Source of the DNA: Novosphingobium resinovorum
Lineage (GTDB): Bacteria; Pseudomonadota; Alphaproteobacteria; Sphingomonadales; Sphingomonadaceae
DNA: 64,000 bases
NCBI RefSeq assembly: GCF_001742225.1
Contig: NZ_CP017075.1
Coordinates: 2,976,001 to 3,040,000, forward strand
Direction: 5' to 3'
Part shown: positions 1 to 64,000 of the stretch, one piece after another
Numbering within the stretch: the stretch's first letter is position 1
Layout: every line of letters starts with the position of its first letter
Position numbers and translations under genes: made by a program
The notes under the pieces: model-generated
Database searches by the model: none
What the model was told of the DNA's origin: nothing
The model's input: only the letters and a program-made list of their open reading frames with translations

Positions 1-136
1 TGCGCCGTACCGGGCCGTCGGGTGTCAGCGGCCTTACCGGCGCGATCTGGCGCGGTACGGAGCATTGGTAGGCCTGTGCCAGCGCCGGAGCCGGAAGCAC
101 GGCCAAAGCCGCTGTGATAGTGGCGGCCAGCCTCAC
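1..136 (-). CDS. RNase T2-family ribonuclease, N-terminal part (runs off the left edge)
   Basis: Only the first 45 codons are in the window. A GTG start at 136 opens a signal peptide (positively charged Arg, then an Ala/Leu/Val-rich core ending ALA-QA), followed by AYQCSVPR and a Pro-rich stretch. I recognise this beginning from secreted RNase T2 (ribonuclease I-like) proteins of sphingomonads, which cleave RNA in the periplasm. The catalytic His motifs lie outside the window, so the family call rests on the N-terminus alone. The GTG overlaps the nadC stop codon by four bases (GTGA), which suggests translational coupling to nadC. Confidence 0.55.
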   Translation of the reverse strand, partial: MRLAATITAALAVLPAPALAQAYQCSVPRQIAPVRPLTPDGPVRR

Positions 137-993
137 AGCGGCGTGAAGTCCAGCCCGATATCGGCGGCCGGGGCGCTCTGCGTCAGGCGCCCCACCGAGA
201 CGTACGTGACGCCGCTGGCGGCGATGGCGCCGATGGTCCCCAGGTTGACGCCGCCCGAAGCCTCGGTCGGCACCCGGCCCGCTACCACCGCGACGGCCTC
301 GCGCAGCACGTCCGGTTTCATGTTGTCGAGCAGCAGGTGATGGGCGCCCGCCGCGATGGCCGGTTCGATCTGGTCGAGGTGATCGACCTCGCAGATGATC
401 TGCGCCACGCCCGCCGCCTTCGCCCGGGCCACCGCCGGGCCGACACCGCCGGCGACAAGGACGTGATTGTCCTTGATCATCGCCGCGTCCCACAGGCCCA
501 TGCGGTGGTTCTGCGCGCCGCCCATGCGGGTTGCGTACTTCTCCAAATGGCGCAGGCCGGGGATCGTCTTGCGGGTGTCGAGCAGGGTCGCGTGCCCGGC
601 CATGGCGTCCACGTACTCGCGGGTCATCGTGGCGATGCCCGACAGGTGCTGCACGGTGTTGAGGGCGCTGCGCTCCCCCGTCAGCATGGCGCGGGCATTG
701 CCGGTCAGGCGCATCAGCTGCGTTCCGGGAGCGACCTGCGCGCCTTCCTCGATGAGTATCTCGATCTCCATCGCCGGGTCGAGCTGGCGGAAGAACGCCG
801 CCGCGATCGGCAGGCCCGCGACGGTGATCGGATCGCGCGAATCCATAACGCCGGAGAACCTCGCGTCGGCGTCGATCACGCTTTCCGAAGTGACGTCACG
901 GCCGCCGCCGGGAAGACCTTCGCCAAGGTCTTCGGCCAAAGTGGCGGTGACGAATGCGGTGAGGTCGAAAGCCGGAAGCGAGAACTGGGTCAT
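133..993 (-). CDS. nadC: Nicotinate-nucleotide pyrophosphorylase (carboxylating)
   Basis: Quinolinate phosphoribosyltransferase. It converts quinolinate and PRPP to nicotinate mononucleotide, CO2 and pyrophosphate in cytoplasmic de novo NAD synthesis. The 286-residue product has the usual family length. Diagnostic stretches are visible in order: ERSALN, the substrate-binding LDTRKTIPGLR..EKYA segment, NHRMGL, IKDNH, EVDHL, LLLDNM, EASGG and VSVGRLT. No nadA or nadB is adjacent. Its stop codon overlaps the start of the RNase T2 gene, so the two are probably co-transcribed. The upstream gap is filled by palindromic repeats, and I see no clear promoter there. Confidence 0.96.
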   Translation of the reverse strand: MTQFSLPAFDLTAFVTATLAEDLGEGLPGGGRDVTSESVIDADARFSGVMDSRDPITVAGLPIAAAFFRQLDPAMEIEILIEEGAQVAPGTQLMRLTGNARAMLTGERSALNTVQHLSGIATMTREYVDAMAGHATLLDTRKTIPGLRHLEKYATRMGGAQNHRMGLWDAAMIKDNHVLVAGGVGPAVARAKAAGVAQIICEVDHLDQIEPAIAAGAHHLLLDNMKPDVLREAVAVVAGRVPTEASGGVNLGTIGAIAASGVTYVSVGRLTQSAPAADIGLDFTPL

Positions 994-1044
994 GGCCGGG
1001 TTATTTGCGCTTTATCTGCGGGTTGTCGAGTGAAGAAAGGGGAA

Positions 1045-1290
1045 GTCCTGGGGCCATTGCCCCAGACCCCGGAACTGTCGTCGTCGCGCGTGCAGCGGCG
1101 TCTGGGGTGATGGATGGGAGATCACATAGCCTGCGGCGCCTCCAACTCATTTCGTCATTGCGAGCGTAGCGAAGCAATCCAGAGCAGTTGAAGGCCGCCC
1201 TGGATTGCTTCGCTACGCTCGCAATGACGAAGGTTGAGGTCAGCACCCCAAGAAGCGGCGCGCACGACGACGACGGTACTGGGGTGCAGG
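1045..1290. repeat. Long imperfect palindromic element, copy 1 (GCCCCAGACCCC family)
   Basis: The outer arms are GCCCCAGACCCC followed by ACTGTCGTCGTCG (about 1057-1092) and its imperfect inverse around 1259-1285. The same arm family recurs at 9618-9765. This copy also holds a tight GGGGCCATTGCCCC hairpin at its left end and a CCCCTGC-type hairpin at its right end. A second, unrelated palindrome (1152-1231) sits between the arms. No gene is supported in the 332-base gap between nadC and the response regulator. Confidence 0.7.
1152..1231. repeat. REP-like palindrome, copy A (GCGTAGCGAAGCAATCC arms)
   Basis: Two arms of about 30 bases run from TCGTCATTGCGAGCG to the inverse CGCTCGCAATGACGA, separated by about 20 unpaired bases. 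A second copy lies at 5559-5639. Within the arms copy A has GCGTAGC/GCTACGC where copy B has GCATAGC/GCTATGC, so both sides changed together and pairing is kept. This is a dispersed extragenic palindrome. Its translation (VIASVAKQSR, LLRYARND) gives a spurious open frame. Confidence 0.85.
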
Positions 1291-1325
1291 GGGGCATGCT
1301 CCCCTGCTTCTACGCTTCCCAATTC

Positions 1326-2123
1326 TTAGTGAACGAACCGCGCGATTACGTCCCGATATGAACGCGAAACCTTCACCTGCGCGCCCGAATCGAGCACGAG
1401 GAAGCATTCGCCGTTCGTATGCGGCTTCACCTGACGCACCTGATTGAGATTCACGATCGTCGAGCGATGCACGCGCTGGAACACGCGCGGGTCGAGGCGG
1501 CGTTCGAGGTCCTTCATCGTCTCGCGCAGGATCAGCGAGTTGTCGGCGGTGCGGATGCACATGTAGTCGCCGGCAGCCTCGATGTGCTCGATCGAGTCGA
1601 CGTCGATCCGGAAAATCTGGCCGCGGTCCTTGATATTGATGAGCTTTTCGTAGCGGTCCGAGTTCGGGTCCGTCTCCTCGGGCATGTGATCCACCGCGTC
1701 GGGGGCGACTTCGGCGAGGACCGTCTTGAGCTTCTCCGCTTCTTCGGAACTGCGCTTCTCGGACAGGCGCTGGCGCACGCGGGCGAGGGTGTCGTCCAGC
1801 TTGCTCTCGTCCACCGGCTTCATCAGGTAGTTCACCGCGTTCGCCTCGAAGGCGCGGACGGCGTGTTCCTGGTAGGCGGTGACGAAGACGAACAGCGGCG
1901 GTTCGATCTCCATCACGCCCTTGACGACGGAAAAGCCGTCGAAGCCGGGCATCTGGATGTCGAGGAAGACGAGGTCGGGCTTTTCCGTCTTGATCTTGCG
2001 GATCGCCTCGCGCCCGTTCGCGCAAGTGTCGATGATCTCGACGTCGGGGTACTTTTCGAGCCGCAGTTGCAGGCCCTGAATTGCGAGTTTCTCATCGTCG
2101 ACGAGAATCGTGCGAATGGTCAT
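1326..2123 (-). CDS. LytTR-type response regulator
   Basis: Cytoplasmic response regulator of 265 residues. The N-terminal receiver domain (about 1-120) has the acidic pair D9-D10, the phospho-acceptor D55 in VFLDIQMPG, the T/Y-containing FVTAYQEH and the conserved K in YLMKPVDE. The C-terminal LytTR DNA-binding domain (about 160-265) contains RIDVDSIEHIEAAGDYM and FQRVHRSTIVNL. It lies 46 bases downstream of the histidine kinase on the same strand, so the pair forms an AlgZ/AlgR- or LytS/LytT-like operon. Targets cannot be read here. Confidence 0.93.
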   Translation of the reverse strand: MTIRTILVDDEKLAIQGLQLRLEKYPDVEIIDTCANGREAIRKIKTEKPDLVFLDIQMPGFDGFSVVKGVMEIEPPLFVFVTAYQEHAVRAFEANAVNYLMKPVDESKLDDTLARVRQRLSEKRSSEEAEKLKTVLAEVAPDAVDHMPEETDPNSDRYEKLINIKDRGQIFRIDVDSIEHIEAAGDYMCIRTADNSLILRETMKDLERRLDPRVFQRVHRSTIVNLNQVRQVKPHTNGECFLVLDSGAQVKVSRSYRDVIARFVH

Positions 2124-2169
2124 AGGTATGTGTCTCCGGTGCGGCTAACGCGCACGGGGCAGGATTGTT

Positions 2170-3330
2170 TCATCGCGCCATCTGAACGGGCTGACGCGCG
2201 GGTTCGGACATGTCCTCGGTGGTTTCGCGGCGCTCGAAAGGGAGTTCTATCACGACTGCGAAGCCGCCTTCCAGCGGTTCGATCGTTTCAAAACGGTGGT
2301 TCTCGCCATAGGCCTGCGACAGGCGGTCGCGGATGTTGGACAATCCCACGCCGGTGGAAACCGGCTCCCCTCCATCGTAGGTCATGCCCGATAGCCTGTT
2401 GTCGGTCGTGGGACTTTGCAAGCCCGGCCCGGTGTCCGAGACGGTGATGCGAAGCATCGGCCCGATGAGTTGCGTGGCGACGGTGATCTCGGCCCCGGCT
2501 TCCTGCTGGCTGACGGCGTACTTGATGGCGTTCTCGACCAACGGCTGGAGCAGCAGCGAGGGCAGCAACCCGGCTTCGGTGGCGGGATCGATGGTGAAGG
2601 TGGTGCGCAGCCGTTCCTCGAAGCGCATGCGCTCGATGTCGAGGTAGAGCTGAAGGGTCTCGACCTCCTGCTCCACGGTGACGCGTGCGGAGGGCTTGTT
2701 GATGAGCGTATAGCGCAAAAACGAGGACAGGCGGCTGAGCATCGCGTTGGCGGGCTCTGTCTGCTTCAGCAGCACCAGCGTCGAGATCGAGTTCAGCGTG
2801 TTGAACAGGAAGTGCGGGTTGAGCTGGTAGCGCAGCATCGCCAGCTGGGCACTGGTGGCCTGGGTCTCCAGCCGGATCAGCTGGTCGTTCTGCTCCTCCA
2901 CCTGCAGGTAGAAGTTCACCATGTAGTAGAGGGCGGTCCACGCACCCAGCAGCGTCGCGTCGAAGTAGAAGACGCCGAGGAACAGCTGCGCGAAGCTGTC
3001 CCCCTCGCCGCGCCAGAGCGAGATGACCCAGGCGTCTATGAACGCGTGCAGCGCCACCGCGACCGGCAGCATCAGCGCGGTCAGGCCCCAGGTGACGATC
3101 GGCCGGCGCTTGATCAGCGCGCGATAGATCACTGAGAGCACCAGCGAGACGGAGAAGCCCGTGATCGTGGCGATGACGACCAGGACAAGCGAGGCCGAGG
3201 ACTGGTTGTTCGCCAGCGTCGACATCGTGCGCAGCACCATGGCGCCGCCCCAGCCGATGAACTGCAGGCGCCAGAACGCGCGGTCCTTGTCGGCGAAGAA
3301 GGGAATGGGCTGGATAGGCAGGACGCTCAT
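2170..3330 (-). CDS. LytS/YehU-family sensor histidine kinase
   Basis: Membrane histidine kinase of 386 residues. The N-terminal half is hydrophobic with several predicted membrane spans (for example around FSVSLVLSVIY and LTALMLPVAVALHAFI). It is followed by the His_kinase family phospho-acceptor motif NPHFLFNTLNS near residue 173 and a C-terminal HATPase_c domain with LLLQPLVENAIKYAV (N-box), DTGPG (G1) and GVGLSNIRDRL (G2). It should phosphorylate the regulator encoded just downstream. The input signal is unknown. Confidence 0.93.
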   Translation of the reverse strand: MSVLPIQPIPFFADKDRAFWRLQFIGWGGAMVLRTMSTLANNQSSASLVLVVIATITGFSVSLVLSVIYRALIKRRPIVTWGLTALMLPVAVALHAFIDAWVISLWRGEGDSFAQLFLGVFYFDATLLGAWTALYYMVNFYLQVEEQNDQLIRLETQATSAQLAMLRYQLNPHFLFNTLNSISTLVLLKQTEPANAMLSRLSSFLRYTLINKPSARVTVEQEVETLQLYLDIERMRFEERLRTTFTIDPATEAGLLPSLLLQPLVENAIKYAVSQQEAGAEITVATQLIGPMLRITVSDTGPGLQSPTTDNRLSGMTYDGGEPVSTGVGLSNIRDRLSQAYGENHRFETIEPLEGGFAVVIELPFERRETTEDMSEPARQPVQMAR

Positions 3331-3366
3331 GCGGGCAAACCTAGACGATCTTGTAAAGGTTTCAAA

Positions 3367-4065
3367 TCATGCGCCACGTGCGGCCTTCACGGCTTCCGAC
3401 AACTGGTCGAAGCCGACCGCGCCGGGAATGAGCTTGTCGCCCGCGATCCAGCTGGGGGTGCCGGAGAAGCCGAGGCGCTGGGCCATTTCCATGCTGCGGC
3501 CAAGCTCGGCCTCCACCGTCGGGCTGGCGGCGATGCGGCGGGCGCGGTCCATGTCGAGGCCGATGGCCTTGGCGACTGCCTCGATGGTGGGCGCATCGAC
3601 CTGTCCGGCCTTGTACATGGCATCGTGGAACTGGGCGTACTTGCCCTGTTCGGCGGCGGCGAGGGCCATCTTGGCGGCATCCGGGCTGTGCGGGCTGATG
3701 ATCGGCAGTTCGCGCACGACGATGCGCAGGTCCGGGTTCTTCGCGATCAGCTGGGCGACGTCGGGCAGGCTCTGGCGGCAGTAACCGCAGGCATAGTCGG
3801 AGAACTCGACCAGCGTGACCTTGCCGTTCGGATTGCCGAGCACGGCGCCGGGGAAGGGCGTCTCGACCGCCTGACGGACTCCGCCGAGCGCCTTGGCGGC
3901 TTCGCGGCGGCGCAGTTCGTCCATCGCCTGCGGCAGTATCTCAGGGTTTTCGAGGATGTAGTCGTGGACCACGTGCTGCACGGCGATGCGGCCGCCGTAC
4001 CAGCCTGCGCCGCCGACGACGGCCAGTCCCACGATCCCCATTGCGAACTTGCCGGCTGTACTCAT
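3367..4065 (-). CDS. DsbA-family thiol:disulfide oxidoreductase
   Basis: Periplasmic thioredoxin-fold protein with an N-terminal membrane anchor or signal (MGIVGLAVVGGAGWYGG). A short helical region follows, then the DsbA/Com1-type domain: VTLVEFSDYACGYC with the CGYC active site near residue 94, RELPIISPHS, and the cis-Pro loop GFSGTPSWIAG. I chose the ATG at 4065. An earlier start at 4143 would add a polar leader and overlap the upstream peptidase gene by 35 bases. It follows the M48 peptidase by 43 bases, which suggests one envelope quality-control operon. Confidence 0.9.
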   Translation of the reverse strand: MSTAGKFAMGIVGLAVVGGAGWYGGRIAVQHVVHDYILENPEILPQAMDELRRREAAKALGGVRQAVETPFPGAVLGNPNGKVTLVEFSDYACGYCRQSLPDVAQLIAKNPDLRIVVRELPIISPHSPDAAKMALAAAEQGKYAQFHDAMYKAGQVDAPTIEAVAKAIGLDMDRARRIAASPTVEAELGRSMEMAQRLGFSGTPSWIAGDKLIPGAVGFDQLSEAVKAARGA

Positions 4066-4108
4066 GACGTTGATAAATACCTGTCTTGATTGGCGTTTTG
4101 CGGACGCT

Positions 4109-5470
4109 TTAGCGCCGCTTCTTGTCGCGTTCCAGTTCGGCACGCGCCTGCATCTCGATGTCCTGCGCGCGGATCCAGTCCGGTGAGCCTTGCGCCAGCC
4201 CCGTCTCTGCCGCCTGGGCGCTGCGCAGGGCTTCCTCCATGCGGCCGGAGAGCACCTGCTGCTCGGCGCTGGCGAGGTAGGCGCGGGGCATGTCGCCGTT
4301 GGCGGCGTAGATCATGCCCAGCTGATACCAGGTGAAAGGGTTCTCCCGGTCGCGCGCGGCGGCAGTCTTGAGGACTTCCTGCGCTTCCTTGTAGTTTGCC
4401 GGGTCCTCGGTCGCCATCAGCGCGTGGCCGAAGAGGGTGGCGATCAGCGGCGTGTTGCCGGAAATCGCGTTGGCCTTGCGCAGCATAGGCAGCGCTTCGG
4501 CAGGCTTGCCCGCCTCGAGCAGGATCTGGCCGTCGAGCTCCAGGAAATAGGGATCGTTCGGATCGGTGGCGATCAGCGCCTCGGTTTCGGCGCGGGCCTC
4601 GGCGAACTTCGATTCGCGATGGAAGGCATAGGCGCGGGCGTAACGGGCGGGGACCGAGTTGTCGGTCATCGGGTACTTGCGCAGGACCTGATAAGGCTCG
4701 GCAAGGAAGCCGAAGAGCTTGGCCTTGGCGCGCAGGAAGCGTTTCTGGATCGCCGCGTCGTCCGGCTTTTCCCAGGCGGCGTCCTTCTCGTAGGTGTCCT
4801 TGAGCGTGGCGATGCGGTCGCCGGTCAGGGGGTGGCTGGAGTAGAACTCGTCCCCGTCCTTGGGGCGGTAGCCGTAGCGGAACTCCATGTTCTGGAGCTT
4901 CTCGAAGAAGGCGATGGAGCCGCGCCCGCTGATCCCGGCCTTCGACAGATACTGCGCGCCCGCCGCGTCGGCCGAGGCTTCCTGCGAGCGGTTATAGGCG
5001 AGATACTTGCCCATCGCCGCCTGCTGCCCGGCCATGATGACGCCCATCGCCGCCTCGCCGCCGCCCGCCGCCGCGGCCGCCGCGCCGAGCAGGAGCGAGA
5101 GCAGCGAGATATTGGTCGCGCCCTTGCCGCCCATGTTGAGCACCGCATGGCCGCCGGTCACGTGGCCGAGTTCGTGCGCGACGACGCCCTGCACTTCGGC
5201 GGCGGTGTCCGCCTCGTCGATGAGCCCGGAATTGACGTAGACCGCCTGCCCGCCCGCGACGAAGGCGTTGACCGAGGAATCGTTGACGAGGACGATGTCG
5301 ACGTCGCCCGGCCTCAGGCCCGAGGCCTTGACCAGCGGCGCGGCCATGTCGCGCAGCAGCGCTTCGGTTTCGGCATCGCGCAGGATCGACTGGGCCGAAG
5401 CGGGAGCGGCGCAGGCCCCGAGCAGCGCGGGAATCGCGAACAGCAGGGCAGGTAGTCGCAGCTTGGGCAT
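4109..5470 (-). CDS. M48-family metalloprotease with TPR-like tail (BepA-like)
   Basis: Envelope zinc peptidase of 453 residues from the ATG at 5470. An earlier ATG at 5575 would run the gene into a palindromic repeat and is rejected. The N-terminus is a signal peptide with LLGACAAPASAQS, compatible with either a lipobox or signal peptidase I cleavage. The zinc motif HELGH lies near residue 100, inside GVVAHELGHVTGGHA, and a downstream EASADAAGA supplies the third ligand. The C-terminal half is alpha-helical with TPR-like repeats (ARAETEALIATDPNDPYFLE, AEALPMLRKANA). This layout matches BepA-type proteases that act on outer-membrane proteins. Confidence 0.92.
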   Translation of the reverse strand: MPKLRLPALLFAIPALLGACAAPASAQSILRDAETEALLRDMAAPLVKASGLRPGDVDIVLVNDSSVNAFVAGGQAVYVNSGLIDEADTAAEVQGVVAHELGHVTGGHAVLNMGGKGATNISLLSLLLGAAAAAAGGGEAAMGVIMAGQQAAMGKYLAYNRSQEASADAAGAQYLSKAGISGRGSIAFFEKLQNMEFRYGYRPKDGDEFYSSHPLTGDRIATLKDTYEKDAAWEKPDDAAIQKRFLRAKAKLFGFLAEPYQVLRKYPMTDNSVPARYARAYAFHRESKFAEARAETEALIATDPNDPYFLELDGQILLEAGKPAEALPMLRKANAISGNTPLIATLFGHALMATEDPANYKEAQEVLKTAAARDRENPFTWYQLGMIYAANGDMPRAYLASAEQQVLSGRMEEALRSAQAAETGLAQGSPDWIRAQDIEMQARAELERDKKRR

Positions 5471-5558
5471 CGGCTCTCTTGGGGACCCCGGGGGCTTAAC
5501 CGGCGATGAAGCCGCATGCATGCACGGTTGGGGTGGAGGTGTCGAGGCCCACGCCTCT

Positions 5559-5639
5559 TTCGTCATTGCGAGCATAGCGAAGCAATCCAGGGCAACACTA
5601 CGCCGCCCTGGATTGCTTCGCTATGCTCGCAATGACGAA
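5559..5639. repeat. REP-like palindrome, copy B (GCATAGCGAAGCAATCC arms)
   Basis: Arms of 35 bases (5559-5593 and 5605-5639) pair perfectly around an 11-base centre. It is the same family as 1152-1231 but with GCATAGC/GCTATGC in place of GCGTAGC/GCTACGC. It lies between the PAS-protein gene, whose stop is 7 bases to the right, and the peptidase start. It could act as a transcription attenuator or as a REP-type repeat. Confidence 0.88.
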
Positions 5640-5646
5640 GGGAGGT

Positions 5647-6984
5647 TTAGCCCAACAGCCGCCTTGCCGCCCGCTGTAGCAGCGCTTCGTCGTCGCTCAC
5701 TTCCCCGACCAGCACGACCTCGCCATTGGCCAGACGCCGCGCGACGAGCACGGTGAATTCCTCGCCTGTGGCATCGAGTTCTGCCAGCGGGCGTGCCTCG
5801 ATCGCGCGCAGTTCGCTGGCGAGGCGTTCACGGGCATTCGCGGGCACGGTGCCGGCTTCCTCGCGGCGCAGGCGGCGTTCCTCGCGGACCAGCGCCTTCA
5901 CGCCGCCGGGCGTCGCCGCGAGATGCGCGGAGAGCGTGCCGACCGCGAGGCCGATCCGTCCGGCATGGGCGATGACGGTGGCGAATTCGGTCAGGCGGGT
6001 CTTGTCGTAGTCGGCGCCGAACACGAGCTTGACCAGCGGCAACAGCGGCGCGCGTTCCTGCGCTTTCAGCCCTGCGTCCTCGATCAGTTCGGCGAGGTCT
6101 TCCGGGGCGTCCTGCGCCGCCAGCGCGAAGTCGTGGGCGCGGCCGATCGCGTCGTAGAGCGCCTGATGCGAGCGCTCCTCGCTGCGCCGGGCCAGCAGCG
6201 CCAGTTCGCGCGCGGAGGCGAGCCAGTCGGCGAGGCCCATTGCGTGATCGACGAAGGAGGTCGGCTCGGCCTCGAAGGAGAAGCCGGGGCTCGGCAGTTC
6301 CATCGGGGTATAGGCGTCGATCGCGGGAAGTGAGAAGTCGCCACTGCCGAAATCCGCAGGCCCGTCCGCCCAGTCGGTCAGCGGTTCGGGCGCGCGCAGC
6401 ATGGCCGGGCGCCCGTCCATGCCGTCGTCGGCCTCGCCCGGCTGGCGACGGGGAGGCAGCGGCTCGGCGCTCTCCTTCCAGTTGATCACGCCGTAGATGT
6501 AGTCGATCCGCTGCCCGTCGCGCGAAAAGGGCATCAGGATGCCGCGATAGAGCACCGTCATGCCCTGCGGGTTGACGTACTCGGCCTCGAACCCGATCGG
6601 CGCCTCATTGGCGAGGATCTGCATGTAGTGGTCGGTGATGCGGGAGAGCAGCGAGCCGCTGGGCACATCGGCAAGGCGACGGATCGTCCCTTGCGCGTCG
6701 CACTCCTGCACCAGCATCGCGCCGACATAGGCGATGGCGGGATCTTCGATCCCGTCCGTGAAGTCGAGCAGGACGCTGCGCGGGCCGAAATCGGGCAAGT
6801 TGGCGGGATCGAGGTCGGCGATGTCGGGGAAGGTCTTCTCGCCCAGCAGGCTTGCCCAGAAATTGTAGGCGCGCACCTGCATGCGGCGCTCGTCGTTGCC
6901 CGGCTTGGCGACCGGGGCGGCGGCGGTGACGTCTTCCCCTTCGGAATTGCCTTCACCCGAAAACTCGCCGCGCAAACTGTCCAT
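5647..6984 (-). CDS. PAS-domain protein of unknown function
   Basis: Predicted cytoplasmic protein of 445 residues. The N-terminal region (about 35-170) looks like a PAS_5-type domain: YNFWASLLGEKTFPDIADLDP, LLDFTDGIEDPAIAYVG, RGILMPFSRDG and IDYIYGVINW. The middle is an acidic, Pro-rich linker. The C-terminal part is helical and rich in Ala, Arg and Glu (LAELIEDAGLKAQERAP, EERRLRREEAG) with no output domain I recognise. No kinase, GGDEF or DNA-binding motif is visible. It stands alone between a repeat and the MFS gene. Confidence 0.75.
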   Translation of the reverse strand: MDSLRGEFSGEGNSEGEDVTAAAPVAKPGNDERRMQVRAYNFWASLLGEKTFPDIADLDPANLPDFGPRSVLLDFTDGIEDPAIAYVGAMLVQECDAQGTIRRLADVPSGSLLSRITDHYMQILANEAPIGFEAEYVNPQGMTVLYRGILMPFSRDGQRIDYIYGVINWKESAEPLPPRRQPGEADDGMDGRPAMLRAPEPLTDWADGPADFGSGDFSLPAIDAYTPMELPSPGFSFEAEPTSFVDHAMGLADWLASARELALLARRSEERSHQALYDAIGRAHDFALAAQDAPEDLAELIEDAGLKAQERAPLLPLVKLVFGADYDKTRLTEFATVIAHAGRIGLAVGTLSAHLAATPGGVKALVREERRLRREEAGTVPANARERLASELRAIEARPLAELDATGEEFTVLVARRLANGEVVLVGEVSDDEALLQRAARRLLG

Positions 6985-7076
6985 GTCGAATCCCGACTCG
7001 CCCCTGTAGAGGGCCGGTTCTGGCGCAACATGGTGTAATAAGGATTAAGTTGCGCCCGTGGAGCTTGCCGGAATCA

Positions 7077-8378
7077 TCAGGCCTGCTTGATGATTCCCTC
7101 GCCCGGCTTGGGCAGCGGGGCAAGGATGCGTAAGGCCACGAAGGAGACGATCAGGAAGATCGATCCGGCGTGCAGCGCGAAGGGCAGGTCCCTCCAGTCG
7201 GCCAGCGCCCCCCAGGTCCACGCGCCCAGGGCCATCCCGCCGAAGGTCACCGCCTGGTAGATCGACAGGCACCGGCCGAGGATCGCATCCGGGGAACGCA
7301 GCTGCACGGCCGTATTCAGCGTCGTCAGGATCATCACCCAGGCCATGCCCGATACGAAGGCAGCGGGCAGGGCGTAGGCGATCCGGTCCACCTCGGCGAT
7401 CAGCGACAGCGAGAACACGAACATCACCGCCCCCATCGCGAGAATGCCCTCGAGCCCGATCCTGCGGCGGATCGGCCCGGTCAGCGGGGCGGCGGTGATC
7501 GAGCCGATGCCGAACAGGCCGAGCATCAACCCGTAGTCCAGCTCATCGCCATGGATCGGCCCGTTCACCACGGTCGGCAGCAGCGACTGGTAGGCGGCAA
7601 GGCTGAACCCGAGTGCGAAGCAGCGCGCCAGAATGCGGCGTAGCTGCGGGTTGGTGGCGCAGTAACGGATGCCGACGCCCACGGCGGGCAGGATCGGGCG
7701 GCGCTCGATCTGGCGCGGCGGCGGCTTCCACCACAACAGCACGCCGATCAGGCCGATGTAGCTTATCGCATTGAAAGCGAAGGCGAACGATACGTCCCAA
7801 ATGGAGATCAGCAATCCGCCCAGCGCCGGGCCGACCGAACGGGCGATGTTGAAGGAGATCGAATTGAGCGCGATCGCCTGCGGCAGCTCGCGCGGTTCTA
7901 CCTGCTGGCGCACCGAGGCCTGCCATGCCGGGGAGTTCAGCGCAGTGCCGATGCCGACGCTCAGCGTGAAAGCCAGCAGCAGGAACGGCGTCAGCATGTG
8001 CGCGTAGGCCATCGCCGCCAGCGCGGCCGAGACCACCAGCATCCCCACTTGCGCGGTCAGCATGACGAGGCGGCGGTCATAGTTGTCGGCGATGGCGCCC
8101 GCGAAGACGCCGAACAGCATGATCGGAACCGTCGCCGATGCCTGCACTAGCGCGACGAGCTGGTGCGAGGCGGTCAGCTCGGTCATCATCCAGGCGGCCG
8201 CAACGCCCTGCAGCGTGCCGCCGAGGTTCGAGAACAAGTTGGCGGTCCAGATCGCGCGGAACACCGGATAGCGAAAAGGCGAGAACGCGCCCGTCGGCGG
8301 AGGCGGTACAAGGTCCGCCGTTGCCACCTCGACCGTCTTTTCGACGGCCTGCTCGATCCTGTCCTCTTCCCGTCTCAC
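7077..8378 (-). CDS. Major facilitator superfamily transporter (MFS_3/enterobactin-exporter-like)
   Basis: Inner-membrane secondary transporter of 433 residues with alternating hydrophobic spans typical of 12-TM MFS proteins. Recognisable pieces are FRAIWTANLFSNLGGTLQGVAAAWMM at the start, the loop-2 motif GAIADNYDRR and AFVSGMAWVMILTTLNTAVQ in the second half. The N-terminal tail before the first span is charged and cytoplasmic. The MFS_3 group includes siderophore and drug exporters. The substrate cannot be read from sequence, and the neighbours give no clue. Confidence 0.88.
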   Translation of the reverse strand: MRREEDRIEQAVEKTVEVATADLVPPPPTGAFSPFRYPVFRAIWTANLFSNLGGTLQGVAAAWMMTELTASHQLVALVQASATVPIMLFGVFAGAIADNYDRRLVMLTAQVGMLVVSAALAAMAYAHMLTPFLLLAFTLSVGIGTALNSPAWQASVRQQVEPRELPQAIALNSISFNIARSVGPALGGLLISIWDVSFAFAFNAISYIGLIGVLLWWKPPPRQIERRPILPAVGVGIRYCATNPQLRRILARCFALGFSLAAYQSLLPTVVNGPIHGDELDYGLMLGLFGIGSITAAPLTGPIRRRIGLEGILAMGAVMFVFSLSLIAEVDRIAYALPAAFVSGMAWVMILTTLNTAVQLRSPDAILGRCLSIYQAVTFGGMALGAWTWGALADWRDLPFALHAGSIFLIVSFVALRILAPLPKPGEGIIKQA

Positions 8379-8418
8379 ATTTCAGGCGTAAGGCGCGGCG
8401 GTGGCGGGGGCAAGTCGG

Positions 8419-8874
8419 TCAGAGCAGATATCGCATCCGGATCGCCAGGCGGACAGGTTCCCCCGCGACATCGAACGCGGCCTGTGCGAACTTGGGCGGG
8501 CCCATCCGCACTGGCGCGTCGCGCGAAAAGCCGTAGCCTTCGCGCGGGATCATCAGCCGGGTGTCGAGCTTGCCGTTGCCGTTCTCGTCGTGAATCAGCG
8601 ACACTGCATAGCGGCCCTGCGGCACCGCGCCGAAGTCCAGATGGAGGTCGCTTGCCGCCGGGACCGTCAGCTTGCGGGCCTGCGGGTCCTTCTCGCAATC
8701 GGGAAAGGCATCGGGCCGCGTCGTCAGGCAGGCCAGCACCTGCCCCTTCGCCGAGCGCATGTCCGTCACCGAAACCGACACGTCCGTGTTCTGCGGCGCC
8801 GTCGCCCCGGCCAGCACTACGACCAGGCTTAGGGCCGCGAGAACGCCTGTGACAGCCCGGCATCGGTGCCGCAC
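8419..8874 (-). CDS. DUF2141 secreted protein
   Basis: Small exported protein of the DUF2141 family. From the GTG at 8874 it begins with basic residues and a hydrophobic signal (VTGVLAALSLVVVLAGATA). The DUF2141 core follows: VSVTDMRSAKGQVLACL, FGAVPQGRYAVSLIHDENGNGKLDT and a PREGYGFSRDAP motif. An ATG at 8913 is also in frame but gives a poorer signal peptide and an 85-base overlap with the upstream hydroxylase gene. The GTG still overlaps it by 46 bases. Both genes are in the same direction, so they are probably one transcription unit. The function of the family is unknown. Confidence 0.85.
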   Translation of the reverse strand: MRHRCRAVTGVLAALSLVVVLAGATAPQNTDVSVSVTDMRSAKGQVLACLTTRPDAFPDCEKDPQARKLTVPAASDLHLDFGAVPQGRYAVSLIHDENGNGKLDTRLMIPREGYGFSRDAPVRMGPPKFAQAAFDVAGEPVRLAIRMRYLL

Positions 8875-9569
8875 AGATGGTCCCAGTGGCGGAAATAGAG
8901 GCCGTAGTTGCATCGATAGCTTTCATGGTGCCGCTGGTGATGGCTGGCGGTAATGAGCCAGCGCCCGAGCGGCGAATGAACGAGGGCACGGGGAAACATC
9001 TCCCAGCCCATGTGATTGGTGATCCCCATCACCGTCATGATTGTCAGCACGATCCCCAGCGCGCCGACGTGGATCGGCACCAGCAGCACCAGCGCCGGGA
9101 TCACCACGGCCCCGGTCAGCGCTTCGGTCGGATGGAAGCTCATCGCCGCCCACGCCGTAGGCGGGCGGCTGGCGTGGTGGACGGCATGGGCGATGCGGAA
9201 TACCCGTGGCCGGTGCATCCAGCGATGGGTCCAATAGAACCACGTGTCGTGGAGCAAAAGGTAGACGAGTACCGAAACCGGCAGCCACCAGAGCGGTTGG
9301 TCGTGCACATCGGTATAGATGCGCGTCCAGCCATGCTCGCGCCAGCCCCATGCGACGACGCCTGAGGGAATGCCGTAGATCGCGGCCGAGGCGAGCGACC
9401 ATGCGATCTCGCTGCGGATCTGGCGGTCCAGGCCCTTGTAATGGCCGGGCCGCACTCGCGCAGTGATCCAGGCGAACAGGCCGGACGTGAGGAGATAACG
9501 GACGCCCACGATCGCCGTCATGGCAAAGGCGGAAACAAGCACCGCAACAAGGGGAGCGTCGAGCGCCAT
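8829..9569 (-). CDS. Sterol desaturase/fatty acid hydroxylase-family membrane enzyme
   Basis: Di-iron membrane oxygenase of 246 residues from the ATG at 9569. An upstream in-frame ATG at 9632 would add a low-complexity leader. Membrane spans flank the histidine clusters HDTWFYWTHRWMH, HAVHH and HHQRHH, which are the metal ligands of the FA_hydroxylase superfamily. Members hydroxylate or desaturate sterols, fatty acids or carotenoids. Sphingomonads make hydroxylated carotenoids and 2-hydroxy fatty acids, so either is possible. The overlapping DUF2141 gene is a recurrent neighbour type but does not settle the substrate. Confidence 0.88.
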   Translation of the reverse strand: MALDAPLVAVLVSAFAMTAIVGVRYLLTSGLFAWITARVRPGHYKGLDRQIRSEIAWSLASAAIYGIPSGVVAWGWREHGWTRIYTDVHDQPLWWLPVSVLVYLLLHDTWFYWTHRWMHRPRVFRIAHAVHHASRPPTAWAAMSFHPTEALTGAVVIPALVLLVPIHVGALGIVLTIMTVMGITNHMGWEMFPRALVHSPLGRWLITASHHQRHHESYRCNYGLYFRHWDHLCGTDAGLSQAFSRP

Positions 9570-9617
9570 GGGCGCGGGGAGTATGCCCTCAGGAGGGGAA
9601 GGGGAAGATAAAAAGAG

Positions 9618-9765
9618 AAAGCCCGGGGCCAAAGGCCCCAGACCCCCATACTGCCGTGGTCACGCGCGCAGCTTCGCGGTGCTGCCCATTGCAGGGAGCG
9701 CGCTAGGTAGCTGCGCGAACAACGACGACAGTAATGGGGTCTGGGGCAATGGCCCCAGATTCCCT
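9618..9765. repeat. Long imperfect palindromic element, copy 2 (GCCCCAGACCCC family)
   Basis: The arms GCCCCAGACCCC...TACTG...CGCGCAGC and their inverse meet around a short centre, making an element of about 150 bases that fills the gap between the hydroxylase and helicase genes. Both ends carry tight CTGGGGC-loop-GCCCCAG type hairpins. The right one (about 9738-9758) is followed by a T-rich stretch and could end transcription from either side. It is related to the element at 1045-1290. Confidence 0.75.
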
Positions 9766-9776
9766 TTATTTCATTC

Positions 9777-11207
9777 TTACCCTGCGCGCTTCACCGCACC
9801 CTTGTGCGCGCCCAGCCCCTTGGGGCCGCGCGGACGGAAGCGACGCTTGCGCTCGCCTTCGGCCTCGCCGCCTTCACGACGCTCGCCTTGCGGACGATCG
9901 CCGCGCTGGCCATCGCGGCGCGGCTGGCCGCCACGGCCGCCGCCGTTGCCGCCGCGCTGTCCGCCGCCGCCCTGGCGGCGCTCGCCCTGCGGCTGCTCCA
10001 CCTTGCGCGAGGGTGCGGGCAGGCGTGCGGCCTGGTTCTGGAAGTCTTCCGGCAGCGCCAGCGGGTCGAGCTTCACGCGGGTCAGGCGTTCGATGTCGCG
10101 GATGTAGGGCTTTTCGTCCGGCGCGACGTAGCTGATGGCGACGCCGGTGGCGCCGGCGCGCGCGGTGCGGCCGATGCGGTGGACGTACTGTTCGGCGACG
10201 TTCGGGATCTCGAAGTTATAGACGTGCGAAACGCCCGAGACGTCGATGCCGCGCGCGGCGATGTCGGTGGCGACGAGGACGCGCACGGTGCCCTGGCGGA
10301 AGCCGCCGAGGGCGGCGGTGCGCTGGGCCTGGCTCTTGTTGCCGTGGATCGCGGCTGCCGGGATACCGGCGGCGACGAGGTGGCGCACCACGCGGTCGGC
10401 GCCGTGCTTGGTGCGGGTGAACACCAGGGCGCGGTCGATGGCGCCGTGCGATGCCTTCTCCTCGGCATCAGGCGCAAGGCCCGCGCGCAGCGAGAGGGTC
10501 AGCAGCGCCTGCTTCTCGGCCTGGTTGATGTGGGTGGCGAACTGTTCGACGCGCTCGGCGGTGGTCGACTGCGGCGCCACTTCGACCTTGACCGGGTCGT
10601 TGATGAACTGGCGGCCGAGGTCGGCGATCGCCTGCGGCATGGTGGCCGAGAAGAACAGGCTCTGGCGCGTCTTGGGCAGCAGCGCGGCGACGCGCTTGAG
10701 CGGGACGATGAAGCCCAGGTCCATCATCTGGTCGGCTTCGTCGAGGACGAAGATCTCGACGTGGCGCAGCGTCAGCGCGCGCTGGTCGATCAGGTCGAGC
10801 AGACGGCCGGGGGTGGCGACGAGGATGTCGACGCCGCGCTCCAGCGCGCGGGCCTGCTTGCCCACGGGCACGCCGCCGAAGATGCACTGGACCGTCAGGT
10901 TCAGGAACTTCGCGTAGCCGCGCATGTTCTCGGCGATCTGCGCGGCGAGTTCGCGGGTGGGCGAGAGCACCAGCATGCGGCAGCCGGCGTTCTGGCGCGG
11001 CTTGGGGTCCTGCGCGAGACGGTGGAGCGAAGGCAGCGAGAACGCGGCGGTCTTGCCGGTGCCGGTCTGCGCGATGCCGAGGAGGTCACGGCCTTCGAGC
11101 AGCGAGGGGATCGCCTTGCGCTGGATAGGCGAGGGATCGGTGTAACCCTTGACGGCGAGCGCGCGGAGAATCGGCTCGGCGAGGCCAAGTTCGGAGAAAT
11201 AGGACAT
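9777..11207 (-). CDS. rhlE: DEAD-box RNA helicase (RhlE-like)
   Basis: ATP-dependent RNA helicase of 476 residues. The Q motif is at YTDPSPIQRKAIP, Walker A AQTGTGKT near residue 51, PTRELAAQI (Ia), DEAD near 156 as VLDEADQMMD, SAT (III) as FFSATMP, and motif VI HRIGRTARAG near 345. The tail after residue 390 is basic and rich in Gly and Arg (GGGGQRGGNGGGRGG), typical of RNA-binding extensions of RhlE-type proteins. It probably acts in RNA turnover or ribosome assembly. It stands alone, and no cold-shock element is evident in the 370-base upstream region. Confidence 0.93.
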   Translation of the reverse strand: MSYFSELGLAEPILRALAVKGYTDPSPIQRKAIPSLLEGRDLLGIAQTGTGKTAAFSLPSLHRLAQDPKPRQNAGCRMLVLSPTRELAAQIAENMRGYAKFLNLTVQCIFGGVPVGKQARALERGVDILVATPGRLLDLIDQRALTLRHVEIFVLDEADQMMDLGFIVPLKRVAALLPKTRQSLFFSATMPQAIADLGRQFINDPVKVEVAPQSTTAERVEQFATHINQAEKQALLTLSLRAGLAPDAEEKASHGAIDRALVFTRTKHGADRVVRHLVAAGIPAAAIHGNKSQAQRTAALGGFRQGTVRVLVATDIAARGIDVSGVSHVYNFEIPNVAEQYVHRIGRTARAGATGVAISYVAPDEKPYIRDIERLTRVKLDPLALPEDFQNQAARLPAPSRKVEQPQGERRQGGGGQRGGNGGGRGGQPRRDGQRGDRPQGERREGGEAEGERKRRFRPRGPKGLGAHKGAVKRAG

Positions 11208-11547
11208 GCGTCACTTTCAAAAGTGCGGGGCGCGCAAGGCTTTTGAAAAAAGGCGCGCGCACAGCGAGGTGTCGTTGCGGCGACCCTGCGTGAGGAAGGA
11301 AGCTAGTTGGTCGCAACCGCCAGTCCGGGCCGGTCTTGGCTGGATGCCGCGACCTCACGCTGCTCTCGGATTGCGGCGGGGCGGACCCCGCACGCCGGTT
11401 GCTGGCGGGTCACTTAGTGTGAATTACGGCAAAGCGCAAGAAAATTGCGGATAAGTTGCAGAAGTGCCCGGCTGTGGCGGATAGCCTGGCGTGGTGCCCA
11501 CCCCGCTGCGGCTAGGCACTTCCCTGCGGTCAGGACCAAGTCTCGCT
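11208..11547. other. Intergenic region, nothing recognisable
   Basis: This is the upstream region of the helicase gene and the downstream region of mmcB. I find no convincing gene, RNA or operator. The stretch around 11411-11460 is more AT-rich (gtgaattacggcaaagcg) and is the likeliest place for the helicase promoter, although no good -35/-10 pair stands out. Confidence 0.4.
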
Positions 11548-11569
11548 CCCCTCCCGCATGCGGGAGGGG
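11548..11569. repeat. Perfect 22-bp palindrome (CCCCTCCCGCA arms)
   Basis: Eleven-base arms CCCCTCCCGCA/TGCGGGAGGGG meet with no spacer, followed on the plus strand by TTGGGGGTGGG. I have seen this motif as a dispersed repeat in sphingomonad intergenic DNA. It lies 16 bases beyond the mmcB stop and could serve as its terminator or as a REP-like element. Confidence 0.7.
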
Positions 11570-11585
11570 TTGGGGGTGGGCTCTC

Positions 11586-12095
11586 TTAGCCCTCGCTCCC
11601 CCACTGCAGCGTATGCGGATCGCCCAGCGTCACCAGCCGCCGCAGCGAGGCGCGCGCCAGACGCTCCGTCTCCACCTTGCGCCGGGCGGCGGCAAGCTGG
11701 CGCAGGGGAGCGGGGCGCAGGATTTCCGCGTCGTAGCCATCGGCCACGATCACCCCGCAACTGTCGGGCAGGAACGCCTCGCTCTCAAGCGGGCTGCGGT
11801 CCAGCAAAGGAGAGAGCCCCCAGTAGAACCGGTCGCAGTAGTCGAGATAGTCGGTCCACTTGCCGTCGCCGAGCAGGTCCGCGCGCGCCACCTTGATCTC
11901 GACGATGATGACGTGCCCCTTGGCGTCGATCCCCATGAGATCGGCCCGCCGCCCACAGCGCAGCGGCATTTCCGGCATGCACCAGATGCCGTTGCGGGCG
12001 AACAGCCGGGCGATCCCGCGAGCCACGTCCACGGCGGTATGCCCATGCGAAGGGGCGAGGGAGAGCGAATCAGCTTCGGCCATGATCGCCATCAT
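11586..12095 (-). CDS. mmcB: MmcB-family DNA repair protein (putative endonuclease)
   Basis: Small PD-(D/E)XK-like protein of the MmcB family, implicated in mitomycin C resistance in Caulobacter. Visible core elements are ARLFARNGIWCMPEMPL, RRADLMGIDAKGHVIIVEIKVARADLLGD (the D...EIK nuclease-like signature) and YLDYCDRFYWG. Starts at 12095, 12092 or 12083 are possible. The last (MAEADSL) leaves room for the LexA box just upstream. The gene is single and ends before a palindrome. SOS regulation is strongly suggested by the operator at 12098-12112. Confidence 0.9.
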   Translation of the reverse strand: MMAIMAEADSLSLAPSHGHTAVDVARGIARLFARNGIWCMPEMPLRCGRRADLMGIDAKGHVIIVEIKVARADLLGDGKWTDYLDYCDRFYWGLSPLLDRSPLESEAFLPDSCGVIVADGYDAEILRPAPLRQLAAARRKVETERLARASLRRLVTLGDPHTLQWGSEG

Positions 12096-12097
12096 AG

Positions 12098-12112
12098 GAA
12101 CATATCGAGAAC
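12098..12112 (-). promoter_or_regulatory. LexA (SOS) box upstream of mmcB
   Basis: The plus strand reads GAAC-ATATCGA-GAAC, so the gene strand reads GTTC-N7-GTTC, the direct-repeat LexA operator of alphaproteobacteria. It lies 3 to 15 bases before the possible mmcB starts. mmcB is a known LexA target in Caulobacter, so site and gene support each other. Confidence 0.88.
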
Positions 12113-12174
12113 TGACAAGTCATCGCATTTGGCGCTGGCAAGCCCCGCTTCCGTCTGCTAACCGCGCTGGCACT

Positions 12175-12249
<75 letters not shown>

Positions 12250-12466
12250 AAAAAAATCGAGGAAAGCCAAGTAGTTGGCGGAAATCGACGGAAGCATGAA
12301 AACCGCTCTCTGGGTCGCGGAAGCACCACGGAAGCAAACTTGAAGGAGGTTGTAGAGCGCGAACGGCGGAATTTGGCAGGCTTCGGACCTGCACAAAGAG
12401 CGCCGATTCGAGAATATGGTTTCGGGATTGACCCTGCTCAATCGCGGATACTATCTGAACATTGAT

Positions 12467-12543
12467 GCACCCGTAGCTCAGCTGGATAGAGTGACGGCCT
12501 CCGAAGCCGTAGGTCACAGGTTCGAATCCTGTCGGGTGCGCCA
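12467..12543 (+). tRNA. tRNA-Arg (anticodon CCG)
   Basis: Complete cloverleaf: acceptor GCACCCG/CGGGTGC, D arm GCTCAGCTGGATAGAGT, anticodon stem ACGGC/GCCGT with loop CTCCGAA (CCG, reads CGG) and T arm ACAGG-TTCGAAT-CCTGT, with an encoded CCA at 12541-12543. Its anticodon stem differs from that of the broken copy upstream (ACGGC instead of CTGCC). This suggests it arrived with a mobile element and now replaces the original gene. Confidence 0.95.
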
Positions 12544-12795
12544 TTCCGGTACACATTTCTGAACGTTTTCACCCGAATTTGCCGAAGCCGCCACTGCGGC
12601 ATTGAGCACATCCTTGCTGCCGACGATCCGGATACGGTCGGCATCGACCTCGACCTTCGAGATGAGAGATCGCAGCCACGCCTTGCGCGCAGGGTTTTCT
12701 GCCGAATCGAGAATGTCCGTCATGAGGTCGGAGAACGCCGTGATTTTGGCCGGATCGATCACGGTGTCATCGCCCGACTGGACACGAGCCCGCTC
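12514..12795 (-). pseudogene. Serine recombinase/integrase, C-terminal remnant
   Basis: About 90 codons read DDTVIDPAKITAFSDLMTD, LDSAENPARKAWLRSL and KVEVDADRIRIVGSKDVL. This is the C-terminal segment of large serine recombinases that sit next to their attachment sites. The rest of the protein is missing: at about 12795 the sequence switches to an IS21 istA fragment. The reading frame ends inside the antisense of the tRNA-Arg, so the recombinase gene abutted the tRNA, as expected for a tRNA-targeting integrase. Confidence 0.7.
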
Positions 12796-12922
12796 AAAAC
12801 AGCATCTCATGGGTCTGGAGCAGATAGGCCCGCACCATAAAGGCCCGGCTGTAGCAGAGCTTGGTATGGGCTACCTGGAGCTTGATCCGCTCGCCCCCGA
12901 TCAGCGCCCAGTCCTCGCTCCA
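12796..12922 (-). pseudogene. istA: istA (IS21 element 1), internal part after the insertion
   Basis: This frame reads WSEDWALIGGERIKL, then QVAHTKLCYSRAFMVRAYL and LQTHEMLF. It joins in frame to the GEAFQFD end at 14481 if the intervening element is removed. It belongs to the catalytic core of IstA. It ends at LF, where the sequence changes to the recombinase remnant, so the rest of istA and all of istB were lost. Confidence 0.82.
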
Positions 12923-13001
12923 GATCCCATGGGGATGAAAGACGGCCGATACTCAGCCAGAGTGAGGCAGACTATTTCCTCGGTTTTACGGAGTGCACTT
13001 T

Positions 13002-14174
13002 ATGGACACGGTACAAAATTCCGAAGCATCAACTGCTCTCGGCAGCGATTTCGCCGCGATTTTCGTCTCGCTGGAACTCAGTCGCTCGACCTGGCTTGTA
13101 ACGTCAACCTCGCCCGGCAGCGGCGGTAAAATGTCGAAGCACTCTGTGAAAGGCGGCGATATGGCCGCATTGTTGGAACGCTTCACACAGCTTCAGTCGA
13201 GAACGAAGGCCCGAACTGGCGTTGAATATCCGGTGATAACGATCCAAGAAGCAGGACTCGATGGCTTCTGGATACACCGTGCTTTGCAGGCCAACGCCAT
13301 TGAAAGTCATGTCGTGGATCCCGCTTCTGTGGCCGTTTCCCGCAGAAGCCGGCGTGCCAAGACAGACAAGTTAGACGGCGAAGCCTTGGTCAGAACGTTG
13401 CTGGCCTACAAACGCGGTGAACCTCGAGTTTGCGCCATGGTGAAAGTGCCGGAACCTGAGCAAGAAGATCGACGCCGCATCTGCAGAGAGCGCAAGGTTC
13501 TGATCGCCGAGCGCATCAAGCACGTCAATCGCATCAAGGGCCTTCTTTTTGCTCAGGGCATCAGCGACTACAGACCCGTGCGCAGCGACCGCCGTCAACG
13601 ATTGGAGGCACTCGCCACAGGCGATGGTCGTCCTCTGCCACCTCACGTCAAAATGCAAATTGGCCGTGAGTTGGACCGCCTCGAACTATTGCTGGACCAA
13701 ATTGTGGTCGTCGAGCGGGAACGGGATGCATTGCTGTTCATGCAAGAAAATTCCGACACCGCCAAACCCGCGTCCATCCAGATGCTTCTCCATCTCCGGG
13801 GCCTTGGCACCGAGTTTGTTGCAATCCTCTGGGGTGAAGGGCTTTTCCGCCACTTCGATAATCGAAGACAAGTGGCGGCCTATGCCGGATTGGCGCCCTC
13901 TCCATGGCAGAGCGGCACAATCGATCGGGACCAAGGGGTCTCCAAAGCCGGCAATGCGCGACTACGAACTACAATGATCCAATTGGCGTGGCTGTGGGTG
14001 CGGCACCAGCCATGCTCGGCATTGACGATCTGGTTCAAGGCGAGAGTAGAGTCCAATAATGGGCGCATGAAAAAGAGCACGATTGTCGCGCTGGCCCGGA
14101 AGCTGTTGGTCGCCTTGTGGAAATACGTGACAGCTGGTGTCGTAATCGAGGGTGCCAGTATGAAAACAGCATGA
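13002..14174 (+). CDS. IS110-family transposase (IS1111 type)
   Basis: DEDD recombinase of 390 residues with the N-terminal RuvC-like domain (FAAIFVSLELSRSTWLVT, VVDPASVAVSRRSRRAKTDKLDGEAL) and the C-terminal Transposase_20 domain (LLHLRGLGTEFVAILW, RQVAAYAGLAPSPWQSGTIDRDQGVSKAGNAR). The ATG at 13002 is preceded by ACGGAG at a good distance, while a GTG at 12993 is the alternative. The reading frame is complete, so the element may be active. It works with the RNA predicted from its 3' non-coding end. Confidence 0.93.
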   Translation: MDTVQNSEASTALGSDFAAIFVSLELSRSTWLVTSTSPGSGGKMSKHSVKGGDMAALLERFTQLQSRTKARTGVEYPVITIQEAGLDGFWIHRALQANAIESHVVDPASVAVSRRSRRAKTDKLDGEALVRTLLAYKRGEPRVCAMVKVPEPEQEDRRRICRERKVLIAERIKHVNRIKGLLFAQGISDYRPVRSDRRQRLEALATGDGRPLPPHVKMQIGRELDRLELLLDQIVVVERERDALLFMQENSDTAKPASIQMLLHLRGLGTEFVAILWGEGLFRHFDNRRQVAAYAGLAPSPWQSGTIDRDQGVSKAGNARLRTTMIQLAWLWVRHQPCSALTIWFKARVESNNGRMKKSTIVALARKLLVALWKYVTAGVVIEGASMKTA

Positions 14175-14230
14175 GGATGGGTTTGTCAGCTATTTTAATC
14201 TCCCGGGACTGATCAATTCCGGGCGGATCC

Positions 14231-14370
14231 AGGTGGGCGAGCCGCAGTTCGATTTGGCCTAAACCGCCGTGCTCCAGTATGGCCCCGTCCTCCTGAGCCT
14301 CAGCCGCAACGTAAGCGGGATAAGGGTGCAGCTGTTTCGAACAGCGACCGTATGTGAGTTTGCACCGGCG
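14231..14370 (+). ncRNA. Predicted bridge RNA (seekRNA) of IS1111-type element 1
   Basis: Non-coding DNA downstream of the transposase. CAGTTCGATT (14245-14254) matches the left half of the istA target (CAGTTCGACT, one C/T change that allows G-U pairing). GCTCCAGT (14271-14278) matches the other target strand at 12917-12922 plus 14481-14482. A hairpin TGGC/GCCG lies between them. Next come GGGAT (14317-14321), matching one element end, the hairpin GCTGTT-TCG-AACAGC (14331-14345), and ATGTGAG (14352-14358), matching the other end (14475-14481). Two loops, each with two guides around a hairpin, is the expected design. Exact RNA ends are unknown. Confidence 0.65.
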
Positions 14371-14480
14371 AGGGAAACACGCCCGTGCTGGAGAAAAGGC
14401 TCAGACCATGGATGCCGAAATAGCGATGGAAAGGAACACGCCAACGGAAAACGATTCTTGACCATTCTCTCCCCATGTGA

Positions 14481-14896
14481 GTCGAACTGGAAAGCTTCGC
14501 CGGGTTCAAAAGCAAGAGGAACGAAAACGCCCTTGCCGCTCACATTCTGCTCGCGCTGGCGTTCCTCTTTCCATCGACGGGCAAAGGCCGCCACACGGCC
14601 ATAAGAGCCTTCGAAACCCAGGCTCACCAGATCGGCAGATGAATCTGCTTGACCGTACGCCTCTGCTTGCGAGGCTTACGACTCTCGGCCTTCAGCCAGC
14701 CCGACAGCTTCTCGGCAAAAGTATCGATCTTGCTTGGTCGATCCGGCACATGAAACTTCGGCTCAATCGTATCGGTCCGAAGGTATTTGCGAATGGTATT
14801 CCGGGACAGGCCGGTGCGCCGTGCAATCTCCCGGATCGATAAACCGTCCCGGAAATGCCAGCGCCGGATAACGCTCAAAAACGCCATGTCCAACAC
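14481..14896 (-). pseudogene. istA: istA (IS21 element 1), N-terminal part, frameshifted
   Basis: It begins MLDMAFLSVIRRWHFRDGLS with the helix-turn-helix IREIARRTGLSRNTIRKYL, as in IstA transposases. At about 14630 the frame shifts between RTVKQIH and ADLVSLGFEGSYGRV. The protein then continues to GEAFQFD, where the IS1111-type element interrupts it. It continues at 12922 with WSEDWALIGGERI. Confidence 0.82.
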
Positions 14897-15048
14897 TCCT
14901 GAATCTCCCGCCCAAAACGAGCAGGATAGCGTTCAAACATGGGTCACTTCTCAGTGGAAAAATCTCCCTGAATGGAGTGAACCCCTGGGACTGGACCAGC
15001 GAGGAAGAAAAGCTGATACGCTCTGTGGGCCTTGAATGGAGAAGGTCC

Positions 15049-15411
15049 ATGTCACCAAGAGGTCCCTACCGCCGTCACTCGATGCAGTTCAAGCTGCAGC
15101 TTTGCCAGGACATCCGCAATGGCGCCATCGGGCGCCGAGACGCGCAGCGCACCTATAGAGTTTCCGCCAATCTCATCCAGCTCTGGCTGTCCCAGTTCGA
15201 TCGTGGCGAACTCAATCAGGAAGAAGCCGAAGCAAGCGTCGTTGCGGAATACGAGGGCCGCATTGCAGCTCTTGAGCGCAAGGTCGGGCAACTGACCATG
15301 GAACTGGACATGGCCAAAAAAACGCCGCGCCCCTCTCCAGGACCCGTCAACGAGAACTCATCGATTGTCACCGGCCCGCGCATTGCTCCATCAGGCGGGG
15401 ATGCCAAATGA
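15049..15411 (+). CDS. IS3-family transposase OrfA
   Basis: DNA-binding subunit of 120 residues from the ATG at 15049. A helix-turn-helix region ([36 protein letters not shown]) is followed by a leucine-zipper-like coiled coil ([20 protein letters not shown]). The stop codon overlaps the OrfB start (ATGA). An A7 run at 15316-15322 within MAKK lies upstream of an open -1 frame, so programmed frameshifting would produce the OrfAB fusion transposase. Confidence 0.9.
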
Positions 15412-16202
15412 TCGGTCTTCCACGGAGTACATTCTATTACCGCCCCAACAAGTCCAGCGGGATCGCAGATACGGAAGTGGTCGAGCTGATAGAGGCCATT
15501 CAGGATGATCTGCCTGGCTATGGCTATCGTCGCATCACCCACGAATTGCACCGCCGCGGTCATAGGATCAATCACAAAAGGATCGCCAGGATCATGAGGG
15601 AGAACGGATTGGGGATTAAGCCGCGAAAGCGGTTCGTGAAAACGACCGACAGCGCTCATACCTCGCCGATCTACCCGAACCTATACCGCAACATCATCCC
15701 GGAGCGGCCTGATATGGCATGGGTAGCTGATCTGACCTATATCCGCCTTGCACGCGGCTTCTGCTATCTCGCGGTCATTCTCGATGCGTGCAGCCGTAAG
15801 GTGGTCGGCTATGCCTTGTCCAGGCAGATCGATACGTCGCTGACCCTGGCAGCGCTGCAATCTGCATTGGAAAACAGAAAACCACCTCCCGGGTGCATTC
15901 ACCATTCGGACCGCGGCTGCCAATACGCAAGCGAGCGGTATCGCAATGAGCTTGAAGCCGCCGGACTGCGGGGCTCGATGAGCGCCATCGGCAATCCTTA
16001 TCATAACGCGCAGGCCGAGAGTTTCATGAAAACGCTCAAGGTCGAGGAGGTCTATCTCTGCGAATACGAAACCTTTACCGATGTCGTCGACAGGTTGCCA
16101 AGGTTCATCGAGGAAATCTACAATACCCGAAGGCTCCACTCCGCCCTTGGCTATCGCTCACCAGAGGAATTTGAAACCCAACTCGCCCAACAGGCGGCTT
16201 AG
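15408..16202 (+). CDS. IS3-family transposase OrfB (DDE integrase domain)
   Basis: Catalytic subunit of 264 residues. HTH_21-type start ([27 protein letters not shown]) and an rve integrase core with the DDE triad: D in [11 protein letters not shown] in [13 protein letters not shown], and E in [14 protein letters not shown]. The -1 frame is open upstream to the A7 run in orfA, so the active form is probably the OrfAB fusion. Confidence 0.94.
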
Positions 16203-16274
16203 TTTGGAACGCTGCGCTGGTCCAGTCCCAGGGGTTCACTCCAGAACCGGGTCACTTCTCAGCGGAAATCAACA

Positions 16275-16388
16275 CTGAACCGCCAATCCCAGCCGCGCCA
16301 CCTCCGGCTTGCCGTTCACAAAATCAATGTCGGAAAAACTCAGGCTCCAGCGCCCGATCAGATCTCCATTCGAAAGACCAAAACCCAT
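16275..16388 (-). pseudogene. Tn3-family transposase tnpA, first 38 codons
   Basis: A good ribosome binding site (AAGGAGTGG) precedes the ATG at 16388. The 38 codons read SNGDLIGRWSLSFSDIDFV and ARLGLAVQ, which resembles the N-terminal DUF4158 domain of Tn3-family transposases. The frame is cut at 16275, the first base beyond the IS21 terminus. This shows that the IS21 element inserted into tnpA and that the remainder has been lost. Confidence 0.6.
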
Positions 16389-17061
16389 AAAACCACTCCT
16401 TCTACCGGAGTGGAACGACATTCCCCGCCAAGTCAGCCGTCAACGCCATCCGCCGTGTTCCCACAACGTTCTTCAACTTGGCCAAAATCGCAGCTTCGGG
16501 CCGACTGGGCCTATAAGGGCAGTCAGTGCACGGTCTCTGCGGCTTGCCGGATTTGGCGCAAGCTCGACTGCGATGTCGGCTCCTTCCGGAGCAACGCCCC
16601 GCGCCAGACCAACGACGGGGCGCTACGAGCGGATGCGACGCGAGACGGTGGAAGCCAAAGAGGCGCGCGCCGCCGAGGAACTCAAGAACCGGCGCGAGCG
16701 GACCGCTTTCACTGCTGACAAGCAGCGCTATCTCGGCCGCCAGATCGAATTCGATCTTCCCGCCCCGATCACTGTCGACAGACGTGTCATCCGTTCGGTC
16801 CGTATCCGCTACGGCGTCGGGTTGGACTTCCTTGGCAACCTGTCGAACCATCCTCTTGTCGAGGAGCCGATCCAGGAAGTGGACGGAAATATGAGGACGG
16901 CAAAGGAGCGCACGACGACTGACGGGTGTCAACGGCGGAGCAAAACCAGGCCGTTGGGCGGCGCAAAAGTAGGCCACTTGGCGCCGCAAGCGGGGAACGG
17001 CGGGAGGGCGTAGCCCGACTAGAGTTTCCCGCTTGCGGCGTCGGCTATTTTCGTGAGGGCT

Positions 17062-17832
17062 TCAGCCTGCCTTTCGGGCGCGGCTTTGGGCGAGACGGTA
17101 GCTTTCGCCGTTCATCTCGAGGATGTTGACGTGGTGGGTGATGCGATCGAGCAGTGCGCCGGTCAGACGCTCGGAGCCCAACGTCTCCGTCCATTCATCG
17201 AAAGGCAGATTGCTGGTGATCAGCGTCGCGCCGCGTTCGTAACGCTGCGAGATCAGCTCGAACAGCAGTTCCGCCCCGGTCTTGGAGAGCGGCACGAAGC
17301 CCAGCTCGTCGATGATGAGGAGCTTGTAGGTAGCCATCTGCTTCTGGAAGCGCAGAAGACGCCGTTCGTCGCGAGCCTCCATCATCTCGCTGACGAGAGC
17401 GGCGGCCGTGATAAAGCCGACTGCCAAGCCCTTCTGGCAGGCGGCCAGACCGAGACCGAGGGCGACATGAGTTTTGCCCGTGCCACTGGGGCCGAGCGCG
17501 ATGACGTTCTCGCGGCGCTCGATCCATTCACAGCGCGCCAATTCCAATACCTGCATCTTGTTGAGCTTCGGAATGGCGGTGAAGTCGAAGCTGTCGAGGC
17601 TTTTGACGACCGGGAACTTCGCCGCCTTGATACGGCGTTCGACCTTGCGGCGGTCCCGCTCGATCATCTCCCGCTCGGCAAGACGAGCAAGGTATCCGAC
17701 ATGGTCCACGCCTTCGGACGCGCATAGCCGGGCCAGCTTCTGGTGCTCGCGCTGGAAGGTCGGCAGCTTGAGGGTCTTGAGGTAATGGGAAAGCAAAATC
17801 GCAGGGGGATTGTCAGGCGCTTCGGCGCTCAT
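17062..17832 (-). CDS. istB: IS21 helper ATPase IstB
   Basis: AAA+ ATPase of 256 residues from the ATG at 17832, which overlaps the istA stop (ATGA). The start at 17961 would add 43 residues inside istA and is rejected. The N-terminal region (LLSHYLKTLKLPTFQREHQK) is IstB-like. It is followed by Walker A GPSGTGKTHVA, Walker B LLIIDELGFVPLS, sensor 1 ITSNLPFDEW and the arginine-finger region GALLDRITHHVNILEMNGESYR. It assists IstA in target selection. Confidence 0.95.
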   Translation of the reverse strand: MSAEAPDNPPAILLSHYLKTLKLPTFQREHQKLARLCASEGVDHVGYLARLAEREMIERDRRKVERRIKAAKFPVVKSLDSFDFTAIPKLNKMQVLELARCEWIERRENVIALGPSGTGKTHVALGLGLAACQKGLAVGFITAAALVSEMMEARDERRLLRFQKQMATYKLLIIDELGFVPLSKTGAELLFELISQRYERGATLITSNLPFDEWTETLGSERLTGALLDRITHHVNILEMNGESYRLAQSRARKAG

Positions 17833-19325
17833 GCCGCTTCTCCTGCATCCGATGACAGGAGGCGCATGTATGCCTTCGCCGACGTCGTCTCGACCGTCGC
17901 CCTTGGCAGGTAAGGATAGATGGACAGGTCCAGCCGTGGCGGCCGGCGCTCCACCCGACACAGGAGAAGATGCTTGACGGCGTCGAAGCTGATCGCGCCG
18001 AGTTGGAGGGCCTGCTTCACCGCCCCGTGCAGATCGACGAGATCGAAGCTTTCCAGCAAACGCAGCACCTGCACATACTCACGGCGGCCCTGCTTGGCCA
18101 TACGTGCTTCCATCAGGCGGCGCAGCGTGGCGAACTCTTCGGGCAATTCCCATCCCTGAAGAGGGGCGGCCTGATCCAATGCATTGATCTTCTGCTCGAT
18201 CAGCGGCAGGTAATGGATGGGATCAAAGACGACGTCTTCCCGTTCCCAGCTCCGGGGATGACGAGCAATGATCTCGCCGCGGCAGCCGATCACCACCTCG
18301 TCGACATAACCCCGGACCCAGACTTGCCTGTGGCCATAGGCGACCGGAACAGAGTAGTCGTTGGTCTTGTAGCGGACCAGGGATTGCGCCGTCACTCTGG
18401 CGCTGGCCTGGTCACAGGCATCGAACGGCGAAGCCGGCAATGCGCGCATGGCGGCGAGATCGCGCTGCAGCCGCTCTCCGATCGTCTCGCTCTCGCCGCG
18501 CAGCCTGTCGTGCTGGCGCTTGCGGCACTGCTCTTCCAGCCAGGTGTTGAACACATCCCATGTCGTGAACCGTGGGATCGGAACCATGAAGTTGCGACGA
18601 GCATAGCCAACGAGGCCCTCGACATTCCCCTTGTCGTTGCCCTTGCCGGGGCGACCGTAGCGATCCCGGATCAGGTAGTGGGACAGGAAGCCGCTGAACA
18701 GCGCCGCTCGCTTGCGCGTGCCGTCGGGCAAGATCTTGACCACCAGGCAACGATCATTGTCGTAGACGATCGATTGCGGCACGGCCCCGAAGAAGGCGAA
18801 CGCATGGATGTGGCCATCGACCCACGCCTCAGCCACCGCAGCGGGATAGGCTCGCACATAGCAGGCGTCGCTATGCGGCAGGTCGAGCACAAAGAAACGG
18901 GCTTTCTGCTCGACACCGCCGATCACCACCATCGCCTCGCCGAAGTCCGCCTGTGCATGGCCGGGCGGATGCGACAGCGGCACGAACATCTCCTGGCAGC
19001 GCTGCTCTCGCTCGCGCATGTAATCCTTGATGATCGTGTAGCCGCCGGTGAACCCGCATTCGGCACGCAGCCGGTCGAACACTCGCTTGGCCGTATGGCG
19101 CTGCTTGCGCGGAACCGTCAGGTCCTCATCCAGCCAATGATCGATGGTCGAAACAAATGCATCCAGCTTCGGACGTCGGATCGGTGACCGGCGCTGATAG
19201 CCGGGAGGAGTCGAATACGACAGCATCTTGGCAACGCTGTCGCGCGATATGTTGAAATGCTTCGCTGCCTGACGCCGGCTCATCCCTTCCGAGACGGCCA
19301 GGCGAACCTTCAGATAAAGTTCCAC
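17829..19325 (-). CDS. istA: IS21 transposase IstA
   Basis: DDE transposase of 498 residues, complete. N-terminal HTH (VSEGMSRRQAAKHFNISRDS), integrase core with HPPGHAQADFGEA, SIVYDNDRC and KGNDKGNVEGLVGYARRNFM (the D, D and E positions), and a C-terminal beta-barrel region (ARVTAQSLVRYKTNDYSVP, HPRSWEREDVVFDPIHYLP). It is not closely similar to the istA remnant of element 1, so two different IS21 types have been here. Confidence 0.95.
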   Translation of the reverse strand: MELYLKVRLAVSEGMSRRQAAKHFNISRDSVAKMLSYSTPPGYQRRSPIRRPKLDAFVSTIDHWLDEDLTVPRKQRHTAKRVFDRLRAECGFTGGYTIIKDYMREREQRCQEMFVPLSHPPGHAQADFGEAMVVIGGVEQKARFFVLDLPHSDACYVRAYPAAVAEAWVDGHIHAFAFFGAVPQSIVYDNDRCLVVKILPDGTRKRAALFSGFLSHYLIRDRYGRPGKGNDKGNVEGLVGYARRNFMVPIPRFTTWDVFNTWLEEQCRKRQHDRLRGESETIGERLQRDLAAMRALPASPFDACDQASARVTAQSLVRYKTNDYSVPVAYGHRQVWVRGYVDEVVIGCRGEIIARHPRSWEREDVVFDPIHYLPLIEQKINALDQAAPLQGWELPEEFATLRRLMEARMAKQGRREYVQVLRLLESFDLVDLHGAVKQALQLGAISFDAVKHLLLCRVERRPPRLDLSIYPYLPRATVETTSAKAYMRLLSSDAGEAA

Positions 19326-19749
19326 GGTGTAGATCCCCTGTCCCTCCTGCGTTCAATGCAGAAGGGAAATAGGTGGCCGGATTTTACTCCGCCCGCGGCC
19401 GGACTATCCCGCCGCTACCGTGGCCGGTTTTTGCACCGCCGCTCTCAGACGGGGGACGCTACGGCGCCAGGCTCCACATCGGCGAAGCCTTTGTCTCGGA
19501 GATCGATCTGCGGAAATGAACAGGAAGCATCATGTCCGTTTGGCGGGTTCAATCCGCGCAGGATCCCAATATCGGCGTCATCGTCTTCACATGTTCGTCG
19601 ATGCGTTCGAGCACCTTCCCCGGAATGACCGCGCGTTCGGGCAGCTCCCACCAGGTGGCGTTTACCCGCTCGACAATCTCAATGACTGCTTCTTTAATCG
19701 GGCATTGAGGTCAAGCTCCAATCTTCTCTTCCACTGCGTTTCGTCTTGG

Positions 19750-19870
19750 GCGGGTCACGCTTCTTTTCGTGGTCGGCGTACCGGCGCGAGCCGGAGCTGC
19801 CACAAGCATTGGTCGGATCGGGTCGGGGTGCCTTGCTTTCAGACGCGCTATGATGCGCAGCAGACATTTG
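19750..19870 (-). ncRNA. Predicted bridge RNA (seekRNA) of IS1111-type element 2
   Basis: Given on the minus strand, downstream of the transposase. AATGTCTGCT (19868-19859) matches the hipA flank AATGACTGCT (19681-19690) at 9 of 10 bases. The hairpin GCGC-ATCATA-GCGC follows. Then TCTGAAAG (19843-19836) matches the other target half exactly (complement of 21073-21080). Further on, CCAATGCT (19812-19805) matches the element's own end CCTATGCT at 7 of 8, followed by the hairpin CCGGC-TCGC-GCCGG. The fourth guide is not clear. RNA ends are a guess. Confidence 0.55.
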
Positions 19871-19948
19871 CGGCTTGGCCCCGGCTCCCTCGTCCGCACC
19901 GGACGAACTGCAACGACGAGCTGGTTTTCCTGGTAGGCGAACACATCG

Positions 19949-20986
19949 TCAGGCGAGCGCCTCCTTCTCGACGTTGCAGAACAGAGTGCCATCGGTCCAC
20001 ATGGCATGGAGCAGGACAGCAAGCTTCCGCGCCACGGCGACCATTGCGCGTTTGCGACCCTTCCGGCGCGCCAGCCGGGCACCAAAGCTGCGCAGCGATG
20101 AAGGCTGGCCGCGGCCGTTCATGATCGTGTTGGCCGCCATGAACAACGCCGACCGAACTTCGACATCTCCGGCCTTGGATATGTGGCCTGGATTGTCCTT
20201 TTCTCCAGACTGGTAGCGTCTGGGGGTAAGCCCAAAATGGGCAGCCACCGTCTTCGAGCGTCGGAAGCGCTTAGGGTCATCCACTGCTGCCTTGAAGGTC
20301 AGCGCAGCGACAAAGCCGACGCCCGGCGCGGACATGAGCAGCTGGCAAATCGGATCATCATGCGCGATGGACCTGACGCGCTTATCGATCTCGAGAAATA
20401 CGCGGTAAAGGTGACTGCGGGCATCCAGCAGCGGACCAAGCGCTTCGGCCAGCGCGGGATCTGCAATCACAGCCTGGCGCGCCATATCGTCGAACCGGGC
20501 ATGATAGATCTGCGCCGGCAGTTTGAAGCCATAGACCTTGAGCAGGCCACGTACCTCGTTTTCGAGGTCGATGCGCCGCCGCAACAGCGCTTTGCGTGCC
20601 GCCAGCAGCGTCTTCAGCCGTTGGCTCTCAAGGCTCTTCACATGCACCTCGCGGTACCAGCCGGTGCGCAGGATTTGGGCAATGCCGCGTGCATCATTCC
20701 GGTCGGTCTTGTTGCGCAGGCTCGACAGGGTCGTCTTCACCTGCCGGGCTTCCATCACGACAACGCGGAAGCCTTCGGCCCGCAGCCCCGCCGTCAGCCA
20801 CGGTGTGAGGTTGCCGGTCTCCAGCGCAACGCCATCAACATGCTCGGAAAAGCTTCGTATCGCGTCGGCAATCTCATCGATCTCCGAGGCAACTTCACGT
20901 TCAAGGCATACCTTGCCCTGCTCGTCGATAATGCACAGCGACGACGACCGCAGGCCAACGTCAACACCAACATAATGTCCCATCAT
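19949..20986 (-). CDS. IS110-family transposase
   Basis: DEDD transposase of 345 residues. The RuvC-like N-terminal domain starts MGHYVGVDVGLRSSSLCIID and includes VALETGNLTPWL and NKTDRNDARGIAQ. The Transposase_20 domain has LMSAPGVGFVAALTF and AAHFGLTPRRYQSGEKDNPGHISKAGDVEVRSAL. It differs clearly in sequence from the transposase at 13002-14174, so the two insertions are separate types. The frame appears complete. Confidence 0.93.
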   Translation of the reverse strand: MMGHYVGVDVGLRSSSLCIIDEQGKVCLEREVASEIDEIADAIRSFSEHVDGVALETGNLTPWLTAGLRAEGFRVVVMEARQVKTTLSSLRNKTDRNDARGIAQILRTGWYREVHVKSLESQRLKTLLAARKALLRRRIDLENEVRGLLKVYGFKLPAQIYHARFDDMARQAVIADPALAEALGPLLDARSHLYRVFLEIDKRVRSIAHDDPICQLLMSAPGVGFVAALTFKAAVDDPKRFRRSKTVAAHFGLTPRRYQSGEKDNPGHISKAGDVEVRSALFMAANTIMNGRGQPSSLRSFGARLARRKGRKRAMVAVARKLAVLLHAMWTDGTLFCNVEKEALA

Positions 20987-22169
20987 AGTCTCCCTGCTTC
21001 TCAGTGGTCCAAAAGACCAACAATTATATCAGGGAACCCGCCTCATGCTCAGAGCGAGCCCGATTACCTATGCTTTCAGAACCGCGGGTTCCGCCAGCTT
21101 CGCGCGATTGGCGAAAGCCTTCCAGCGGGGCGCTGTCAGCGCCTTGAAGGATCTCTCGCCGCCGAGCGACAGCGCCAAAGTGTCAGCCGGGATATAGGGC
21201 ACGGTTGATAGCACGTCGTAGATCGGGGAGAGTTTGGGCTTGTCGCTATTGCCGGGATAGATCAGCGACCAGTTCTTGAGGTGCATGTCGCCATTGCCCG
21301 TGATCACCGTCAAAGCCAGGCGGCGCACGAATTCGAGCGCGGCGGCTGGCGAAACCGCCATGCCCAGCGCCGAGGCGATATCGTGATAGGCCGCACCCTC
21401 GTATTTGCGCGCTGGATAGATGCCGAAGACCTGGGCGAAATCCTCGATATGGATGCGCGCGCCTTCGGGTCCGCGATCGAAGCGTTTGACGAGAAGAACC
21501 TTGCCATCGGACAGCGTGTCGAACTCTTCCGGTATGCCTTCGAAATCAGACTTCTCGACGAGTTCGCGCTCCGGTACGTCCATACCGATTGCCGCCGCCA
21601 GCGCCAGGTTTGCGAACTCATTCTCCGAAACCCCCGGGAACGAGGTCGAAGGGAACTTGGCGATGTATTGGCCCTGCCCGTCGCCCAATGGCAGGGTCAG
21701 GCCGCCGCCCTTGCCGGTGTTCTTCATTACAGACAGCTTCATCTGCACGCCTGCGAGAGAAAACCGCGCCTTTGGTTTGCCGTGTCCGGAATGTTCGGCG
21801 ACGATAGTCGTGCCGTCGCTCGGCAGGACGCGGACAGCGCCTGGCAGGTCCGCGCCGAGGGCGGCGAGAAGGTCGAAATCGTTGCCGGCACGCACACTGC
21901 CGGCGTGGTGCTTTTCCATCGCTTCGCGCAGCTTGTCTTCTGGAAGAAGATTGGCGAAGAAGGCCGGCAGGGTGCCGGCAAGCGGTTTTGGGTCCTTGCG
22001 CAATCCGCCGGCCGCGGCTCGGAAGGACAGGCTGAGAACCGGAAAGCCGCCCGTTGCACGATAGGCCTCATCGAAGCTGAAGGCGTTGAAATCGCCCGGC
22101 GTCCTGACGATCGTTCCGACCTTGACGTCGGTCAGCAGAACATCGAGTGAGGGAATGGACTTCGGGGCC

Positions 22170-22487
22170 TTAACGGTTTGAGCCATGATCGCTCTCGTCC
22201 GGCTGAGTCAGGAAGGCAGGAAGGTCGTCTTCGTCGCTCGGCCGCAGCAGCGCGTTGACCGCAGGCACCATGGACAGCGGTATCAGCATCATCTCGAGAC
22301 CAAGGGCGCGCGCGATGTTGACCAAGGTCGTGGCGCGGGCGGCAGCGGTGCCCGTCTCGATGTCGCGATAACGAGGGCGAGAGATGCCGGCGAGGTCCGC
22401 GACCTGCTCTTGTGTCATTGCCGAACTCAGCCGGGCTTGCTTCAGCAGAAGGCCGATTTCTCGCAGTGCATCAGATTCAGATTGCAT
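22170..22487 (-). CDS. hipB: HipB-type antitoxin, XRE-family DNA-binding protein
   Basis: Antitoxin and autorepressor of 105 residues. The helix-turn-helix is LRLLLKQ-like IGLLLKQARLSSAMTQEQVADLAGISRPRYRDIETG, with TTLVNIARALGLEMMLIPL following as in HipB. The acidic, disordered tail (PSDEDDLPAFLTQPDESDHG) overlaps the hipA start by 17 bases, so hipB and hipA were co-translated. The promoter region carries palindromes with HipB geometry. With hipA broken, hipB may now be only a repressor. Confidence 0.9.
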   Translation of the reverse strand: MQSESDALREIGLLLKQARLSSAMTQEQVADLAGISRPRYRDIETGTAAARATTLVNIARALGLEMMLIPLSMVPAVNALLRPSDEDDLPAFLTQPDESDHGSNR

Positions 22488-22488
22488 A

Positions 22489-22508
22489 ATGATCTCCTAA
22501 CAGATCAA
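22489..22508. promoter_or_regulatory. Putative HipB operator 1
   Basis: ATGATC-N8-GATCAA, a one-mismatch inverted repeat lying just upstream of the hipB start at 22487. The half-site and 8-base spacing match operator 2. E. coli HipB binds TATCC-N8-GGATA, which has the same spacing. Confidence 0.6.
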
Positions 22509-22559
22509 CTCCGCCGACAAGGAATCGTATAGGGATCATTTCTGTTGTTGTCAATTAGG

Positions 22560-22579
22560 ATGATCTGGCCACGGATCAT
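22560..22579. promoter_or_regulatory. Putative HipB operator 2
   Basis: Perfect inverted repeat ATGATC-TGGCCACG-GATCAT. Single GATCAT half-sites also occur at 22534-22539 and 22605-22610. With operator 1 this gives an operator array 71 bases apart across the hipB upstream region. Confidence 0.6.
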
Positions 22580-22709
22580 ATAGGATAGAAGAGATACGGA
22601 AACAGATCATCGACGGGCGACGGTGACTTCGTGCAACCCGGCAGATTCGACGGGTTGACCAGCCGTGCACGCTCTCCCACTCTCCTGGCACTGCTGAAGG
22701 AGGCACGAA

Positions 22710-23081
22710 GTGGAGAGCAACGACGGATGGCGCGTGGCACGCGAGCCCAACCTGCTTCAACGACTAAGGGCAAGGCGCGCCATGCAAGCCTATGAAAAGG
22801 CCCGCGTGCCTTATGACCAACTGGCCCGCCAGATTGAGACGCTCGAAGCGGAAAGGGAGGCGATGGTGCTTGCGATTGCGGCCCGCGTCAGGGCTGGGGA
22901 GACCATTGACCGCCGTTCTGGAGAAGAGCTGCTGCGATATAACAAGCTGTTCGCCGATCTCGAAAGACCGTGGGAAAAGGCCGAGGCGAACATGAAGAAG
23001 GCGCACGCGGCAGTGACAGAACTGCTGGATGAGCTGGGGTTCGAGGATGTTTCCGGGGTGGCCCCGGAGGACAAGGATTGA
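22710..23081 (+). CDS. Hypothetical helical protein
   Basis: A 123-residue protein from a GTG start with a strong ribosome binding site (AAGGAGG, seven bases upstream). It is almost entirely charged helix: LLQRLRARRAMQAYEKARVP, LARQIETLEAEREAMVLAIA, EELLRYNKLFADLERPWEKA. It probably forms a coiled coil. There is no membrane span, signal or known motif. It lies in a patch of small accessory genes and its function is unknown. Confidence 0.65.
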   Translation: MESNDGWRVAREPNLLQRLRARRAMQAYEKARVPYDQLARQIETLEAEREAMVLAIAARVRAGETIDRRSGEELLRYNKLFADLERPWEKAEANMKKAHAAVTELLDELGFEDVSGVAPEDKD

Positions 23082-23117
23082 TTGCCCGCTGACCGTGGCG
23101 CCGGTGCATTTTTTCGC

Positions 23118-23519
23118 TCAGCGGCGGATCGGGCGGCGCGCTCCGGCTTCAGCGAGGCTTTCCACAATGTCGGGCCAGGCTGGGTATGTTTCGACCAGAT
23201 TGTCCATGAACTCCAAGTCCCGATCGATCCGGGCAAGAGCCTGCGCCCGCCAGGTGTCGTTATAGCTGATGCTCATCAGCGCGGCGCTTTCCATCACATC
23301 GATGTCCGGCGGCAGCTTCTCCATTACGGCGGTCACGAGGCCCGCCCATTGCTGCAACAGCAAGGCAGGACCGGGATCGGCGCGTTCCTTCAGCTTTTCG
23401 CCAAGCAGGCCGATCAGGGCCAGGAAGCGCGTTGGCCAGTCTTCTGCGCGCAATTCGTCGACCAGTTCGTCAACGCTATGACGGATGGCTTCGGGAAGGT
23501 GCTCGTAGAGCGATGTCAC
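23118..23519 (-). CDS. Hypothetical protein
   Basis: About 133 residues if started at the GTG at 23519 (VTSLYEHLPEAIRHSVDELVD). An upstream ATG at 23597 would overlap the DUF1971 gene by 35 bases and add a basic leader. The protein is acidic and helical (FLALIGLLGEKLKERADPGP, LVTAVMEKLPPDIDVMESAA, LARIDRDLEFMDNLVETYPA). I recognise no domain. It follows the DUF1971 gene closely and may be in an operon with it. Confidence 0.6.
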   Translation of the reverse strand: MTSLYEHLPEAIRHSVDELVDELRAEDWPTRFLALIGLLGEKLKERADPGPALLLQQWAGLVTAVMEKLPPDIDVMESAALMSISYNDTWRAQALARIDRDLEFMDNLVETYPAWPDIVESLAEAGARRPIRR

Positions 23520-23562
23520 ATTCCAATCCTCCAGGTCTGCCGATATACTACCGGTCGGTCCC

Positions 23563-23853
23563 CTATTCGCCCTTCGGAGCCGAATAAAACTCGACATACA
23601 TGCGCACCGCGCCGAGCGGCTCGACCTCGTGCAACTGTTCCGGGACCACGACGCCCGGCGTTCCGGGCGTCAGCGTCGTCTGCGAGGCGGGTTCATAAAT
23701 CCGGTAGATGAGCTCACCCTCGAGCACGTGGATCAACGCCCATGTTCCGGCCTTGGTGCTGTGTTGACGGCGTAGCGCGGCCGGCAACGTCGCCTCCGTG
23801 AATTCTGGGGAGCGACTGTAGGCGACCATGCCCTCCGGCAATCCTGTCATCAC
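23563..23853 (-). CDS. DUF1971/YeaR-family small cupin-like protein
   Basis: A 96-residue protein resembling the DUF1971 family (YeaR and the TehB N-terminal domain). It has LPEGMVAYSRSPEFTEATLP, HSTKAGTWALIHVLEGELIYRI and GVVVPEQLHEVEPLGAVRMYVEFY, a beta-rich cupin-like fold. Relatives are linked to tellurite and nitrosative stress, but the biochemical role is unknown. Starts at 23853 or 23850 are equivalent. It is next to a universal stress protein, which suggests a small stress gene group. Confidence 0.8.
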   Translation of the reverse strand: MMTGLPEGMVAYSRSPEFTEATLPAALRRQHSTKAGTWALIHVLEGELIYRIYEPASQTTLTPGTPGVVVPEQLHEVEPLGAVRMYVEFYSAPKGE

Positions 23854-23879
23854 CCTTCCTCCATCAGTTTGACCTCTAC

Positions 23880-24330
23880 TCAGCGCACGACCAACACTGG
23901 TACCGGACTATGCGCCAGAACTTCGGAGGTCTGGCTGCCGAGAAGCAGCCGGCCGATACCCCTGCGTCCGTGCGAAGACATCGCGATCAGACTGCAATCG
24001 CGATCCTTGGCAGCAGCGATGATCGCCTCCGCAGGCTGCGCGTCGGGAACATGCAGGGTTTCGGCGTCAACACCGAGCTTGTCTGCAGCTACCTTCGCGT
24101 CCGCGAGGACTTTGCCGGCAGCTTCCTTCTGGCCGGCGTCATACTCGGCCATTTCGTCCGGCCCCGGAACCCACCCGGGTCCGGCGGCGCCGGCATAGAT
24201 GGGAAAGCGCTCGGTCACGGTGACGATGGTCAACCTTGGCTTCGAGACTTTTGGCCAGCGACAGGCCGTGATCGACGCCTTTCTGCGCCACGTCCGAACC
24301 ATCGGTCGAGATGAGAATGTGCTTGTACAT
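23880..24330 (-). pseudogene. Universal stress protein (UspA family) with a frameshift
   Basis: It begins MYKHILISTDGSDVAQKGVD, with the normal Usp start, and runs to SLAKSLEAK. There an extra G in the GCCAAGGTTGACC context (about 24232-24237) shifts the frame. In the next frame the protein continues normally, LTIVTVTERFPIYAG, to the nucleotide-binding tail SHGRRGIGRLLLGSQTSEVL and VPVLVVR. The rest is undamaged, so the change is recent or a sequencing error. Confidence 0.85.
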
Positions 24331-24381
24331 GCCTTACGTCCTTTCGGTTGGAGACGCTCGCCGATGCTTGGTGAACCAAAG

Positions 24382-24822
24382 TCAGCCAATGGGATTGCTG
24401 GTGGCTGAATAGGTCCAGGGGTTTACCAACTGCACGCCGAGCGGCAAGAAATCCGCGACATTGCACGTCGCGACGGCCAGCCCATGGGTCAGCGCTGTCG
24501 CCGCGATCATCGCGTCGGCGGTCGGTCGTTTCTGCGCCGTGGGCAGCGTGCCTGCGGCAAGCGCGGCTTCACGCGAGAAGTCGAGTACGCGCCCGTCGAA
24601 GACAGGGAGTACGATTTTGTCGAGCCAGCGGGTCAGATCGCGGGCGAATTCGGGATCGCGCCCTTCCTCACGCTGAATGCCGAACCTGATCTCCATCAGC
24701 GTCACCGACGAGATGAAAGCCTCGCCGATATCGTAGTCGCGCAGAAAGAGGCGGAACGCCTCGTCCTGACGGTCGGGACGGCGCGCCGCCGATACGACAT
24801 TGGTATCGAGCAGGAGCGCCAT
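24382..24822 (-). CDS. vapC: PIN-domain toxin ribonuclease (VapC type)
   Basis: A 146-residue PIN domain with acidic metal ligands at LLLDTNVVSA (D6), ITLMEIRFG-like SVTLMEIRFGIQ (E), PTADAMIAATAL (D) and LAVATCNVADF (N/D). VapC toxins cleave tRNA or rRNA. The start overlaps the antitoxin stop by one base, so the two are co-translated as in other vapBC modules. It is close to the FitB subgroup in length. Confidence 0.9.
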   Translation of the reverse strand: MALLLDTNVVSAARRPDRQDEAFRLFLRDYDIGEAFISSVTLMEIRFGIQREEGRDPEFARDLTRWLDKIVLPVFDGRVLDFSREAALAAGTLPTAQKRPTADAMIAATALTHGLAVATCNVADFLPLGVQLVNPWTYSATSNPIG

Positions 24823-25076
24823 CAGAACTCGACATCCCTGCCTTCGAAGCTGGTCCGATCGGGAAGGAAGTCCTTGTCGTCAGCCGCCTGCGGGTCACGC
24901 AGCGACTCGAGAAGGCTGGCCGAGCGCTTCCAGTTCGCGGCGAATTCGGCGTAGCGCACCAGAACATAGGCCTCTTCGCCATGATCGGTGATGACGACGG
25001 GTTGCTGGTCTGCTGCTTTCTTGGCCTTGCTCGGATTCTGGTTGAACGCGGCGCTCGTCATATAGGACATTCGCAT
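24822..25076 (-). CDS. Phd/YefM-type antitoxin
   Basis: An 84-residue antitoxin partner of the PIN toxin. Three nearby ATG codons (25076, 25070, 25061) are possible starts. The region FNQNPSKAKKAADQQPVVIT, then DHGEEAYVLVRYAEF, is the Phd/YefM DNA-binding fold. The C-terminal part (LRDPQAADDKDFLPDRTS) should neutralise the toxin. The pair probably represses itself through the inverted repeat immediately upstream. Confidence 0.88.
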   Translation of the reverse strand: MRMSYMTSAAFNQNPSKAKKAADQQPVVITDHGEEAYVLVRYAEFAANWKRSASLLESLRDPQAADDKDFLPDRTSFEGRDVEF

Positions 25077-25089
25077 GGCTCACCTTATC

Positions 25090-25115
25090 TAGTATCTTTC
25101 GCAATAAATATACTA
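25090..25115. promoter_or_regulatory. Possible antitoxin operator
   Basis: Inverted repeat TAGTAT-N14-ATACTA in an AT-rich stretch 14 bases upstream of the antitoxin start. Both its position and its content fit a self-repressed toxin-antitoxin promoter. Confidence 0.45.
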
Positions 25116-25183
25116 CATTGGCGTCGATCACAAGGTCGTTGGGGCCAGCATTTGGACCGGAGCACTCCCGAGCGGTTACTATG

Positions 25184-25480
25184 TCAGGAGCGTTTGGGTC
25201 TGGTTGCGAGCGGGCCAGCCGTCCTCGACATGGTCCCGTCCCTGAGCAAGGCATGGGCGACGGCCATCACAACGTGACCTGCTATGAGCGCGATGAGAAT
25301 CCATACGAGGCGGCCGTGCAGCGCGGTGCCTGCGGCGAGCATCCATTCGGTTTTGTCGGATGCTGCGGGAACGACAGGGAGTCCGGCGGTAGACCATCCG
25401 TTACCATCACCGTAGATCCGGAGCACTGCGATCCCAGGAACAGCCACGGTGAGACCATCCAGCAGGATGTGGGACGGCAC
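25184..25480 (-). pseudogene. Cytochrome b561-like protein, C-terminal remnant
   Basis: About 95 codons ending in a membrane span with a haem-ligand-like histidine: LHGRLVWILIALIAGHVVMA and HALLRDGTMSRT. This is the C-terminal signature of cytochrome b561-type di-haem membrane proteins. The first three spans are missing, and there is no plausible start signal. It lies in a patch of unrelated fragments and is probably not functional. Confidence 0.5.
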
Positions 25481-25729
25481 CTACGGCTCGGCCTTCAGGC
25501 CGTGATGTCGTGGGCGGCGGGAGATGCTGAGCAATCCCAAGGCCGCCCCCACGATTGCCACGACGAGGATAGCGAACGAGGATCATAGGCGGTCCTTGTC
25601 CGATGAGGAAGGGTCCGACCGGTGCGCCACGATCGCCATGGCCAAATTAGCAGTTGGCCGATCAACCCGTGGCGAGACGGATTGTCGGGCCACATGCAGC
25701 TGCCGATGCGATAACTTGGCGACATGGAT
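25481..25729. other. Fragmented region without an intact gene
   Basis: On the minus strand, 25490-25575 reads FAILVVAIVGAALGLLSISR followed by RPRHHGLKAEP and a stop, the tail of some membrane protein. Nothing else coherent is seen. It separates the b561 remnant from the IalB-like gene and looks like decayed DNA between islands. Confidence 0.35.
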
Positions 25730-26356
25730 TTATTTCGCGAGCTGTTCGGTTCGCGCTGCCGCGGCAGTGAAGCCGGTTAGGGAGACCTTGAACTCGACGG
25801 CTTCGCTGCCCGAGGCTGCGCCTCTGGCGGTGACGAGCAGGGTCGTGCCCTTCTTGAGGGCGTCGGTTGCGATGGTTGGGAATTTGACCGGGATGATGCA
25901 GCCGGTGGGAACGCAGGTGGTGAAGCGAGCGCCCTGGCCGAGCTGCTGGTCGTCGACTCTGAGGTTGACGGTTTCCTGGATGTCGAGGCCGAAGGGCATG
26001 ACGAGGACGCCGGTGGTCGTACCCTCTACAGGTCCCCTCAGCTCGATGGCGAACACCTGCTGCCCGGTCTGGTTGTTGCCCTGGGCCTGGGACATTGTAC
26101 AGAACTTCTGGTTGTTCTGAATCGCGCAATTGACCGTCCAGTCGCCAAAGCTCTCGGTGATGGAACTGGCACCGTTCGGCAGGGTGACGGTGGCGCCCGC
26201 CGGCGCAGCGCTGGTGGTGCCCGATGTGTTGGCTTGCGCGACCTTGATGGCTTCGGCCAGCCCCTCGCTCTGGATGGTTGCCCCGGTCGCAATAGCGTGG
26301 GTTTCGTTCAGGAGTGACTCCAGGGCGGGATCGACCGCGCCCTCCGGCGGTCGCAT
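25730..26356 (-). CDS. Invasion-associated locus B (IalB)-family protein, probably N-terminally truncated
   Basis: A 208-residue frame. The IalB core is clear: ITESFGDWTVNCAIQNNQKF, CTMSQAQGNNQTGQQVFAIE, VLVMPFGLDIQETVNLRVDD, FTTCVPTGCIIPVKF and TLLVTARG. Family members are exported, but this frame has no signal peptide. A stop codon stands directly before the ATG, and the sequence upstream looks unrelated, so the true 5' end is probably lost. The four cysteines typical of the family are present. The molecular role of IalB proteins is not established. Confidence 0.7.
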   Translation of the reverse strand: MRPPEGAVDPALESLLNETHAIATGATIQSEGLAEAIKVAQANTSGTTSAAPAGATVTLPNGASSITESFGDWTVNCAIQNNQKFCTMSQAQGNNQTGQQVFAIELRGPVEGTTTGVLVMPFGLDIQETVNLRVDDQQLGQGARFTTCVPTGCIIPVKFPTIATDALKKGTTLLVTARGAASGSEAVEFKVSLTGFTAAAARTEQLAK

Positions 26357-26477
26357 TTATGCGGTCGAAGAAGTTCGGACCGGTGACCTGATTAAACGCT
26401 GGCTTGTCGTGCGTTCGGCTGATCGTAAACAAGCCGGTGAAGCACCGCCCTTAAACAGCAGAGCCCTGATTGTTCGG

Positions 26478-27350
26478 TCAAAATTCGTACAGCCTGGCGG
26501 GATTCTCGCACAAGATCTGACGTAGCGCCGCAGGATCGGCCCAGCGGAATAGCGCATCTAGTAAGTCAGCGGCGTGTGGTGGATCCCGATCAAAATAGGC
26601 AACATGCGGCCAGTCAGAGCCCCATACGACTTTTGTTGGGGCCGCATCGGCTATGCGGCGGGCAACAGCGTCAATGTCTGTGAAGGGCGCGCCGTCGGAT
26701 GAAAGCCGGTCTGCGCCGCTCAGTTTGCACCAGACGCTATTGGTAGCAAGCAGGTCCAGAAAGCGTCCGAAGTCTTCTGTCGCCAAATCGTCGGGGAGAG
26801 CCCGGCCGAGATGATCGACGACGAGAGTCACGCCTAATGCCAAATATCTGTCGAGGTCAGCCAATAGATCACGAAAGTGGATGAACAGCTGCAGATGCCA
26901 GCCTAGCTTGCGTAGGCGCGGCGCGAGCCGTTCGGCATCGGCTAGGGTAGCCCCTCCGACATATTTCAGGCCGGCACCGCTCCTCAGCAGATTTAGCCGT
27001 GCCCCCTTGAAACCGGCGGAACTGAGAGTCGAAAGGGTCGTGTCACTTTCAGAGCCATCCAGCACAGCAATGCCGCGCAACCGACACGAGAATTGCTGAA
27101 TGGCGGACAGCGTAGCCGAATTATCGGCACCATAGGCCGTTGGCGTCACAACAACCGCGCGCTCAAGTCCCAGCGTATTGAGGTGGTGGATGACGTCGCT
27201 CGCGGCCAGATCGACCGAGTCGTAGCTGCGGTCGGCCGCTAGAGGGAAGGCAGACTGGGGGCCTAGAACATGAACATGGCAATCGCAGGACCCGATGGGC
27301 GCGCGCGTTGCACCGAGACGAGGCGGCGGTGGCGGACGTCCTATTCTCAT
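26478..27350 (-). CDS. Amidohydrolase-family (Amidohydrolase_2) lactonase/decarboxylase-like enzyme
   Basis: TIM-barrel metal-dependent hydrolase of 290 residues, similar in layout to 2-pyrone-4,6-dicarboxylate lactonase (LigI). The metal motif DCHVHVLGP is near the start. Further along are LERAVVVTPTAYG, FKGARLNLL, VVDHLGRALP, WCKLSGADR and the late WGSDWPHV. Such enzymes open lactones or decarboxylate ring-cleavage products of aromatic catabolism. It overlaps the end of the GntR gene by four bases (ATGA), so it is co-transcribed with its likely regulator. Confidence 0.85.
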   Translation of the reverse strand: MRIGRPPPPPRLGATRAPIGSCDCHVHVLGPQSAFPLAADRSYDSVDLAASDVIHHLNTLGLERAVVVTPTAYGADNSATLSAIQQFSCRLRGIAVLDGSESDTTLSTLSSAGFKGARLNLLRSGAGLKYVGGATLADAERLAPRLRKLGWHLQLFIHFRDLLADLDRYLALGVTLVVDHLGRALPDDLATEDFGRFLDLLATNSVWCKLSGADRLSSDGAPFTDIDAVARRIADAAPTKVVWGSDWPHVAYFDRDPPHAADLLDALFRWADPAALRQILCENPARLYEF

Positions 27351-28126
27351 CGTGACGTGACGCGGTCTTTCGCTGCAGGCGTTGTCCGACGCCGCGTACG
27401 CGCTTCCTTATCAGCGACGCTCGCGCTAGCGGCAAGATTGGCGCTCTGCTTGGCGATGACGCGCTCGGCAGTGCCGTTGAGGTGCTGTGCGATGACCGTG
27501 CACAGGCGATCGGCGTCCCGGTCCAGGGCTGCTTCCGTCAACGTCTTGTGCTCGGCAAGAACGTCGCGGCGCAGGCCCGCCATCTCGGCGTTCTGGTAGA
27601 TGCGATTAAGCCGGCGATAGCGTTCCGATTGATCGAACAGATTATCGTGGAAGCGCAGGAGCCATTCGGAATCGCAGGCGGCTATGAGGGCGCGGTGGAA
27701 GTCGCGATGACGAGCACTCCAGTCCTCTTTTCCTTCGCCCGCCGCTTCGTCGTCGAAATATTTGGTTTTAACCAACCGGTGGAAGGCGGCCACTACGCCC
27801 GCTTCCCACTCGGTGTCACCTAGCTCAACCGCGCGGCGCAGTGCCAGTTGCTCGATCTGGACGCGAACAAAGGTGATATCCCGCAGCTCACGCACGGAAA
27901 CGCCCGCAACGCGGAAGCCGCGCTGCTCTTCGAGCTCGACCAGACGTTCGGCCGCGAGTTTCGAAAGCGCCTCGCGCGTCGCGCTCGGCGAGACGTTGAA
28001 CCTCTTGCTCAACTCGACGATGTGCAGCTTGCTGCCTGGGATCGCCACTCCGTCAATGATCATCGCGCGCAGTTCGTGATATACATACGAAATCAGTGTT
28101 CGGCGCGCGTCGCGATCAGGGGACAT
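27347..28126 (-). CDS. GntR-family transcriptional regulator (FadR/FCD type)
   Basis: About 259 residues from the ATG at 28126 (MSPDRDARRTL). An earlier in-frame ATG at 28195 would place the start closer to the operator and add an unlikely leader. The winged helix is ISYVYHELRAMIIDGVAIPG and SKRFNVSPSATREALSKLAAE. The FCD effector domain holds metal/ligand-type His residues (HRDFHRALIAACDS, EHKTLTEAALDRDADRL, IAQHLNGT). It is divergent from the alpha/beta hydrolase gene and probably senses an aromatic acid for the whole cluster. Confidence 0.92.
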   Translation of the reverse strand: MSPDRDARRTLISYVYHELRAMIIDGVAIPGSKLHIVELSKRFNVSPSATREALSKLAAERLVELEEQRGFRVAGVSVRELRDITFVRVQIEQLALRRAVELGDTEWEAGVVAAFHRLVKTKYFDDEAAGEGKEDWSARHRDFHRALIAACDSEWLLRFHDNLFDQSERYRRLNRIYQNAEMAGLRRDVLAEHKTLTEAALDRDADRLCTVIAQHLNGTAERVIAKQSANLAASASVADKEARTRRRTTPAAKDRVTSR

Positions 28127-28204
28127 CGATCGATGTTCCACGCAAACCCTCCCAAGGGCTGTTTCTGGGGAACATAGCCCCACCAAATTATGCAAAAATA
28201 GTTT

Positions 28205-28227
28205 TTGATGGACAAAATGTCAATCAA
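28205..28227. promoter_or_regulatory. Palindromic operator candidate in the GntR/hydrolase divergent promoter
   Basis: Arms TTGATGGACA and TGTCAATCAA (9 of 10 paired) surround AAA in the AT-rich divergent region. It lies 38 bases before the hydrolase start and 78 bases before the regulator start. The size and place suit an FCD-type GntR repressor that controls both directions. Confidence 0.6.
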
Positions 28228-28265
28228 TATTTCAAAATAGCGCAGTCGATCAACAAGGAAACATC

Positions 28266-29042
28266 ATGCCGTATCAGCAGATTGAGGACACCGAAATCCA
28301 TTACCGGATGTCGGGCTCGGGACCGGCGCTACTGCTCCTACACTCGCTGGGTGGATCCGTTGCGTTGTGGGATGACGTCACGCGGACGCTGAGCAAACGC
28401 TTCACAGTCGTGAGCTTCGACGCTCGAGGTCACGGCGACAGTCCGGCGCGAGGCGAGATTTCGGTGCAACGCTTTGCTCGCGACGGGGCGTTGCTCTGTG
28501 CAGCTCTGGGCATTGATCGGTTCATACCGGTTGGGCTGTCGATGGGCGGTCACGCGGCCATGCAGATCGCTCTTGATACGCCGGCCCGGGTGCGAGGAGT
28601 GATCATCGCCGACAGCTCGGCTGGTGGTCGCCCCGGCGGTGCCGCCCGCGTCGCGCAGGCCGCAGCGCGAATAGCTGAGATCGGCGCCGATGCCTATGCA
28701 GTGGAGTATTCGCGAAGCCGGCTTGCCAAGGCCGCATCCGAGGCAGCGGTGAGGGCCTTCGCTGATTTGTCCCGTCCAACCATTCCCGATGTCTTCTTAC
28801 TCCAGTTGACGTCGATCCAGAGTCAGGACTGGACAGCGCGCTTAGGCGCCATTCGCGCACCGACTCTGGTGATCGTGGGCGACGAAGATTCAAGTACGCC
28901 TGTCGCTGAAGCGGCGCGCCTGCGCGACATGATTGCCGGTGCAAATATGGCCGTCATCGAGGGCGCTGGACATCTTTCGGTGATCGACAAGCCGGAAGCA
29001 TTTGGGACACTCGTCGCCAACTTCGCAAGCAGTATCGTTTGA
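28266..29042 (+). CDS. Alpha/beta hydrolase (3-oxoadipate enol-lactonase-like)
   Basis: A 258-residue alpha/beta-hydrolase with oxyanion-hole LLLLHSLGGSVALWDD, VVSFDARGHGDS, nucleophile elbow GLSMGGHAAM (Ser), acid VGDEDSSTPV (Asp) and catalytic His in GAGHLSVIDKPEAF. The pattern is closest to enol-lactonases (PcaD) of beta-ketoadipate pathways, though related esterases and C-C hydrolases share it. It is the first plus-strand gene after the GntR operator. Confidence 0.85.
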   Translation: MPYQQIEDTEIHYRMSGSGPALLLLHSLGGSVALWDDVTRTLSKRFTVVSFDARGHGDSPARGEISVQRFARDGALLCAALGIDRFIPVGLSMGGHAAMQIALDTPARVRGVIIADSSAGGRPGGAARVAQAAARIAEIGADAYAVEYSRSRLAKAASEAAVRAFADLSRPTIPDVFLLQLTSIQSQDWTARLGAIRAPTLVIVGDEDSSTPVAEAARLRDMIAGANMAVIEGAGHLSVIDKPEAFGTLVANFASSIV

Positions 29043-29063
29043 CACCTTCGGCCGGGCCGGCCG
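29043..29063. terminator. Possible bidirectional terminator
   Basis: A short GC hairpin (GGCCG-GGC-CGGCC) fills the 21 bases between two convergent genes. No T-run follows, so this is a weak call. Confidence 0.3.
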
Positions 29064-30728
29064 CTAGATGCCGGCCGTGCCCAGCCAGTCGGCACTCATC
29101 TTTTCGGCGATCATGATCGTCGGAATGTTCGTATTTGCCGCGGGAAGTGTCGGCATCACCGAGGCGTCGCAGATGGACAGCCTATCGATGCCCTTCACCC
29201 GGCCAGAGCTGTCCGTGACGGCAAGCGCGTCATCGGCCGCCCCCATCTTGCATGTACCGGCAGGGTGCCAGACGCCCGCGGCGGCGCGCATGATGTAATT
29301 TTGCATGACGGCCGGCTGCGCCAGCAGATCGTCGACACGGGTCGAGGCGATAAGGCTCCTGATCAGCAGTGGCCGCAACCAGTTGATGTCCAAGGCCCGC
29401 CCGAGAACGTTCATCAGGAGACGGTTCTTCCATGTGCGAGCGGATGTGCGCCTGACGCGACGATCGTAGACGGCAGGGAAGGGGTCTGTCAGCAGTTTCC
29501 CGACCCGCGGGCCCTTCATAAGGCGAATCGCAGTGACAGCGCCGCGCGCCAGCCGGTCGCGATCGGCCGCCACATCGAGCATGTTAAAGTCAACTTCCGG
29601 CATCACTTGCGGGTCGAGAGAGGGGATCTCAACGCGACCAGTCGAGAGCGGTTTGTTCAGCCATACGAAGAAGAGGGCAAGCCGCTGCCCGACGGCATGC
29701 CAGCCGGACCGGACAGACACCGCCATATACATGTCTGACCGCGGCGCACCGGGCGCCTCCGACGAAAATCTGAAGCACAGTTCTCCCGGACGATCTGGCC
29801 TGGGTCTTGCAACGCCTCCGGCGTGATGCAGATAGCCGGAAAAGGTGAGGCCAGGATGTTCACGCAAATTTCGACCGACGCCCGGCATGTCGCGAACGAC
29901 GTTGCGGCCCACGCGCTTAAGGACCTCGGCAGGCCCGAGACCCGATCGCATCATGATGGCCGGCGTCTGCAAGGCGCCGGCGCTGAGGACGATTTGCCGA
30001 CCATTCAGCTCGGTGCCGTCGGCCAGTCTGACGCCGACGGCGACATGGTCACACAACAGCACCTGATCTACAAGCACGTTGGTCTTGATCTCGAGATTGG
30101 GCCGCTGGCGGACCGCATCATCGAGATAATTAAATGCGACGGCTTCGCGGCGACCGTCGATGTTGGAGATTGCAGACGAGAAGTAGCCATCGATGAAAGT
30201 GCCATTCTGGTCGCCGATATCGGTGAACCCAAGGTCTTCGAGGTCCGCTGCTACGGCTTTGGCCAATGGCTGCCACCCGGCTTTGGGAATACGCCGTATA
30301 GGGATCGGGCCGTCGTTCCCATGCAGGGGGCCCGTATAGTCGAGGTCACGCTCCAGGCGCCGGAAATAGGGTAGGACCGCAGCCCAGTTCCAGCCGTTCG
30401 CGCCGAGTTGTGCCCATTCGTCGTAATCTGCTGGCAGACCGCGATTGGTGACCTGCGCATTGACCGTGGAACCGCCACCGATCACGCGACCCTGCTCGTA
30501 GAATCGTGGTGCGGTGGCGGCGGTCTGTCTCGCCTTCATTTGCGGCCATAGATAGGCTGGTTGCAGCCCCGCCATCGGGTCCGCCGATTGAATTGAGGCG
30601 GGCGCCGAGGCGCGACGGATGTCCGGGCCGGCCTCCAGTAGCAGGACGCGCCGCTTGCTGTCAGACGACAGCCGGTTGGCCAGTACAGATCCGGCAGAGC
30701 CGCCACCCACGATGATGTAATCAAACAT
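29064..30728 (-). CDS. GMC-family FAD-dependent oxidoreductase (choline dehydrogenase-like)
   Basis: A 554-residue flavoprotein from the ATG at 30728. The Rossmann FAD motif is YIIVGGGSAGSVLANRLS. GMC signature 1 is near VIGGGSTVNAQVTNRG. GMC signature 2 is SAGALQTPAIMMRSGLGP. The C-terminal active site includes WHPAGTCKMG and DASVMPTLPAANTNIPTIMI. Such enzymes oxidise primary alcohols to aldehydes, which would feed the aldehyde dehydrogenase of the operon. It is divergent from the ABC operon across a 143-base AT-rich gap and convergent with the hydrolase. Confidence 0.92.
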   Translation of the reverse strand: MFDYIIVGGGSAGSVLANRLSSDSKRRVLLLEAGPDIRRASAPASIQSADPMAGLQPAYLWPQMKARQTAATAPRFYEQGRVIGGGSTVNAQVTNRGLPADYDEWAQLGANGWNWAAVLPYFRRLERDLDYTGPLHGNDGPIPIRRIPKAGWQPLAKAVAADLEDLGFTDIGDQNGTFIDGYFSSAISNIDGRREAVAFNYLDDAVRQRPNLEIKTNVLVDQVLLCDHVAVGVRLADGTELNGRQIVLSAGALQTPAIMMRSGLGPAEVLKRVGRNVVRDMPGVGRNLREHPGLTFSGYLHHAGGVARPRPDRPGELCFRFSSEAPGAPRSDMYMAVSVRSGWHAVGQRLALFFVWLNKPLSTGRVEIPSLDPQVMPEVDFNMLDVAADRDRLARGAVTAIRLMKGPRVGKLLTDPFPAVYDRRVRRTSARTWKNRLLMNVLGRALDINWLRPLLIRSLIASTRVDDLLAQPAVMQNYIMRAAAGVWHPAGTCKMGAADDALAVTDSSGRVKGIDRLSICDASVMPTLPAANTNIPTIMIAEKMSADWLGTAGI

Positions 30729-30871
30729 GACAGGACCTCCAGGTTCCCTCCGATCTGCCTGAATCATATTATGGCTGCAAGAAAAATATTTATTGACTCA
30801 AAAACGATCTCGTAGCCAAAGTCGTCACGATCCGATACAGCCTTTATCGTTGTTGAGGAGGGGGAGGGGAT

Positions 30872-31708
30872 TTGAACGTGATCGCAAAGCTAGAGCGGCC
30901 CGTTTCGGCAGATGGTCGCGTGGCGCAGCCGACTGCCTCGGCTGGTCGTGTCCTGCAACTGGATGCAGTTGCCAAAACCTACCCGACTGTCGGCAGGGGT
31001 ACGATCAGAGCCGTTGACAGTGTCACCGCCGAGTTCAGCGCGGGCGAGTTCGTCTCGATCCTGGGCCCATCTGGCTGCGGCAAGAGCACCCTTATGATGA
31101 TGATCGCCGGGTTGCTGCTCCCCAGCGAGGGGCGCATCGTCCACGCAGTGGCCGATGGAGATGAAAACCGCTTCGGCATCGTCTTCCAGGATGCCATTCT
31201 GCTACCGTGGCGAAACGTGCTCGGCAATGTCGAGCTTCCGGGAGAGGTCCGCAAGGTGTCGCGGTCCGCTCGCCGCCAGAAAGCGCTCGATATGATCGAG
31301 TTGGTCGGCCTGAAGGGCTTTGAGGACAAATTTCCCAATGAGCTGTCGGGTGGCATGCAGCAACGAGTTGCTATCGCCCGTGCGCTGACGCTGGACCCGT
31401 CATTGCTGCTCATGGATGAGCCGTTCGGCGCGCTCGACGCGATGACCCGCGATCAGATGAACCTGGAACTTCAGCGTATCAGCCTGCAGACGGGAGCCAC
31501 TGTGGTCTTCGTTACGCACTCAATTTCGGAAGCGGCGTTCCTGTCGGACCGCGTGATGGTGATGACGGGGCGTCCCTCGACGGTCAAGGAGATCGTGCGG
31601 ATAGATATCCCGCGGCCGCGCCCTATCGACCTGCTGTCCTCGGATCTGCTGGGTCGACATATCTCGCACATCCGAGCGATCTTTGACGAAGGTGCCAAAC
31701 ACGCATGA
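30872..31708 (+). CDS. ABC transporter ATPase (nitrate/sulfonate/taurine type)
   Basis: A 278-residue ATPase of the SsuB/TauB class. Walker A LGPSGCGKST, Q-loop IVFQDAILLPW, signature LSGGMQQR, Walker B LLLMDEPFGALD and the H-loop VTHSISEA are all present. The start is TTG at 30872 or GTG at 30878, both served by an unusually purine-rich site (GAGGAGGGGGAGGGG). It heads the ten-gene plus-strand operon and overlaps the permease start by four bases. Confidence 0.93.
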   Translation: MNVIAKLERPVSADGRVAQPTASAGRVLQLDAVAKTYPTVGRGTIRAVDSVTAEFSAGEFVSILGPSGCGKSTLMMMIAGLLLPSEGRIVHAVADGDENRFGIVFQDAILLPWRNVLGNVELPGEVRKVSRSARRQKALDMIELVGLKGFEDKFPNELSGGMQQRVAIARALTLDPSLLLMDEPFGALDAMTRDQMNLELQRISLQTGATVVFVTHSISEAAFLSDRVMVMTGRPSTVKEIVRIDIPRPRPIDLLSSDLLGRHISHIRAIFDEGAKHA

Positions 31709-32517
31709 GCGTCTCAACTGAAAATGCCAGCCGCCCCGTGTTGCTTGGCCTGCTGCCGAACTGGCTACTCTCCACTCTGGTTGTCATCGCCCTGATTGGT
31801 GTCTGGCACGTATCCACATTGGCCTTCGCGGTGCCGGCCTATCTTATCCCCACACCTGCGAGTGTCGGTGCCAAGATTATCGCCGACCTGTCGAGCGGTG
31901 CCATCGTGCCCCACTTTATGCTGACGTTGACCGAAGTACTGATCGGATTCGCGATTGCTGCGGTGCTCGGTGTGGGCATAGGAACGATGCTGGGCCTGAT
32001 GCCGAAGGTGAACCGCGCGCTCTATCCGATAATTCTGGCGTTCCAGACGGTCCCGAAGGTGGCGTTGGCGCCGCTGTTCCTGATCTGGTTTGGCTTTGGT
32101 ATCACGTCCAAGATCGTCACCGTTGCAACGATCGTGTTTTTTCCGATCCTGGTGAACGTTGTCGTCGGCCTGAGCACCGTCGACGCCAGACGCATCCTGC
32201 TCATGCGCTCGCTTCGAGCTTCGCCGTTGCAAACCTACTTCAAGGTACGCTTCCCTAGCTTGCTGCCGTTTCTGTTCGCCGGGCTCGAAGTGGCGATCGT
32301 CTTCTCGGTTACTGGCGCAATTGTTGGTGAGTTCATCGGCGCCTCGGCTGGCCTGGGTGCGATCATCGTGCAGCGGCAGGCAATGGCGGACGTCGAGGGC
32401 GTGTTTTCCGTGCTGTTCTTCATGTCGGCCATGGGGCTCGGATTGCATGCAATTCTCAAGCTTGTCTCGATGCCGCTGGTTGCCTGGTCGCAAACTGAAC
32501 GAATCCTGCCGACCTGA
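31705..32517 (+). CDS. ABC transporter permease (SsuC/TauC type)
   Basis: A 270-residue inner-membrane permease with about six spans. The BPD_transp_1 domain contains LMLTLTEVLIGFAIAAVLGV-like segments. The EAA coupling loop is RSLRASPLQTYFKVRFPSLLPF. The start codon overlaps the ATPase stop (ATGA). It partners the ATPase and the binding protein to import a small organic anion. Confidence 0.92.
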   Translation: MSVSTENASRPVLLGLLPNWLLSTLVVIALIGVWHVSTLAFAVPAYLIPTPASVGAKIIADLSSGAIVPHFMLTLTEVLIGFAIAAVLGVGIGTMLGLMPKVNRALYPIILAFQTVPKVALAPLFLIWFGFGITSKIVTVATIVFFPILVNVVVGLSTVDARRILLMRSLRASPLQTYFKVRFPSLLPFLFAGLEVAIVFSVTGAIVGEFIGASAGLGAIIVQRQAMADVEGVFSVLFFMSAMGLGLHAILKLVSMPLVAWSQTERILPT

Positions 32518-32556
32518 AGCAGAGCGGCGCCAAAGAAAATAACGAAGGAGGAAGAC

Positions 32557-33603
32557 ATGCATTCTAATTTTGTGCGACAGTTTATTGCGGCATCAGTACT
32601 AGCGATCGCAGCTATCGGAACGGCAAATGCCGAGCCGCTGCGTTTTATCCAGGGCGCGCCGCCATCTGTGTCGATGGTGGAATTCTACGTTGCGCAAGAA
32701 GCTGGCTTCCTGGCCACGGCTGGTCTTGAGCCCGATGTGAACTATGCCCAGAACGGCGCCGTCGCGACCCAACTGGTCGCGTCTGACCACGGCGATGTCG
32801 GCCTGATCACGCTCGAGCCCTACGTTGCCTCGTTCGATAAGGGAATGGGAGGCAAATTCATCGCGACGATTGGCGATCAGAACCTGTTCTATGTCGGCGT
32901 ACCGGTCGACAGCGACATCACCACGTTCGCCCAGCTCGAAGGCAAGACCATCGGAGTACTGAGCATGGGCAGCTCCAGCATCTACTACGCTAAGGCGATG
33001 GCAAAGGAAGCGGGCTTTACGCTTGCCGATACCTCCTTCGCACCGGTCGGCATGGGCGATTCCGCGTTGAATGCGTTGCGCACGAACCAAGTCCAAGCCT
33101 TGGCCCTGCACCGTCCGGCATTCGCCGCGCTCGAGCGCTCTGGCTTTGCCTTCCGCTACTTCAAGGACGATGCTATCTCGGGCTTCAGCAATTACGGCCT
33201 GTTCGTGTCGGACGCGACCCTGGCCGGCCAGCGCGACAAGCTGGTGCGGTTCCTCGGTGCTATGCTGAAGGCGGAACTGTTCGTCAAGACCAACCCGGAA
33301 GCCGCTCTGCGCATCTACTGGAAGATCCAGCCGGAAGCGAGGCCAGCGGGTGATGAGGCTGCGGCAGTCGAGGTCGGCCTGTCCGAGCTCAACTTCGAAC
33401 TCGACAACGCCTCGGGCAATGAACGTATCCGTCCGTTCGATGCCGACAGAACGCAGGGCCTGCTGGACGTGCTGAAGTCGGAGGGCGTTGCTTCGGCCTC
33501 GATCACCGTAAGCGACATCGTTGATGGCAGCCTGTTCGCCGAGGCAGCGGCCCTGGTCGACCGTGACGCTGTCGTCCAGCTCGCGACCGACTGGAAGAAC
33601 TGA
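32557..33603 (+). CDS. ABC transporter substrate-binding protein (NMT1/SsuA-like)
   Basis: Periplasmic binding protein of 348 residues. The signal peptide is AASVLAIAAIGTANA-EP. The mature part opens RFIQGAPPSVSMVEFYVAQE and contains LEGKTIGVLSMGSSSIYYAK, the pattern of NMT1/THI5 and sulfonate-binding proteins. The ligand is not obvious. Given the operon, an aromatic or heterocyclic acid is more likely than a sulfonate. GAAGGAGGA lies just before the ATG. Confidence 0.92.
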   Translation: MHSNFVRQFIAASVLAIAAIGTANAEPLRFIQGAPPSVSMVEFYVAQEAGFLATAGLEPDVNYAQNGAVATQLVASDHGDVGLITLEPYVASFDKGMGGKFIATIGDQNLFYVGVPVDSDITTFAQLEGKTIGVLSMGSSSIYYAKAMAKEAGFTLADTSFAPVGMGDSALNALRTNQVQALALHRPAFAALERSGFAFRYFKDDAISGFSNYGLFVSDATLAGQRDKLVRFLGAMLKAELFVKTNPEAALRIYWKIQPEARPAGDEAAAVEVGLSELNFELDNASGNERIRPFDADRTQGLLDVLKSEGVASASITVSDIVDGSLFAEAAALVDRDAVVQLATDWKN

Positions 33604-33610
33604 GGCAAAG

Positions 33611-35050
33611 ATGTATCCCCGACTCGCACTTTTCATTGCTGGCCAAGAGATCGACGCGGGCTTGCCGACGCGGCCGGTGATTAACCCGGCCACAGGTGAG
33701 ACTGTCGGCGACCTGCCGTTGGCTCAAGCCGGGGATATCGAGCGCGCGGCAGCGGCGGCGGCCGCCGCCTTCGGACCGTGGAAGAGCCAGACCTCATTGG
33801 TCCGTGCTCGCGTTTTGCAAGCGATCTCGGCATCCATTCGCAACAAGCAGCGCGACCTGGCGGCGATCCTGACGACTGACCAGGGCAAGCCCCTCGCGGA
33901 AGCCGAGATCGAAGTCGGCAACGCTGCCGATGCTTTCGAGTGGATGGCGGAGGAGGGCAAGCGTGTATACGGACGGATCATCCCATCTCGACTGCCCGGC
34001 AGTGATTTCGCCGTGCTGCGCGAGCCCGTGGGACCAGTCGCCGCGTTTGCACCGTGGAACTTCCCGGTGGCGCTTTCCTGCCGCAAGATTGCCACGTCGC
34101 TAGCTGCGGGCTGTCCGATCGTCATCAAACCAGACGAAGAGACGCCGGGAGCACTGGTCGCGATCGCGCGTCTCATCCACGAACTGGACGTGCCGCCCGG
34201 TTTGGTGAACCTCATCTTTGGCGATCCGGAGCAGGTGTCGTCGCAACTGATTGCCGATCCGAGAATTCGGAAGATATCGTTCACCGGCTCCACCTCGGTG
34301 GGTCGGCGCCTGGCTGGGCTGGCAGCGCAGCAGCTCAAGAAGATTACGCTCGAACTTGGCGGTCATGCTCCCGTCATCGTGACGAATGACGTCGACGTCG
34401 ATCGCGTGGTGGAATTGAGTGTAGCGGCGAAGTTCCGCAATGCCGGTCAGATCTGCATGTCGCCCAGTCGCTTCATCGTGGACAACAGTATCAAGGCAGA
34501 GTTCGTCGACAAGTTCGCCGCCGCTGCGGCAAAGCTCATCGTAGGAAATGGTGCCGATGCCCAGACTCGCATGGGGCCGCTCGCCAACACACGTCGGGTC
34601 GCGGCCGTCGAGGCTCTGGTCGAGGATGCCATCGCCAAAGGTGCGCGCCATGTTACGCCGCATCCCCAGAGTGGAGCTCTGCCGGGTCCGCTCTTTTATC
34701 CGCCAGTTGTCCTCGACGACGTGCCCGACACGGCGCGGATGATGCATGAAGAGCCTTTTGGCCCGATCGCGCCGATAGTGGGTTTCGATACACTTGACGA
34801 GGCGATCGCACGCGCCAACGCGACTGAATTTGGCCTCTCTGCGTATGCCTTCACCAACTCGATGACGGCGATGCGACGGATTCGGGACGAGGTGCAGGCG
34901 GGCACCGTATCGATCAACAGTTTCGCCGCAGCAATGGCCGAAGGGCCATTCGGCGGCGTCAAGAATAGTGGCATCGGCTCTGAGATGGGCACCGAGGGCC
35001 TGGCGGATCACTTCACCTCCAAAGCCTTTCTGCTACTCGACCATCCCTGA
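33611..35050 (+). CDS. NAD(P)-dependent aldehyde dehydrogenase (succinate-semialdehyde dehydrogenase-like)
   Basis: A 479-residue ALDH from the ATG at 33611, seven bases after the binding-protein stop. An earlier in-frame start lies inside that gene. The NAD-binding region has FAPWNFPVAL, IKPDEETPGA and FTGSTSVGRRL. The catalytic Glu is in LELGGHAPVIV and the catalytic Cys in FRNAGQICMSPSR. FGGVKNSGIGSEMG near the end is typical of the GabD-like group. It could oxidise an aromatic or aliphatic aldehyde from the GMC oxidoreductase, or formaldehyde-like by-products of demethylation. Confidence 0.92.
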   Translation: MYPRLALFIAGQEIDAGLPTRPVINPATGETVGDLPLAQAGDIERAAAAAAAAFGPWKSQTSLVRARVLQAISASIRNKQRDLAAILTTDQGKPLAEAEIEVGNAADAFEWMAEEGKRVYGRIIPSRLPGSDFAVLREPVGPVAAFAPWNFPVALSCRKIATSLAAGCPIVIKPDEETPGALVAIARLIHELDVPPGLVNLIFGDPEQVSSQLIADPRIRKISFTGSTSVGRRLAGLAAQQLKKITLELGGHAPVIVTNDVDVDRVVELSVAAKFRNAGQICMSPSRFIVDNSIKAEFVDKFAAAAAKLIVGNGADAQTRMGPLANTRRVAAVEALVEDAIAKGARHVTPHPQSGALPGPLFYPPVVLDDVPDTARMMHEEPFGPIAPIVGFDTLDEAIARANATEFGLSAYAFTNSMTAMRRIRDEVQAGTVSINSFAAAMAEGPFGGVKNSGIGSEMGTEGLADHFTSKAFLLLDHP

Positions 35051-35081
35051 GCGCTAGCCGGCTGAGACAAGGACACACAGA

Positions 35082-36269
35082 ATGCGCAGTTATTCAGCGA
35101 GCGAGTTCGATCCGTTCTCCGAAGCTTATTTGTCGTCGCCTTATCCGTTTCACGAGCAATTGCGAGCTGCCGGCTCGGTCAGTCACTTTGCCGCATATGA
35201 TGTCTACGGCATCATTCGTCACAAGGACGTGGCGGCCGCGCTGGGTGACTGGAAGACTTTCAGTTCGGCGGATGGCGTTGGGCTAGAACGCTTCTCCGAA
35301 GGGACGATGCGGCGAACACAGTCGCTGCTGCTGGAGGCCGATCCCCCTAATCACACCGCCATGCGTGCCGTCATCGGACGCGTGCTCTCGCCGCTGGTGA
35401 TACGGCAGCTGCGAAGCAGATTTGAAGAAGAGGCGGGTCAGCTCGTCGATCGATTGCTGGACCTGCGTGAGTTCGATGCGGTCAAGGATATGGCCGAGTT
35501 CTTCCCGGTCAAGGTTTTCCCTGACGCCATGGGGCTTGGCCTTGAAGGGCGCGAGAAGCTGCTGCCGTTTTCGGACATGGTGTTCAATGCCTTCGGTCCG
35601 GAGAATGACATCTATGAACGTTCGGACAAGATCGGCCGTCCCGTGGTCGAGTGGCTACTCGACCAGACGAAGATGGAGAACCTAGCTCCTGGCGGCCTTG
35701 GGCGTCAGATCTGGGACGCGGCGTTGCGCGGCGAGATTGCCGAAAGGGAAGCGGCTAGCGTCATTCGCTCATTGCTCACGGCCGGCATGGACACAACAGT
35801 CAATGGGCTCGCTCACGCCGTCCTGGCGTTCGCCAGCTATCCCGCAGAGTGGCAGCGGCTAGTGGATAACCCGAGCCTGATCCGTCCGTCCTTCGATGAA
35901 ATTGTGCGGTGGGAATCGCCGATTCACTCCATTTTGCGGACGACCACAAGCGAGGTCGTTGTCGGTGAACACGTCATTCCAGCCAAGGTAAAGGTCATCT
36001 TGTTTCTAGGCGCGGCGAATCGCGACCCAGATCGCTGGGAGGACCCCAATGATGTGCGCATCGGCCGTGATACGCAGGGCCACGTCGCCTTCGGTACGGG
36101 CATTCACGGCTGCCTGGGCCAGTTGATCGCGCGGCTTGAGGCCGAAGTCATCTTCGCCCAGTTCATTCGTCGCGTTCGCTCGTTCGAGCTTACCGGCGAA
36201 CCTGTGTGGCGCCTGAACAACGCACTGCGCGGGCTTTCGTCGCTGCCGGTGCGCATCCTTCCGAACTGA
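35082..36269 (+). CDS. Cytochrome P450, CYP199A-like
   Basis: Class I bacterial P450 of 395 residues. I-helix LLTAGMDTTVNGLAHAV (acid-alcohol pair D-T), ExxR in FDEIVRWES, and the haem loop FGTGIHGCLGQ with the ligand Cys near residue 342. Several stretches resemble CYP199A enzymes of Rhodopseudomonas, which O-demethylate or hydroxylate para-substituted benzoates: VFPDAMGL, VFNAFGPEND, LAPGGLG, FLGAANRDPDRWEDP and LNNALRGLSSLP. The ferredoxin and reductase genes follow directly. Substrate: probably a para-methoxy- or alkyl-benzoate (inference). Confidence 0.9.
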   Translation: MRSYSASEFDPFSEAYLSSPYPFHEQLRAAGSVSHFAAYDVYGIIRHKDVAAALGDWKTFSSADGVGLERFSEGTMRRTQSLLLEADPPNHTAMRAVIGRVLSPLVIRQLRSRFEEEAGQLVDRLLDLREFDAVKDMAEFFPVKVFPDAMGLGLEGREKLLPFSDMVFNAFGPENDIYERSDKIGRPVVEWLLDQTKMENLAPGGLGRQIWDAALRGEIAEREAASVIRSLLTAGMDTTVNGLAHAVLAFASYPAEWQRLVDNPSLIRPSFDEIVRWESPIHSILRTTTSEVVVGEHVIPAKVKVILFLGAANRDPDRWEDPNDVRIGRDTQGHVAFGTGIHGCLGQLIARLEAEVIFAQFIRRVRSFELTGEPVWRLNNALRGLSSLPVRILPN

Positions 36270-36279
36270 GATCAAGACC

Positions 36280-36600
36280 ATGCCTCAAGTCACTTTCCGC
36301 CTGCCAGATGGGACCGAGCACGACGTCGTCTGCGACAGCGGGACGTCGATCATGCGTGCGGCCGTGCAATCCGGCGTTCCGGGAATTGTCGGCGAGTGCG
36401 GTGGTTCGGCCCTGTGCTGTACCTGCCACGTATATCTGGACGAGTTCATCGGCAGTCAGTCCGAGATCAACCCGGTCGAGAATGAGATGCTCGAATGCAC
36501 GGCCAGTCCCCGAAAGCCGAGCAGCCGGCTCGGCTGTCAGGTAGTTCTCGGAAGCGACAATGACGGCGCTACGATCATCGTTCCCGAGGCTCAGTACTGA
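36280..36600 (+). CDS. [2Fe-2S] ferredoxin, P450 electron carrier
   Basis: A 106-residue adrenodoxin/putidaredoxin-type ferredoxin. The cluster ligands are C-x5-C-x2-C in GECGGSALCCTCHVY plus a fourth Cys in NEMLECTA. An extra cysteine sits between the second and third ligands, where related proteins usually have a small or polar residue. The stop codon overlaps the reductase start (TGATG). It should pass electrons from the downstream reductase to the P450. Confidence 0.93.
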   Translation: MPQVTFRLPDGTEHDVVCDSGTSIMRAAVQSGVPGIVGECGGSALCCTCHVYLDEFIGSQSEINPVENEMLECTASPRKPSSRLGCQVVLGSDNDGATIIVPEAQY

Positions 36601-37826
36601 TGAGCGGCCCGATTGTCATCGTTGGCGCGGGACATGCTGGTTTTCAAGCTGCAGCCAGCTTGGCCGAAGCGAACCTCGGGCGACGCCTGGTACTGGTCAA
36701 CGGCGAAGACGTGGCGCCGTACCAGCGGCCCCCGCTCTCCAAGGCTTATCTTTCCGCCAAGGCCGACGTCGGGAGCCTAGCGTTCAGGCTGCCTAGCTTT
36801 TACGAAACGTCAGGTATCGAGCTGACAACCGGAACCGCGGTTGGCATCGATCGGGCGGCGCAGGCTCTGCATCTCGCCGATGGCTCGGCCATGGACTTCG
36901 ACAATCTCATATTGGCGTGCGGCGGGCGGGCGCGCCGCTTGCCGGTGCCCGGAGCAGAGCTTGACGGGGTATTCCGTCTTACGCGATTGTCCGACGCAAC
37001 GGTACTGCGCGACCGCCTGCGTGGCGGCCTGCGAGTAGCGATCGTGGGCGCTGGCTTTGTTGGGCTGGAGTTCGCCTCGGTGGCCACCGCTGCCGGATGT
37101 GTCGTTACTGTGCTGGAAGCAGGCACACGGGCTGCTGCGCGCGCTCTATCGCCCCTCATGTCGGCGCATCTCGGACAGCGCCATGTCGACGCCGGCGTGG
37201 ACATGCGCCTGGGCGCATCGGTAACTGCATTCGAGGGCATCGATGGCAGACTGGCGACTGTCGTGCTCGCATCGGGAGAGCGCCTCGACGTTGATCTCGT
37301 ACTGGTGGCCATCGGCATAGACGCCGAAACATCACTGGCCGCCAACGCCGGACTGGAGATCGACAACGGCATAGTCGTCGACAGTCAATTCCGGACATCC
37401 GCACCCAACATCATGGCTATCGGTGATTGTTGCACCGTGACGTGGGCGGGTGGGGTCGGGCGAGTCCGGTTGGAGTCAGTGCAGAGCGCCACCGAGCACG
37501 GGCGCATCGTTGCGGCCGCATTGGCCGGACGACCGGTGCCGGCCATCGGTCTGCCCCTCTTTTGGAGCGAGCAGGTCGGCGTGATGTTGCAGATTGCCGG
37601 CCTGTCGCTCGGCATCGATGATTGGCTGGACTGTCATTTACCCAATGGGGCTTACGCAGTCTTCGGGTTCCGTCAAGACCGCCTTGCGGTGTGCGAAACG
37701 GCTCAGGCGCCGTCCCTGCATATGTTATCGCGTCGCATTCTATCGGCCCCGGGATCAATCACGCGCAGCCATCTCGTAAGGCATGAGCTGAATCTGAAGG
37801 CAGCCTCTGCGGACCTGGTCGCATGA
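36600..37826 (+). CDS. NADH:ferredoxin reductase (FAD, P450 system)
   Basis: A 408-residue reductase of the putidaredoxin-reductase family. The FAD motif is IVIVGAGHAGFQAAASLAEA, PYQRPPLSKAYL is typical, the NAD-binding motif is VAIVGAGFVGLEFASVA, and the late FAD motif is IMAIGDCC. The C-terminal domain closes WSEQVGVMLQIAGLS. With the ferredoxin it completes a self-contained class I P450 system. Confidence 0.93.
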   Translation: MSGPIVIVGAGHAGFQAAASLAEANLGRRLVLVNGEDVAPYQRPPLSKAYLSAKADVGSLAFRLPSFYETSGIELTTGTAVGIDRAAQALHLADGSAMDFDNLILACGGRARRLPVPGAELDGVFRLTRLSDATVLRDRLRGGLRVAIVGAGFVGLEFASVATAAGCVVTVLEAGTRAAARALSPLMSAHLGQRHVDAGVDMRLGASVTAFEGIDGRLATVVLASGERLDVDLVLVAIGIDAETSLAANAGLEIDNGIVVDSQFRTSAPNIMAIGDCCTVTWAGGVGRVRLESVQSATEHGRIVAAALAGRPVPAIGLPLFWSEQVGVMLQIAGLSLGIDDWLDCHLPNGAYAVFGFRQDRLAVCETAQAPSLHMLSRRILSAPGSITRSHLVRHELNLKAASADLVA

Positions 37827-37876
37827 ATAATTTTCGGCAGCAGCGCAATACTAGAACGATTGGATAGTGGCAGGTT

Positions 37877-38653
37877 ATGGATCTGGGGCTTCAAGGGAAA
37901 AAGGCAATCGTCTGTGCGTCCAGCAGGGGGTTGGGCCTTGCGTGTGCGGAAGCACTGGCCGCCGAGGGCGTTCATGTCGTGATCAACGGTCGCGATCGCG
38001 CCAATCTGGAGAACGTTGCGGCGACGATGGCCGCAAAGGGCTGGGCAGTTACGCCGATCGCGGCCGACGTTACGACGCGCGAGGGACAGGAAGCTCTCGC
38101 CGCTGCCTGTCCGGAGCCCGACATTCTGGTCAACAATTGCGCGGGGCCGAACCCGCGCGATTTCATGCTCAATACCGAGGAGGATTGGCGGCGCGCTCTT
38201 GAGAGCAACATGGTGGCGCCGCTGATGCTGGTGCGTCGCTTTCTGTCGGGCATGCAGGAACGTCGTTTCGGGCGCATCGTCAACATTACGTCTGCGATGG
38301 TAACGACGCCGCGTCCGCACATGACGCTTTCGGCGGGCGCCCGGGGTGGCCTGACGGCTGCCCTCAAGGGGCTGTCACTTGCCGCCGCGCCGTACAATGT
38401 GACGATCAACAATCTTCTGCCAGAGCGCTTCGACACGCAGCGGCAGGTCGACATGGCACACGACATGATGAAACGACACGCGGTCACCTATGAAGAGGCC
38501 CGCGCAATGCAGGTTCGCTCCATCGCCGCGCGGCGACTGGGTGATCCGCGAGAGTTCGGCGCGACCTGCGCTTTTGTCTGCAGCGGACTGGCAGGCTTCA
38601 TGTCAGGCCAGAATCTGCACCTAGACGGTGGATCATATCCGGCCCTGGTCTGA
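37877..38653 (+). CDS. SDR-family oxidoreductase lacking the catalytic Tyr
   Basis: A 258-residue Rossmann protein of the FabG-like group. The cofactor loop is CASSRGLGLACAEALAAEG and NNCAG-type NILVNNCAGPNP is present. The catalytic Ser is in VNITSAMVTTPRP, but where YxxxK is expected the sequence is LSAGARGGLTAALKG, with no Tyr. Some SDRs of aromatic gene clusters share this. The C-terminus (MSGQNLHLDGGSYPALV) is normal. It may be a dehydrogenase with an altered mechanism or a non-catalytic member. Confidence 0.85.
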   Translation: MDLGLQGKKAIVCASSRGLGLACAEALAAEGVHVVINGRDRANLENVAATMAAKGWAVTPIAADVTTREGQEALAAACPEPDILVNNCAGPNPRDFMLNTEEDWRRALESNMVAPLMLVRRFLSGMQERRFGRIVNITSAMVTTPRPHMTLSAGARGGLTAALKGLSLAAAPYNVTINNLLPERFDTQRQVDMAHDMMKRHAVTYEEARAMQVRSIAARRLGDPREFGATCAFVCSGLAGFMSGQNLHLDGGSYPALV

Positions 38654-38692
38654 GCCTTAGGGCGCGCGGCCGTCAACGGGAACGAAGGAGAA

Positions 38693-39856
38693 TTGAGTAT
38701 GAGCAAGCCAATCGAAGTTGCCGTCATCGGGGCGGGGATGGGGGGACTGGCCGTTGCTGCGATGCTGTCGCGCATTGGCTGCAAGGTCGATATCTACGAG
38801 CAGGCGCACCAGCTCGCCCGTATCGGCGCAGGCATCCAGCAGAGTCCGAACGCGACCGTGGTGCTGCGTGAACTCGGGCTGGAAAGCTGGCTACGAAAAA
38901 AGGCGTTCTACCCGCATTTTGGCGTCAGCAAGGACTGGGACACTGGTGCGATTACCAATGTCCTGCCGATGGGCGAGGCCATCGAGTCTCGCTATGGCGC
39001 GCCCTTCCTGCTCATGCATCGCGGTGATCTGCACGAGGGCATCCTGTCGGCCGTACCCGAGGGTATTCTGCATCTGAACAAGAAGCTGGTGGGCATTGAA
39101 CCCAATGGCGGCCGACCCAAGGCGGATTTTGCTGACGGGACCGTTATCGAGGCCGATCTCATCATCGGCGCTGATGGCGTGCACTCCAAGACGCAGGAAA
39201 TCCTGTTCGGCAAGACAGATCCTGTATTCAGCGGCCGCGTTGCCTATCGCACGACTTTCCCGGCGAGCCTTATGGGCGAATTGCAGATCGCTGACCGCAC
39301 CAAGTGGTGGGGCCCCGACAAGCATATCGTCATCTACTATACGACGCGCGAGAAGTCGGAAGTTTACTTCGTCACCAGTCTGGTAGAGGAGGGGTTCTCG
39401 ATCGAGTCCTGGTCGACACAGGGCGATGTTAACATGCTGCGCGATCACTATGCCGGGTTCCATCCGGAAGTGCAGGCAGTGCTCAAGGCGTGCCCCAGCG
39501 TACACAAATGGGCTCTTGTCGACCGTCAGCCGCTGGCGAGTTGGAGCACGGGCAGCGTCGCCCTGTTGGGCGATGCGTGCCATCCCATGACGCCCTACAT
39601 GGCGCAGGGTGCCGCAACTGCGATTGAAGACGCCGCGGTGCTGTCGCGTTGCATCCAGCAAGTCGATCGCGACGGGATTTCGGAAGCCCTGAAGCTATAT
39701 GAAGCGGTTCGCAAGCCTCGCACGTCGGCAATCCAAAAAACAGCAGCGGAGAACACTTGGATGAAGAACAAGACGGACGCCGATTGGGTCTATGGCCACA
39801 ACGCCTGGACCGAGCCGCTCGTCGCTGCTGCGGATCCGCTCGTTTCGTCGGCCTGA
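38693..39856 (+). CDS. FAD-dependent aromatic hydroxylase (6-hydroxynicotinate 3-monooxygenase/salicylate hydroxylase-like)
   Basis: Group A flavin monooxygenase of 387 residues. FAD motif VAVIGAGMGGLAVAAMLSR, the DG fingerprint IIGADGVHSKTQE and the GD motif ALLGDACHPMTPYMAQGA. From memory it matches NicC well in the middle and C-terminus (TKWWGPDKHIVIYYTTREKS, FVTSLVEEG, KWALVDRQPLASWSTG, WVYGHNAW). Such enzymes hydroxylate, often with decarboxylation, para-hydroxy aromatic acids. That would fit the product of a CYP199-type demethylation. Confidence 0.88.
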   Translation: MSMSKPIEVAVIGAGMGGLAVAAMLSRIGCKVDIYEQAHQLARIGAGIQQSPNATVVLRELGLESWLRKKAFYPHFGVSKDWDTGAITNVLPMGEAIESRYGAPFLLMHRGDLHEGILSAVPEGILHLNKKLVGIEPNGGRPKADFADGTVIEADLIIGADGVHSKTQEILFGKTDPVFSGRVAYRTTFPASLMGELQIADRTKWWGPDKHIVIYYTTREKSEVYFVTSLVEEGFSIESWSTQGDVNMLRDHYAGFHPEVQAVLKACPSVHKWALVDRQPLASWSTGSVALLGDACHPMTPYMAQGAATAIEDAAVLSRCIQQVDRDGISEALKLYEAVRKPRTSAIQKTAAENTWMKNKTDADWVYGHNAWTEPLVAAADPLVSSA

Positions 39857-39957
39857 CGCCACGCCGGCGGTCAGCAGGCGACCCGCGGGTCGCTTGCTGG
39901 CGATACTTACGCCAATCCATGCCACCGCGACGACCGCGGTCCTCATTTGGAGCGAGA

Positions 39958-40686
39958 ATGTCTTTCGAACGCAAAGAAGAGCAGACGACAGCGCATCGAC
40001 TGTTCGCCTCGCCGACCTATCCTACAGTGCCCGTGACTGGTGAGCCGGGCCGTTACCCAGTCCACCGTATATTTTGTGTGGGCCGCAACTATGCCGACCA
40101 TGCCAAGGAGATGGGCGCCGAGGTCGATCGTCAAGCGCCCTTCTATTTCATGAAGGATGCCCAGACCCTCGTCGCCAGCGGCAGCACGGTGCCCTATCCG
40201 CCCGGCACGTCGAACTTCCACTATGAGATGGAACTGGTCCTGGCTGTCGGCCAGCCGATTTTCCGCGCGTCGCGTTCGGACGCCGAGGCCGCTGTATTCG
40301 GCTACGCCTGCGGCCTCGATATGACCCGGCGCGATCTGCAGCTCGATGCGCGCGCAAAGCAACGTCCCTGGGACATCGGCAAGAACGTCGAGCGATCGGC
40401 AATCATCGGCCCAATCACCAGGCGCGAGGGCATAGGCGAAATGGGCCCACGGCGTATCAGCCTGTCGGTCGACGGCACGATTAAGCAGGATGCGCATCTG
40501 TCTGATTTGATCTGGAGCCCAGGTGAATTGCTGGAGCACCTCTCACAATTCTACCACTTGGCCCCGGGCGATCTGATCTATACCGGAACGCCGGCCGGTG
40601 TCGGACCCGTCGTGGCCGGTCAGCACATTCGAGGTGAGGTCGATGGTCTCGAGCCGGTTGAACTGACCGTGACCCCAGCTGAGTAG
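39958..40686 (+). CDS. Fumarylacetoacetate hydrolase-family protein (fumarylpyruvate hydrolase-like)
   Basis: A 242-residue FAH-fold hydrolase from the ATG at 39958. The start resembles NagK: YPTVPVTGEPGRYPVHRIFC, then VGRNYADHAKEMG. The metal ligands E-x-E are in FHYEMELVLAVG. Further on, LDMTRRDLQ and RPWDIGKN, then the closing GDLIYTGTPAGVGPV. NagK hydrolyses fumarylpyruvate to fumarate and pyruvate in the gentisate pathway. It is the last gene of the plus-strand operon. No gentisate dioxygenase is in the window. Confidence 0.9.
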   Translation: MSFERKEEQTTAHRLFASPTYPTVPVTGEPGRYPVHRIFCVGRNYADHAKEMGAEVDRQAPFYFMKDAQTLVASGSTVPYPPGTSNFHYEMELVLAVGQPIFRASRSDAEAAVFGYACGLDMTRRDLQLDARAKQRPWDIGKNVERSAIIGPITRREGIGEMGPRRISLSVDGTIKQDAHLSDLIWSPGELLEHLSQFYHLAPGDLIYTGTPAGVGPVVAGQHIRGEVDGLEPVELTVTPAE

Positions 40687-40728
40687 AGTGAGTCGCGGCG
40701 CTGGTGTGCCGTAAGCTCTGCACGACAG

Positions 40729-41271
40729 TTAAGCCAAACAGTGCGTGGGCGGTTCCCGCAGAACGGTCGGTGTCGACGGACAGGCGTTGATAGCCGCATT
40801 TCGGACAGACGAGAATTGTGTGCGTGTCGACTCTATCAGCGCTCTTTCAGCCCGTCTACGTGCAATGGCGCGCGCTGCAAGACCTATGCGTTCAATAGTA
40901 TCGATGGCTGGCAGAAGAAGCTCACATTCGCGAAATGCGGCGACAATGCAATTCCTTATCGCTGCACCATCGTCGGACAGGGTGGCCGCCTGAATTGCTC
41001 CCAGTAACGCAGCTCGACGGTCCTGCGCTGTTGCTGTCCTTGTGCCCAGATAGGCCATCAAGCAGGCCGCGTGATCACGATCGGCCCGGGAATCGCATCA
41101 GGCAGAGCTGGACAGCAAAGCCAAGCTGGTGTGTTCCCGCCGTCGCAGTCCAATCTCAAGCCGGTCGGCCGCCGACAACGAGTAGTGCCTGATCAGGTTG
41201 TCCTCGTCAGTCGGTACATCGAAGAGCCTCGATCGATCCTGAGTTTTGGGAAGCCTCCGTTTCCCCATCGC
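40729..41271 (-). pseudogene. Tn3-family transposase, degraded N-terminal part
   Basis: It begins MGKRRLPKTQDRSRLFDVPT, then DEDNLIRHYSLSAADRLEIG. After a frameshift near 41120 the hallmark FAVQLCLMRFPGR appears, and after another near 41060 the frame reads RECELLLPAIDTIERIGLAA followed by RAIARRRAERALIE. This is the DUF4158 region of Tn3-family TnpA, with at least two frameshifts and no catalytic part. It is a different type from the tnpA stub at 16275-16388. Confidence 0.75.
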
Positions 41272-41395
41272 ACAACTCCGTCCACGACAAATCGATAGGG
41301 AACGTTGTCGAGTCGGGCCAGCGGAGAAACCGAAACTGGTGCGGCGCGGTGGCAATCCACAAGATCGGCTTCAGCATGTCCGTTCTGTCGAACAG

Positions 41396-41420
41396 TGTTG
41401 ATTTCTGCTGAGAAGTGACA
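41396..41420 (+). repeat. Isolated IS21-family terminus
   Basis: TGTTGATTTCTGCTGAGAAG is the same terminal repeat as at 16274-16249 with one change, but it faces the other way. No istA or istB follows. Next to it is the cut edge of an IS66 element. It marks another decayed IS21-element-1-type insertion. Confidence 0.7.
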
Positions 41421-41547
41421 CGACGAGGACGCTGGCACCGGGGGCGGGGTTATCGAGATTGGCATTGCGGGTGCCACGGTCCGCGTCGGCCCCATGGTGG
41501 GCGAGGATCACCTGCGCCGTGTCATCCGCGCCGTCCGCTCCGCATGA
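41421..41547 (+). pseudogene. IS66 tnpA, C-terminal remnant
   Basis: About 40 codons reading GTGGGVIEIGIAGATVRVGP and VGEDHLRRVIRAVRSA, the C-terminus of the IS66 accessory protein TnpA. The N-terminal HTH part and the left IS66 end are gone. The stop overlaps the tnpB start (ATGA). Confidence 0.8.
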
Positions 41548-41888
41548 TCCCCTCGGGTGTGAAGGTGTTCCTGGCCAGCCAGCCTGTGGACTTCAGGAAG
41601 GGACCCGATGGGCTGGTCGGTCTGGTTCGGGATGCGGGTGCCGATCCGTTCAATGGTTCGCTTTACGTGTTCCGCGCGAAACGGGCTGATCGGATCAAGA
41701 TCGTGTGGTGGGATGGCACCGGCCTGTGCCTTTACGCCAAGCGGTTGGAGAAGGCGGCGTTCTGCTGGCCGCGGATCGGTCACAGCCGGGTCCAATTAGG
41801 CCATGCTCAACTGCTGGCCCTGGTCGATGGCATGGACTGGAAACGGGTGCGTGCGGTGCCAGTGAGCCGGCCACAATCGGCCGGGTAA
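41544..41888 (+). CDS. tnpB: IS66 accessory protein TnpB
   Basis: IS66 Orf2 of 114 residues: VKVFLASQPVDFRKGPDGLV, FVFRAKRADRIK-like YVFRAKRADRIKIVWWDGTG and LCLYAKRLEKAAFCWP are diagnostic. It assists the TnpC transposase and is intact, although the element is truncated upstream. Confidence 0.93.
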   Translation: MIPSGVKVFLASQPVDFRKGPDGLVGLVRDAGADPFNGSLYVFRAKRADRIKIVWWDGTGLCLYAKRLEKAAFCWPRIGHSRVQLGHAQLLALVDGMDWKRVRAVPVSRPQSAG

Positions 41889-41960
41889 AAGCCTGCGGCA
41901 GACTGACTCAGTGGCACAAAAACTGAGGCAAGCCGGGACTTTTTGTGCCATCCTACAGGC

Positions 41961-43637
41961 ATGATCCCGGCCAATCCGCAGCAGCTTCCCGATGATGTTG
42001 ACGCCCTCAAGGCGATGATCGCTGCTGCCCATGCCCAGAAGGCATCGGCCGATCAGGAGCGCCTGGCGCTGCAGGCCACGATCGCGGCCCATCGGGCAGA
42101 AATTAGCGTCCATCAGGCAGAAATTGCGGCCCATGAAGCCGAGATCGTTGCCATGCGCGCGGCAAAGACTGCCGATGCCGAAAAGATCGCTCGGTTGGAA
42201 TCGATCGTCGCCATGCTCAAGCGGGCGCAGTTCGGGACACGCTCGGAAAAGCTGCGCATCGATCCGCTCGATGCCGAGCAGTTGGCCTTCGTGTTCGATG
42301 AGTTGCAGACCGGCCTTGGCGAGATCCGGGCCGGACAAGACAAGCGTGCGGGCGCTTCGGCGGTGCGGCCGTCTCGCCCCCGCAAGGGCTTTGCGCCGCA
42401 CCTGGAGCGGGTCGAGCAGATTATCGAACCAGAGGTGCCGACCGACTGCGTGGGCCTCCAAGCTGTTCGCATTGGCGAGGACGTCTCCGAGCGCCTCGAT
42501 GTAACCCCTGCCACGTTCCGCGTCATCGTCACCCGCCGCCCCAAATATGCTTACCGCCTGGCTGACGGCGAAGATCGCATCGTGCAGGCGCCGGCGCCCG
42601 ATTACCTGATTGTCGGCGGCATCCCCACCGAGGCGCTGCTGGCCCAGGTGGCGGTCAGCAAATACGCCGATGGCTTGCCGCTTTACCGCCAGCAAGAGAT
42701 CTATGCCCGCGACGGGGTGGAACTGGACCGTTCGCTGATGGCCCAGTGGATGGGCCGGCTCGGCTTCGAGCTCGAGCCGCTGGCCCAGTATGTGCTGCAC
42801 ACGATCAAGCAAGGCGAGCGCGTCTTTGCCGACGAGACCCGATTGCCGACATTGGCGCCGGGCTCTGGCAAGGTGAAAACCGCCTGGCTCTGGGCCTATG
42901 CCCGGGACGATCGACCGTTCGGTGGATCAGGACCACCCATGGTGGCCTATCGGTTCGAGGACTCTCGGTCAGGCGATTGCGTCGCCCAGCATCTGGATGG
43001 TTATCGCGGGATCCTGCAGGTCGACGGCTATGCGGCGTACAACCGGCTGGGCAAGGACCGTGGCGCCAATGATGCCATGACCCTGGCCGGGTGTTGGGCA
43101 CACGCGCGCCGCAAGTTCTTCGACCTGCATGCCAGCGATGGCTCGCCCTTTGCCAGTGCCGTGGTCAAGGCCATGGCGCCGCTCTGGGCCATCGAGGAGG
43201 ACATCCGCGGCCATGGTGCCGAACTGCGCGCCAGCATCCGCGCAGAGCGCTCCCGCCCCATCGTCACCGAGCTGTTCGTCATGCTCGAAAAGGAACTGCC
43301 GCGCATCTCAGGCAAATCCAAACTGGCCGAGGCCATCCGCTACACCTTGAGCCGCCGCGCTGCATTCGAACGCTTCCTAACCGACGGCCGCATCGAGATC
43401 GACTCCAACATTGTTGAACGGACGATCAGACCCCAGGCCATTACGCGCAAGAATGCATTGTTCGCCGGCTCCGATGGTGGTGGGCGGGCCTGGGCGACAA
43501 TCGCCACGCTGCTGACCACGGCCAAAATGAACGGCATCGACCCCAATGCCTGGCTGACCCAAACCCTCGAGCGCATCGCTGGCGGTTGGCCCAACAGCCA
43601 GATCGCCGACCTCATGCCCTGGAACTTCAGGCCATAA
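41961..43637 (+). CDS. tnpC: IS66-family transposase TnpC
   Basis: A 558-residue transposase with an N-terminal coiled coil of repeated HQAEIAAHEAEI-type heptads, a leucine-rich LKRAQFGTRSEKL region and a zinc-binding section. The IS66 DDE domain follows (QWMGRLGFELEPLAQYVLHT, FADETRLPTL, LQVDGYAAYNRL, HARRKFFDLH, IEIDSNIVERTIRPQAITRK). The C-terminus is normal. It is complete, but the element lacks its left end. Confidence 0.94.
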   Translation: MIPANPQQLPDDVDALKAMIAAAHAQKASADQERLALQATIAAHRAEISVHQAEIAAHEAEIVAMRAAKTADAEKIARLESIVAMLKRAQFGTRSEKLRIDPLDAEQLAFVFDELQTGLGEIRAGQDKRAGASAVRPSRPRKGFAPHLERVEQIIEPEVPTDCVGLQAVRIGEDVSERLDVTPATFRVIVTRRPKYAYRLADGEDRIVQAPAPDYLIVGGIPTEALLAQVAVSKYADGLPLYRQQEIYARDGVELDRSLMAQWMGRLGFELEPLAQYVLHTIKQGERVFADETRLPTLAPGSGKVKTAWLWAYARDDRPFGGSGPPMVAYRFEDSRSGDCVAQHLDGYRGILQVDGYAAYNRLGKDRGANDAMTLAGCWAHARRKFFDLHASDGSPFASAVVKAMAPLWAIEEDIRGHGAELRASIRAERSRPIVTELFVMLEKELPRISGKSKLAEAIRYTLSRRAAFERFLTDGRIEIDSNIVERTIRPQAITRKNALFAGSDGGGRAWATIATLLTTAKMNGIDPNAWLTQTLERIAGGWPNSQIADLMPWNFRP

Positions 43638-43658
43638 CGGCTTCGGCTACGCGCTTAC
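43636..43658 (+). repeat. IS66 right terminal inverted repeat
   Basis: Read inward it is GTAAGCGCGTAGCCGAAGCC, which begins with the GTAAGCG typical of IS66 ends. It follows directly on the tnpC stop codon. No matching left end is present. The next 150 bases (43659-43808) up to brxA hold nothing I recognise. Confidence 0.7.
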
Positions 43659-43808
43659 GATTTGATAGATGTTCATAGATTTGTTCTGATCGGCGCGCCA
43701 CCCTCCTTAAGGGTTGGCTTTATGGGTCGAGCCTAGCTCCCCATTGTTTCACAACCAAACTGGTGACACATCGCACGAGCACGTTTCGGCAGGCGCCCGC
43801 GGAAGCGT

Positions 43809-44525
43809 TCACCGCACCAGGCCGACGATTTGATTGCTCCCGCTGTCAACCCGTACTTCAAGCGCGCTCGACCGCGAAATAAGGTATGCGGTGGAACCAC
43901 CAAGGTCGAACGGGAAAATGAATGGGCTGGACTCGATATTTGTTACCGAGAGTGCACAGCTAGTATATCGCAAGCACGCTTCGACGAGCCAAGCGACTAC
44001 GGAAGATCCCAGTAGTTTGACCGGCGTCTGGCGTAGGATCACCTTGCCCCTTTCGGTACGGGTAATAGCGCCCCAGTTCGCCAGTGACTGGAGGACCATA
44101 TTCGTCATGCGGCGAGTGCCTTCTCGTTCCCCGTAAATCTCGGCCATTCTCCTGTGGACTTCAGCGGACGTGCAGTCGCCCTGGAGCGCCGTCAGACGAC
44201 CAACAATCTCCGCTACCTTCCCGAAAAACGGATATGTTGCGATGGCCATGCCCCAAGTCAGGGGGAAAACGGTCGCATCTGGTGTCTCGCGATATAATTC
44301 GATGCCGCGATCAGCAAATTCAACAAGATCCGGCCGCGGTTCCAACCACAAGCGGTTGAGTACAGTTTTCGTCTTCTTCTTCGCGGCTGCTCCCGCATGC
44401 GCGGAATCTAGGAGATCCGAGAGATCATCGGTTGTGGTTAAGCCCGTTCTGACACGCAGCGCAGCCGTCGCCCAATCTAACTGGATGAAACGGTCGAAGC
44501 CTATTTGTGGCGACGGCGAGCTCAT
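43809..44525 (-). CDS. brxA: BREX type 3 protein BrxA (DUF1819-like)
   Basis: The last gene of the BREX operon, 238 residues, start overlapping the pglZ stop by four bases. It is a mixed alpha/beta protein (LTWGMAIATYPFFGKVAEIV, MTNMVLQSLANWGAITRTER) with a winged-helix-like middle, in keeping with the DUF1819/BrxA family of small DNA-binding BREX proteins. The call leans on position as well as sequence, since the motifs are weak. Confidence 0.75.
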   Translation of the reverse strand: MSSPSPQIGFDRFIQLDWATAALRVRTGLTTTDDLSDLLDSAHAGAAAKKKTKTVLNRLWLEPRPDLVEFADRGIELYRETPDATVFPLTWGMAIATYPFFGKVAEIVGRLTALQGDCTSAEVHRRMAEIYGEREGTRRMTNMVLQSLANWGAITRTERGKVILRQTPVKLLGSSVVAWLVEACLRYTSCALSVTNIESSPFIFPFDLGGSTAYLISRSSALEVRVDSGSNQIVGLVR

Positions 44526-46519
44526 GACGTCCTCTTCGCGATCTCAATTTTGACGAAAGGAACAATCAACTCTTCCACCGAGATTCCGCCGTGCGCGACG
44601 ATCTGGTCTCCCTTTGGAACAAAAGCGCCCCTGGTCGCTGCATACAGCGGCAAGAAATCAGGCGGTAGGCCTGGGCTATCGAAACGGAAGGCATCGATGT
44701 CGGATGGTACTGACGCCGCCAGCGCCTCACTGCGGTAAGTTCGGACCCGTTCACCTTTCAGCTCGGTCACTACCCCCTGATTGATCCGGCCAATGCCGTC
44801 CGCGTCGACGTTCCCGTGATCGGCAGTTAGGTAGATTTGATATCCATGCTCAGCGAGGAGCAGGAACAACTTTTCGACGAAGCCGGTGTCGCACCATGCG
44901 CTGATTTGCCCGGCGATACCACGCTTGCCGAGCATCGCGCCGTGAACGATTTCATCGATCATGTCGACGACTATCCCGGCGACCTTAACATTGGGCCTGG
45001 CAATAGCCTCCTCTAGGTCGGCCAATTGGTCCGTCCTCTTCAAGCCCTTCTGATAAACGACATCTGGCTTACGAAGACCATTCTCCTGCCAGAAGCGCGT
45101 CCACAGAGATGGCTCCTGGGACGTTGTCTCAATCGAGTTCGAAAATTCACGCGGCTTGAGACCTGAGAATAAAGCCTGTCGTGAGACGGAGGTCAGAGTC
45201 GGAAGCCATGCGAAGCATCCGCCCTCATCTGCGGAAAAGTCGGGTAGGCGTGCCACCAAATATTCTCGGATTTGGATCCACTGATCCATCGCCAAGCCGT
45301 CGAATACGAGAAGCGCCACCCGATCCTCACCGGCGTTCCGACGTAAGGCTAGATATCGTGGCACGTGATGAACCATCACCGGACCTTTCGCGGCCGGAAG
45401 AGACGGCAGGTCCGCGTAATGGTGAAAGAGCCAGTCCTTCAGCCGATCGTCTGCGGCGCGCTGTAGCGCGTGGATCTGTTGCTGAATGGGCTCGACTGTT
45501 CCTGCGTTCAAACCATTGAAGCGCGCGATAATCTCACCCAGGCGCCGCGCCATTTCGACCCAGTCTCGATACGATGCTTCGACGGCTGGCAAGTCCGCGG
45601 CAATCCTCTTTGCGCCTTCCGATATGAGTTCGCCGAGCGCCCGGGGATCGTCAACCAGCCCAACCTTAATCCATTCCGGTAAATCGCGAGGCAAGTCATG
45701 TGCGCGGACAGGCTGTAGGGCTCCTTCGAGGAACATCGTATCAACGATGACCTTTACATCTGGATGCTCAAACGGGACCAAAACCTCTGGTCGCGCACCC
45801 ATCGCGTCGTCATTCGAAGTGCGATCGCTCTGGATCCCGTACTGCGACAAGAATCGGCTCCATGCATCCTGCACGGTGCGCACCATGTAGCTCTTCGACG
45901 AAAGCAGCTCTACGATAGGCAGCCCGCCGAGGGGCGTGTCCTTCAATATTGCTGCAACATGTTTGGCGAGCAGATCCGGCAGACCAGCTCCCCGGTAGTG
46001 GAGCCTTAGAACCTCCCGCCAAAAATCCTCGGGTTTGTTGAGCAAGTAAGGGCTGATGCGAAAGATGTGGGTAAGAATGAAGTTCTTGGTTTCACCTTCC
46101 CCGAGGGGCTGAGTTGAATGCTTGTTGTGTGCCAGAAACAGGACTTCATGATATTCCGAATCGACCTGTCGGATTACTCCATAGCTCAGCCTTGGAATCA
46201 GGTCGGCCAGGCTCAGGCTGACTTTGCGCCCCATACGGACGTAGTCCCAGGGCAGTGTATTCAAATCGGTTCCGCACAGCTGCAGGACAAGCGCCTTTGA
46301 AGACCCTTCTTCACCTCGATCCCAAGCGGCCCGGTAGCGCTCTTCGTATTCAGCCCTAAAGGCAACCGGATCCTCAAACGGCAGCACCTCGAAACCCCGC
46401 TCCCGAAGGTCGTGTAGGACGCGCTCATCCAACAGGAGATCGTCGGGGTCGCAAGCGATCCAGAAGCGAGACAGGTCCGCAGGGAACTCCTGCAATATGC
46501 GGTTGGTCCAAGCGCTCAT
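44522..46519 (-). CDS. pglZ: BREX type 3 phosphatase-like protein PglZ
   Basis: A 665-residue protein with a C-terminal alkaline-phosphatase-superfamily PglZ domain. Metal-site pieces are RVALLVFDGLAMDQW near residue 400, AWLPTLTSVSRQALFSGLKP (with the nucleophile-region Thr/Ser), and YLTADHGNVDADG near 566. The N-terminal half is helical. PglZ is the universal BREX marker and is thought to act in the modification/defence complex. Overlaps with both neighbours are four bases, so it is translationally coupled. Confidence 0.93.
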   Translation of the reverse strand: MSAWTNRILQEFPADLSRFWIACDPDDLLLDERVLHDLRERGFEVLPFEDPVAFRAEYEERYRAAWDRGEEGSSKALVLQLCGTDLNTLPWDYVRMGRKVSLSLADLIPRLSYGVIRQVDSEYHEVLFLAHNKHSTQPLGEGETKNFILTHIFRISPYLLNKPEDFWREVLRLHYRGAGLPDLLAKHVAAILKDTPLGGLPIVELLSSKSYMVRTVQDAWSRFLSQYGIQSDRTSNDDAMGARPEVLVPFEHPDVKVIVDTMFLEGALQPVRAHDLPRDLPEWIKVGLVDDPRALGELISEGAKRIAADLPAVEASYRDWVEMARRLGEIIARFNGLNAGTVEPIQQQIHALQRAADDRLKDWLFHHYADLPSLPAAKGPVMVHHVPRYLALRRNAGEDRVALLVFDGLAMDQWIQIREYLVARLPDFSADEGGCFAWLPTLTSVSRQALFSGLKPREFSNSIETTSQEPSLWTRFWQENGLRKPDVVYQKGLKRTDQLADLEEAIARPNVKVAGIVVDMIDEIVHGAMLGKRGIAGQISAWCDTGFVEKLFLLLAEHGYQIYLTADHGNVDADGIGRINQGVVTELKGERVRTYRSEALAASVPSDIDAFRFDSPGLPPDFLPLYAATRGAFVPKGDQIVAHGGISVEELIVPFVKIEIAKRTS

Positions 46520-49326
46520 GATGCGCCGGGGGCTGCTTCGCCGACGCGCAACATGAGTACGGCATTGAGATCCGGGATATAGGCATCTGCGGCATTAAGC
46601 TGCGCCATGCGGGCATCGTGATCAGCCTGTAGGCGCTTGCGGCGGAAATCCCGAACAGTCTGCAGGCCAACGCGGCCGATGGCTTGGTGTCGGGCATCGT
46701 AGGCGTATTTCGCGCGTTCACGCTCTTCCTGAATACGGGTCCTGTGTTCCTCAACCAGCTCGGTGAACATGCGCTCGCCCTGCGCAAGAGCGGCACCCCT
46801 TGAGCGAGCGAACCAGTCAGCATCTTCCGCAGAGATCGATCCAACCGGCTCGACCTGTTCCGTCAAAAGAAGATCCCAGATGCGTTTAGCTGTTGGCAGG
46901 AAGGTTCGGCCTTCGTCGTTGACGAACACGGATAGGAAACGCCGCCGGCTAAAATCATCAGCGGACAGGCTGATTTCCCAAAGCGACCACACGCCGCGGA
47001 CACTGTCAGGAAGTCCCGTAATCCGGACTGTTGCCAAAGGCTGAGCTGAAACGTGGCGCGGCAGATCGCTGATAACTGCCCGGGCGCGGGGATCTTCGAG
47101 CGTGACCCATTCGATGTCCGGCCGCTCTTCCGCTGTTCTCGCGTCGAAGCAGACCTTTGCCGACTCGCTGCCATCCGCCCAACGAACCTGCCATGCGTCG
47201 CCTTCTTTGACAGCACTTCCACCACGCGCGGGCAACCCGGTGGTGATCGCCCTCTCCAGCCAGAACTGTGCTGGATGGTCCCGCCATTTGCGGGCATCGT
47301 CCGCATCAAGCTCGTGGCTATCCGACAAAAGCTCACTGCTCTTGCTGGTTTCCGCGATGGTCGATCGAAGCTGCGAGACGACCGCATCACATTCACTTTC
47401 GATAGCGTCGGGGTTCTGAAGTCCCTGCACGAACAGTTCATCGAACAACGGTTCAGTCTCGACCGAGTCCATCACGTCCGCTGCCTTGTCGACGCCGAAC
47501 TCCTCCGCGATTATCGCGAGCTTGGTCTCGAGCACTTCCCGGACGCGGTGCTCGACGGTATCTTCGAGAACAAAGTTGAACGCCCGCACAACATGGGGCT
47601 GGCCGATGCGATCGACGCGGCCGATGCGTTGTTCGACCCGCATCGGATTCCACGGCATGTCAAAGTTGACGATCACGTGGCAGAATTGAAGGTTCAGGCC
47701 TTCGCCGCCAGCGTCGGTCGAGATCATGATGCGCACGTCGCGCGCAAAGGCCTGCTGCGCTTTGGCCCGAGCGTCGAGGTCCATGCCGCCATTCAGGGTG
47801 GCAATCGAGAAGCCGCGGCTTTCCAGGAATTCGACCAGCATCGCCTGCGTCGACACGAACTCAGTGAACACCAACATCTTAAGTGCCGGATCATTTTCCT
47901 CCTGTTGCAACTTGTAGATCAGCTCGAGAAGCGCTTCCGCCTTCGCGTCGGTGCCTTGGCCTTCGGTCGCACGCGCGAGGTTCAAAAGTGTTTCGACCTC
48001 GGCTTTCTCCGTCTCCCAGCCTCTAGCCTGCACGGCGATGTCCACCTGCGTCTGCCCGTCCAGCTCGGCCCATTCATCGACATCGGTGCCGTCGAACAAC
48101 GAGGCCTGGAGTTGCGGCTGATCGAGGAGCGCCTGGCGCTTCTCTAGTGTGGTGCGAATGGCAGCTGTGCTCGATGTTACCAACCGCTGCATCAGTATCA
48201 TCAGGAAACCGACATGCCGCTGCTTGGCTGCCATTGCCTGGTTGTACCCATGGCGCACATAATCGGTCACGGCTTCGTAAAGCTGCCTTTGTGCAGCATG
48301 CCGTTCGGACCAAGCTACCGCGTGAAGTCGCGTCATGCGCGGCTTAAACAGGGGCTGGCCTTCCGCATCAATCGCCGCGCGCTTTTCGGTCCGGATCACG
48401 AACGGGCGGACACGGTCGCTATTGATGCTGCTCTCATCCGGAAAGGAATCCCGGTCAACAAGCTGCATCAGCCGATGGAACTGGTCGGTTTTTCCCTGAT
48501 GCGGAGTGGCCGAAAGCAGCAGCAGGTAAGGGGCAGCTTCCGCCAGTGCCGCGCCCAGCTTGTAGCGCGCCACCTGATCTGTGCTGCCACCCATCCGGTG
48601 CGCTTCGTCGATGATGACCAGATCCCAGGACGCCGAGACCAGATCCTCAAAACGCTCGCGGTTATAGGTACTGAGCTGCTCGGCGCTCCAGCCACGCCGC
48701 CCCTCCATCGGCTTGACCGAGTCTAGCGAGCAGATGACCTGATCGTGCAGGCGCCACAGGTTTTCTTCCTCGCTTCGCCATTGGCGGAAGGCCGACAGCT
48801 CGGACGGCTCAACGAACTGCAGCGTCTCGCCGAAATGCAGCCGCATCTCGGCCTGCCACTGGCGAACCAGGCCTTTGGGCGCGACGACGAGGATCCGCCG
48901 TGCCATGCCGCGCAACTTCAACTCGCGAAGGATCAGCCCAGCCTCGATCGTTTTGCCAAGGCCTACCTCGTCCGCCAGCAGATAGCGGATCCTGTCCCGG
49001 CTCATGGCCCGGTTGAGCGCGTAGAGCTGGTGCGGCAGCGGCACGACGCTCGACTGGATCGGCGCCAGCAGAAGGTTGTCCTCCAGCGCATCCAGCAGCT
49101 TTGCTGCCGCGGCCGTGTGGAGGATGTGCTCGACCGTGGGCTGGATGGAATCGAGCGGGATCAGGTCGCGCGAGCGGGCGCGGACGACGGCATCCTTGCC
49201 GGGTAGCCAGACCCGATAGGCAGTCTCGCCCCAGATCTCCTCCCGATCCACGACACGGCAGGGCGAGGCATGACGTTCATGCCAGCACCACTCACCGATA
49301 CCGTGTTCGAGATCCCCACGCGTCAC
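46516..49326 (-). CDS. brxHII: BREX type 3 SNF2-like helicase BrxHII
   Basis: Superfamily 2 translocase of 936 residues. Walker A LADEVGLGKTIEAGLIL near 121, DEAH as VIIDEAHRMGG near 239, LLLSATPHQGKTDQF (III), VFTEFVSTQAMLVEFLESRG (start of the C-terminal lobe), DAGGEGLNLQF (V) and QRIGRVDRIGQ (VI) near 567. The C-terminal 300 residues are helical and not assigned. It replaces the helicases of other BREX types in the type 3 set and is coupled to pglXI by overlap. Confidence 0.93.
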   Translation of the reverse strand: MTRGDLEHGIGEWCWHERHASPCRVVDREEIWGETAYRVWLPGKDAVVRARSRDLIPLDSIQPTVEHILHTAAAAKLLDALEDNLLLAPIQSSVVPLPHQLYALNRAMSRDRIRYLLADEVGLGKTIEAGLILRELKLRGMARRILVVAPKGLVRQWQAEMRLHFGETLQFVEPSELSAFRQWRSEEENLWRLHDQVICSLDSVKPMEGRRGWSAEQLSTYNRERFEDLVSASWDLVIIDEAHRMGGSTDQVARYKLGAALAEAAPYLLLLSATPHQGKTDQFHRLMQLVDRDSFPDESSINSDRVRPFVIRTEKRAAIDAEGQPLFKPRMTRLHAVAWSERHAAQRQLYEAVTDYVRHGYNQAMAAKQRHVGFLMILMQRLVTSSTAAIRTTLEKRQALLDQPQLQASLFDGTDVDEWAELDGQTQVDIAVQARGWETEKAEVETLLNLARATEGQGTDAKAEALLELIYKLQQEENDPALKMLVFTEFVSTQAMLVEFLESRGFSIATLNGGMDLDARAKAQQAFARDVRIMISTDAGGEGLNLQFCHVIVNFDMPWNPMRVEQRIGRVDRIGQPHVVRAFNFVLEDTVEHRVREVLETKLAIIAEEFGVDKAADVMDSVETEPLFDELFVQGLQNPDAIESECDAVVSQLRSTIAETSKSSELLSDSHELDADDARKWRDHPAQFWLERAITTGLPARGGSAVKEGDAWQVRWADGSESAKVCFDARTAEERPDIEWVTLEDPRARAVISDLPRHVSAQPLATVRITGLPDSVRGVWSLWEISLSADDFSRRRFLSVFVNDEGRTFLPTAKRIWDLLLTEQVEPVGSISAEDADWFARSRGAALAQGERMFTELVEEHRTRIQEERERAKYAYDARHQAIGRVGLQTVRDFRRKRLQADHDARMAQLNAADAYIPDLNAVLMLRVGEAAPGAS

Positions 49327-52079
49327 GCATTGGCCTCCATGCGCGTCAGCGCACTGTCGTACCAGAACAGCAGCTTCTCATCCTCCTGCAGAGCCTCTTC
49401 GGGAACCTTCTGTGCGATCGCAATGATGGTCTTGAAATCCCGTGCCGCCCACGAGGACTTGAAGCCCGCGCGAAGCACTTCGAGGCGGAACTCCTTCAGC
49501 CGCCGCCCGGGGGCCGTGCGGTATTCGTCGAACTCCTTCAACAGTGCCTTTTCGCGCTTCGTTTCCAGATCCTGCGCCTTGTTGGGGTCAGGCACGAACC
49601 AACGATCCTTCGCTTTCGCTCTCAGGCGAGGGTCGGATTTCTCGAGGTTTCGCAGGTCGTGGAAATTCGTTGAAAGGTAGTTGTGGATCTGGCTCGGCAC
49701 CTCGCCCGACGCGTCGTAGCGAAGGAAGTTGTCTTCCAGTAGCGCCGACAGCTCCGGACGGGTTTCGTGCTTCTTCCAGCCAGCACCAAGCTGGGTCGTG
49801 AACTCGGGATGCACTTCCTGATAAGTTGACGGCCGCTTGCGCAGGAAGTCGGTCAGCCAGTCAATGGCGCTGCGCTCATCGGCCACGAACATTTCCATCT
49901 GAGGTGGTTGAGCCGCCTGTGCACGCTTGCGTTCATACTCCGGGATCTGATCTGGCAAAAAGACCATTCCGTCGCGCTCGGAGAAACGGCTGCGTAGCCC
50001 GTCGAGGAATTCTTCGGTTGACAGCGGCACTGGAACGTCGTGGCGCACGAACCAAGCAATCATCCGGTCGTAGATGCGGCGGGGGTCCCGCTCGACGACG
50101 AACTCCAGCACGCCGTCCTTCGACTTTGAGACGGAAAGTTGGCGAAGGTGGGTCTGCACGAAATCCCATGCGGATTCAGGGGCAGCACCACGCTCAGCCA
50201 GTCGCTGCTCCAGCCCGCCATTGGGCTTGTAAGCAGAGATAATTAGATCCTGCTTGACGGCATTGGTGGATGTAACTTGCTTAAAGCTGCCTTGCTTTTT
50301 GTCGAGAGTTGTAACCTCGGCCACCACAAAGCCAGCTTCTTGCAATGCGACTTGGATAGCATTCCAAACTTTAGCTTGGCTGTTTGAAAAGACAACTGTC
50401 ATCCATCGGCCAGGCTTGAGCACCCTAAAGAACTCTAAGAAACATCCCCTTATCAATCTTTGATAAACGTGAATGTCCTTTCCAGCATAATCATCAATTA
50501 CTGCCTCTCCGCCAACTTCGCTAATAACTCGATGCCAAGCCTCAACAATATTGTTTAGGTCAGCATAGAAGATATTAAACCCAAAAGGTGGATCGACGAA
50601 GACGTAATCTATGGTTCCATCCGGGCAAGGCAGTGCCGTCGACGATCCAGTGCTGACAATGGCATTTCCGAATTTCGTTCTGAAAGTCTGAAATGCTTTT
50701 TCGACGCGACCAAATTTTCCCTCAAGGATATACCAAGGCGTGCACTCAGCATGCTGTGAGCCAACATAAAAAACTCCGGTTAGATGCTGCCCAAACTGTG
50801 AATATCCAGTCGGTCGATATCGATTAAAAACGCTCATACTAATTATTGCCTGCTCTATGCTATAGAGCAGATTCATTCTCAGTTTTTTATCGTGTTCGCC
50901 CTCGGCTAAAGCCCAGATTTTCGCTATCGCATGTGCCGCTCTTGGCAGAAAAATACTTCTCGTATTTCTTGTGTTAGTGGTTCGCATCCGTCCTTCGTTG
51001 AAGGTCTTTGATGAGCGAAATGCAACATGTGGAAAATTCTCTGGAATCTCAAGTTCATCAATTCTCTTCAATACCTCGAGATCGATTTGGTCGGGCTTCT
51101 TCTCAAATACCTTTGACCCAATTTTATAGAAAATTGAAACAGCTACACGCTTAGGGCGCCACTGGACTTGGCCATCCTCCAAAAATTGAACTTGAGCGAG
51201 CGCCATTTCCTCCTTTCGAGCTTCGGCTCCGCATGAGCTGCAGCGTATTCGGTCACGCTGACCCTCATAGGAGACCTTCTCAGCATCCAAGAAGACGTTC
51301 TCCCCATTGCAACTTGGGCATATGAACGCTTCACTCCAAACGGTGTATTCAATTCGACCAAGCGTCTTACCGTCTGAGTGCAAAGTCTCATACATCCACC
51401 GAATCGAGGTCCAAAGCTCTGCAAGCAATCTTTTCCCAGATTCTTCATATGCATCAGCAAGGAACGGCAAATTGTTGTTGGCGGAAATGAAAGTCGCGGC
51501 AGGCGACAGATCGTTCAGCACCACTCGTCGCGCGCCCCATTTCGGTGCCGGAGTGCCAGCCTTCTTCCACTCCATCTCCAGCTTGTGCCGATAGGTGGCG
51601 GGCGCTGTGCCACACCACTGCGCCGCAACACCGGTCATCCCCGAACCGGCAAAGCCGTCCAGCACGATATCGCCGGGCTCGGTGTAGTGCAGGATCGACG
51701 GCACGATGGCCAAATGTGGCACCTTGGTATGGTAGGAATGCGCCCTGTAGAGAGGGTCGGTCTTCCCCTCTGACACGTCAATCGCCATCGGCTCGCGCGC
51801 ATACTTCTCAGCCGGGTCATAGGGGTGGCCGTAATGCCTCACGAACTCCGCCAGCCAGGGGTTCGGGCAAGCCGTGTAATAGGGCGGATCCGACATCGCC
51901 AAAATGGCCTCGTCGGTCCCCACCGGAAACCCTTCTTGAGCCCGGAACGCCGGATCCCGCAGCTTCTCCGCCAGCAGATTCAGAAAATGCTCGCGCCGGG
52001 CATCGTCGCTGGGAAAGGTCAAGCCGAGGCACTCGACAGAACCGCCGTCTTTGGTCGCGTTGCTCAGAAGGTCACTCAT
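49323..52079 (-). CDS. pglXI: BREX type 3 adenine-N6 DNA methyltransferase PglXI
   Basis: A 918-residue methyltransferase that marks host DNA in BREX. Motif IV MSDPPYYTACPNPW near residue 63 comes before the SAM motif I VLDGFAGSGMTGVAA near 142, a beta-class order. Two CxxC pairs (ICPSCNGEN and CSSCGAEA, around 257-285) may bind zinc. A second DPPF (FVDPPFGFNIFYADLN near 495) follows the zinc region. The C-terminal part is helical and may carry target recognition. Codon use is somewhat more AT-rich at 50240-51460, hinting at transfer or a swapped specificity region. Confidence 0.9.
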   Translation of the reverse strand: MSDLLSNATKDGGSVECLGLTFPSDDARREHFLNLLAEKLRDPAFRAQEGFPVGTDEAILAMSDPPYYTACPNPWLAEFVRHYGHPYDPAEKYAREPMAIDVSEGKTDPLYRAHSYHTKVPHLAIVPSILHYTEPGDIVLDGFAGSGMTGVAAQWCGTAPATYRHKLEMEWKKAGTPAPKWGARRVVLNDLSPAATFISANNNLPFLADAYEESGKRLLAELWTSIRWMYETLHSDGKTLGRIEYTVWSEAFICPSCNGENVFLDAEKVSYEGQRDRIRCSSCGAEARKEEMALAQVQFLEDGQVQWRPKRVAVSIFYKIGSKVFEKKPDQIDLEVLKRIDELEIPENFPHVAFRSSKTFNEGRMRTTNTRNTRSIFLPRAAHAIAKIWALAEGEHDKKLRMNLLYSIEQAIISMSVFNRYRPTGYSQFGQHLTGVFYVGSQHAECTPWYILEGKFGRVEKAFQTFRTKFGNAIVSTGSSTALPCPDGTIDYVFVDPPFGFNIFYADLNNIVEAWHRVISEVGGEAVIDDYAGKDIHVYQRLIRGCFLEFFRVLKPGRWMTVVFSNSQAKVWNAIQVALQEAGFVVAEVTTLDKKQGSFKQVTSTNAVKQDLIISAYKPNGGLEQRLAERGAAPESAWDFVQTHLRQLSVSKSKDGVLEFVVERDPRRIYDRMIAWFVRHDVPVPLSTEEFLDGLRSRFSERDGMVFLPDQIPEYERKRAQAAQPPQMEMFVADERSAIDWLTDFLRKRPSTYQEVHPEFTTQLGAGWKKHETRPELSALLEDNFLRYDASGEVPSQIHNYLSTNFHDLRNLEKSDPRLRAKAKDRWFVPDPNKAQDLETKREKALLKEFDEYRTAPGRRLKEFRLEVLRAGFKSSWAARDFKTIIAIAQKVPEEALQEDEKLLFWYDSALTRMEANA

Positions 52080-52121
52080 CGGTTTATCTCAATCTTTTTA
52101 CAGCACGCCAGTTGCGACATC

Positions 52122-55100
52122 TCACTCCACCACGAATCGAAGTTTGCTGGTATCCTTGCCTTTGCAGCGGTCGTTCAGGAAGGTTTCGAACCGCTTGCGC
52201 AGGTCTTCTGGCGTAGCGGGCGATCCGCCTTGGAGCAGCGCCTTCCGGATGTCCTCCCCGGTGACGTCGATCTTTTCGAGACCGGATAGTGCCTCCTGAA
52301 CTGCGGCGATGAACTCAGGCGTGACCAACTCTGGAAGAGTTCTCGTTTCGGCAAAGCCTGTGACGATCTTGCGCGACGAGCCCTTCAGCAGCTCAAAGTT
52401 TGACTGGATGATCGGATCCTCGATGTTGTCGACCAGCGTCTGCACCCACCCTTCCAAAAGACGGTCAAGCTCGTCATCGAGCTGCTTCAGGACATTGGCG
52501 GCCGGAAGCAGATCACCCTGCTCGTTAGCCGGGCGGAAGTTGCAGTGCGGGCAGACCGGTGATGCCGAGAGTTCGGAGTCGATCAGCGAGGCACAGCTTT
52601 TCAGTTTATCCAGCTTCTCCTCGAAGCTGGATAACTGGCTGGTCGGCATAAGCGAGATGCCCGCCAGCGCCCGCATCGCGGCCAGCCGCGAGTCTTTGCG
52701 GAGCGCGGATTTCGTCTTGTCTTCAGAAACCCCAAGGCGCGCCTTGCTATGCTGCCCGACATAGGCGGTGATGTAATCCTTCTTCAGTCGGGCGAGTGTC
52801 TGCCGATACTCGCTCGCATGCTGCGCTGTCCGATCCGACGCGAGCTTGTCAAGAAGCTGCCTCCGGGTCTCCTGCGCCTGCTTCACCCAGGTATGATCCG
52901 CTGACAGGACCATCTCGGCCTGCGACAAATAGCTGGCCGTTGCGCCGAGCTCGGTGACCAGCTCCAGCATCCCCTCGACAGCTTCCAGGACTTCGAGGTT
53001 CTTCTTCTGGGCCGCGATATCATCAGCACCAAAGCGAAGATTTTTGAGCTTGCCGACCGTGTTATAGGGCGCCAGGCTTTCGGAGAAAGCCTTCAGCGCA
53101 TCAAGCTTGGTGCGCCAATCGCGGATCTCTTCATCCCGCAAAAGCGGCTGTCCCCAGAAGCTCAGCCGACCGGTCATGTCCGTAGTTACGCTGAGCACAC
53201 GCCGCGTCAGCTTGCTGACTTCCTCCTGGAGGCGTTTGACAGGTTCGTCCGAGCCTTGCGTTGCCTGTTGAGCGAGTCCGGGCGGCAGGCCCAACACCTC
53301 GAACAGTGAGCGGAGGACGGCAACATTGATTTCCTTCGGCGCCTCGACGTGTTTGAACTGCTTCAGCTCATCGAGGGGCCGCTCGGCAAGCAGCGTGATC
53401 TTGCCGGAGTCGATCTTGTCGCCGGTGATCGCCAAAACGATGTCGCCGGCGTAGACCAGTCCGCCGAGTACGGTGGCCAAAAGATCGGGCTCAAGGCGGA
53501 ATTTAATCGGCGCGAAATACTCAACGTCGGCATCGCCGCTGACCAGTTCGCTGCGATTCAGGACCTGGCCATGCCCCTTTGCATTCAGTCGGGCTAACAC
53601 CTCCTGTGCGTACTTGGACCGCGTGGGATCGATACGATCACCATCGAGCATCTCCAGCCCGTCAAGAATGACGACTGCGTCCTTCGTGCGGTTTCCGCCC
53701 GCCAGCGCGCGCAGAGCGTTGCCGACGAGCTGCTTCCGGTTTGCCTCGGTCACTAGCGCGGCGAATGTCGGATATTCGGGCGCGACCTCAGCGAACTGAT
53801 TATTCAGCGCGAGGCCAGAGATGACGTTTACGGCGTCGCGGAAGTTGATCCGCTCCTCCGGCCCAAGCCGGGCCTTATCACGCAGCGAGACGCCCTTGGT
53901 CCACTCCTGCAGGGACTTTGTCTTGCCCTGGTAGGTGACGTCGAAGGCCGACATCTGCTTTTCCTGCAGCCACTTGCTCATGTCGCGCAGGGCGTCTTTG
54001 GCCTTGTCGAGGTAGATGGACTTCGCCCCACCGCTGGCTGTGGAGGCAAGATCCTGAGCCGCAGCGTAGAAGGAGAGGTGACGCCGGATCGCGTCGTCGA
54101 GGCCTTTGAGCCGGAAAAAAACCTCGTCCGCCTTGTGGTCGTCGCGAAACCGCGGGGGCTCGAACGGCTGAATGAAATAAATGTAGAAATCTCGTTCGGG
54201 CTGGGCCGTCGGCCGGTCGTTCGGAGCACCAAAGAAGAGATAGCCACTGCGCTCGACGCGGTGATCCTGCCACTCGATCTGGTATTGCCAGATCTGATGG
54301 CCGGTGACGTAACTCGTCTCGTCGGTGCGCTCCATTAGTTGCCGGATTGCATTGTAATAGGCACGATCCAGCGCATCATCGGACAGGGCTTCAGCCCGCT
54401 TCTCAATCTGGGCGTCATAGTCCACGTCCTTCTTCAGATCGAGATAGTACTGCTCAGTGTCCGGTGCTTTGGAAATAAACTGGCCGTTGACGGTCTTCAG
54501 CGTCTCCCGCAGGACGGTCTGAACAAGGGACAGCAAGTCGGCTTCCGGCTCTCCGCCCATGTCTTCGATGCCGGGCTGGAAAAGGCAGAGCGTGTCGCGG
54601 AGTTCCTCGACGGTTGGGCCTACGGGAACATAGATGTCACCACCCGTTGTCAGGCGATGGACCGAAAGCCCGTCAATAATCCGGATGGCCATCGGCCTGT
54701 ATGCAGGGCGCGTGAACGCTTTTTTCACCCGCTCCGACAGCACCTCATACACCTTGAGCACCGGTCCGATGTTCGGATCTGCGCGCAGCACGGAGTTTGA
54801 TGTGACCGTCTCCCAGAACTTGTCGTAACCGATCAGCCCTGGTCGATCATCGGGCACCTCATCGTTGAGGATGGCTTGGATCTGGTCCCGGAGAGTAACC
54901 AGAGCACCGCGTTTTTCGGTAAATACAAGCCGCTCGAAAGTTCCGATGTAGTCCGGATGCACCGGGAAAAGCCTGACGTATTCATCCAATTGCTCGTTCA
55001 TTGAGCCATAGAATTTGGCGAATGGCGTAAGGTAGGCGCGAATCTTGTTCTGCTGATCTGCCGTCTTTTTAAGGAGGCGTTCGGCCACCACGAAGCTGAC

Positions 55101-55853
55101 GTCCTGGCGGGCAAGCAGGATCTGCGTGAAACGATCCTTCACACGACGAAGGCTATCAGCGACATGCTGGAATCGGCTGCTGTCGAAGATCGCTTCCTGA
55201 ACGCCGGCGACGAACCGAAAGCGGAGATGCTTTGTGACCTCGCCGATCTCACGCAAGAACGACAGATCAAGAACCAGATCGTGATCCTTTCGGGATCTCA
55301 GGTATTCAAGAAACTCATCGACCACGAGGAGGACGCCGTGGTTCGGGTGGACCTCTGCGAATGCCGCCATCATCTCCTCAAAGGCAGCCTTGTTATTGAT
55401 GACCTTGTCCGCTGGGGGGAAGGAATAGCTGACGCCGTGCTTTTCGAGGAATACCTCAAGCTGTTGCGTAATGATGTCCCGCAAGGACATCTGGCTGGAG
55501 ATCTCGATCCGGTGAACCTTGAATTTGCCCGCGATCGCCTCGGCGGCCTCGGCTACTTTCGGATGGCGGATCATCGGGACATAGGCCGCGTCCTCAGCAA
55601 CCAGCGAGAGCACCGACATCAGGTGCGACTTACCGGTCCCGTAGTTGCCGACAATTAGTACGCCCTTGTGGTCCACAGCCTCGTCGAACGAGAGCTGGGG
55701 GATCATTTGCTTCGCTATCCGTTCGGCCATGTCGTCGGAAATGACGTAGGTCGATACAAGCTTCTTCGCCTCATCCGGGCGGTTAGCGTCCAGAAGCTGA
55801 ATGACCGACTCGATCGGCTCGAATTGAATGAGATCGCCATAACGCATCGGCAT
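52122..55853 (-). CDS. brxC: BREX type 3 ATPase BrxC
   Basis: A large 1243-residue P-loop protein. I chose the ATG at 55853, eight bases after an AAGGGGGA site. A longer frame from 55973 would run into brxF. Walker A is VGNYGTGKSHLMSVLSL near residue 71, and Walker B LLVVDEFLEYL lies near 178. Long helical and coiled regions follow (LQEEVSKLTRRVLSVTTDM). A CPHCNFRPANE zinc-like motif sits near the C-terminus. BrxC/PglY is the core ATPase of all BREX systems and is thought to assemble on DNA. Confidence 0.9.
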   Translation of the reverse strand: MPMRYGDLIQFEPIESVIQLLDANRPDEAKKLVSTYVISDDMAERIAKQMIPQLSFDEAVDHKGVLIVGNYGTGKSHLMSVLSLVAEDAAYVPMIRHPKVAEAAEAIAGKFKVHRIEISSQMSLRDIITQQLEVFLEKHGVSYSFPPADKVINNKAAFEEMMAAFAEVHPNHGVLLVVDEFLEYLRSRKDHDLVLDLSFLREIGEVTKHLRFRFVAGVQEAIFDSSRFQHVADSLRRVKDRFTQILLARQDVSFVVAERLLKKTADQQNKIRAYLTPFAKFYGSMNEQLDEYVRLFPVHPDYIGTFERLVFTEKRGALVTLRDQIQAILNDEVPDDRPGLIGYDKFWETVTSNSVLRADPNIGPVLKVYEVLSERVKKAFTRPAYRPMAIRIIDGLSVHRLTTGGDIYVPVGPTVEELRDTLCLFQPGIEDMGGEPEADLLSLVQTVLRETLKTVNGQFISKAPDTEQYYLDLKKDVDYDAQIEKRAEALSDDALDRAYYNAIRQLMERTDETSYVTGHQIWQYQIEWQDHRVERSGYLFFGAPNDRPTAQPERDFYIYFIQPFEPPRFRDDHKADEVFFRLKGLDDAIRRHLSFYAAAQDLASTASGGAKSIYLDKAKDALRDMSKWLQEKQMSAFDVTYQGKTKSLQEWTKGVSLRDKARLGPEERINFRDAVNVISGLALNNQFAEVAPEYPTFAALVTEANRKQLVGNALRALAGGNRTKDAVVILDGLEMLDGDRIDPTRSKYAQEVLARLNAKGHGQVLNRSELVSGDADVEYFAPIKFRLEPDLLATVLGGLVYAGDIVLAITGDKIDSGKITLLAERPLDELKQFKHVEAPKEINVAVLRSLFEVLGLPPGLAQQATQGSDEPVKRLQEEVSKLTRRVLSVTTDMTGRLSFWGQPLLRDEEIRDWRTKLDALKAFSESLAPYNTVGKLKNLRFGADDIAAQKKNLEVLEAVEGMLELVTELGATASYLSQAEMVLSADHTWVKQAQETRRQLLDKLASDRTAQHASEYRQTLARLKKDYITAYVGQHSKARLGVSEDKTKSALRKDSRLAAMRALAGISLMPTSQLSSFEEKLDKLKSCASLIDSELSASPVCPHCNFRPANEQGDLLPAANVLKQLDDELDRLLEGWVQTLVDNIEDPIIQSNFELLKGSSRKIVTGFAETRTLPELVTPEFIAAVQEALSGLEKIDVTGEDIRKALLQGGSPATPEDLRKRFETFLNDRCKGKDTSKLRFVVE

Positions 55854-55867
55854 CCCGTGTTCCCCCT

Positions 55868-56326
55868 TCAATGAATCTTGAACGGGACCAGGCCGTCGAT
55901 GCCATAGTCCTGATGTTCTGGATGTTCTGTCGTGGCGTAGGAAAGTCGGTCGTCCCGAAGATCTCCTGGCCACACCGCAATGACGCGACGCGCATGAGCA
56001 TGTCGCTTCAGTAAATCTAGCGGGCTGAGCTGCAGCGTACGATCGAACAGCAGCTCGATGTTGTCCACGAGCAAGAGCCCGCGACTGGAAAATCTATCTG
56101 CGAGTTCCTTCAGCAGGTCTGCCGCATGCAAATGTCTTCTGGTGCTCGGTACTGTAAGCAACTCGCGACCAAGCGCGGCGCCGACGTTTAGAACACGTGC
56201 TTGCCGACGTGTGGCCAACTGCCCGAGGAAATCGCTCTTGCCAGACCGGGGTGGCCCGATCAAGATTACCAACTTGCTGTTAAGACCCGATATATCCTCG
56301 ACAAGGCGATCCAGTTTCTCGATCAT
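55868..56326 (-). CDS. brxF: BREX type 3 small P-loop protein BrxF
   Basis: A 152-residue ATPase-like protein. Walker A VILIGPPRSGKSDFLGQL near residue 26 and a hydrophobic Walker B, GLLLVDNIELLFD. BrxF is specific to type 3 BREX, so this small gene fixes the subtype. It lies between the WYL regulator (3-base gap) and brxC (14-base gap). Confidence 0.88.
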   Translation of the reverse strand: MIEKLDRLVEDISGLNSKLVILIGPPRSGKSDFLGQLATRRQARVLNVGAALGRELLTVPSTRRHLHAADLLKELADRFSSRGLLLVDNIELLFDRTLQLSPLDLLKRHAHARRVIAVWPGDLRDDRLSYATTEHPEHQDYGIDGLVPFKIH

Positions 56327-56329
56327 CGT

Positions 56330-57220
56330 TCAACCCTCCATCCGATAGGCGGATGCCTGAGCCTTCGCCCTGGGGTCGAGCAGCGCGCCGTTGAGCAGCA
56401 CGATTTGCTGATCCTGCGGACGCCGCGCAGATGGATCGGTGTCTAGGCCCAGCCGCTTGAGGGCGTAATAGAGAAGTGCCTTCCGCACAGGGATCTTGGC
56501 GCTACCCCCGCGCATACCATAATCGAGGGCGATGACTTTCTGCTGTGTGTCGGACAGCTCCGGATGCGGCCCTATTTCCAAAGTTACCTGGTCATTCCAA
56601 TCGGCGTCCGCATCAGCTCCGACACCGCTCGGCTTTGTGCCGCGCGTTTCAATGATCCGGGAAAGGAGGAAGTCCTTGAAGAGCTGGTCAGTGAGGCAGA
56701 AGGCCCGCGCGTGCCAACGGAATCCGTCGAATGCGATCGCATGTGGCGCGATCCAGCGCCAGCGTGACTCCGGCTGGGATAGCGACTGGTACTTGACCTC
56801 GATCGCCTCGGACCGCCGAATTGCGGCCACGACCGAGCGCAGTGTCTTGGCATTGACTCCTCGCGCGGGGGTCGGTGCCGCGTCGTAGGACGGGAATTGG
56901 CCCATCCATGCCTCATCACGGTCAAGAATACCGTCGGCGACCGAGCGCAGCTGAGAGAGGTAACGGCTGGCATCCGGTTTCAGAAAAAGGGATTGGAACT
57001 CGGTTCCCCGGATGTAGGTTCGGGCGCTCTTATCGTAGGCCATGTTGCCTGGAGCCATACCGATGTACCGATTCAGATCGGTAGACGCCTGGTTCACCGA
57101 GACGCCGAACGTATCCATCAGATCGCTGCGATTCACATGCCCATCCCAAAACAGACGGAACTCGATGAATTCGAACCGACGCTCTACGCCCCACCTGAGA
57201 TCTGGCTTTCCCGCCCCCAC
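56330..57220 (-). CDS. brxR: WYL-domain transcriptional regulator of BREX (BrxR-like)
   Basis: A 296-residue regulator from a GTG start at 57220. N-terminal winged helix (FEFIEFRLFWDGHVNRSDLM, FGVSVNQASTDLNRYI), a WYL domain (EVKYQSLSQPESRWRWIAPH, FRWHARAFCLTDQLFKDFLL) and a WCX-like C-terminus. BrxR proteins repress BREX operons and bind inverted repeats upstream. I could not find a convincing repeat in 57221-57340. It starts the defence operon on the same strand. Confidence 0.88.
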   Translation of the reverse strand: MGAGKPDLRWGVERRFEFIEFRLFWDGHVNRSDLMDTFGVSVNQASTDLNRYIGMAPGNMAYDKSARTYIRGTEFQSLFLKPDASRYLSQLRSVADGILDRDEAWMGQFPSYDAAPTPARGVNAKTLRSVVAAIRRSEAIEVKYQSLSQPESRWRWIAPHAIAFDGFRWHARAFCLTDQLFKDFLLSRIIETRGTKPSGVGADADADWNDQVTLEIGPHPELSDTQQKVIALDYGMRGGSAKIPVRKALLYYALKRLGLDTDPSARRPQDQQIVLLNGALLDPRAKAQASAYRMEG

Positions 57221-57455
57221 CGCGCACTCCCAGTGATATGATCCATACCGTAACTATGCAGGCACAGTTTCTGGACCTTCAATCTTACTATCCAAGCAAC
57301 GGTGGAAGATCAATTGGAATCGGTGAACAAACATATGAGGAATGATGCCTGTCACCATGGGGAATCAGCGCTGTCGCGCCTCTATATATGGCCGCATGGC
57401 CGAAGGGCGCGTGAGCCACGTGGATTGTGTGGCCGCCGTTACCGGCGACGGCGTT
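57221..57455. other. Promoter region of the BREX operon, no gene
   Basis: The stretch 57230-57340 is clearly AT-richer than its surroundings and must hold the brxR promoter. TTGAAG at about 57279-57284 (minus strand) followed by TAGTTA is a poor, over-spaced pair. No coding frame in this gap is convincing. Confidence 0.4.
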
Positions 57456-58418
57456 TCATGCCTGCTTGCTAGCAGCCCGAGCCAGACTCAACAGTCGCCG
57501 GCATGCAGGATTATCGTTTATGGCGGACCAGATCATGCTGAATGGCAAAACCTCACCCGCTAGTTCCCGGTAGGTGATCCCCGGAAACCGCGCGACGGTC
57601 GTCGCTTCGCTCGTCAGAGTGAGGCCTTGGCCGACCGCAACCAGCGACAGGATGTTGTCTCTCCCGACCTGTTGGGTTTGAATCTCCACTTTGCGGCCGA
57701 GACCCGCAAGTCGTGCGACAAGATATTCGTGAATCTCCAGCCCCGGCGCACCGTCGCTCACGATGAACCGTTCCGAGGCCAAATCGGCCCAGCCGAGGTC
57801 GGGCTTATCTGCCAAAGGATGATCGTCGGGCAACACCAGAAAGACTTTCTCGCACCACAGGTGCTCGGCTTCACAACCGTCCCAAGCCGGCATGCCCGTT
57901 ATGAATGCGACATCGAGATTGAGATTGCGAACCGCAGCGACGTGTTCAGGCGGACTGCCATCAATGATGTCGACCTGCACCTTCGGGTGACGCGACCCGA
58001 AAGCACGCAGCAAATCGAACAAAAATCCTGATGCGAGGGACGAGAATATCCCTACTTTGACCAGCCCTTGCTCTGCCCGGCCGACCGCTGCCACCTTGGT
58101 CACCCCGATGTCGATCTGGCGAAGAGCATGGCGGGCATTGCGCAGGAATTCCCGCCCGGCGACGGTCAATCGCACCCCGCCAGCATATCGCACGAAAAGC
58201 GACGCCCCCAATTCATCTTCGAGATCACGGATCCGTCGGCTGATGGAAGACTCCTGGATGGCAAGCGCCGTAGCGGCCTTGCGGAAGCTCCCATAGTCGA
58301 CGGCAGCAACAAAATATCGCAACTGGTGCAGCCGGACTGCGGACTTGCGGGCATTCCCCTCAACAATGTTCGTGAGGGCATCATCAGGCGATGGCTGATT
58401 GTTCCGGATCGCAGGCAT
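57456..58418 (-). CDS. LysR-family transcriptional regulator
   Basis: A 320-residue LysR regulator. The winged helix is LHQLRYFVAAVDYGSFRKAA, then ISRRIRDLEDELGASLFVRY. The effector domain begins GLVKVGIFSSLASGFLFDLL and includes LVLPDDHPLADKP, ALVAVGQGLTLTS-like LSLVAVGQGLTLTSEAT. The start is 25 residues longer than minimal LysR proteins. Such genes are frequent next to trb operons in sphingomonad mobile elements. The inducer is unknown. Confidence 0.92.
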   Translation of the reverse strand: MPAIRNNQPSPDDALTNIVEGNARKSAVRLHQLRYFVAAVDYGSFRKAATALAIQESSISRRIRDLEDELGASLFVRYAGGVRLTVAGREFLRNARHALRQIDIGVTKVAAVGRAEQGLVKVGIFSSLASGFLFDLLRAFGSRHPKVQVDIIDGSPPEHVAAVRNLNLDVAFITGMPAWDGCEAEHLWCEKVFLVLPDDHPLADKPDLGWADLASERFIVSDGAPGLEIHEYLVARLAGLGRKVEIQTQQVGRDNILSLVAVGQGLTLTSEATTVARFPGITYRELAGEVLPFSMIWSAINDNPACRRLLSLARAASKQA

Positions 58419-58562
58419 GGCGTGTCACCCGGAACCGTGTTCGGTTTCTGGCGAATACCCCGCCACCATCCGAGCAAGAAACGGCCTGCGCGCTTCACCT
58501 TCGATGCACGCGCCACGATGCTTGAATCTGCGCGCGCTCATCGCCTCTCCGCATAATCTCAA

Positions 58563-58579
58563 ACTAAACGGCGTTCAGT
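58563..58579. promoter_or_regulatory. TetR-type operator, site 1
   Basis: Inverted repeat ACTAAACG-G-CGTTCAGT (7 of 8 pairs) about 85-100 bases before the TetR start. It matches site 2 at 13 of 17 positions. Two similar sites in front of a TetR gene suggest autoregulation. Confidence 0.6.
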
Positions 58580-58622
58580 TACCGAAATGCTGCTTGTTGA
58601 CATCCGCCCCGTCAACGAAAAA

Positions 58623-58639
58623 AGTAAATCGCGTTTAGT
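58623..58639. promoter_or_regulatory. TetR-type operator, site 2
   Basis: AGTAAATCGCGTTTAGT, related to site 1 and placed about 25 bases before the TetR start, where a bound repressor would block RNA polymerase. The centre-to-centre distance to site 1 is 60 bases. Confidence 0.55.
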
Positions 58640-58661
58640 TTTCACGATCAGTTGGGACAGG

Positions 58662-59297
58662 ATGTCCATGGCTCGCCCCCGGAAGGAGCAAGAACTTGAT
58701 ATTGCTCGTCGCGCAGTCGACGAAACCATCCGGCTGCTGGCGGAGCGCGGCGACCTCGACGTACCGTTGACCGCGGTTGCGCATGCCATAGGCTGCACGG
58801 CGCCAGCGCTTTACGGCCACTTTCACGACAAGAGCGCCTTGCTGCGCGCCGTTCGGGACGAGGGTTTTAACCGGCTCTACAGAGAAAAGCTGGCTGTCTT
58901 CGAGCAGATGCGCGGTGACCCGTTCGGTTATTTGCGTGATGGCAGCTATGCATATGTCCGCTTTGCTCTGGAAAACTCCACGCTATACCGCTTGATGTTC
59001 ACACCGCCGCCGAGGCTCGGGGTCAGCGACGACCCATGGTCGAGCGAAGCTGGAAGTCAGGTATTGAATCTATTGCTGACGGGACTTCGTTGTTCTCAGG
59101 ACAAAGGCTTTTTGCCTAGCATGGATCTCAGCCGCTACAGCTTCATGTTCTGGTCAACGGTACACGGCGCGGTGAGCCTCACCCTTCAGAACCGGGAAAT
59201 GGATCAGTCCACCAAATGGAACACGGCGCGAGAGGCCGTCGACACGCTGATGGAGATCATCGCGGCGACTTGTTCTGATAGGCCTCCCGCCTCATGA
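58662..59297 (+). CDS. TetR/AcrR-family transcriptional regulator
   Basis: About 211 residues from the ATG at 58662 (MSMARPRKEQ); the ATG at 58668 is also possible. The helix-turn-helix is VPLTAVAHAIGCTAPALYGH, then FHDKSALLRAV. The C-terminal ligand domain resembles the WHG/TetR_C_33 type (YVRFALENSTLYRLMFTPPP). It is divergent from the LysR gene and convergent, with a 6-base overlap, with the DUF2274 gene. It may control the transfer operon or a nearby gene (inference). Confidence 0.92.
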   Translation: MSMARPRKEQELDIARRAVDETIRLLAERGDLDVPLTAVAHAIGCTAPALYGHFHDKSALLRAVRDEGFNRLYREKLAVFEQMRGDPFGYLRDGSYAYVRFALENSTLYRLMFTPPPRLGVSDDPWSSEAGSQVLNLLLTGLRCSQDKGFLPSMDLSRYSFMFWSTVHGAVSLTLQNREMDQSTKWNTAREAVDTLMEIIAATCSDRPPAS

Positions 59298-59513
59298 GCG
59301 GGCTCGTCTGGCGCTGGCAAAGCCCCGATCCGTTGCGATGAACCGCTCCAACATCGGTACGATCAGCCTGACGGGATCGGTGGCAGGCTGCCCGGTCTCC
59401 CGGGCCAGCACCTCGGCATAGGCAACGAGATCCCGATGGAGCGGCCCCGGCAATTCCAGCGTGAGTTTGACGGGTTTGTCCTCAATGATGGGTCCAAGTT
59501 TCAGCTTTGCCAT
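59292..59513 (-). CDS. DUF2274 protein of trb operons
   Basis: A 73-residue protein, MAKLKLGPIIEDKPVKLTLE, then PGPLHRDLVAYAEVLARETG. It has a ribbon-helix-helix-like shape. DUF2274 genes regularly follow trbI in alphaproteobacterial conjugation operons, and here the gap to trbI is two bases. The function is unknown, possibly regulation of transfer. Confidence 0.85.
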   Translation of the reverse strand: MAKLKLGPIIEDKPVKLTLELPGPLHRDLVAYAEVLARETGQPATDPVRLIVPMLERFIATDRGFASARRARS

Positions 59514-59515
59514 GG

Positions 59516-60649
59516 TCAGTTCCTGTAGGGTTCGAGCACAAGATCGCGGGTGACGATGACCCTGACCGGGAAGCCCGGCCGGATGGTCAGTGTCGGGGCA
59601 ACCTGCAACTGGCGCTGGACGATCTGTTGTCCGGCCTGGTTGATGGTGTCCTGCGCCCCGTCGCGGATGGCGCGGATCAGCCGGTCGTCGTCATCGGTCG
59701 CCAGCTCGGTGCCAATGCCGAGCAGCGTGGACAGCCCTGCCGCCTTCATCAGATCCCACCAGTGATAATCGACGCCATCCTCCAGTCCGGCATAGCCGGA
59801 AGCGTCCGCGCCCGGTTGGCGCTCCAGAACGATGGAACGGCCATTGGGCAAGATCAGACGATTCCAGACCAGCAGCACGCGGCGCTGTCCGAAGGTGACG
59901 CCCGCATCATACTGGCCGATGATGCGCGTGCCCTGCGGGATCAGGAGCAGCGAGCCGGTCGGGCTGTCATAGACATTCTCCGTGACCTGCGCTGTGATTT
60001 GCCCCGGCAGATCGGAGCGGATGCCGGTAATCATCGCCGCCGGGATCACGGCTCCGGCCTGAAGAATGTAGGGCGACGCAGGCGCCATGATGCGATCCAA
60101 GGCAACGGTCTGGCGGTCCACCGGACCATTAAGGAAAGCCGTGTGCCTGTCCTGCGCTGCGGGTTGGCTGCCAAGGTCAAGGCCTGTGAGGCCAGACATT
60201 GCGGAACTGGGTGTCGCTGCTGTTCTCTGCCCTGACTGGAAGAAGACCGTACTCAGACGCGCGGCTTCCTCTTCAGCGAGGCGCCGCTCTTCAGCAGGGT
60301 CGCGGGCGGGCGTCGCCATAGCGGGCGGTGCGACGGGCTGACCACTGTTCTGGGCGTCGAGGATGGGACCGCCAAGATCGCCCGGTAATGCCGGTCCCAG
60401 GACCGGGCCGGTATAATCGCGCGGTAGGCCGGACAGGCCATCGGCCGTGGGGCGGTTCTCGGTTGAATAGAGTTCTTCGCCACCACCGCTCAGATCACGG
60501 GTCTGGAGTGCATAGATCAGCGCCCCACCGATCCCTAGCAACGCGACGGCTGCGACACCGGCGAGCATCTTGCGCGACAGGCGCGTGACACGCGGTGTCT
60601 CGGCGCGCAGGCGCATCGGCGCGGCATTCGTGGTGGTCTCCTCGCTCAT
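59516..60649 (-). CDS. trbI: Conjugal transfer protein TrbI (VirB10-like)
   Basis: A 377-residue TrbI/VirB10 protein. A single N-terminal membrane span (VAALLGIGGALIYALQTR-like AGVAAVALLGIGGALIYALQ), a Pro-rich periplasmic linker, and the beta-barrel domain with VIPAAMITGIRSDLPGQITA, GSLLLIPQGTRIIGQYD, RVLLVWNRLILPNGRSI and YEPYRN-like C-terminus. It spans the envelope in the mating-pair channel. The start overlaps trbG by four bases. Confidence 0.95.
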   Translation of the reverse strand: MSEETTTNAAPMRLRAETPRVTRLSRKMLAGVAAVALLGIGGALIYALQTRDLSGGGEELYSTENRPTADGLSGLPRDYTGPVLGPALPGDLGGPILDAQNSGQPVAPPAMATPARDPAEERRLAEEEAARLSTVFFQSGQRTAATPSSAMSGLTGLDLGSQPAAQDRHTAFLNGPVDRQTVALDRIMAPASPYILQAGAVIPAAMITGIRSDLPGQITAQVTENVYDSPTGSLLLIPQGTRIIGQYDAGVTFGQRRVLLVWNRLILPNGRSIVLERQPGADASGYAGLEDGVDYHWWDLMKAAGLSTLLGIGTELATDDDDRLIRAIRDGAQDTINQAGQQIVQRQLQVAPTLTIRPGFPVRVIVTRDLVLEPYRN

Positions 60650-61659
60650 GACGGCGACTCCCCGGTGTTCGCGGGCTGGGCCGCCTGTCTTTGTTCGATG
60701 CGAACAATCCTGACGGTCTGCTGACGATTGCCGCTGCCCAGGCGCAGCTCGGCCGCACCGAACAGGCGATCGACGATCAGGATGTTCTGATGGATGCGGG
60801 AATTAACGATCTGAGGCTCGCCATCGGATCCCAGAACGAAGATCGGCGGCATCTCGCCCTGGACGATGCCGCGCGGGAAGACGACATAGATCCGGCGGCC
60901 GTCGTCGAAGACGGAGATCGGCCGCCACGGCGGGCTGTCGCCAGTAAGTCCGTAGCGATAGTTGCGCGCGGCCTCGACCGGGATGATCGGTGCTGCCGGA
61001 ACGGTCTGGCGCTGACTTGCCGGTGGTGCCGGATAAGCCCAAGCAACGGACGGCATATAGAGCGCCTCGCGGGCGCGCAGTTCGATCATGTACGTGCGCC
61101 GGTCGGTCGTGACGACGAGATTGGTCGAGATGTCCTGCCGCGATGGCTTGACGAGGATGTGGACGCGGCGGTTCACACCGCTGCCGCTTTCGGTATCCCC
61201 GATAATCCAGCGAGCGGTATCGCCCGCCGCGATCGGCCCCGCGCCGGTCAGGCTCTCGCCCGGCTCCAGCGCGATATTGGTGATCTGCCCCGGCGCGGCA
61301 TAGACCTGATAAAGTGCGCCTTCCGACCAGGGGTAGATCTGGATGGCGTTATAGTAGCCTTCGCGACGCGGCTCGACGCGAGCGGCGGCATTCGCGTTCT
61401 CGACGCGGCCTGCCGGCGTGCCTGCTGCGGTTCCGCCGCGCGCGACCGTCCATGCCGGCGGCGTGTGCAATGGCCGGGGCCGGTCATCGGTGACAGCAGC
61501 CTGCACGGTCGGCAGCGCAGGAACTTCGGCATCGTAGCTGAACTGCGGCGTGCGGTTGGTGGCGCAGCCCGCCAGCATGGTGGCCGAGAGCAGCAAAGCC
61601 GCGATGACAGGTTTACGGAAAACCGGGAAACCGGAATTGCGGGGGAACGTGCGGGTCAT
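60646..61659 (-). CDS. trbG: Conjugal transfer protein TrbG (VirB9-like)
   Basis: A 337-residue protein from the ATG at 61659, which overlaps the trbF stop (ATGA). A lipoprotein signal (ALLLSATMLAGC) is followed by the VirB9/CagX domain: YNAIQIYPWSEGALYQVYA, QITNIALEPGESL, WIIGDTESG, RRTYMIELRA, YGLTGDSPPWRPISVFDDGR. It is an outer-membrane core component that binds TrbI. Confidence 0.95.
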   Translation of the reverse strand: MTRTFPRNSGFPVFRKPVIAALLLSATMLAGCATNRTPQFSYDAEVPALPTVQAAVTDDRPRPLHTPPAWTVARGGTAAGTPAGRVENANAAARVEPRREGYYNAIQIYPWSEGALYQVYAAPGQITNIALEPGESLTGAGPIAAGDTARWIIGDTESGSGVNRRVHILVKPSRQDISTNLVVTTDRRTYMIELRAREALYMPSVAWAYPAPPASQRQTVPAAPIIPVEAARNYRYGLTGDSPPWRPISVFDDGRRIYVVFPRGIVQGEMPPIFVLGSDGEPQIVNSRIHQNILIVDRLFGAAELRLGSGNRQQTVRIVRIEQRQAAQPANTGESPS

Positions 61660-62345
61660 TGGCTCATCTCCCGCGACCATGAGATTGCATTGACGTAGAT
61701 GCCGAGCGGATTGGCACGCAGACGCTCGGCGTCACGCGGCGTCTGGATCACGATAGTCAGGATCGCGGTCCAGCGCTCGGTCGTGGAAAGCTGCCCGTTC
61801 TCGTAATGGCGCTCGGTCCAGGCGACGCGGAAACTGTCGTTCGAGGCCCGGATGACGCTGGAGACTTCGACCGCTACAGCCACGCGGCCGACCTTCGTGA
61901 ACGGGTCGTTGGCGCGGGCATAGTCGTTGAGCGCGGCGGCGCCCCGGTCCGTGGTGAACTCATAGGCGCGCAGCCAGTTCTGACGCACGATGATGGCGTC
62001 GGCCGGGATCGAGCGCGTCTGCTCAATGAAGCGGCCCAGATGGAAGGCGATCTGCGGATCTGTCGGGCGATAGTCGGCCGTCGCTGCGGCAACGGTCTGC
62101 GCCTGGCCGAGATTATCCACCTGCACCACCCAGGGCACGACAGTCCCGCGTGCCGATTGCAGGACAAGCGCGGCGGCGAAGCCCGCAGACAGGATCAACG
62201 AGCCGAAGGCCATGTAGCGCCAGTTCTTCGCCTGCACGCGGGCCGATCCGATACGCTCATCCCAGACCTGCGCGGCTTTTTGGTAAGGCGTTTCCGGTTC
62301 GGGCGATTTGCCGTAATGGGTCGATGGGCGTCTGAAGATGTTCAT
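61656..62345 (-). CDS. trbF: Conjugal transfer protein TrbF (VirB8-like)
   Basis: A 229-residue inner-membrane protein from the ATG at 62345, overlapping the trbL stop. A short cytoplasmic tail, one span (AFGSLILSAGFAAALVL) and the VirB8 periplasmic fold with VPWVVQVDNLGQAQ, FTTDRGAAALNDYA, SVIRASNDSFRVAWTERHYE, and NPLGIYVNAISWSREM at the end. It is an assembly factor of the type IV secretion channel. Confidence 0.95.
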   Translation of the reverse strand: MNIFRRPSTHYGKSPEPETPYQKAAQVWDERIGSARVQAKNWRYMAFGSLILSAGFAAALVLQSARGTVVPWVVQVDNLGQAQTVAAATADYRPTDPQIAFHLGRFIEQTRSIPADAIIVRQNWLRAYEFTTDRGAAALNDYARANDPFTKVGRVAVAVEVSSVIRASNDSFRVAWTERHYENGQLSTTERWTAILTIVIQTPRDAERLRANPLGIYVNAISWSREMSQ

Positions 62346-63703
62346 GAGCGGTCGCTTTCGGACATGTTGACGGAAGAGCCGCCGCCGTGGCTGTCGCCGG
62401 AGCGGACGGCATGGGCGGCCATGGTGGTGCCGTGATTGAGAGCCTGACGGCGGTGCATCTGCTGCGCCCATGCAGGCGGGCCGCCCGCCGGAGCGGCAGG
62501 CGCTGCGGAAGCGGCGGCACTCGCACCGCCAATAGTTCCCTGCGTGGACGATCCTCCGGTGACGCCGAGCCCGGCCCGCGCACCGTCGGAGAAGCTGGTT
62601 TTGACGCTTTCCGCTGCTTTCGAGGCGGCACGCTTCAGCGGTGACGCGGCAGCCGATCCGGCAGTACGAGCGACACCGCCCAGACCGGAGGCAACACCTG
62701 CTGCACCGGACTGGCCAAGAGAGCCGACACTATAGGCGGCGCTTGCCGCACCTGCAGCGGCAGCACCGCCACGGACAGCAGCGGCTCCGCCGGAGAGTGC
62801 CGCTGCTCCCCCCTTCGCGGCCATACCTGCGGCAGCGCCACCGGCGAGCACCATGCCGCCAGCGGCAAGGCCGGTTCCGACGGCAGCGCCAGCACCAAGC
62901 TGCGGACCACCGGAGACGAGACCGGAGGCGATGCCGGGGCCGAAAATGCCGAGGCCGAGAAGCGACAGAGCGGCCAGCACGATGGCCATGGCGTCGTCGA
63001 TGGTCGGCGTCGCGCCACCAAAACCTGCCGTGAACTGCGAAAACAGCGTCGAGCCGATGCCAATGATGACAGCGAGCACCAGCACTTTGATGCCAGAGGA
63101 GACGACGTTGCCCAGCACGCGCTCGGCCATGAAGGCGGTCTTGCCGAACAGGCCGAAGGGGATGAGGACGAAGCCCGCAAGCGTCGTCAGCTTGAACTCG
63201 ATCAGGGTAACAAAGAGCTGCACGGCAAGGATGAAGAAGGCCAGCAGCACCAGCACCCAGGCGAACATCAGGCAGGCGATCTGGATGAAGTTCTCGAAGA
63301 ACGACCAGTAGCCCATCATGTCTGAGATGGATTCGAGCAGCGGGCGACCGGCATCGAGACCGGTCTGCGCCACCTTGCCGGGCCGCAGCAGATCGGCGGC
63401 GGAAAAGCTGGTCCCCGATCCCTTCAGGCCGAGACCGGCGAAGCTGTCGAAGATGATCTGCGCGAGATTGTTCCAGTTGCCGATCAGATAGGCGAAGACA
63501 CCGACGAACAGCGTCTTCTTGACCAGCCGGGCGATAATGTCGTCATCGGCGCCCCAGGACCAGAAAAGCGCGGCCAGCGTCACGTCGATGACAATCAGGG
63601 TGGTGGCGATGAAAGCAACTTCACCGCCGAGCAGGCCGAAACCGCTGTCGATATAGGTGGTGAAGACGCCCAGGAAATTGTCGATGACGCCGGTGCCGCC
63701 CAT
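62342..63703 (-). CDS. trbL: Conjugal transfer protein TrbL (VirB6-like)
   Basis: A 453-residue polytopic membrane protein. The N-terminal 280 residues hold several spans (FIATTLIVIDVTLAALFWSW, IACLMFAWVLVLLAFFILAV, FKLTTLAGFVLIPFGLFGKT, AIVLAALSLLGLGIFGPGIA). The C-terminal 150 residues are Gly/Ala/Ser-rich and low complexity (GGAAALSGGAAAVRGGAAAA), typical of TrbL tails. It forms part of the inner-membrane channel. The start is three bases after trbK. Confidence 0.94.
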   Translation of the reverse strand: MGGTGVIDNFLGVFTTYIDSGFGLLGGEVAFIATTLIVIDVTLAALFWSWGADDDIIARLVKKTLFVGVFAYLIGNWNNLAQIIFDSFAGLGLKGSGTSFSAADLLRPGKVAQTGLDAGRPLLESISDMMGYWSFFENFIQIACLMFAWVLVLLAFFILAVQLFVTLIEFKLTTLAGFVLIPFGLFGKTAFMAERVLGNVVSSGIKVLVLAVIIGIGSTLFSQFTAGFGGATPTIDDAMAIVLAALSLLGLGIFGPGIASGLVSGGPQLGAGAAVGTGLAAGGMVLAGGAAAGMAAKGGAAALSGGAAAVRGGAAAAGAASAAYSVGSLGQSGAAGVASGLGGVARTAGSAAASPLKRAASKAAESVKTSFSDGARAGLGVTGGSSTQGTIGGASAAASAAPAAPAGGPPAWAQQMHRRQALNHGTTMAAHAVRSGDSHGGGSSVNMSESDRS

Positions 63704-63706
63704 GGT

Positions 63707-63994
63707 TCACTGTCCCCCGTTCTGATGCGGGGCTGCGGGCACCGGCGTTCGGCCGAGGAACCGGTCGCGGCTTTCGGCCCAAGTGGCGAGGCAGCCGGGA
63801 TCGTTCACGGCAGCCTCACCTAGCTGCTGACAACGACGGAGGCTCTGGCGGAGCGGATCGGCAGAAGGTTGAAGCGCAGGAGCCGGACGGCTTTGCGCCG
63901 GTTCGTCCTCGCGGGTCATCTCGATCACCGTGGCGGTAATCGCGATGGCGACGAATATTATCGCGCCGATCCGGGCCAGCAGCTTGCCGTCCAT
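63707..63994 (-). CDS. trbK: Putative entry exclusion protein TrbK (alternative form)
   Basis: A 95-residue protein with one N-terminal membrane span (LLARIGAIIFVAIAITATVI) and a short periplasmic part with two cysteines (LRRCQQLGEAAVNDPGCLAT). This CQxLGExA...DxxC pattern marks the TrbK-alt family of trb operons. It is thought to block redundant mating. The six bases to the right belong to the gap or end of trbJ, outside the window. Confidence 0.9.
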   Translation of the reverse strand: MDGKLLARIGAIIFVAIAITATVIEMTREDEPAQSRPAPALQPSADPLRQSLRRCQQLGEAAVNDPGCLATWAESRDRFLGRTPVPAAPHQNGGQ

Positions 63995-64000
63995 GTCGCG

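Follow-up and report, generated by a model that had tools for sequence, protein, structure and literature searches.

How does an insertion sequence come to lie at one particular point in the coding sequence of another transposable element? The question is raised by a window of 64,000 nucleotides of the Novosphingobium resinovorum genome (contig NZ_CP017075.1, positions 2,976,001 to 3,040,000), in which an element of the IS110/IS1111 type interrupts the istA gene of an IS21 element. Coordinates below count from the first letter of this window. The transposase gene of the inserted element has 80 nt of non-coding sequence to the left of its ATG at 13002, versus 305 nt to the right of its stop (the 3' non-coding region, NCR). 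We consider it very probable (roughly 0.95), judging by sequence comparison among related elements, that this NCR encodes a bridge RNA (seekRNA) with which the DEDD transposase of the element chooses its insertion site.

The insertion site in istA

The element is 1558 bp long when the AG core is counted once, at the left end; the two copies of the core lie at 12922-12923 and 14480-14481. Its parts and the adjoining gene remnant are as follows.

12922..14479, plus strand: insertion sequence, IS110/IS1111-type, delimited by its ends and by uninterrupted istA homologues
12922..12928, plus strand: left terminal extension AGATCCC, 7 bp, with the AG core inside
12929..12935, plus strand: left sub-terminal inverted repeat ATGGGGA
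13002..14174, plus strand: transposase gene, 390 aa from ATG (an in-frame GTG at 12993 would give 393 aa)
14470..14476, plus strand: right sub-terminal inverted repeat TCCCCAT
14477..14479, plus strand: right terminal extension GTG, 3 bp
14482..14896, minus strand: N-terminal part of the interrupted IS21 istA, identified by annotated istA/IS21 homologues; frame also split near 14624-14627

The element interrupts the minus-strand istA across an AG/CT core. The left flank ends in CTCGCTCC and the right flank begins with TCGAACTGG. The original prediction was that removing the element across this core restores GEAFQFD-WSEDWA in istA, and the flanks translate accordingly: with one AG kept, the minus strand reads GEAFQFD, ending at the right junction, and then WSEDWA, starting at the left junction. 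The string QFDWSED is uninterrupted in all five plasmid istA homologues that were fetched. At the 17-base target, one of the five is identical (plasmid L144), two differ by one base and two by three (14-17 of 17 bases alike); four of the five records carry an istA or IS21 transposase annotation at the homologous stretch, and L144 is without annotation there. Among 11 genomic istA loci, at least 25 of 27 target bases are present in eight, including four with all 27; one locus has 21 and two have 16. We read the programmed target as the stretch of istA that encodes QFD-WSE in an IS21-type transposase; related istA genes keep this string of residues. The genome holds one other exact copy of the 15-nt target (L116, about 1501-1515), which is unoccupied and lies within an open frame named by eye as racemase-like.

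A different IS110-family element lies beside istA in the Sphingopyxis plasmid L144 (1-858). It was considered as a second occupant of the same site and rejected, since the target there is unbroken. The istA of the window is also damaged away from the insertion: in addition to the split in the N-terminal frame, the frame to the left of the element (12797-12922) has only 42 residues before a stop and adjoins another open frame (12514-12810).

A predicted RNA with target and donor guides

The predicted RNA lies in the NCR. The interval originally put forward, 14231..14481, does contain the guide motifs and the hairpin between the donor guides; the element as a whole is longer, reaching from 12922 to 14479. 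In the predicted fold, a target loop comes first; after it, the stem 14296-14299/14398-14401 closes a multiloop in which the donor guides lie on either side of a hairpin. In order along the plus strand, the predicted features are as follows.

14222..14420, plus strand: predicted bridge RNA/seekRNA region, boundaries approximate; conserved covarying scaffold in 78 aligned NCRs
14235..14243, plus strand: target-loop stem, 5' strand (helix 1, pairs with 14281-14290); five of nine pairs changed on both sides
14245..14254, plus strand: target guide 1; matches own flank, covariation in relatives
14256..14268, plus strand: apical hairpin between the target guides, GG...CC (helix 2); 98.7% of cells paired
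14271..14278, plus strand: target guide 2; matches own flank, covariation in relatives
14281..14290, plus strand: target-loop stem, 3' strand (helix 1)
14296..14299, plus strand: donor-multiloop closing stem, 5' strand (helix 3, pairs with 14398-14401); four of four pairs changed on both sides
14317..14321, plus strand: right donor guide GGGAT, complementary to the top strand of the left end ATCCC
14331..14345, plus strand: hairpin GCTGTT-TCG-AACAGC between the donor guides (helix 5); two of three pairs changed on both sides
14352..14358, plus strand: left donor guide ATGTGAG; same sequence as the right end with its core, and changes along with that end across five variants

Conservation of this structure is seen in the covariation of the alignment. 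The consensus of the 78 NCRs has 24 pairs, 14 of them with two-sided changes. Consensus cells are paired in 94.6% of cases, versus 87.6% in column shuffles and at most 46% when the structure is slid along the alignment, and the covariation score is 0.273, versus 0.140 in shuffles and at most 0.095 in slid registers; the slid control leans in favour of the structure because the structure was derived from the same alignment. Helix 2 gives no covariation support because it is nearly invariant, and the fold of the donor loop is not fixed in detail because one helix, CGG (14316-14318) paired to CCG (14348-14350), shares bases with the donor guide and is almost constant. Folded as a single sequence, the window RNA is no more stable than its shuffles, of which 40 of 200 do as well or better (z -0.86). 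A search of 12000-15000 against Rfam detected no bridge RNA, and over the NCR no family at all; no sigma-70-like promoter was found in 14000-14500.

The two target guides had been proposed as matches to the two halves of the target, on opposite strands and around a small hairpin. They are complementary to both target strands around the core, and both would read the AG/CT core. The last TT of guide 1, CAGTTCGATT, reads the CT core with one U.G wobble and one pair, and guide 2, GCTCCAGT, comprises five bases of the left flank, then the AG core and a single base of the right flank. We scored seven right-half and six left-half positions, counting a wobble as half. The real insertion site reaches 12.5 of 13, a score attained by none of the 6801 further AG sites that the window has outside the element (maximum 11.0) and by none of 200,000 flank shuffles. 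The best guide-like windows across the NCR are these same two guides. All four guides lie where they were predicted, at 14245-14254, 14271-14278, 14317-14321 and 14352-14358, with the refinement that GGGAT stops short of the core.

In the multiloop that follows, GGGAT and ATGTGAG would pair with the left and right ends of the element, respectively. By analogy with IS110/IS1111 elements, as described in PMC11187229 and PMC11208160, the element would be excised as a circle with its ends abutted, a complex of RNA and transposase would hold the circle junction beside the target, and strands would be exchanged at the shared dinucleotide core. The base pairing and its covariation come from the present analysis; the steps that involve RNA and transposase together we infer from published relatives. 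Among these are members described in PMC11187229 as needing the NCR RNA for transposition, and in one IS1111 member, ISEc11, reprogrammed guides redirect insertion.

Guides, flanks and ends among relatives

If the guides choose the site, they should change with it in other copies, a check that had been suggested at the outset. Near-identical copies were not found: the genome holds the NCR once, an NCR match occurs in six of 396 genomes of the order (own genome included; the best other by E-value is 73% identical over part), and megablast of plasmids returned one partial match at 73%. Covariation was therefore tested on relatives whose transposases are 62-83% identical to that of the window. 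These comprise the best 80 of 236 found across species genomes, plus 22 places (including the window's own) from 148 related genomes. For loci with alignable transposase C-terminus and NCR, a left end was obtained at 91 and not at four. Ends were called by terminal motif and inverted repeat; for right ends the sub-terminal repeat was used, AG adding to the score, and the donor guide played no part. These rules were passed by 65 of the 91 rows (26 dropped), giving 57 distinct combinations of guides and site, the window's included, in 32 guide clusters.

Across the relatives, the guide slots are hypervariable within a conserved scaffold and match the flanks of each element's own insertion. The summed score over the 57 distinct rows is 605, versus a permutation maximum of 330, and over the 32 cluster representatives 329, versus a maximum of 196; none of 20,000 permutations reaches the observed sum in either case. 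Guide 1 scores on average 6.06 of 7 with its own right flank and 2.86 (sd 1.19) with the flanks of others, and guide 2 scores 4.55 of 6 with its own left flank and 1.85 (sd 1.10) with others. When ties are counted as failures, the first rank goes to an element's own flanks in no more than 30 of the 57 rows and 25 of the 32 clusters; the same target recurs in many of the rows.

Some representatives fit poorly: L039 in the left half (1.5 of 6), L089 in both halves (3.5 of 7 and 2.5 of 6), L022 in the right half (3.5) and L051 in the right half (3.0). Three others (L060, L015, L024) passed the end rules with right ends that are probably miscalled and were kept among the 32 clusters. A left flank is available for 23 of the dropped rows, and 20 of these score at least 4 of 6 against their own left half (L053 and L087 are one element). 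The misfits there are L043 (3.5), L098 (1.0), which is probably truncated at the left because it matched only from residue 115, and L096 (2.5 of 6), a second family element of the window's genome. That genome carries two further members of the family with other guides, L096 (66% identical) and the partial L103.

The donor guides can be compared with the ends of the elements in the same way. The left donor guide is identical to the final seven bases at the element's own right end, core included, in 59 of 65 rows, or in 52 of 57 when only distinct rows are counted, although only three N positions were free in this comparison, since the end filter demanded CAT (or CNAT) and then NNNAG. The variants are ATGTGAG, ATATAAG, ATACAAG, ATGTAAG and ATATGAG; each of the last three is represented by a single matching row. 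Among the five distinct misfits, L097 looks real, and L051, L060, L015 and L024 have doubtful right ends. On the other side, GGGAT fits left ends in ATCCC (29 rows) or, by wobble, in ATCCT (25 rows), and GGAAT fits ATTCC (seven rows, six of them from one genome). GGGAT is kept despite an ATGCC left end in three of 65 rows, and one further NCR is misaligned. The proposal that GGGAT and ATGTGAG match the two element ends around GCTGTT-TCG-AACAGC is consistent with these counts.

Copies that share guides within one genome bear on the same question from the other direction, because identical non-coding ends at unrelated targets had been named as the observation that would speak against guiding. 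The opposite is seen in Bradyrhizobium erythrophlei, where seven copies with one guide pair occupy separate sites. Their left halves end in ACGA or GCGA before the AG (4-5 of 6), and the six copies with a called right end continue with CAATCCA (7 of 7); the right end of the seventh, L067, is miscalled. In Microvirga calopogonii, three copies outside the 91 rows could be scored in the left half, with 2 (L026), 5 (L027) and 5 (L031) of 6, and L026 is a possible, doubtful exception. Three more copies of that species (L029, L030, L032) have no left flank, as the contig starts with the element in each case, and were left out.

Could matches of this kind arise without any guiding role? Each is only 5-10 nt long, and the fold of the window sequence alone is unremarkable, as would be expected if the matches were coincidental or had been selected by eye in a lengthy non-coding sequence. 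That explanation is already refuted by the permutations at the level of both rows and clusters, and by the window sites and shuffles, none of which attains the element's own score; we give it practically no weight. If the NCR had taken up pieces of target DNA from the flanks, by copying or capture, guide and site would likewise match. Against such capture, each guide takes its half from a different strand and occupies a fixed slot inside a covarying stem, the B. erythrophlei copies have identical guides at separate sites that share a target, and the donor guide follows the element's own end. Capture is very improbable.

A further alternative places recognition in the protein: the transposase itself would recognise target DNA, and the NCR would either act in cis as an end of the element or be a structured RNA with no link to targeting. 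Yet the guides track changes of target among elements whose transposases are 62-83% identical, and the published requirement for the NCR RNA (PMC11187229) likewise argues against it; we regard protein-only recognition as about as improbable as capture. The reading of the motifs as guides of a bridge RNA, as originally inferred, is the one supported by covariation with both the flanks and the elements' own ends.

Family placement, published relatives and a possible target preference

The transposase carries the domains of IS110-family DEDD enzymes, with PF02371 at 57.1 bits (cut-off 21.3), PF01548 at 28.6 bits, 0.4 below its cut-off of 29, and the NCBIfam model NF033542, 'IS110 family RNA-guided transposase', at 206.7 bits (cut-off 140). 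It is detectably related by sequence to the transposases of IS621 (8wt6, E 9.9e-6) and ISCro4. The one IS1111 reference compared, IS4321 of plasmid R751, has a transposase of 334 aa that aligns with the 390-aa enzyme of the window element across about 300 residues, at 25% identity (E 4e-8). IS4321 reportedly inserts in another mobile element, as Partridge and Hall are said to have described in 2003.

Most features that define the IS1111 type are present. The long NCR is downstream of the transposase gene and the left end is short. The sub-terminal repeats, ATGGGGA/TCCCCAT, are perfect over 7 bp, which is the lower bound of the 7-17 bp given in PMC11208160 and under the usual 11-13 bp of PMC11187229. 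From the latter paper we also take the rule of terminal extensions of 7 bp on the left and 3 bp on the right, which the window element follows (AGATCCC, GTG), an RNA order with the complement of the top strand 5' of that of the bottom strand, which is the order of 14245-14254 and 14271-14278, and the motif GL-P----S(t)G, which is found as GLAPSPWQSG at the C-terminal side of the transposase. The exception is transposase length: 390-393 aa is at least 40 aa longer than the 330-350 aa given there. On sequence grounds we file the element in the IS110 superfamily as IS1111-like. The original label 'IS1111-type' therefore holds for the side of the NCR, the repeats, the extensions, the guide order and the motif, and does not hold for the length of the transposase.

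The closest published parallels are the IS1111 seekRNA elements ISEc11, ISPa11, ISKpn4 and ISPst6, which, according to PMC11187229, share with the window element the downstream NCR, the guide order, the 7/3-bp extensions and the motif, as well as natural re-direction between relatives. Published seekRNAs measure 70-100 nt. The window element differs from them in its transposase of about 390 aa, its perfect 7-bp repeat and its target in istA coding sequence. Like the bridge RNA of IS621, an IS110-type element (PMC11208160), its target and donor guides each read both strands around a dinucleotide core. In the IS110 group, the RNA is mostly in the left end with the guide order reversed (PMC11208160, PMC11187229), whereas here it is in the right end and the right guide precedes the left. 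Donor guides within a multiloop are reported for many IS1111 members in PMC11208160. By DNA sequence, ISRel9 of Rhizobium etli (named from PLSDB annotation) is 67% identical across 90% of the query, a stretch that takes in most of the NCR.

The mechanism is already published, its kind known since 2024, and the window element is a well-supported further example. In a literature search of titles and the beginnings of abstracts, with subscription journals mostly outside its range, we found no paper on the istA target, the clade or ISRel9. What the element adds is a clean natural-covariation case for guide function, for both target and donor loops, in elements with transposases longer than the given IS1111 range. 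Its relatives amount to a natural collection of guides that have been re-aimed and whose targets can be read, a collection useful for pairing rules such as wobble tolerance and the reading of the core.

It is conceivable, and we put it forward tentatively as the less probable case, that this mainly alphaproteobacterial clade with transposases of about 390 aa may preferentially aim its guides at conserved codons in the transposase genes of other elements. Open pieces on the junction side have a transposase domain above the Pfam cut-off in six of 20 cases, versus none of 15 distant control pieces, where the 20 pieces are the author's choice from 52 of at least 80 aa and five of the 20 loci are without a control region. 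L060, L015, L028 and L024 were excluded from the junction pieces as miscalled. At the same 15 loci the counts are three for junction and zero for control, too few for a claim of enrichment, and a junction frame may not be a gene. The control pieces include one TniB match, below the cut-off. Locus L002 is probably also in istA, as its right flank has the identical nine bases and adjoins a helix-turn-helix piece. These junction pieces, the istA of the window and L002, set against the controls, are suggestive only. If such a preference is real, the clade would be spreading at the expense of other transposons, as a parasite guided by RNA and re-aimed through changes in its guides.

Several observations on neighbouring sequence may be added. 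Among the relatives, L019, L034, L064, L025, L036 and L089, which have other guides, adjoin open frames that carry transposase domains, namely DUF772, DDE_Tnp_1_3, IS66, DDE_Tnp_1_4 and HTH_Tnp_1. In the window, an IS3-like pair of open frames, the second with an rve domain, lies directly to the right of the istA remnant (14977-16202). A second IS21-type istA (Mu-transpos_C_2) with an open frame that looks istB-like by eye follows 2-3 kb away (17062-19325, minus strand), and ten other places in the genome, this second istA included, resemble the N-terminus of the interrupted istA at 33-41% identity. To the left of the element lie a degenerate tRNA-like copy (12175-12247), which at 22.6 bits stays below the cut-off, and after it an intact tRNA-Arg(CCG) (12467-12543). 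The two have their 5' part in common, possibly because the attachment site was duplicated when an element integrated.
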